From: a virus
Length of the DNA stretch: 21,874 bases
Direction: 5' to 3' (one strand)
IMG/VR virus record: IMGVR_UViG_3300006802_000670
Coordinates: 1-21,874 of that record
Numbering within the stretch: the stretch's first letter is position 1; every line of letters begins with the position of its first letter. Below, one piece after another: positions 1 to 21,874 of the stretch. The notes below the pieces were generated by a model that did no database searches, was not told the DNA's origin, and saw nothing but the letters and a program-made list of their open reading frames with translations. The translations under genes and the position numbers were made by a program.

Positions 1-357
1 CCACACTTCCCAATAGTAGCCAGTCGAGTTTCCATCAGCCGTTTTGCGACACGTGATCCCGACAATTTCTAAATAGGTCGCCGTGTGATTGAGGGATGCA
101 ATAGTGGCTTGCACATAATGATCGTCTGTATCAACTGTCCCTGTATAGGCTCCTGCGTCGTCAGCCCCTGATGAATTATAGGAAGCCACATTACTGACAA
201 TTTCCCATGATGTTCCGGTGCCATACTCTGTCCAGGTCAGGTCACATGTCAGAGAAGTTGAGTCCACACAATTCCAATCTTCTGTGATCGTGGCTCCCCA
301 CGAGATCGAGCCCCAGCACAGCACCAACACCAGACTTGCTAAGAATCGTCGCATCAT
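1..357 (-). CDS. Partial secreted protein of unknown function (runs off left edge)
   Basis: Open for 119 codons from an ATG at 357 to the window edge, so the C-terminus is missing. The start is fixed by a perfect AGGAGG (365-370) seven bases upstream. The first ~22 residues form a Sec-type signal peptide: an MMRR basic start, a hydrophobic core (LASLVLVLCWG), then a small-residue cleavage region near SWGA. The mature part is rich in Thr, Ser, Gly, Asp and aromatic residues, lacks long helices and contains three cysteines so far. It looks like an all-beta, possibly LamG- or carbohydrate-binding-like sandwich, but I recognise no family motif. It follows the secreted tail-region gene at 377-1612 with a 19-base gap, so it probably belongs to the same late transcript. 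A role in the virion tip or at the cell surface is inference. Confidence 0.72.
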   Translation of the reverse strand, partial: MMRRFLASLVLVLCWGSISWGATITEDWNCVDSTSLTCDLTWTEYGTGTSWEIVSNVASYNSSGADDAGAYTGTVDTDDHYVQATIASLNHTATYLEIVGITCRKTADGNSTGYYWEVW

Positions 358-364
358 TGCACAT

Positions 365-370
365 CCTCCT
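365..370 (-). promoter_or_regulatory. Consensus ribosome binding site of the leftmost gene
   Basis: The minus strand reads AGGAGG, seven bases before the ATG at 357. It is the most canonical Shine-Dalgarno site in the left part of the window. It sets the start of an otherwise unrecognised gene and lies in the 19-base gap after the preceding stop at 377. Confidence 0.8.
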
Positions 371-376
371 CTTCGG

Positions 377-1612
377 TTAATCGCTCAAACTATTAGCTGA
401 TATTTGCAGCAAGGCCGTCCCGCTCAATCGGATGTCGGCAATCTGTCCAGGAGCCGCCGAGACATTGCACTGTCCTTTGACATGCGCGCCCGCTGCCAGC
501 GTCCCATTTAACGTAAACGTCGCACTGGCTGATTCTGGTCTACTTTGCGTGTCAAACGTCGTAAAAGAAACGGACTGTTGGTTCGTCGTATCATGCGCGG
601 CGTAGGCATCTGTGCCTGGCCGAATGGCCTTCGCCGCGCATTGCAGGGTAAATGTTCCTGTCGGGCTCGCGTTCTTATTGACGGCAATCATTGTGATGGT
701 CCACGAGGTGTCCTCTGCGATACGCGTGACAACTGGCAGATCGAAGGCGACGGCATCGCCAGTAGTATCCGCGCAGGTGATCCACTCGGCCAATGGATCA
801 TTGGCCACAATCGACTCCTCGGCCACTGCACAATCCCCTGATGGTCGCAACGGTACAAACACGGTCAGTAATGGCTGATGAATGGCATCAAACCGATATT
901 TGTCATTCTGCGAAGATCCGCTAGGCTTGAACGTCAACATATCCACTTCATTGGCTACATCATAAAATGCACCAGTTTTACCAGGGCTGATTTTCAGTTT
1001 GCGATTCATCGCAACGCACGGCTCGATTGTTGGCCCATCAGCAGAATGGTAAAAGGCCTCAAGACATTCAGTATCACTGATGCCTATTTGAACCGGCTTC
1101 GATTCGCTCGCGCCATCAATTTTTGGTCCATTGTCGAACCCAATATCAAGCGTGACAGTATCTCGGGCGGAGATGATTGCTGAGGCTATGGCCGATTCAA
1201 TTCTTTCGTAGTAGGCTTTCACGAACGCGAGGTAGAGTTTATAGATACTGGTCGAGGAATTATGGGCGCTGGCATTCGTGCCATCCTGCCCGCGCACAAT
1301 CGTCAAGACATCGCCGCTGCGGTTCGTGACTTGAATGATCTCGACATTCGGGTCGAGGTCTGGACTGCCATAGATCGTCGCATCCCACCAAACGAGATAG
1401 AATGGAAAGGTTGAAGGGAGCTTGCTGCCGTCGCCAGTTGCGAGCGTGATGGATGTGACCGCGTTGTCGTAACCCTGCGAGGCTGTCACAATGGCAAAAT
1501 TCGTCACAGGGTATAATTGCGTGTCCGATATTTGCGCGTGCGCCCGCTGATAGGACAGAGGGCAGAAGAGAAAACAGAGAATTAAGATCGCCTTGAGCAA
1601 TAGCCTGTTCAT
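377..1612 (-). CDS. Tail-tip/fibre-type protein with signal peptide
   Basis: About 411 residues. I chose the ATG at 1612 because it lies 13 bases after the upstream stop, has a GGGGGTGAAGGA ribosome site, and opens directly into a signal peptide (MNRLLLKAILILCFLF..., probable cleavage after AHA). Upstream starts would overlap the previous gene by 46 bases. The N-terminal mature domain (NFAIVTASQGYDNAVTSITL, then FPFYLVWWDA, DPNVEIIQVT, LTIVRGQDGT) resembles a domain I know from phage tail-tip and fibre proteins. The C-terminal ~130 residues are Thr/Ser/Ala-rich and look like a beta sandwich. The mature chain has six cysteines, an even number compatible with disulfides outside the cytoplasm. 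It sits at the end of the tail-fibre cluster, so host-surface contact is likely. A signal peptide on a tail protein is unusual. Confidence 0.75.
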   Translation of the reverse strand: MNRLLLKAILILCFLFCPLSYQRAHAQISDTQLYPVTNFAIVTASQGYDNAVTSITLATGDGSKLPSTFPFYLVWWDATIYGSPDLDPNVEIIQVTNRSGDVLTIVRGQDGTNASAHNSSTSIYKLYLAFVKAYYERIESAIASAIISARDTVTLDIGFDNGPKIDGASESKPVQIGISDTECLEAFYHSADGPTIEPCVAMNRKLKISPGKTGAFYDVANEVDMLTFKPSGSSQNDKYRFDAIHQPLLTVFVPLRPSGDCAVAEESIVANDPLAEWITCADTTGDAVAFDLPVVTRIAEDTSWTITMIAVNKNASPTGTFTLQCAAKAIRPGTDAYAAHDTTNQQSVSFTTFDTQSRPESASATFTLNGTLAAGAHVKGQCNVSAAPGQIADIRLSGTALLQISANSLSD

Positions 1613-1625
1613 TCCTTCACCCCCG

Positions 1626-2582
1626 TTAGACATACTCAATACTAACTTTTCCATCTTTTCCAGCCTCTCCATTATCAGTTCCGCCGCCCCCCGCGCCGCC
1701 CGCGCCTCCTGATGGAATCGTGATAGTGTATGAATCGCCAGGCGTTACGTCGATGACTTTTTCGGCATATGCTCCCGCGCCTCCGCTCCCTCCTTGGCAT
1801 GTCGCTGAACCATTCCAATACACGCCGCCGCGCCCGCCTGGCATTCCGCGCCCTGGCAGAACAAGATCACCAATGCCAACCGTGGCATCCGCTCCATTCT
1901 TACTACTCAGCGCATTGATGGGCATCGACGCAAAAGGCCCACCGCTCCCGCCATTCGCAGAGACAAGGGACCCGAACGAGGCCGCCGCAGGCGAACCTCC
2001 GGCCTCTTGATCTATTGGCGTGAATGATTCGCCAGAACTTGCCCCGCCACCGCCTGGACCCCACACGCGGACCTTGGCGCGATATTGTCCAGCCGGAATC
2101 TTGAATGTTCCGGATGAGAGTGTTGCGACATGATTTTTGAAAATTCGTGTGTCCGTTGTCGAAGTGACTGCGCTGCCGCTGGTGGTTGCCGTGCCAAGTT
2201 GCAATGAAGAAGTCGGCGGCGTGCCGCTGGTATTGTCTTCGATTTCCAGGCCGCTAATGAGCGTGCCGGAATAGACGAGCTTGATAAAAATGTATGAGGT
2301 ATTCGAGGCAGGCAATGTAATGTCCGTCGCGGGCCATTCGCAATAATGCCCCTCAAGGATCGCCGCTCCGGCAGGAATCGTAATGGTCAAATCAGCATCG
2401 CTGGAAGGGAGATTCCCGCCTGTCAACATATAATTATTACGGCGAGCGACTGAGCCCCACCGTTTGCGGGCTTGCGCTTCGAGGAACTTGTTGCCATCGC
2501 CTGCGCTCCCACCCACGCCTGAGCCGTAGACATCGTTTTGAGTTGGCCAGATCAATTCGCCTGTGGTCGCTGTGCTTCCCAT
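1626..2582 (-). CDS. Tail fibre protein with glycine-rich C-terminal domain
   Basis: 318 residues. The first ~50 (WPTQNDVYGSG, KFLEAQARKRWGSVARRNN) look like an attachment segment. Residues ~55-160 are a Thr/Ser-rich beta region (DLTITIPAGAAILEGHYCEW). The last ~150 residues are strongly glycine-rich with repeated GGSGG, GGGG and GGAGG runs, beginning at VRVWGPGGGGASSG and ending GKDGKVSIEYV. This matches the glycine-rich adhesin-type domain seen at the tips of many phage fibres, where packed polyglycine helices present variable loops to the receptor. It lies between a short fibre-like gene and the secreted 377-1612 gene, consistent with a receptor-binding module. The ATG at 2582 follows the upstream stop by 10 bases. 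No chaperone or separate adhesin is obvious. Confidence 0.8.
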   Translation of the reverse strand: MGSTATTGELIWPTQNDVYGSGVGGSAGDGNKFLEAQARKRWGSVARRNNYMLTGGNLPSSDADLTITIPAGAAILEGHYCEWPATDITLPASNTSYIFIKLVYSGTLISGLEIEDNTSGTPPTSSLQLGTATTSGSAVTSTTDTRIFKNHVATLSSGTFKIPAGQYRAKVRVWGPGGGGASSGESFTPIDQEAGGSPAAASFGSLVSANGGSGGPFASMPINALSSKNGADATVGIGDLVLPGRGMPGGRGGVYWNGSATCQGGSGGAGAYAEKVIDVTPGDSYTITIPSGGAGGAGGGGTDNGEAGKDGKVSIEYV

Positions 2583-2592
2583 TCCTTAGCCT

Positions 2593-3048
2593 CTATGCTT
2601 GGGTGATTTCCCATTGATAGACGATGATTTTGCTCGCGTCTTTGGCTTTGTCGGCATGAACGACGCGAGATAACATCTGCGTGTTATCATTGAACAGTCC
2701 CGCTTCCCTGAATGTCACCCCGTTGCCTTGCGTCGTCCCCATGATATAGCGGGCAATCGCGATGCCGTTGGTCGTGTCATCGTCGACGCTGACGGAGACC
2801 AGAGGACCCCTAATGACTTCCTGATAGAGCGCCGTGTCACTGGCCGCCGCTGCGGTGTTATTCGTACCCGCTGCGAGGTATTGCACAAAATGGGTATGCT
2901 GGCCAAAGAGCAGATCCAGCGCCAGCCGTTTGCCGATCAGCGTGATAGTATTGTTCGGCGTTTCGCGTGATAGTACGCGGCCTGTCGCCGCGTCCAATTC
3001 AATGACGGTCAAGCGGCCCTTCAAAGCTGCATACTCGAAGATTCTCAT
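2593..3048 (-). CDS. Small tail fibre/tip-associated protein
   Basis: 151 residues from the ATG at 3048, whose ATGA overlaps the hub gene stop (TGA 3047-3045). GGAG lies five bases upstream, so this start is better than the one 36 bases further up. The pattern IGKRLALDLLFGQ, YLAAGTNNTAAAASDTALYQ, GPLVSVSVDD, GVTFREAGLFND and a closing YQWEITQA is that of the common phage tail protein in which a short N-terminal helix precedes a 'GTG/D-TAL-E...EAGLF' beta fold. These proteins usually sit next to hub and fibre genes, as here. Its exact position in the particle is not known; a linker between hub and fibre is my inference. Confidence 0.75.
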   Translation of the reverse strand: MRIFEYAALKGRLTVIELDAATGRVLSRETPNNTITLIGKRLALDLLFGQHTHFVQYLAAGTNNTAAAASDTALYQEVIRGPLVSVSVDDDTTNGIAIARYIMGTTQGNGVTFREAGLFNDNTQMLSRVVHADKAKDASKIIVYQWEITQA

Positions 3049-4550
3049 CCCCACTCCGTTTCGCCTATAATGGCCGTCCCCCAAACATCCGCCACATCGG
3101 CGGGGTTTGTCACCGTCACCAGTTCGGAGAGCGTCGCTGTTTCAGGGAAGAAATCTAGCTGGCTGAGTATTTCTTGTTCGCGATTACGAATAGGATTCCG
3201 CTTGAACACCCGCTTCCAGAATTCAGCAAAGTTTCCGCGCAATTCTCCCGTTGTCGCCTGCACGCGATACTTCCGCGTCCCCCAGGCGAAGCCTTGCGTC
3301 GACATCTGCATGATAAAATACGTAGCGGCGCTCAAGCCCATTGGCGCAATGGTGAGCGTGACTTGCTGGCCGACCATGAGCCCATCGCGGTCTGTTTCAA
3401 ATTCCACATCCGACCCGAGCGCATAGCGTCGTAGTAACCCGACTGCCCGCTGCTGCACGACTTCCTCCCCGTCAAGATCGCCTTCGTTCGCAATCTGTTC
3501 ATAGCGCCCACTGCCACCCTCGACGGCTTGCCGTTCGGCTATCGAGGATGGATCTTGCGCTTGCGAGAGGATTTTGAACAACCCTTCATAGGTGACGTTC
3601 AGGCTATCGTTGACTGGGATGACCGTATCGTCCTTGTCCTGCCCGATGGTGTTGTCCCCCACCGACCAATAAAAACGCTTGCCCGTATCGACGCCACGGA
3701 TGCCAATGTCACTGTCGGAGACTTCAGCGCCGTCAATATCGAGCGCGGGCTTTGAGGCCAGCGGATATTCAACCGTCCAGGTACGGGTTTCCCCATCGCC
3801 CGGGAAGGATTCAGTGCGCTCAACCGTGATGCCATTGCCCCCCTCAATCACTTGCACGTTGCGGAACTGTTCAAGCGAGTCGACATCGGAATAGTTGAGT
3901 AGATAGGCGTTCGTGCCGATGTCGATGGTGAATGGTGCCGTTTTGACCGTGCGCGGTCCTGCGTTGAAGGCTTTAGTGTAGTCGATTTCCCAGAAGTAGC
4001 CGGTTTCGTTGTAGAGCGTATCAAGTGCCTGCGCGACGGTGACATTGCTGAAGACGATCTTATCCACCAGCGGACCAGTGGCAATTGTTCCGGCAATAAC
4101 GCCTTCCTGAGCGAGAATGTTATTGATGATGTCCGCGTAGATTTCATGAAGGTAGACACTGGCGTAAATTTCCGCAATCAAGCGCCGGTCAGCCAAGGCG
4201 TTTCTATCGACGCATTCAAGATCAATCAGAAGGTAGCCATTTGCGACATGATTGCCCGCAAACCGCGATTCGCGACGATAGACATTGCCCGCGAAGAGAA
4301 TCGTCTCATTATACTTGAACAGCACTTCTTCGCCGCGCCCCGGCCGGAAGCCATCGTTCGACGCCATATGAATGGTTAGCGTATTGCGCCCATTCGCCTG
4401 TTCCTGCTTGTCAAAGCCGTTGAAGAGAACATATTGAATCGCGTCAGTGCGTGCGCCAATGGTGAGGCTATAGCCGGGTTCCGACAATGACCCGGCAGGC
4501 AACCCGCCGAATGGAGCCCTACCGAATGGAAAACTGCCGAGTGGTGCCAT
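3045..4550 (-). CDS. Tail tip hub protein (Tal/gp27-like)
   Basis: 501 residues, located directly after the tape measure (one-base gap) as expected for a siphovirus tip protein. After a Pro/Gly/Phe-rich start (GSFPFGRAPFGGLPAG) come an RNTLTIHM segment, an FRPGRGEEVLFKYN beta unit, DLECVDRNALADRRLI, a helix IYADIINNILAQEG, and VTVAQALDTLYNETGYFWEI. This is the order of the gp27/Tal-type hub fold. The later part (RRYALGSDVEFETDRDGL, VGQQVTLTI) is the typical second hub barrel. The C-terminus has no visible peptidase or lysozyme motif, so penetration enzymes may lie elsewhere. AGGA lies seven bases upstream of the ATG at 4550. No separate Dit gene is visible between it and the tape measure. Confidence 0.8.
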   Translation of the reverse strand: MAPLGSFPFGRAPFGGLPAGSLSEPGYSLTIGARTDAIQYVLFNGFDKQEQANGRNTLTIHMASNDGFRPGRGEEVLFKYNETILFAGNVYRRESRFAGNHVANGYLLIDLECVDRNALADRRLIAEIYASVYLHEIYADIINNILAQEGVIAGTIATGPLVDKIVFSNVTVAQALDTLYNETGYFWEIDYTKAFNAGPRTVKTAPFTIDIGTNAYLLNYSDVDSLEQFRNVQVIEGGNGITVERTESFPGDGETRTWTVEYPLASKPALDIDGAEVSDSDIGIRGVDTGKRFYWSVGDNTIGQDKDDTVIPVNDSLNVTYEGLFKILSQAQDPSSIAERQAVEGGSGRYEQIANEGDLDGEEVVQQRAVGLLRRYALGSDVEFETDRDGLMVGQQVTLTIAPMGLSAATYFIMQMSTQGFAWGTRKYRVQATTGELRGNFAEFWKRVFKRNPIRNREQEILSQLDFFPETATLSELVTVTNPADVADVWGTAIIGETEWG

Positions 4551-4551
4551 C

Positions 4552-7356
4552 TTAAATTCCTAGCGCGTAGACCCGCTTCATCGTGTAGTCAGCACTCGCC
4601 CGACCAATCAAATCCTTGTCGAGCATGACGTATATTTCCTGCTTGGTATTGCTCTCCGCTGATTTCATGCCCATCATTTCAGACATGAAGGCCGCGCCGG
4701 TTGAGTTTAAGGGAATAACGGCTTCCGGTGATCCGCCTTCGCCAATCAAGGCGCTAATCGGACCAGTGGCAATACCGCCCAGTGCCATCGCTGCCGATGG
4801 CATCGCTAAGGCTGCTGCCGCTCCGGTTGCGGCCTGTATTGCTGCCAATCCTGCGGCGGTCAATAAGGCTGACGATTGCCCCAGAAGACCTGCGGCTGCC
4901 GAGACAGGGCCAGAGAGGGGAGCCGTAACCACACCAGCGGCCAGCGCCGAGGCAATCGCCGTCAGCATGGCCGTGACAGACAACATGACGGCTTCCATAA
5001 TCAAGATTGCGCCGGTTCCGACTGCGGCTATCGAGGAGAGAGACGCGATTGACGCCACTGCAATGGCTTTGTTGGTTCCTTCTGTCAACGCCAAACGCGC
5101 CGCCTCTGATTGTGCAGCAATAGCGGTCTTGGCGGCCTCGAAGGCTTCCTGTTGGCCTAATAGCGTCGTTTTGGTGGCAAGGTCTTGCGCTTCCGCTGTG
5201 GCTTGCCCGGCTTCATCCAACGCGAATTTTCGCGCCCATGATTGCGCCCAAACCGCCACCGCCTGCACGCCTGTATTGAGAACGCCTTGCAAGAGGGCGA
5301 TTTGCGTCTGTTGCCATACGGACTTGATGACTTCCGTGAAACTGTCCCACCTAACGAGAGCTTGCGCGAGGCCAGAAGTCCACGAAGAGACAATGGTGCC
5401 GATAGAAAAGGCATTGCTCGACACCAGAGCTTGTAATTGTTGCTCCCAGAATCCAGGGAATTGCCGAACTAATCCACGGCGCTTCTGATCGAATTCAAGC
5501 CAAAGTTGCCATTTTTTCTCTTCCAGTTGCTCAGCGGTCTGTCCTTCCTGCCTGGCGGTTTCATTAAGCAATGCCAGTTTTTCGGCTTCCTGTTTCTTGA
5601 GGAGTTCAAATCCGGCTTCCCTGGCGGCGTCCGCCGCTCCGATGAGTGTCGGGTAACTTTGATAGAATTCCGCCTGATTATCGAAAAACTTTTGCGCCTC
5701 AGCCGTTTGCTCTTGCAGCGTGGCAATATAGTCCTTGGCCGTGGCCGCTCGCATCCGCTCGCTGCCGACCACATCAAGCGCCTTGTCCTGATTATGAATC
5801 GCCAAGAGCCGCGCCTCTTCATTCGTCAATTCCGGCATGAGTTCCATCAGCGCCTTGACGGCGTAGGTTTGCTCGTTGCCTTTCGTGGGATCGAATTTGA
5901 AGAGTTCGAGCGGCGTGGTTTCAATCTGATTGGCGAATTTCTCGCGCAACATGAAGAGTTCGCCAAGGGCTTGTTGTTCTCGCTTATAGGCGTCAATATG
6001 TTCGGTGCGTAGCTTTTCACCGAGGAAAACCTGCACATTGTCGGAAAAGGGTTTGTGCATAATGGGGGGAGCCATCCCCCCGCCTTTTGTTCCGCCGCCT
6101 TTCCCGCCTGTCGGTGGGGGAGTGGGTGCGGGAGGCCCAAAGACTTCGCCCTTTGGCTTGAAGTTCTCCACAATATTGTTGAATGAATCAATTAAGTCCT
6201 GTGCGTCGCGCTCCATCGACCCGCGCCAGGATTCCATCTCCGTTTCCCAGACGCCTCGCGCTTTCTTGATGGCATCTCCGACGCCAAGCGGGAGGAGTTC
6301 GAACGGCTTCATGAATTCGACAACGAAATAGAAGACCGACGCGGCGACGGCATCAAAGAACCATTGAAAGATATTGAAGGCGGCCTTGAGCAAATTTCCG
6401 ATGATGGAGAGGAGTCCCGAATCTTGAATCTTCCCGAGATCGCTCGCCAGTTCGTGAACATTCCGCGCAATGCCAGGCAACTCTTTCGAGACTTCGCGCA
6501 AGCCAGCGGCGGCCCCTTCGGCAAACTCTTTGATTTTCTGCTTCAGGAGTTGATTGTTGGCGCGATACCAGGCCAGGAATTCCTGCACAACATCATTCAG
6601 AACGGGTAGGAAGGCTTCACCGAAGATGTTCCGCACGCCTTCGGCCACAATGCCGACTTTCCTCAGATTGTCGTTGAATTCCTCGCCCGCCCTGGATGAT
6701 GCTTCGGTGAATCCGTAGCCAAGCTCGCGCACTTCTCGCTCAAGGTCCTTCATGGCCGCCGAGCCCTTAATAAGCATCGGCAAGTTTTCTTGGCCTGCGC
6801 GGGTCAACAGCTTTTGCGTGACAGCGGCCCGCTCTGTAGCATTCCCCATCGTCGCAAGACGGTCAGAGAATTCATACATCAATTGCTGAGCGGTTTTGAG
6901 TTGACCCTGCCCATTATAGATTTCGATGTTCAGTTGCTTGAAGACGTCCGCATATTCCTTTGACCCGCGTGCGGCCTCAAAGGTACTGACGGACATTTGA
7001 CGATAGGCATTCTGAAGAGATTCGACGCTCCCGCCTGAGAGCAAGGCCACTTCGCGCAGATCCGATAGGCGCTCTACCGTGTCGCCGGTCTTATCGCTGA
7101 GCTTAGCGAGTTCGTCGCCTGACGCCGCATAGGATTGCGTGACTTTCGCCATGACGGCAAACGCTGCCGTGGCCGCTGCCGTGATGGCCGCAATCCCAGC
7201 CGCCGCAATCTTACCCGCCTTCGCAAGCTGTTCGCCAAAGTCATCGCCGTCCTTGCCGGTTTTCTTGAGGCCCTTGGAGGCTTTCTCAAGATCCGACAGA
7301 AACTTGGCCGTGCTGGCGGCCAGTTCGACCCGTAAGGCTCCAATAGGATCAGCCAT
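4552..7356 (-). CDS. Tail tape measure protein
   Basis: 934 residues, the largest gene. It spans the tail lumen during assembly and sets tail length; at ~1.5 angstrom per residue this suggests ~140 nm (inference). Residues 1-45 contain the usual opening (LRVELAASTAKFLSDLEKAS). Hydrophobic Ala-rich segments lie around 48-72, 320-355 (LLSIIGNLLKAAFNIFQWFF) and ~755-870, fitting the membrane-active regions of tape measures. A Pro/Gly linker near residues 405-430 (PPAPTPPPTGGKGGG) divides the protein. Long charged helices (e.g. KREQQALGELFMLREKFAN) follow. The C-terminal GEGGSPEAVIPL motif is typical of the family. The ATG at 7356 overlaps the frameshifted chaperone stop as TAATG, suggesting translational coupling. 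Confidence 0.95.
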   Translation of the reverse strand: MADPIGALRVELAASTAKFLSDLEKASKGLKKTGKDGDDFGEQLAKAGKIAAAGIAAITAAATAAFAVMAKVTQSYAASGDELAKLSDKTGDTVERLSDLREVALLSGGSVESLQNAYRQMSVSTFEAARGSKEYADVFKQLNIEIYNGQGQLKTAQQLMYEFSDRLATMGNATERAAVTQKLLTRAGQENLPMLIKGSAAMKDLEREVRELGYGFTEASSRAGEEFNDNLRKVGIVAEGVRNIFGEAFLPVLNDVVQEFLAWYRANNQLLKQKIKEFAEGAAAGLREVSKELPGIARNVHELASDLGKIQDSGLLSIIGNLLKAAFNIFQWFFDAVAASVFYFVVEFMKPFELLPLGVGDAIKKARGVWETEMESWRGSMERDAQDLIDSFNNIVENFKPKGEVFGPPAPTPPPTGGKGGGTKGGGMAPPIMHKPFSDNVQVFLGEKLRTEHIDAYKREQQALGELFMLREKFANQIETTPLELFKFDPTKGNEQTYAVKALMELMPELTNEEARLLAIHNQDKALDVVGSERMRAATAKDYIATLQEQTAEAQKFFDNQAEFYQSYPTLIGAADAAREAGFELLKKQEAEKLALLNETARQEGQTAEQLEEKKWQLWLEFDQKRRGLVRQFPGFWEQQLQALVSSNAFSIGTIVSSWTSGLAQALVRWDSFTEVIKSVWQQTQIALLQGVLNTGVQAVAVWAQSWARKFALDEAGQATAEAQDLATKTTLLGQQEAFEAAKTAIAAQSEAARLALTEGTNKAIAVASIASLSSIAAVGTGAILIMEAVMLSVTAMLTAIASALAAGVVTAPLSGPVSAAAGLLGQSSALLTAAGLAAIQAATGAAAALAMPSAAMALGGIATGPISALIGEGGSPEAVIPLNSTGAAFMSEMMGMKSAESNTKQEIYVMLDKDLIGRASADYTMKRVYALGI

Positions 7357-8092
7357 TACGATGCGTCCTTTTTGCGTGCCGCTGGCTTTGCGGTTTTCTT
7401 TGGCTGGTTTGCCGGGCTATTGACCAGTGCGTCCACACATCGCGCCATTGCCCAAAATTGCGCCTCAGTCTGGCGCTTCGGCTGAGGCGGCTTGCCTTGC
7501 GCGGCATTGGCCAAGGCTCGCCGCAATTCATTGAGCAGCTTGTCAAGGTCATCCTTCCCGATCTTTTTCTTTCTCGCAAAGTATTCTGTATGGAATGCGG
7601 CGGTAAGCGCCCGCTCCCAGGCGTCGAGCGTGGCGCGTTCCTGCGCCTTCCGGCGTCCTGCGATATAGACGGTGAGCTCACGCGGCGTCAGCCTCCAAAA
7701 TTGCGCGGGCCTTAAGCCTGCTTCGCAAGCGGCGGCAAGGAGCAGGAACCAGTCCCACTCTTGGCTATCTCCCCCGCCGCCTCCGCGTTTCCCTCGTTCG
7801 GTTTCGGGAATGCGCCGGTTAAAGCCGCGATACAGCCTGCCGTGATGGCGTTGAAATCGCCGTCAGAGAGCAGATCGCCGCATCGTTCCAGCGTCATGGA
7901 TTTATAGTTGCGCTGCATTCCGGCAAAGAATAGCGCCCGAATCCCTGCGAACCACATTTCGCCGCGCTTGGCCCGTTCGCTGAAATCGGCAAACGTCATG
8001 CCAAGCGTTTGCTCCAAGACGCAAATCGCGTTGCAGTCATAGACCAGCGAGAAGGTTTTGTCCCCCACGGCAACAATGCCTTCCCCCCGCAT
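7356..8092 (-). CDS. Tail assembly chaperone, -1 frameshift fusion (gpGT-like)
   Basis: Two overlapping frames joined by a -1 shift at the GGGAAAC heptamer (7787-7793). The first 102 codons are the 8092 frame; after the shift 143 further codons run to a TAA at 7356-7358, giving a ~245-residue product. The second frame has no ATG or GTG until near its end, so it cannot readily be a separate gene. Its sequence is clearly coding: after a Gly-rich joint it reads QEWDWFLLLAAACEAGLRPA, QFWRLTPRELTVYIAGRR and KKKIGKDDLDKLLNELRRAL. The FWRLTPREL pattern is typical of the second tail-chaperone domain in GTA- and HK97-like phages. In lambda, the G and GT forms in fixed ratio guide tape measure and tail tube assembly, and the tape measure gene follows directly here. 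Confidence 0.85.
7712..8092 (-). CDS. Tail assembly chaperone, unshifted form (gpG-like)
   Basis: 126 residues when the ribosome stays in frame, ending at TAA 7712-7714. The sequence MRGEGIVAVGDKTFSLVYD followed by CVLEQTLGMTFADF matches the opening of GTA/HK97-type tail assembly chaperones (RGE...L-G...Y-L...D-NA-C-LE-LG). Such proteins bind the tape measure and recruit tail tube subunits. An in-frame TAA upstream excludes a longer form, although the Shine-Dalgarno (GGGAAG) is weak. The last 24 residues after the slippery site (AEAAGEIAKSGTGSC...) look like non-conserved read-out. It lies between the major tail protein and tape measure genes, the standard position. Confidence 0.85.
   Translation of the reverse strand: MRGEGIVAVGDKTFSLVYDCNAICVLEQTLGMTFADFSERAKRGEMWFAGIRALFFAGMQRNYKSMTLERCGDLLSDGDFNAITAGCIAALTGAFPKPNEGNAEAAGEIAKSGTGSCSLPPLAKQA
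7729..7780 (-). promoter_or_regulatory. Probable frameshift-stimulating RNA hairpin
   Basis: Beginning six bases after the slippery heptamer, GCGGCGG (7774-7780) can pair with CCGCCGC (7729-7735). The 38-base interval can extend the stem: GGGAG pairs with CUCCU across a two-base bulge, and AGCCA pairs with UGGUU. A 5-9 base spacer followed by a G/C-rich stem is the known arrangement of stimulatory structures. The pairing is by eye, not by an energy calculation. Confidence 0.6.
7787..7793 (-). promoter_or_regulatory. Slippery heptamer GGGAAAC for -1 frameshifting
   Basis: On the minus strand the heptamer is read G|GGA|AAC in the zero frame, the exact X XXY YYZ arrangement for simultaneous slippage. 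After slippage both tRNAs re-pair with GGG and AAA. The lambda G/T site is GGGAAAG, one base different. It lies 23 codons before the zero-frame stop, inside the region where the other frame is also open, and a stem starts six bases downstream. Confidence 0.85.
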
Positions 8093-8152
8093 TGATTGCT
8101 TCCCATTGCATTATCCTTTCTCTTGCAAGCCGCCTCGCTGGCCCATCGCCGC

Positions 8153-8584
8153 TTAGGCGATTGGCGTCACAGGCACGGCGGACCCTTGCACGGTGATGGT
8201 TAATTCAAACGTCAGCCGGTCATCATTTGAAAATTCCGTGGCGGATACTTCCTTCACGAAGCCGACGAAGGTCCACATCAGATCTAGGCTTGTGTTGCTC
8301 TTGATCTTGAAATTTTTCTTGGTGCCAAGTAGGCCGTAGAGTAGCGGCCCGTTCGCTGTCGTGGCATTGACCGTGATCTTGGCATCCGTGGCATCCTTGA
8401 TCGTCGCGATTTTCTCGCGGAACTTGTTGTCACTGGTCAGATGGGTGATGTCGATTTGATCGACTGATCCGCCAGGCGGTTGGATCGTGACCGCTTCGGC
8501 AACCGGCGTGTAGGTTTCCGGGCTCGTATCCTGTCCGACTTCGAAGGTTGCCCCGTAGCCAATGTCTGCAACTGAAAGTGCCAT
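8153..8584 (-). CDS. Major tail (tube) protein
   Basis: 143 residues. The pattern YGATFEVGQDTSPETYTPVA, then a central beta hairpin region (IDITHLTSDNKFREKIATIK) and a C-terminal DRLTFELTITVQGSAVPVTP fits siphovirus tail tube proteins, which stack as hexameric rings around the tape measure. Gene order (after the DUF3168 terminator, before the chaperones) is the standard one. The ATG at 8584 has a GGGGGGA ribosome site seven bases upstream, the stop is TAA, and a 60-base gap follows. This is one of the few genes not overlapped by a neighbour at either end of its core, in line with separate strong translation of a highly abundant protein. No extra immunoglobulin-like domain is present. Confidence 0.85.
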   Translation of the reverse strand: MALSVADIGYGATFEVGQDTSPETYTPVAEAVTIQPPGGSVDQIDITHLTSDNKFREKIATIKDATDAKITVNATTANGPLLYGLLGTKKNFKIKSNTSLDLMWTFVGFVKEVSATEFSNDDRLTFELTITVQGSAVPVTPIA

Positions 8585-8667
8585 GATTCGTCCCCCCGGG
8601 TTATGCGCTAGGAGGCGAACAACTCAGCGAGGCGGGCGCGTGGCTGAGTGGCGTGCTAGGCGAGTGA

Positions 8668-8865
8668 TTAGAGTCTATTGATCCGCTGTAGAATGATGGT
8701 TTTCCATGCGTCCCTTTCCTCTTTTCGCATGGCGCTGATGACCTTCGCCATCCCTTCAAGATGCCGGTGCATCGTCTTCCAGGTTTCCGGCGTCGATGGC
8801 GCTAGTTTATCGAATCCATACGGAATAATCGCACACCCTCCGATACAAGAGCGGTTCTGACTCAT
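8668..8865 (-). CDS. Doubtful small ORF between tail terminator and tail tube genes
   Basis: An open frame of 65 codons from an ATG at 8865, overlapping the end of the DUF3168 gene by 59 bases. A shorter form starts at an ATG at 8772 (34 codons). The part beyond the neighbour's stop reads like real protein: PETWKTMHRHLEGMAKVI then RKEERDAWKTIILQRINRL, an amphipathic basic helix. The part inside the overlap looks like a shadow. No convincing ribosome site decides between starts (GGAG lies ten bases before 8865). It fills most of the 222-base space before the major tail gene. I recognise no family. Confidence 0.35.
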   Translation of the reverse strand: MSQNRSCIGGCAIIPYGFDKLAPSTPETWKTMHRHLEGMAKVISAMRKEERDAWKTIILQRINRL

Positions 8866-9196
8866 AGAAATCGCGCTCCATCTCAAGAAAGGCCCCGCTA
8901 ATCTGCACGCCGGGCGAACCTGTCGAGCCTGAAGCCCCATTGAAGAAAGCCCGCAAGGCGGCCCCCACGGCGGACACTTCCAGGCGCGTCAAGGCGTAAA
9001 TATCAAACTGGATCAGCACTCTATCGAGCGCAACCGGCCCGTCGAGCGTGTGCAATGTCTGGCTAGTGATTTGTTGATAGGTCATCGCCGGGAAGGTCGG
9101 CGCTTGCGGCAGAATCGTAGGATAGACCCGCGTGCCGAGCAGAGCCGCTATGCCGCTATCGCTCAGCAAGTATGTGCGGATGTATTCCAGCGTCAT
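8807..9196 (-). CDS. Tail completion/terminator protein, DUF3168 family
   Basis: 129 residues. The sequence YIRTYLLSDSGIAALLGTRV, a short YPTILPQAP stretch, VALDRVLIQFDIYA and the final RVCDYSVWIR match DUF3168 (lambda gpU/SPP1 gp17-like), which caps the tail tube and joins it to the head. The family has helix-strand-strand-helix topology, with the 'Y-P--P---FP---Y' element near residues 25-40, visible here. Its start overlaps the gp10-like gene stop as ATGA (9193-9196), so the two are probably translationally coupled. Neighbouring order gp10-DUF3168-tail tube is the usual one in HK97-type phages. Confidence 0.85.
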   Translation of the reverse strand: MTLEYIRTYLLSDSGIAALLGTRVYPTILPQAPTFPAMTYQQITSQTLHTLDGPVALDRVLIQFDIYALTRLEVSAVGAALRAFFNGASGSTGSPGVQISGAFLEMERDFYESEPLLYRRVCDYSVWIR

Positions 9197-9702
9197 GCCT
9201 TCTTCGCCATTCTCGCCTTGGCCTTTTCAATCTGCCGCCAGATCAATTCACCAAAGCGTTTCAACACTTGTTCTTTGGTCGCTTCCCAGGCCGGACGCAG
9301 GACGGGACGCGCAGGCGTGCCGGGATGGAAGACGGTTGTGCCATAGACGCCTTCCTTGCCTGCCAAGGCTTCCTTGAATTCCGCCGCAATGGGATGCGGA
9401 CCCGTCCCGAATTCAATCAAGTGTGCCTTCCGATCCGTTGAACCCACGTACATCACCGCCTGCGACTTTTCCGACCCGCGCAAGAGCCGCTTCTGTCGCC
9501 GTGAGAGCGTGGTCTTGATGGTAAAGGAGCGGGCGAATCGTCCCGTTTTTTGAAAGGCGGCCGCATTGGCTTGCGCGGCTTCCAATGTCGGCTTGGCGGC
9601 CTGCTTCAAGGTCGCGGCCAGAACTTGCTTGCCGATGCGATTCGGGAGGCTCGACAGCACTTCATTGATGTCATCAAGCCCGGTGACATGCGCTTCCAGC
9701 AT
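9193..9702 (-). CDS. HK97 gp10-like neck/tail completion protein
   Basis: 169 residues. The opening VTGLDDINEVLSSLPNRIGK, the conserved KTGRFARSF segment, the central VGSTDRKAHLIEFGTGPHP and the final FHPGTPARPVLRPAWEA are the marks of the HK97 gp10-like family (PF04883). These proteins act at the head-tail interface or in tail completion. The basic C-terminus (KAKARMAKKA) is common in the family. The ATG at 9702 shares one base with the stop of the preceding head-tail joining gene (TGATG), and the gene ends in an ATGA overlap with the DUF3168 gene. Confidence 0.9.
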   Translation of the reverse strand: MLEAHVTGLDDINEVLSSLPNRIGKQVLAATLKQAAKPTLEAAQANAAAFQKTGRFARSFTIKTTLSRRQKRLLRGSEKSQAVMYVGSTDRKAHLIEFGTGPHPIAAEFKEALAGKEGVYGTTVFHPGTPARPVLRPAWEATKEQVLKRFGELIWRQIEKAKARMAKKA

Positions 9703-10046
9703 CAGCTTTCACTCCTCACGTAGAGGTCAAGCTCCATCCCTTCCGTGCGTCCGATTGGCCGGATGTCGCGAATGTCCCAATCTTTTGACCGAAATCGAAT
9801 TTTATCGGTGACACTCAAGCCCGCCCAATATTCACGCAATTCCAGCACAATGACGGCGCTGCCGATGACTTGCTGTGAGGCGAACCGTTCGCCGCCGCGC
9901 TGTGGCACTTCCCGACACTAGACCGAATATGCCGTTGGTGTAAATGTTTCTATTTCCTGTCCGCTACCATCTTGCGCGACGCTCCGCAATAAGAACGTCG
10001 CTTGTTGATCGAAGTCCGCAATGTGTCTAGTGGCATTGGCCAGCAT
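9702..10046 (-). CDS. Head-tail joining protein with in-frame amber codon 43
   Basis: A 114-codon gene starting at a TAATG overlap with the connector stop and ending in a TGATG overlap with the gp10-like gene, with one TAG at 9918-9920. Before it: ATRHIADFDQQATFLLRSVA and a TFTPTAYSV end. After it in the same frame: CREVPQRGGERFASQQV, LELREYWAGLSVTDKIRF, KDWDIRDIRPIGRTEG, MELDLYVRSES. Together these are the Phage_H_T_join pattern (head closure, PF05521), where a conserved Trp follows the 'A-V' just before the 'P--G-E---AQQ' region. The TAG sits exactly where that Trp (TGG) is expected. A restart at a GTG (9908) would give only 68 residues. It may be a nonsense mutation, an assembly or sequencing error, or suppressed readthrough. 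Confidence 0.8.
9918..9920 (-). other. In-frame amber (TAG) inside the head-tail joining gene
   Basis: Codon 43 counted from the ATG at 10046. The frame is open on both sides and both halves match one family. A single G-to-A change on the coding strand (TGG to TAG) would explain it. TAG ends the portal, protease and cysteine-rich genes in the same window, so general reassignment of TAG is unlikely. Confidence 0.8.
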
Positions 10047-10666
10047 TACAGCAAGTCCACGCGATACCGGGCGATGAATGATTCTAAATCAATTGGCAAA
10101 CTCTGGGCGCTGGTTCCGACAATGATCGGCGTCCGATGCTGGTACATGTGCGACATGAGCAACTTGACCGCCACAATCAACGGTGCAGGCACATCAGAAG
10201 CCGCGTCCCCATACCCGGCTTTGAATCGCACGCGAACCGTATTGATGGAGTCCAGCGTCTCGGGCCATGAATAGCCGTCGACGGGTAAGATCCAGCCCGG
10301 CTGTGATGCCGTATCAACCACATAATTGGCCACCGAGATCGTTTGCTCAACCTGCGCCGGATCATCGTATTTGATGCTGACAATCGACTGAAGCGGCGGC
10401 AATGGAATGCGTATCTCGTTCGCGGGAAACGTATCAAGGACTAATTCCCATGTGGCCGTAACGAGTTGCCGACCAAGTTCGCCATCCTTCCCGTCGAGCC
10501 ATTCACGCGCCGCCTTAATATAGGCCGTCAGCAAACTATCGTCTGGATGCGTGGCCGGTGATCCGGTGGCCGTGAGGCGTAATTGTGCCCGCGCTTCGGC
10601 TAGTGTCATCGGCTCCACGGCAGGCGGTGAGATGAGGCGCAAATTCTGCTTGATTCCATCCAGCAT
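10046..10666 (-). CDS. Head-tail connector, gp6/phiE125 gp8-like
   Basis: 206 residues. The N-terminus (LRLISPPAVEPMTLAEARAQ, then DDSLLTAYIKAAREWLDGKD) and the later ITLPLPPLQSI-type element (here IRIPLPPLQSIVSIKYDD) are typical of the phiE125 gp8/HK97 gp6 adaptor family. Its members form a ring under the portal. The C-terminal helix region (PAPLIVAVKLLMSHMYQHR) is the conserved end of the fold. GGAGGGG lies about nine bases before the ATG at 10666, so translation is independent of the repeat gene upstream. It is separated from the major capsid gene by a ~5.7 kb island, whereas in most relatives it follows directly. Confidence 0.9.
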   Translation of the reverse strand: MLDGIKQNLRLISPPAVEPMTLAEARAQLRLTATGSPATHPDDSLLTAYIKAAREWLDGKDGELGRQLVTATWELVLDTFPANEIRIPLPPLQSIVSIKYDDPAQVEQTISVANYVVDTASQPGWILPVDGYSWPETLDSINTVRVRFKAGYGDAASDVPAPLIVAVKLLMSHMYQHRTPIIVGTSAQSLPIDLESFIARYRVDLL

Positions 10667-10669
10667 AGC

Positions 10670-11665
10670 TTATCCCCTCCGGCGCAGACCCCTGAACGCG
10701 AGACGGCGCACGCCTGCAAAGACGGCGCGAGCCGGTTGCCGTGCCGCCTGTCTCAAGGCTCCATGAATATTCGCAGGCCGTGGAGGCTGTCCGCCCACCG
10801 CAACGAGGTCATCATCCTGCAATGTTTGTGACAGCGTGCAGAGAATTTCTTGCTCTGATGATCCGGTAGCTATCAGGCTGTCATTGCCGAGTATTGCATT
10901 GACAATCGCCTCAATCGTGGCCTGTCCCGCACTCGCCAGACTGTCATTATCGAGCGTGCTGGAGAGATCGCCCTGCACGGAGACTGCGCCGTCACATAGA
11001 ACGCCGTCATTATTCAGGATGGCGGTGAGTTGCGCGTCGACATCCGCAATCGCGTCGGCGCTGAGTATATCGTTGTCGAGCGTGACAGATAGCGAGGCTG
11101 AAATGGTATTCCCTACCGTCCCCTGTGCGTCGACGGTATCGTTGCCCGTTGTTGCATTGACGGAAGCGGAGATGTCTACCGTGCCGGATGCGCTAATGGT
11201 TTCGTTCGCCTCTGTTTGCGTGAGCGTGCCTTGAACGTCGACCATTACAGCGGCGCTGACTGAATCATCCTGTCCGGTTTGTGCGAGAGCGGCTTGCACA
11301 TCGACGGCGGCGCTCGCTGTCGCGGCATCATTCTCAAGGGTTTGATTGAGCGATGCGGAGATGCCACCCGTTGAGGCTTGCGCGTCAACCGTATCATTGT
11401 CGAGCGTATTAGAGAGCGATGCGGAGACATCCACCGTGACTTGCCCGCTGATCGAATCATCCCCAAGCGTGACGGATGCCGCCGCCTGCACATCAAGAGT
11501 CGCAAGGGCCGTAATGCTATCGTCTGCCAGCGTTGGCGTGGCGACGGCGGCAACGTCAGCCTGGGCTTGCCCTGAAAGGCTGTCGTTGTCGAGCGTTTGC
11601 GACACGGACGCAGTGATGCCGCCCGCGCTTTCAAGATTGAGTTGGAATAGTGTAAGTAAGCTCAC
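10670..11665 (-). CDS. Tandem-repeat phage protein with arginine-rich C-terminus
   Basis: 331 residues from a GTG start that overlaps the previous stop (GTGA). Residues 1-16 are a short lead. Residues 17-292 are 13 tandem units of 21-23 residues with the consensus A-x-L-x-x-T-L-x-N-D-S-[IL]-S-A-x4-D-V-x. The last 39 residues carry about ten arginines (RQAARQPARAVFAG, then RRLAFRGLRRRG). The repeat body is acidic, with very few Lys or Arg, so charge is strongly split. Phages of several groups encode proteins with similar 'L--TL-D-TL-A-G' repeats of unknown function. A rod-like beta-repeat decoration or neck fibre is plausible, with the basic tail contacting DNA or another subunit, but this is inference. 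It lies immediately before the connector gene. Confidence 0.8.
   Translation of the reverse strand: MSLLTLFQLNLESAGGITASVSQTLDNDSLSGQAQADVAAVATPTLADDSITALATLDVQAAASVTLGDDSISGQVTVDVSASLSNTLDNDTVDAQASTGGISASLNQTLENDAATASAAVDVQAALAQTGQDDSVSAAVMVDVQGTLTQTEANETISASGTVDISASVNATTGNDTVDAQGTVGNTISASLSVTLDNDILSADAIADVDAQLTAILNNDGVLCDGAVSVQGDLSSTLDNDSLASAGQATIEAIVNAILGNDSLIATGSSEQEILCTLSQTLQDDDLVAVGGQPPRPANIHGALRQAARQPARAVFAGVRRLAFRGLRRRG
10790..11617 (-). repeat. Thirteen tandem 63-69 bp coding repeats
   Basis: The repeat block of the 331-residue protein. Units are mostly 63 bases, some 66 or 69, always whole codons. Conserved codons cover the TL-x-N/D-D core, and GAGCG/CGACAA-type words recur at the same phase, while the remaining bases differ considerably between units. 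This suggests old duplication followed by divergence under protein-level selection, not recent expansion. Confidence 0.8.
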
Positions 11666-12222
11666 CCGACCCCCAACAATGGCAAGCGGTTCGAACTTGG
11701 CGCTGCCGTCGCAATGTTATATGTGCCCGTCAATTCTGCCGCAAAGACGCGTTCTTCAAGGGTATCACCCGCCATCGACTTCGAGATTGTCCAACTGATT
11801 CTCGCAATGGCTCCATCCCAGACTGATTTGTCTGCCGAGGTATCCACTCCCGTAAAGGCAAGGGCTCCCGATGTTGTATCATTCGTCGTGATCGAACTGG
11901 CAATGGTTCGCGCATCGGTTAAAGGCGTCGATCCATCAGATCGAAAGATTTGCACAACGAGGCTACTCCATGTGTTGACCTGCGAGCCCGTTTGCCATCC
12001 ATAGCGGAGATTGACCAGGAGCGTGAGCATCGTGCCAAAATCAGACGGCATATCGCTGAGTGCGTAATCCGCCGTGCCCGTATGGTTGGTGTTGCTGGTA
12101 TCATGTACGTCCGTTGACAAGGAGGCCGACGCAATCACTTCAAGGACTGGCGGCGTGCCCGTCTCAGCGGTATTGGAAAAGTTGCTCCCAGTTCCAAAGG
12201 CGAGTGTCGGCAGGCTTGCCAT
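11662..12222 (-). CDS. Beta-rich phage protein of unknown function
   Basis: 186 residues with no cysteines or long helices. It starts right after the TAG of the cysteine-rich gene (TAG then ATG) and ends in a GTGA overlap with the repeat protein gene. The chain is Thr/Ser/Asp-rich with alternating hydrophobic stretches: ADYALSDMPSDFGTM, LTLLVNLRYGWQTGSQV, SSLVVQIFRSDGSTPLTDA, then ARISWTISKSMAGDTL and a closing LTGTYNIATAAPS. This reads as a single jelly-roll or immunoglobulin-like sandwich typical of virion surface proteins. I recognise no named family. Context suggests a minor head or neck decoration protein made together with the repeat protein. Confidence 0.65.
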   Translation of the reverse strand: MASLPTLAFGTGSNFSNTAETGTPPVLEVIASASLSTDVHDTSNTNHTGTADYALSDMPSDFGTMLTLLVNLRYGWQTGSQVNTWSSLVVQIFRSDGSTPLTDARTIASSITTNDTTSGALAFTGVDTSADKSVWDGAIARISWTISKSMAGDTLEERVFAAELTGTYNIATAAPSSNRLPLLGVG

Positions 12223-12498
12223 CTAGTGACAGGCTCCACAGGTTGCGCACGTTTCGCCGTGGCGCGGGAGATCCGCGCATCCCAGACCAGGCCATAGCCT
12301 GTCCATCATGGGTTTTACCGTCGCAATCCAACGCGGGTCTTGATAGACCGCGTTCCAGTTGCCATGCTCGCGCCGCAAGCCGCAGGCAATCGAGCGGCCT
12401 TCCACGGTCCCTACCTCGAAGAAGGGACAGAGCGTGCCGTCAACCCAACAACAATGATTATCCGGCGTGCCCTGGCACGGTGTTGTTTCGGCGCTCAT
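12223..12498 (-). CDS. Small cysteine-rich, probable metal-binding protein
   Basis: 91 residues with nine cysteines and four histidines. Cysteines occur in TPCQG, NHCCWVDGTLCPFFEVG, IACGLRREHG and GLGCADL, and the chain ends with a close cluster, ETCATCGACH, of the CxxCxxCH type. No signal peptide is present, so a zinc or other metal site in the cytoplasm or in the particle is more likely than disulfides. The core phrase CGLRRE...GNWNAVYQDPRW resembles small hypothetical proteins I associate with phage head-tail regions; no function is known to me. It is coupled on both sides: its ATG overlaps the previous stop (ATGA) and its TAG is followed at once by the next ATG. Confidence 0.7.
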   Translation of the reverse strand: MSAETTPCQGTPDNHCCWVDGTLCPFFEVGTVEGRSIACGLRREHGNWNAVYQDPRWIATVKPMMDRLWPGLGCADLPRHGETCATCGACH

Positions 12499-13349
12499 TT
12501 ATATACCACGTTTAAGACTACATCCCCCGCTGATACGCTCCCCGTCCCATCGTTGGCCGACGTAATACAGAAGCCGATACCAGTCCCAAAGGCTACGCCA
12601 GGATCGAGTTGAATATTCGTACCCGCGCCGGTTGTTTGCCCAGGCACAATAAATGTCGCGATGATCGAGGCATTGCAGGTCGGAGATCCAGACGTATTAT
12701 AGAGATGCACGAAGCGGGCGCTCGCGCTCACATTCGAGGCAATAATTTGATAGACCTGCCCCGCCGATGATTTCACATTCGTTGCATTGGTACTGGCCGC
12801 TGCGACGGTGCGCGAAATGGAGGTGCCTCCACTGGTTGCAGGCTGTCGGGAGACGAGCCACGGTGTTGTATTAGCCGTATTTCCAGGCTGTACCGTCCAG
12901 GTCCCAGATTGCGCCGCCTGTGTCGCGAACGTGCCCGCGTTGGTGACGTTGTGGGATGGGACGCTTGACAGCGCCACATTCAATTCATTCGAGGCGTTGA
13001 CATTCGCCCCGCGCCCATTGCCCGCCGCGTCCCGAATTTGCCCGTACAAGACGCCTTGCGAGGACATGCGGAGATTGCCAAACTGATTTTCCGTGACCGT
13101 TTGCGGGCCGGTGTCATCGTACTGGCCGACAATCTGCGTCGCCGTTATCCCTGTTCCTGCGCTGTTCAATCCATTCGTCGCTTCAGTTCCGCCAATGCAC
13201 GGCGCAGAATTCGAGGTCGCCGGATCTTCGCAATAGATTTGGACGGCTGTAGGCTTCTGCTGCGCGTCGGCCCACGGCAGACTCATGAGTCCTGCCAGGA
13301 CTACCAAACCCAGAATAATCATCCGCGTGCGTGTCATGCGATACCTCAT
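12495..13349 (-). CDS. Secreted phage structural-type protein
   Basis: 284 residues from the ATG at 13349 (ATGA overlap; AGGG five bases upstream). The N-terminus is a clear signal peptide: MRYRMTRTRMIILG, hydrophobic LVVLAGLMSLPW, probable cleavage after ADA. The rest is Ser/Thr/Asn/Gly-rich. The middle (QSGTWTVQPGNTANTTPWLV) and the C-terminal ~120 residues (VYQIIASNVSASARFVHLYN, then a GVAFGTGIGFCIT region ending VVLNVVYK) match a beta domain found in many phage structural proteins from environmental genomes. Four cysteines occur in the mature chain. The same kind of C-terminal domain is usually cytoplasmic and virion-bound, so the signal peptide is odd. Attachment of the protein to the host envelope or late decoration of particles are possible roles. 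Confidence 0.75.
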   Translation of the reverse strand: MRYRMTRTRMIILGLVVLAGLMSLPWADAQQKPTAVQIYCEDPATSNSAPCIGGTEATNGLNSAGTGITATQIVGQYDDTGPQTVTENQFGNLRMSSQGVLYGQIRDAAGNGRGANVNASNELNVALSSVPSHNVTNAGTFATQAAQSGTWTVQPGNTANTTPWLVSRQPATSGGTSISRTVAAASTNATNVKSSAGQVYQIIASNVSASARFVHLYNTSGSPTCNASIIATFIVPGQTTGAGTNIQLDPGVAFGTGIGFCITSANDGTGSVSAGDVVLNVVYK

Positions 13350-13837
13350 TGCATCCCTAAAATGGTGGCAATCACATTCGTCGCTGACCCGAGCGTGATC
13401 GAAACGCAGCGTGACCGGAAGTAGAGGAATGGCCCAGCACTCTGTTGATAGACAACAGCCCCATCCGCGTTCGCGCCAAACTCTCCGGCGTTGCTATGTT
13501 CTAAGATCGTCTGATAGTTCGTGCCGTCGAGACTCCCCTCCAGCACCACGTTCCATGCGGTTGGCGTCGCCGTGGTCCCCTTCACTTGCAACCCAAACCG
13601 CGTGCAGGGACGAGTCGAGACATTGACCTGCGTGCCATTGGCGGCGACGGTAAAGGTATCCTGCCGCGTCGCGAAGGCGAGCCCCACCGGCAACGGGTTC
13701 GCCCGTTCAATATCACCATCGTTGGTATTATCCGGCCCATGAATGAGCTTGATGCGCTGATATTTGGCCCCGCCAATTTCATCAGATGCGATAATGTCGC
13801 CGCCAGTTCCAGCATTCAGTGTTGTGTTGTCAGCCAT
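13346..13837 (-). CDS. Small phage structural-type protein
   Basis: 163 residues. The opening MADNTTLNAGTGGDIIASDE followed by IGGAKYQRIKLIHGPDN and an ANPLPVGLA element is a recurrent signature of small phage proteins encoded next to capsid and tail genes, probably virion components. The rest forms a beta sandwich (FTVAANGTQVNVSTRPCTRF, WNVVLEGSLDGTNYQTILEH) like a discoidin or fibre-head fold. AAGGGG lies six bases upstream of the ATG at 13837, and the gene ends in an ATGA overlap with the secreted protein gene. The ANPLPV segment is often followed by a fibre-type domain, so exposure on the particle is plausible. Confidence 0.75.
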   Translation of the reverse strand: MADNTTLNAGTGGDIIASDEIGGAKYQRIKLIHGPDNTNDGDIERANPLPVGLAFATRQDTFTVAANGTQVNVSTRPCTRFGLQVKGTTATPTAWNVVLEGSLDGTNYQTILEHSNAGEFGANADGAVVYQQSAGPFLYFRSRCVSITLGSATNVIATILGMQ

Positions 13838-13847
13838 TGCTTGCCCC

Positions 13848-14255
13848 TTATGGGTTGCCAGCCGTCAAGGTGAAGGTTGTGACGGTCACTTGTTGCGATG
13901 TCGCAATGCTGGTGTTATCCAATTCCATGACGCCGCCTCCACCCGTCGCGGTAATATTCCCCTGAATGTGCGTGGTAAATGGAGAAGCGGCATTCTTGAC
14001 GCGGAAATATCCCGCTGTGCCGTTGGTGATGCCGGTGCTCTGCCAGGTTCCAGACTTGGCTTTTGACGCCGCCGACGCCGCCGCCATCCAATCGGACGGC
14101 AAGGTCATCTCAACCAGTTTTGTGCCGCTGTCGGCATCAGTAATATTGGTTGGTTCCGTTCCGGTGAAGATTTGCAACAAAGGCGTTGTGCCAATGGTTG
14201 ACTCCACGGCATCGAGCCGCGCATTACGTACCGCCACTGAGAATTTCATTGCCAT
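13848..14255 (-). CDS. Small conserved phage structural-type protein
   Basis: 135 residues. The pattern FSVAVRNARLDAVESTIGTT, PLLQIFTGTEP, TLPSDWMAAASAASKAKSGT, then GYFRVKNAA, LDNTSIATSQQVTV and TFTLTAGNP is that of a family I know from many siphoviruses, encoded between head and neck genes and presumed to be a virion component. Experimental function is not known to me. GGAGGG lies seven bases before the ATG at 14255, and a three-base gap separates it from the transferase gene upstream. It marks the switch in the island from enzyme genes to structural-type genes. Confidence 0.75.
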   Translation of the reverse strand: MAMKFSVAVRNARLDAVESTIGTTPLLQIFTGTEPTNITDADSGTKLVEMTLPSDWMAAASAASKAKSGTWQSTGITNGTAGYFRVKNAASPFTTHIQGNITATGGGGVMELDNTSIATSQQVTVTTFTLTAGNP

Positions 14256-14258
14256 GAT

Positions 14259-15086
14259 TCAGCCCTCCATTGCCGTGTGAATATGCTCCCATGCGAATCC
14301 GCTTGATAATTCGTCCAGCCTCCACTGCGTATAGGCGAGCCAGTGCGCCCATGCGTGCCGATCCGGCTGCACGCGGTCAGTGCTCAGTTGATGGCTTGTC
14401 ACATCCCAGGCCATTGCGCCCTCATCCAGCGTGACGGTAGGCACGCCAGCAAGGACGGATTCAACGGATGACGTTGAGTTGAATGCCACGGCGAACGAGG
14501 CGCCTGCCAAGTCTTCCGCAAGAGTCCCGTTGCTTTCCTCTGCGCCGTCCGGCGTGGTCAGGTGGCCGAGTTTTCGACAGAGCGGATGCGGACGGAAGAC
14601 CACATCATAGCCCAAGGTTCGCAGCATGTTCGTTTGCGCTTGCGCCCATGACTGAAAACCGCTTGGCAGGCCATAGAGCGAGAAATCACCGGGAACTTGC
14701 CCGAGAAGTAACGCATAGCCTTCTGTCTGGATGCGCCACGGTTCGATGAAGTCCGCATAAAGCGCCTTCCATCGTTGCCCGCCATCCTCGACCTTCGGAT
14801 AGCGCCCGCGACGCTGCAAGCCGTTCCAGCCGCATGAGGTATAGGTCAACCGCGTGAGATCGCGTCCGCCAATATGTCCCGCCTCCATGACCAGAAGGCG
14901 CGGCGTCGCCTCTTTGACGCGAGGATGCTTAAAGGGAGAGCCCCAAATCACGGCAAAATCGCATGGTGCTGGTTCATCGAATCCGGCCCACGATACCTCG
15001 ATGCCGTGCCGCTCCAAGCCGGACTTCATGGCCGCGCCATGCGTTTTCTGATGCTCAAAATTGTTGACATGGATGACGGCTTTCAT
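14259..15086 (-). CDS. Glycosyl- or glycerophosphotransferase-like protein
   Basis: 275 residues from the ATG at 15086, which overlaps the methyltransferase stop as ATGA; a longer start would intrude 100 bases into that gene. The N-terminus MKAVIHVNNFEHQKTHG is a Rossmann-like strand and loop. LLLGQVPGD (126-134), a VVFRPHP motif (around 162-168) and FNSTSSVESVLAGVPTVTLD (202-221) match the capsule-synthesis/CDP-glycerol-transferase type of GT-B enzyme, where RPHP and the S/T-S-S-VE-VL-G-P element bind the nucleotide donor. The substrate cannot be told. Together with the two preceding genes it could modify a capsid or tail protein, DNA, or host surface polysaccharide. Confidence 0.7.
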   Translation of the reverse strand: MKAVIHVNNFEHQKTHGAAMKSGLERHGIEVSWAGFDEPAPCDFAVIWGSPFKHPRVKEATPRLLVMEAGHIGGRDLTRLTYTSCGWNGLQRRGRYPKVEDGGQRWKALYADFIEPWRIQTEGYALLLGQVPGDFSLYGLPSGFQSWAQAQTNMLRTLGYDVVFRPHPLCRKLGHLTTPDGAEESNGTLAEDLAGASFAVAFNSTSSVESVLAGVPTVTLDEGAMAWDVTSHQLSTDRVQPDRHAWAHWLAYTQWRLDELSSGFAWEHIHTAMEG

Positions 15087-15646
15087 CGTTCGGCCACCCA
15101 GCCAGGCGACGCCGGATAGTGCCGCACGCCACCGATGCGCGTCACAGTAAATGGGGCGAACCATGTTTTGAAGCAGGCGTCCCATTCTTGATGGGAACGG
15201 ATGTTGATATGCAGCTCTGTGCCGTCAGGCAATCGGGACGGGTTATTATTCGCCGTGATCAGAATGGTGCGCCTGGCCACCCGCGCCAATTCCCGACAAA
15301 TCACTTCATCATCGCCTTGCGGGATGTGCTCGATGACATCGAACAGCGAGACAACATCGAAGCTGGCATCTTCGAACGGGAGTTGATGTGCCTGGGCATA
15401 GATGACGCGGCCTTCACGTAAGAGCGCCGGGACTACTTCCACCCCCATGACTGGCGCAAATCCTATGCGTTCGGCTTCGTCCAGCATTTCCCCGCGTCCA
15501 CATCCGACATCGAGATAGGAGCCGCGACGCAGCTTGCCGAGGTCATGGATTGCATCAATCTTGCGTCCCTCCCCCATCCGATAGTTTGGCAAGGCATAGG
15601 CCGCTTCATATTTCTGCTGTTCGGCTATGCGGGCACTGTCGAGCAT
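15083..15646 (-). CDS. Class I SAM-dependent methyltransferase
   Basis: 187 residues. Motif I is SYLDVGCGRGEML (43-55), the acidic motif II is MGVEVVP (67-73), and LPFEDASFDVVSLFDVIEHI (89-108) covers the methyltransf_11-type motifs III/IV. No target-recognition domain or DPPY/NPPY motif is visible, so a DNA base methylase is unlikely; small molecules, sugars or proteins are more probable. AGGAGG (15651-15656) lies four bases before the ATG at 15646. The gene overlaps the preceding gene by 22 bases and ends with ATGA into the transferase gene, so the three make one coupled cassette. Methylation of a sugar added by its neighbours is a natural hypothesis. Confidence 0.85.
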   Translation of the reverse strand: MLDSARIAEQQKYEAAYALPNYRMGEGRKIDAIHDLGKLRRGSYLDVGCGRGEMLDEAERIGFAPVMGVEVVPALLREGRVIYAQAHQLPFEDASFDVVSLFDVIEHIPQGDDEVICRELARVARRTILITANNNPSRLPDGTELHINIRSHQEWDACFKTWFAPFTVTRIGGVRHYPASPGWVAER

Positions 15647-16257
15647 TTCGCCTCCTCAAGTGACAGCATGGGAAAGCAGCGCAAGGCCGAGCCCGGCGTG
15701 CAATTGACAATCCGAACGCCTGGCGGAAGCTGCGTGGCGGCCCTGTCGAAGTGGGCAATGAATTGCTGATAATTGGCGGCGTTCATCAATTGCGGCGGAT
15801 GATCGCCAAAGAAGTGGCGCTTCGTGGTCGCCTGCATATCGAATCCGACAAGAAGAATCTCTTTTGCACCGAGGAGGATCGCGAGATTGATCGCTTGGAA
15901 GCCTGAGTTGCCGCCGTAATGAATGATGGACGGGTTCACGGAAAAGCCTTCCTGATCCTGCCCGCGAATGATTCGAAGGTCATATTGTGCGGCCGCCTTG
16001 CGCTTGTCGTTGCCGTTTGGATCATGGCTTGACCATTTCTCCCCGGCAAAGAATGTCACGCCGTGATGTACGTCCCACCAGGCCGCGTCGCAGGCATAGA
16101 GGATATTCGCCCAAGGAAAGAGTGTATAGGCATCGTTGACGGCAATGGTTTTGATGCCGAAGCATTGCCAGGCGACGGCTTGCGACAAGGACGGACCAGT
16201 CGCCGCGACGATGCAGCGTTCCCAGCCTTTGCGCGGTTGTATCGTTTCCAGGTTCAT
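15625..16257 (-). CDS. MptE/DUF115-like protein, possible sugar transferase
   Basis: 210 residues. The Rossmann-type start IVAATGPSLSQAVAW (16-30), TIAVNDAYTLFPWANILYAC (37-56), GGNSGFQAINLAILLGAKEI (115-134) followed by LLVGFDM, and HFFGDHPP (148-155) follow the pattern of the 6-hydroxymethylpterin pyrophosphokinase MptE-like/DUF115 family. That family is often found in flagellin-glycosylation and polysaccharide loci and is structurally related to GT42 sialyltransferases. The G-P-S-L loop probably binds a nucleotide or nucleotide sugar. The ATG at 16257 overlaps the micro-ORF stop as ATGA. Six cysteines are present but no signal peptide. The exact reaction is unknown. Confidence 0.65.
   Translation of the reverse strand: MNLETIQPRKGWERCIVAATGPSLSQAVAWQCFGIKTIAVNDAYTLFPWANILYACDAAWWDVHHGVTFFAGEKWSSHDPNGNDKRKAAAQYDLRIIRGQDQEGFSVNPSIIHYGGNSGFQAINLAILLGAKEILLVGFDMQATTKRHFFGDHPPQLMNAANYQQFIAHFDRAATQLPPGVRIVNCTPGSALRCFPMLSLEEAKCSTVPA
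15651..15656 (-). promoter_or_regulatory. Consensus ribosome binding site of the methyltransferase gene
   Basis: The minus strand reads AGGAGG four bases before the ATG at 15646, inside the end of the preceding gene. It supports this start and suggests that the methyltransferase is translated independently despite the 22-base overlap. Confidence 0.7.
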
Positions 16258-16328
16258 TTGTTTTCAGGAGCAGGGCCCCGGCTTCGATCAGCCGGAGCCC
16301 GCCTCTTGCCTTTGCGTTTCTTCGCCAT
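16254..16328 (-). CDS. Putative 24-residue basic micro-protein
   Basis: A 24-codon frame between the capsid gene and the MptE-like gene. It has a GGAG ribosome site three to four bases before the ATG at 16328, nine bases after the capsid stop, and its TGA overlaps the next ATG (ATGA). The product begins MAKKRKGKRR and then reads APADRSRGPAPENK, so it is very basic. It fills the only gap in this part of the operon and keeps the coupling pattern of its neighbours. A frame this short can be open by chance, and a strong hairpin covers half of it, so coding is uncertain. A nucleic-acid or scaffold-binding peptide, or a leader that couples translation, are possible roles. Confidence 0.45.
   Translation of the reverse strand: MAKKRKGKRRAPADRSRGPAPENK
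16273..16300 (-). promoter_or_regulatory. Strong RNA hairpin after the major capsid gene
   Basis: The transcript can form an 11-pair stem, GGGCUCCGGCU with AGCCGGGGCCC, around the six-base loop GAUCGA. In the minus-strand RNA the sixth-from-loop position is a U-G wobble; in plus-strand RNA the same position would be a C-A mismatch. It begins 38 bases after the capsid stop. No U-run follows, so it is not a classic intrinsic terminator. It could protect the capsid message from 3' decay or reduce expression of the island. Confidence 0.55.
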
Positions 16329-16337
16329 CCGCTCCGA

Positions 16338-17636
16338 TTAGGTTGTGCGAAGGAACTTGGCCGCGTCATTGTTCAGCACAATGCCGCCCTCGCGGCGTCG
16401 CACGTAGAACTTGACATAGCCCACCGAGGAGACTTCATCCCGGGTGATCCGTAAGCCGACTCGATCCACCAGGACATAGGCTTCCATCCAATTGCCGAAG
16501 CCAATCGGGAAATTGTTCGTGCCGATGTCCGGCATTTGTTCCCAAGTGGCCACCGGATAGCCAAGCAGCGAATCCGGCTGGCCTGCTTGTAGACCAGGAG
16601 CCCAGAGATATTGATTCTGTCCATCTTTCAGCTTGCGAACCGCTCCGGTGGTCAGGCTGTTCATAATCCACTTGGCCCCCATCCGATAGCTCGCATTGAG
16701 CGTATAGATGAGATCCATCAGGTAATCCGCGCCCACGACATTGCCAGTGGTCGGAGACACGCCGGACGGTGACGCCACGTACTGATAGGCCGCCGCGGCC
16801 CTGAGCGGGCTCGCTTCGTCTGCCGTCAATACCGGCGTGGTGTTCAACATGCCGGTTGGCTTGTTGGTTCCGTTGCCACTGATGACCGCCGAGCCTTCCT
16901 GCTTGGCGAATGAGCGGGCCACTTTCCCAGTCAGCCAATCGCTCACGTTGAAGAAGATGTCATCCAGTGACCATTCCGTCACCTGCGGATAGGCATACAG
17001 TTCGCCATGTGTCGGCGTCACTTCACGGAGTTTCGGCGTCAATGTCGCGCTCCGCGTGCCGGTTTCTCCGACCCAGCCCGACGTTTCCCCGCCGATATCA
17101 ACAAGCTCCTTGTAATCGGAACTTCCAGACTGCACGACTTTTACAGTTTGGCGAACTGGTGAGAGTTTCGTCTCTAGTACGGAAATCATGCGGCTGATTT
17201 CCTCGGGCACGGCATAGCCGCCGCCTGAAGGCGTGCCGATGGTGATGTCTTTCTGTTCCATCCGTTGCCGCTCAATATCCTTGAGCTTTTGAGACACGGC
17301 GGGATTCTCCCCGCGTGCGCGGACCCATTGCTCAAAGACTTCCCGATGTTCCTGCGCCCGCTTCTCCTGCGGACTCTTGCCGGGAGACTTGGCGCTGGCT
17401 TCCAGCATTTCGAGCCGTTCGCGCTGGAAGTCGATTTCCTTCTGTAAGGCGTCTTTTTTCTGTACGGAGGCAGACAAGTCCGCCTCGATGCGTGTCAGCT
17501 TTTCGCCTAATTCCGCCGCGCCCGCCTTGTCGCCCGCTTCCAGCTTGGCTAGGCGTGCATCATTCGTCTTTTTGTATTCCGACCAGGACCGCCCCACTTT
17601 CTCAATTTCGTCTTTGACTTCTAAAAATGAAGACAT
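16338..17636 (-). CDS. Major capsid protein, HK97 fold
   Basis: 432 residues from the ATG at 17636, chosen because AAAGGAG (17645-17651) lies eight bases upstream. Residues 1-~105 are a highly charged coiled coil (EVKDEIEKVGRSWSEYKKTN, EADLSASVQKKDALQKEI) that corresponds to the scaffolding delta domain removed by the protease. The mature part starts near GTPSGGGYAVPEEI (about 135-147). SSDYKELVDIGGETSGWVGE, then PTHGELYAYPQVTEWSLDDI and FAKQEGSAVISGNGTNKPTG are core signatures of the HK97 capsid family. It ends EGGIVLNNDAAKFLRTT. The gene overlaps the protease gene by 16 bases, and a micro-ORF and hairpin follow it. Confidence 0.95.
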   Translation of the reverse strand: MSSFLEVKDEIEKVGRSWSEYKKTNDARLAKLEAGDKAGAAELGEKLTRIEADLSASVQKKDALQKEIDFQRERLEMLEASAKSPGKSPQEKRAQEHREVFEQWVRARGENPAVSQKLKDIERQRMEQKDITIGTPSGGGYAVPEEISRMISVLETKLSPVRQTVKVVQSGSSDYKELVDIGGETSGWVGETGTRSATLTPKLREVTPTHGELYAYPQVTEWSLDDIFFNVSDWLTGKVARSFAKQEGSAVISGNGTNKPTGMLNTTPVLTADEASPLRAAAAYQYVASPSGVSPTTGNVVGADYLMDLIYTLNASYRMGAKWIMNSLTTGAVRKLKDGQNQYLWAPGLQAGQPDSLLGYPVATWEQMPDIGTNNFPIGFGNWMEAYVLVDRVGLRITRDEVSSVGYVKFYVRRREGGIVLNNDAAKFLRTT

Positions 17637-18388
17637 TGCAACATCTCCTTTAGGTCGCGCCAATCTGAGTCCTCAGCGGCGCTGTGCTGCTCAGCGTGGA
17701 ATGCCTTAACGCTGTGCAAAAGTTCAGTTTCCTCTGTGTCGGCAACGTCGCGCTGCCGCCTGTCTTGTGTTCCAGCGTCGCGCAGGAACTTGGATTTGAA
17801 AGCGGAAATAGCCCGCTGGCTATCTCGACGCGACAGCCCAGCATCGCGCAGGGTGCCTTCCAGATCGCGCCATTGTTCGAAGCCCGCCTGTTTGACGGCT
17901 GTGACGAAGGCTTCCGCATTCGCCGGGAATGTCACCAGCGAGACTTCCCAGAGGCGAATCTCTGTGAGATGGCGGAAGGTTTCTCCGTCGACCACTTCGT
18001 CATAGGCTCCCACCGTTTCAAAGCCAATTGAGAGCCCGTCCAGTTCTCCGCTTTTCACGCCTTCATAGAGCAATTGCCCTCGATCCGTGTTGAGCGCAAA
18101 CAAGCGGCCCGTCACTTTCAGGCCCTTTCGATTCTCTTCCATGTTCGACCATTGGCCGGGCGGGATAAGGTCTTCAGCGGTCAGGCCCAGGCCGCCATGT
18201 TGCAACAGCATCTTCGGCCATTTCCCTTTGGCCTGCCATGCCTTGAGCGTGGTTGAGAAGGCCCCTCGGTCAATCACATCCCCATAGGAATCGACATTTC
18301 CGAAGACGGCCCCATAACCCGAGAAGGTCCCGCGCTCCGGTTCGGCTTTCACATCGGTCAAGGTGACATGTTTATAATTCACATCCAT
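17621..18388 (-). CDS. HK97-family prohead maturation protease
   Basis: 255 residues. This serine protease (U35 type, assemblin fold) cleaves the capsid delta domain during head maturation. Visible marks are the FSGYGAVFGNVDSYGDVIDR opening, the catalytic His in LLQHGG (His64), the catalytic Ser in DGLSIGF (Ser120) and the RLWEVSLVTFPAN strand (145-157). Residues ~165-255 form a charged, probably helical tail. The ATG at 18388 has GGAGG eight bases upstream and follows the portal stop by two bases. Its stop is TAG (17621-17623), inside the capsid gene start. Confidence 0.95.
   Translation of the reverse strand: MDVNYKHVTLTDVKAEPERGTFSGYGAVFGNVDSYGDVIDRGAFSTTLKAWQAKGKWPKMLLQHGGLGLTAEDLIPPGQWSNMEENRKGLKVTGRLFALNTDRGQLLYEGVKSGELDGLSIGFETVGAYDEVVDGETFRHLTEIRLWEVSLVTFPANAEAFVTAVKQAGFEQWRDLEGTLRDAGLSRRDSQRAISAFKSKFLRDAGTQDRRQRDVADTEETELLHSVKAFHAEQHSAAEDSDWRDLKEMLQCLHF
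17645..17651 (-). promoter_or_regulatory. Ribosome binding site that fixes the major capsid start
   Basis: AAAGGAG on the minus strand, eight bases before the ATG at 17636. It lies within the last codons of the protease gene. It is a strong, well-spaced site, as expected for the most abundant protein, and excludes the upstream start nine codons earlier. Confidence 0.75.
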
Positions 18389-18390
18389 AG

Positions 18391-19743
18391 CTAGAGCCTC
18401 CGGGCCAGATCGCCCATGCGGTCCAATTGATGTTGCATGGAATGGCCGTTGCGTTGTGCATTCTCATCAGGCAGGTCCGGCGTGTCATTCGGCGTGCCGC
18501 TGTCCGGTGCGTCGACGGCGGGCATTGACGTTTGCCCTGATGGCCCTTGTTCGTAATAGGTATCGCCGCCCGCTCTAGGATTCATCCCCTCACGCTCACG
18601 CCATTCATTCGCGGAAATGACGCCCGCCTGCCGTTGGATGTTTAAGCCTTCCTGCCGTGTTTTGAAATCGCCGCGTAATGCCGCGTCGAGGTTGGCGCGA
18701 ATAATCAAGCCGCTGTTGAGATCCGAGGGTGAGAGCAAGTCCCGCTCAAGCGCCGCTTCGAATTCGCGCAGGACTGGCAAGACCACGGTGAGAATAAAAT
18801 CAATCGACTGCTGTTCGACGTTGTTGTAGGTGGCTTTCTGCAAATCGCCCACAAGATGCGGAGGCACGCCCAGCCCGCCCGCAATCACCGTCCGCTGAAA
18901 TTGCCGCGTGGCCAGGAATTGCGCCTTGTCATTGTCAACGGGCACATCCTTCCAGTCGACGCCTTTCGGCAACATCATCGCCCGAAAGCGGCCCTTGTTC
19001 GCATAGGCTTGATAGAAGGTATTAAGGAAATCTTCTTTTTGCTGCTTTGTCCAATTGCCGGTATAGGTCGGCAGGAATTGGAACATGATCGACGGGAGGC
19101 CCCCATTGCCGAAGAAGCTGGCACCCATGCGTTCGGCCGCAATTTCCAAGGCAATGGATTGGCGAATATCATAGATGGGCGAATCTCCACGGTAGCCATT
19201 GCGGGCCGGACCACGCGCATGTACGACATCGGCGGCGCGATACTCTCGCAGCGAGCCATTGTCGCGCCTGATGCGATAGACCAGGCTGAAGTCATCTTGT
19301 TGCGCCACTTCGACATGATTCGGCGCGACAGGAAACAATTTCCGAACCGGGCCGGTGATGCCTTGCCCCTTAACCGCATAGTAATTGCCATAGCGCACGA
19401 ACCAGGACGCCGCATCGCTCCACATAGACACGCGGCTGACTCCCTCTACACTCGGGCGCTGCAAGAGGCGATTGACGGGGTGATTCGGTTGTAGTTCCTT
19501 TTTCTCTCCCTGTGCCGTCGAGGTTTTCTTGTAGACATGGAATGGCGTGATGGCCATGCGGCCCGAGATCGCTTTGACCACGGCTTGCACGGTGGGGGAT
19601 TCCATCGCCGTTTCCGGCGTCACCGTCACGCCTGCCGCCGTTTCAAGCAGGCTATCCATGCGGGCAATCCAGTCGTTGAGCGTAAAGGTGTCCGCGCCCT
19701 TCTTCTCACGCCGCATCGAGAGTTCAAAGCCAAAGAGGTTCAT
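18391..19743 (-). CDS. Phage portal protein, HK97 type
   Basis: 450 residues. The portal forms the dodecameric ring through which DNA enters and leaves the head. Family marks are ESPTVQAVVKAISGRMAITP, HPVNRLLQRPS, the GNYYAVKGQG strand, ADVVHARGPARNGYRGDSPI, GASFFGNGGLPSIMFQF, FLATRQFQRTVIAGGLGVPP followed by HLVGDLQKATYNNVEQQS, and the RQAGVISANEWREREGMNP end region (PF04860). The last ~50 residues are a low-complexity Pro/Asp/Asn tail. The ATG at 19743 overlaps the terminase stop (ATGA). The gene stops with TAG (18391-18393), two bases before the protease start, which shows that TAG is read as a stop here. Confidence 0.95.
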   Translation of the reverse strand: MNLFGFELSMRREKKGADTFTLNDWIARMDSLLETAAGVTVTPETAMESPTVQAVVKAISGRMAITPFHVYKKTSTAQGEKKELQPNHPVNRLLQRPSVEGVSRVSMWSDAASWFVRYGNYYAVKGQGITGPVRKLFPVAPNHVEVAQQDDFSLVYRIRRDNGSLREYRAADVVHARGPARNGYRGDSPIYDIRQSIALEIAAERMGASFFGNGGLPSIMFQFLPTYTGNWTKQQKEDFLNTFYQAYANKGRFRAMMLPKGVDWKDVPVDNDKAQFLATRQFQRTVIAGGLGVPPHLVGDLQKATYNNVEQQSIDFILTVVLPVLREFEAALERDLLSPSDLNSGLIIRANLDAALRGDFKTRQEGLNIQRQAGVISANEWREREGMNPRAGGDTYYEQGPSGQTSMPAVDAPDSGTPNDTPDLPDENAQRNGHSMQHQLDRMGDLARRL

Positions 19744-21491
19744 ACAAAGACCAGTTCCGTGTCATCCGCTTCCACGAAGTCCGCAACCCCGAGTAAACCG
19801 GTGGCCATCGTCAACGCCGTCACGCCGTCAATGCGTCCCGTCGCTTTGCGCTTGTCGGGAATGTGATTGTCCGTCCCAGCCGGATCATGCCGAACGGCTG
19901 TGCTGGCGACGTTCCAGCGTAGGACCGGATTGACTTGCACGCGAATCTGTTTCTCGACAATCGCGTTTTCTAATTCCTGAAAACTCTTCGGCATCCAGAG
20001 CGGCGAGGCGTCGACGCGGCGGAAACCTTGCGGATGCTCCACCATGTCAAGGGTGACGCCTTCGTCCGCCAATTGGTCCGGCAATTCCTTCAAGCGATAG
20101 CGGTCAAAGGCCATCTTGGTAACGGAAAACTGTTCCGCCAATTCGGCAATCCGGGCGGCAATCGGCGGGAGGCGAATCACTTGGCCCGGGCACAGATGAA
20201 TGAAGCCATCCTTGGCCCATTTGTCATAGGGCACACGGTCATGGTCGACGGCTTCGCGCAGGTTATCGAGCGGCTTCCAGTATTCTACAAAGGCATCGAA
20301 GGTGCCCTTGCCGGTTGGAAAGAGAATGGCTAAGGCGGTCAAGTCCTTTGTCCATGAGGCATCCAGCGCCAAGAGACAGGTCCGCCCGCGATAGTCGCTG
20401 AGTTTCAACGGATGCTCGACGGCTTCCCAGGCTTCGCGTCCGATCCAGCCATCCTGGGCATCCGTCCAGACGCAGAAATTGACGCGCAACACAAAATTCT
20501 CTTTCGAGGGAATCCCTCGCGCCTGATTGACTTGATCTTCTAGGTATTTGTCCTTGAAGGTATGCCCGAGCGATGGGTTGGCCTTGATCCAGCATGTTTT
20601 ATCGGTCAAGGGACTGTCGCCCTTATCGAGCGAGCAGACATAGCCAAAGAAGGAATCGTCTTGGAGTTCTCCCTTGCATACTTTCTCCGCATACTGATGA
20701 TATTCAAAGCAGACACTTTGCCGGTCACTGCCGGAGTTCGTAATCATGCAGATCAAGGCTTGCCTCCGGCCCTTTGTCCCGGCCCGCATGGTTTCGACCA
20801 TCGCGTTGGTGCCATGTTCGTGGATTTCATCCAACAGCCCGCAATGCGGACGCGGCCCGGATTGGCCCTTGCCGCGCTCCTCTGTCGAGATCGGACGAAA
20901 AAAGCTGCCGCTAGTATCGTGGGCAATATTCGTGTACTCCGTCCGTCCCGCCAGACGCAGGCGCGAAGCCAGCGCGGGCGAGAGTTGCACCATCGCGACG
21001 GCATCGCGGAAGAGGACCTTTGCTTGATCTTTCTTGTATGCGGCCGCGTAGACTTCCGCTCGCGGTTCATCATCGGCGCATTGCATATAGAGCCCGATGC
21101 CCGCCAGGAGCGGCGACTTACCGGACCCCTTGCCCGTTTCGACGTAGGCCAAGCGAAAGCGCCGGAAGCCATCCGGTCCCTTCCAGCCAAACAACGACCC
21201 GATGATGAATGCCTGCCATCCGAGCAATGTAAATGGCTGACCTTCGAATTCCCCGCCGTTGAGCTTCAAGACTGTCTGAAAGAAGCCAATCACATGCACG
21301 GCCTTCTCGACATCCCATACCAGCCCGCGCAAGTGGCCATGCTCAAGATCCTTCAGATGCCGCTGACAGGCAAAGCGGACGAGCGGACCCGTCACAATCT
21401 CGCCTCGCGTCACTGCCAGGGCATAATCCGTGACCGGATCAGCGCCAACAGGCGGCTTAGTCTTTGAAGAATTTGTCTTCTTCTTTGGCAT
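19740..21491 (-). CDS. Terminase large subunit (ATPase and nuclease)
   Basis: 583 residues from the ATG at 21491 (MPKKKTNSS); this start keeps the overlap with the small subunit to 35 bases and fits the family, which begins shortly before a DPVTDYALAV motif. Walker A is GKGSGKS (120-126) and Walker B is LLDEIH (219-224), for the packaging motor. The RNase H-like nuclease acidic residues are probably Asp377 (LALDASWTKD), Asp463 (MAFDRYRL) and Asp555 (GRIDGVTAL). The sequence fits the Terminase_1/HK97 TerL family. It binds the portal, cuts concatemers and pumps DNA. The ribosome site is weak (GGAA), so translation is probably coupled to the small subunit. Confidence 0.95.
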   Translation of the reverse strand: MPKKKTNSSKTKPPVGADPVTDYALAVTRGEIVTGPLVRFACQRHLKDLEHGHLRGLVWDVEKAVHVIGFFQTVLKLNGGEFEGQPFTLLGWQAFIIGSLFGWKGPDGFRRFRLAYVETGKGSGKSPLLAGIGLYMQCADDEPRAEVYAAAYKKDQAKVLFRDAVAMVQLSPALASRLRLAGRTEYTNIAHDTSGSFFRPISTEERGKGQSGPRPHCGLLDEIHEHGTNAMVETMRAGTKGRRQALICMITNSGSDRQSVCFEYHQYAEKVCKGELQDDSFFGYVCSLDKGDSPLTDKTCWIKANPSLGHTFKDKYLEDQVNQARGIPSKENFVLRVNFCVWTDAQDGWIGREAWEAVEHPLKLSDYRGRTCLLALDASWTKDLTALAILFPTGKGTFDAFVEYWKPLDNLREAVDHDRVPYDKWAKDGFIHLCPGQVIRLPPIAARIAELAEQFSVTKMAFDRYRLKELPDQLADEGVTLDMVEHPQGFRRVDASPLWMPKSFQELENAIVEKQIRVQVNPVLRWNVASTAVRHDPAGTDNHIPDKRKATGRIDGVTALTMATGLLGVADFVEADDTELVFV

Positions 21492-21834
21492 TCGTCGGTT
21501 TTCCATGAATGGCCAGGCGAGCCCGCGACACCGGATCGCCGCCAAGCTCGCCGCTCAAGCTACGCAAGTGTCCCATCATCGTCGAGCCGATGCTGAGCGG
21601 GTCAGCTTCGAATTTCGCTTGCAGGACACAGTAGCGATGCAAGGTGTCTGAATCGGCTTCCGTGAGCCAGGGCCAGCGTTCAACGCATCGGTCCCAAATC
21701 AGCCCCGGCGCTTTCTTCATTTTCGGCTTGATCGGCTTGCCGGTAGGCTCAACGTGATCCTTCAGGCCAGCATGACGGGTTGAATTGAAGGAATCGTCCA
21801 CAATCCGCATCGCTGCCGTCTTCGGCCTACTCAT
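21457..21834 (-). CDS. Terminase small subunit, probable P27 family
   Basis: 125 residues from the ATG at 21834 (MSRPKTAAMR), fixed by GGAGGG seven bases upstream; the TTG further up is part of that ribosome site. The pattern PKMKKAPGLIWDRCVERWPW, LTEADSDTLHRYCVLQAKFE and ELGGDPVSRARLAIHGKPTN resembles P27-type small terminases, which recognise the packaging site and recruit the large subunit. It lies directly upstream of the large subunit, overlapping it by 35 bases. The basic N-terminal ~45 residues may carry the DNA-binding element; no clear helix-turn-helix is readable by eye. Family assignment rests mainly on position and C-terminal pattern. Confidence 0.8.
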   Translation of the reverse strand: MSRPKTAAMRIVDDSFNSTRHAGLKDHVEPTGKPIKPKMKKAPGLIWDRCVERWPWLTEADSDTLHRYCVLQAKFEADPLSIGSTMMGHLRSLSGELGGDPVSRARLAIHGKPTNAKEEDKFFKD

Positions 21835-21841
21835 TTTTGCA

Positions 21842-21847
21842 CCCTCC
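21842..21847 (-). promoter_or_regulatory. Ribosome binding site of the small terminase
   Basis: GGAGGG on the minus strand, seven bases before the ATG at 21834. The 27 bases beyond it to the window edge show no promoter or complete gene; whether they end an upstream gene (such as an HNH nuclease, frequent at this place) cannot be decided. Confidence 0.7.
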
Positions 21848-21874
21848 AAAAAACCTCAAAACTCCACGCGAAGG

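Follow-up and report, generated by a model that had tools for sequence, protein, structure and literature searches.

Gene content of the interval between capsid and connector

The window, by which we mean the whole 21,874-nucleotide stretch of viral DNA analysed (IMG/VR record IMGVR_UViG_3300006802_000670), carries an HK97-type head module in which TerS, TerL, portal, protease and major capsid protein (MCP) genes are followed, in order, by a gp6-like connector gene (Ad1) and neck genes; a tail terminator, a major tail protein and a tape measure were also recognised. Between the MCP stop (16338) and the start of Ad1 (10666) lie ten genes, namely one micro-ORF, three genes for enzymes and six others (10670-16328; Table 1), as the initial annotation had delimited and counted them. 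Its description of the island as same-strand and mostly coupled by overlaps is likewise borne out. All of the genes are on the minus strand, with ATGA junctions at micro-ORF/ST210, MT187/GT274 and SP284/cys91, a GTGA junction at u186/REP331, a 22-nt overlap at ST210/MT187, and gaps of 0 (cys91/u186), 3 (GT274/V135 and REP331/Ad1) and 10 nt (V135/u163); the u163/SP284 junction is either ATGA or a gap of 8, by choice of start. GC content stays at 0.57-0.58 throughout the island, and no close DNA relative of it was found among named phages. The likely MCP start is the ATG at 17636, which is preceded by AGGAG. Relatives have ORFs of 60-120 aa in the place of the micro-ORF, and a similar basic tail ends several of these (L251, L283, L307).

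Table 1. Coordinates of the island genes, the two modules and the flanking anchors in the window
Feature	Position	Strand	Description	Basis
MCP	16338..17663	-	Major capsid protein, upstream anchor	phrog_10, E=3e-69
micro-ORF	16254..16328	-	24 aa, Lys/Arg-rich, MAKKRKGKRRAPADRSRGPAPENK	Sequence
Module A (ST-MT-GT)	14259-16257	-	Putative glycan cassette	Two glycosyltransferase folds and a SAM methyltransferase
ST210	15625..16257	-	GT42-like (Cst-II-type) glycosyltransferase	phrog_4603 'alpha-2,3-sialyltransferase', E=1e-41
MT187	15083..15646	-	SAM-dependent methyltransferase	Methyltransf_11, E=5e-14
GT274	14259..15086	-	GT-B enzyme like retaining beta-Kdo transferases	AF2 model, Foldseek and profile
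Module B (V135-u163-SP284-cys91-u186-REP)	10670-14255	-	Putative virion-fibre module	
V135	13848..14255	-	Small beta-sandwich virion protein (fibre-base/whisker/garland fold)	phrog_3758 virion structural, E=2e-28
u163	13346..13837	-	Beta-rich protein	Relatives
SP284	12495..13349	-	Fibre-type protein with Sec signal peptide (ATG 13337, MTRTRMIILGLVVLAGLMSLPWADA|QQK)	Sequence
cys91	12223..12498	-	Cys-rich protein	Relatives
u186	11662..12222	-	N-terminal domain counterpart	14 related loci, 48-62% identity
REP331	10670..11665	-	21-residue repeat protein, basic C-terminus	Repeat period
Ad1	10046..10666	-	gp6-like head-tail connector, downstream anchor	phrog_442, E=6e-25; PF05135 above cut-off

The enzymes of module A

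ST210 is similar to Cst-II at the profile level but shorter; its family profile matches Cst-II structures with E=4e-5 over profile positions 4-183 of 195. In an approximate hand alignment, whose register is uncertain by one residue, ST210 shows HFFGDH against the HYIGH of Cst-II (the H188 region), and His148 and His153 are kept in 39/40 and 31/40 family members, respectively. The score against the MptE-like/DUF115 family (PF01973), 27.8 bits, lies below the curated cut-off of 34.6. In almost all readable contigs, relatives of ST210 lie within the head module, mostly directly behind the MCP gene. For MT187, a weak PDB match to a D-glucose O-methyltransferase was found (E=2.5e-4).

The GT274 model (AF2, pLDDT 94) retrieved KpsC with Foldseek (E=1e-9), followed by WbbB and KrkA. 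The Kdo transferases, which make up almost the entire top 20, gave E values from 1e-9 to 1e-5, and the GT274 profile matches KpsC with E=9e-4. The likeness is a distant one, with a TM-score of about 0.57 and 14-16% identity to KpsC. The KpsC nucleophile D160 aligns with Asp133 of GT274, in a column that is Asp in 12 of the 31 aligned family members, partly via gap placement.

The fibre-type genes of module B

The model of V135 (AF2, pLDDT 88) has its best Foldseek match in phage 7-7-1 (9rkv_A; E=3.5e-7, TM 0.78), with further matches to the Sf14 neck (9c39_K; E=0.002) and the Bas63 connector (9mt4_K; E=0.003), such that the fold is common to V135, the neck whiskers gp30/gp31 of Shigella phage Sf14 and the garland gp014 of phage 7-7-1. 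In Sf14, the genes for the whiskers are found between those for portal and capsid (PMC11821841). The 7-7-1 protein sits on the baseplate and not on the neck of that phage, which counts against a neck placement.

Two relatives with genes in the same slot, L010 and L324, match fibre I (gp80; PF23140) of Ralstonia phage GP4, and L010 also matches the GP4 adaptor gp77, weakly. V135, unlike these, has no Pfam match to PF23140, and its fold match to GP4 is weak (E=0.087). Single-sequence hhalign comparisons gave no match between V135 and the Gp80-like genes in L010 or L251, and direct sequence homology was rejected; the link between V135 and Gp80 is thus positional and, through GP4, weakly structural. 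The Gp77-like adaptor that would anchor the fibre is present in L010 but was not recognised in the window.

An SP284-family gene is found at 16 of 19 u163 loci, and in L307 and L010 the pair forms a single fused gene. Signal peptides are predicted for 28/81 relatives of SP284 versus 93/3124 other genes; no solved-structure relatives of SP284 were found. A direct search with cys91 gave no relatives, which were found instead through u186: cys91 lies directly upstream of it in 14/14 related loci, and in most relatives u186 is part of one longer repeat protein. The REP331 repeat has a period of 21 (z=11) with multiples at 42 and 63, and REP genes are near V135 at 51 of 81 V135 loci.

Distribution of the two modules in relatives

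The initial annotation took the connector gene commonly to follow the capsid gene closely; this holds for only a minority of the present clade, the interval being about 500 bp or less in 14 of 53 readable MCP-anchored relatives and 0.7-7.5 kb in the others. Slot occupancy was counted in 52 MCP-anchored capsid-connector intervals of these siphovirus-type phages: enzymes alone occupy 16, fibre-type genes alone 19 and both together two, and 15 are without either. Enzyme and fibre-type genes are therefore anti-associated (Fisher p = 0.0025, not corrected for phylogeny), and on these counts the slot is a cargo hotspot of which the window phage is a rare double occupant.

Modules A and B are two separate sets placed end to end, each of which recurs independently in the slot. 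Module A stands alone as MCP-ST-MT-GT-Ad1 in four relatives (L261, L272, L274, L279), whereas the structural genes stand alone in L346 (MCP-129-119-V135-282-cys91-u186+REP-128-Ad1), where V135, cys91 and u186-REP keep the order and slot of the window without the enzymes, and in L307 (MCP-..-u163/SP284-..-REP-Ad1). Enzyme-bearing intervals contain, in addition, GT2, GT8, GT9, GT-D, FkbM, further methyltransferases, radical SAM, epimerase and aminotransferase genes; the fibre or carbohydrate-active domains Gp80, Laminin_G_3, SASA, F5_F8_type_C and Peptidase_S74 also occur in the slot. Co-occurrence of enzyme and structural genes, which the initial annotation had proposed to look for in relatives, is real but rare (the window, L010, L251/L252, L324 and L327). 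It had regarded scattered genes without co-occurrence as evidence against its reading; the modules are indeed mutually independent, but both stay in the slot.

Comparable arrangements exist in known phages. Pseudomonas phages D3 and PAJU2 (Detrevirus) carry, like the window, a GT42-like gene (orf7 and ORF010) in the head module, that of D3 directly behind the capsid gene; in each phage the block also encodes a 275-aa protein and a methyltransferase. The PAJU2 methyltransferase is weakly similar to that of the window, and the slot in both phages is without a fibre module. The 275-aa protein of PAJU2 showed no detectable homology to GT274. In Tetraselmis viridis virus S20/SI1, the part of the head module from protease/capsid to head closure likewise contains a methyltransferase, glycosyltransferases and a pair of GT42-like genes; unlike the window, it is without module B and has another set of glycosyltransferases.

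Two probable independent cargoes

We consider it somewhat more probable than not that the island is a series of two cargoes independent of each other, with module A placing a glycan on a virion protein and module B building a fibre, probably neck-anchored. The chemistry and assembly order that we infer would have ST210 transfer a CMP-activated keto-sugar acid from the host pool, GT274, with its CMP-Kdo transferase fold, extend or branch the glycan, and MT187 cap it; the product, attached to a virion protein, would be small. In module B, V135 would serve as base or linker, with SP284/u163 and u186 as beta-rich domains and REP331 as the shaft of a neck or tail fibre. In glycosylated mycobacteriophages, glycans are described on capsid and tail tube subunits (Freeman et al., 2023, as cited in PMC12619734). 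No paper linking GT42-type genes to the glycosylation of capsids was found in the literature searched.

The donors used by Cst-II (GT42) and by KpsC, WbbB and KrkA are CMP-activated keto-sugar acids. Donor synthesis genes were found neither in the fragment nor in the sampled relatives: neither NeuB nor CMP-sugar synthetase occurs in any of the 50 virus records bearing ST or GT, an absence that for NeuB does not discriminate, since it is also missing from 50 other records. A nonulosonic acid made by the phage was thus rejected as the general donor for these relatives, the sole exception being L345, a module B relative in which a NeuB/SpsE-type synthase adjoins the capsid gene. A single-protein scan of genome contigs gave three related loci in bacterial MAGs, with CTP_transf_3 in 3/3 and NeuB in 0/3. 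Without donor synthesis by the phage, the host CMP-sugar pool would supply module A; the donor is most likely a host CMP-sugar, with CMP-Kdo favoured.

The initial annotation proposed one particle-decoration system of enzymes and surface proteins. Glycan-type enzymes do recur directly behind the capsid gene in dozens of phages, and V135 does have a fold known from cryo-EM maps of phage fibres, whiskers and garlands; both ingredients are supported, but their unity is not. That the enzymes co-evolved with the six structural proteins of the island and specifically modify them is improbable: the halves adjoin and are translationally coupled in the window, and the combination recurs in the slot of a few relatives, but the anti-association and the occurrence of each half alone argue the other way. 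Enzymes of the GT42 and KpsC types typically make LOS or capsule, and module A might accordingly act on host surface polysaccharide (receptor loss, superinfection exclusion, serotype conversion) or on phage DNA rather than on the particle; phage glycosyltransferases are known to modify both DNA and O-antigen (review PMC12619734). The ST-GT pair of Caulobacter phage CcrSC lies after the tail genes, before the lysis genes, and the P1 homologue of ST, pmgO, does not adjoin the capsid gene, so gene position does not fix the acceptor. We nevertheless regard a host or DNA target as unlikely, as the enzyme genes belong to the late head operon and are coupled to those of the capsid, signal peptides are predicted for 0/93 members of the ST210 family and 0/31 of the GT274 family, and no base-hypermodification partner genes were identified among the late genes of the fragment.

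For the placement of module B, a tail-tip fibre or capsid-surface decoration, with only the gene position unusual, deserves some weight, though less than a neck fibre. The best V135 match comes from an entry for the tail fibre of 7-7-1, where it is probably gp014, the garland protein of the baseplate (PMC12796354), and other phages have V135 relatives close to TerL, to tail genes and to baseplate genes; against this, the next matches are to neck and connector structures (PMC11821841), and in L010 and L346 a protein like GP4 Gp77, or a similar small one, directly precedes the neck or connector gene. Sec signal peptides are predicted for SP284 and two further fibre-type genes of the window phage, and in other phages fibre-type genes with signal peptides stand in runs adjoining SP284-family genes. 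We tentatively raise the possibility that the late operon makes fibre-type proteins which are exported and not assembled in the cytoplasm; if so, they would form a coat in the periplasm or on the cell surface, or join particles at lysis. No description of 'structural' genes used for exported products was found in the literature searched.

For the two-cargo reading that we prefer, the capsid-connector gap of this phage group becomes a testable rule: it holds glycan-writing enzymes or fibre-type genes, and occasionally both. It also offers a proposed chemistry, with host CMP-activated keto-sugar acids, for capsid-linked glycosyltransferases, which are widespread, with homologues in the model phages D3 and P1, and which to date carry no annotation beyond hypothetical or 'sialyltransferase'.

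Gene order and composition of the island

The 21,874-base IMG/VR virus record has a standard HK97-type gene order, and on its minus strand this runs TerS, TerL, portal, protease, major capsid protein (MCP), the island, Ad1 (the gp6-like head-tail connector), Neck1, tail terminator, major tail protein, a tail protein, tape measure and fibre genes. The initial annotation correctly placed ten genes between MCP and connector, with the right coordinates and tight packing: neighbors overlap by ATGA/GTGA or are separated by gaps of 0-10 nt. The slot between MCP and Ad1 is established for the window, as are the two modules and their gene families: enzyme genes ST210, MT187 and GT274 (module A) and fibre-type genes V135, u163, SP284, cys91, u186 and REP331 (module B).

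Coordinates of features in the window and in related loci
Feature	Record	Position
Island (minus strand)	window	10670-16328
Module A	window	14259-16257
Module B	window	10670-14255
Micro-ORF behind capsid gene	window	16254-16328
SP284, Sec signal	window	12495-13349
cys91	window	12223-12498
Fibre-type protein, signal-like N-terminus	window	377-1672
Fibre-type protein, weaker signal-like N-terminus	window	1-357
Short ORF behind capsid gene	L251	5341-5643
Locus with NeuB/SpsE-type synthase	L345	1436-2572
GT42-like and two GT274-family genes	CcrSC NC_048048.2 (L347)	118481-119897

Enzyme genes and their probable donor sugar

ST210 hits phrog_4603, and its 40-sequence profile matched Cst-II sialyltransferase structures over the full length (E=4e-5); MT187 is a class I methyltransferase. 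For GT274 no Pfam family was found above the cut-off; its family profile found KpsC (E=9e-4), and nearly all of the top 20 PDB matches to its AlphaFold model (pLDDT 94) were the CMP-Kdo transferases KpsC, WbbB and KrkA. The KpsC nucleophile D160 aligns with Asp in the window protein, in a column that is not uniformly Asp across the family. Given these matches to Cst-II and to CMP-Kdo transferases, both putative glycosyltransferases resemble, by fold, enzymes using CMP-activated keto-sugar acids; the glycan itself and its acceptor are inferred.

Relatives of ST210, collected irrespective of genome position, lie in the head module in nearly all readable IMG/VR contigs, mostly directly behind MCP, an arrangement also seen in Pseudomonas phage D3 and in S20, a Tetraselmis virus. 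Exceptions include P1 pmgO and the Caulobacter jumbo phage CcrSC, where ST-GT stands behind tail genes; the CcrSC locus, in which two GT274-family genes come after a GT42-like gene, has tail genes on one side and lysis genes on the other, and is annotated only as hypothetical or sialyltransferase. The exact island MCP-ST-MT-GT-Ad1 recurs in four loci (L261, L272, L274, L279), and in the 44 intervals with ST and MCP the further Pfam-matched genes are mostly glycosyltransferases, methyltransferases and sugar-modifying enzymes. The contig L330 (WHTM01000036.1), which was assigned to a Hyphomicrobiales MAG in binning, has a related head module, MCP-166-ST-Ad1-MT-GT-HC, and may point to a host of the enzyme cassette.

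A search of 50 ST/GT-bearing virus records, many of which are fragments, turned up no NeuB and no CMP-sugar synthetase, and the donor sugar is therefore probably host-derived. All three bacterial MAGs with related loci have CTP_transf_3 genes and none of these incomplete genomes has a NeuB match, a combination that favours CMP-Kdo in a sample of just these three. For one phage there is a lead to nonulosonic acid: contig L345, a module B relative, encodes a nonulosonic acid synthase of the NeuB/SpsE type together with a DegT-like aminotransferase directly upstream of the capsid gene, and has cys91-u186-REP downstream.

Fibre-type genes and signal peptides

V135 belongs to a virion structural family, and the best structural match to its model (pLDDT 88) is phage 7-7-1 entry 9rkv (E=3.5e-7); it also matches the Sf14 neck and the Bas63 connector, and GP4 fibre I weakly. 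Phage 7-7-1 has a garland of small homodimeric proteins round its tail fibres (PMC12796354), and in Sf14 whiskers are fixed to the neck adaptor (PMC11821841); from its length and copy number we infer that 9rkv_A is the garland protein. REP331 has a period of 21 residues, and relatives' repeat proteins in or near the same position have periods of 20-23. In most relatives u186 is joined to the repeats, and cys91 lies directly upstream of u186 in 14 of 14 loci. The cys91 family (the window and L333-L346) is small and Cys-rich, with the pattern CCWVDG..C....GR..CGLRR..GSW..VH.DP.

The window's order and slot recur without enzymes in L346 (MCP, two small genes, V135, a 282-aa protein, cys91, u186-REP, a 128-aa protein, Ad1), and L307 has a u163/SP284 fusion and, directly before Ad1, a repeat protein beginning SLLTLF as in the window. 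Short ORFs (24-126 aa) follow the capsid gene directly in the window, L251, L283, L307 and L324. In several phages the C-terminal tail of this ORF is basic, and the micro-ORF of the window may be a reduced version.

SP284 opens with a clear Sec signal ending ADA|QQK, preceded by a GAGG ribosome site. As scored by our own simple rule (hydrophobic core, basic N-region, AXA) rather than SignalP, Sec-type signals occur in 28 of 81 SP284-family proteins, compared with 93 of the 3124 other genes on the retrieved contigs (p=5e-21). Phage hallmark genes are present on these contigs. The +1 downstream gene is often signal-bearing too (13/25 versus 3/42). Signals on adjacent genes are frequent in this family (L189, L193, L205, L208, L225, L236, L240), and three fibre-type proteins of the window have signal-like N-termini. 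A literature search found no report of Sec signals on such fibre-type phage genes. A model in which assembly is wholly cytoplasmic does not accommodate these signal peptides; both the export and the position of the fibre are putative.

One system or two

The initial annotation had suspected one particle-decoration system of enzymes plus surface proteins. Its observation of the island stands, and its reading is supported in part, though not as a single system: in an MCP-anchored survey chosen without selection for either module, the 52 distinct complete MCP-Ad1 intervals held enzymes only in 16 cases, fibre-type genes only in 19, both in two and neither in 15. The fibre-type class is approximate, since an interval was counted in it on the strength of family hits, of a period of 20-24 residues or of any non-enzyme ORF reaching 400 aa, and one of the two double intervals (L259) is doubtful, its call resting only on a 403-aa ORF. 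The two classes show a negative association (Fisher p=0.0025; 0.0003 with L259 not scored as both), to which phylogeny contributes in part, because the enzymes cluster in the closest MCP relatives. Genuine double occupants beyond the survey are the window, L010, L251/L252 and L327.

The kinds of gene in the island were already known; the slot, its two-cargo structure and the proposal of CMP-keto-sugar use are new in this form. The fair reading is that the slot is a shared insertion site taking two kinds of cargo, both probably glycan-related: the enzymes would write glycans, and the fibres of several slot relatives have lectin-like or carbohydrate-active domains (Laminin_G_3, SASA, F5_F8_type_C).
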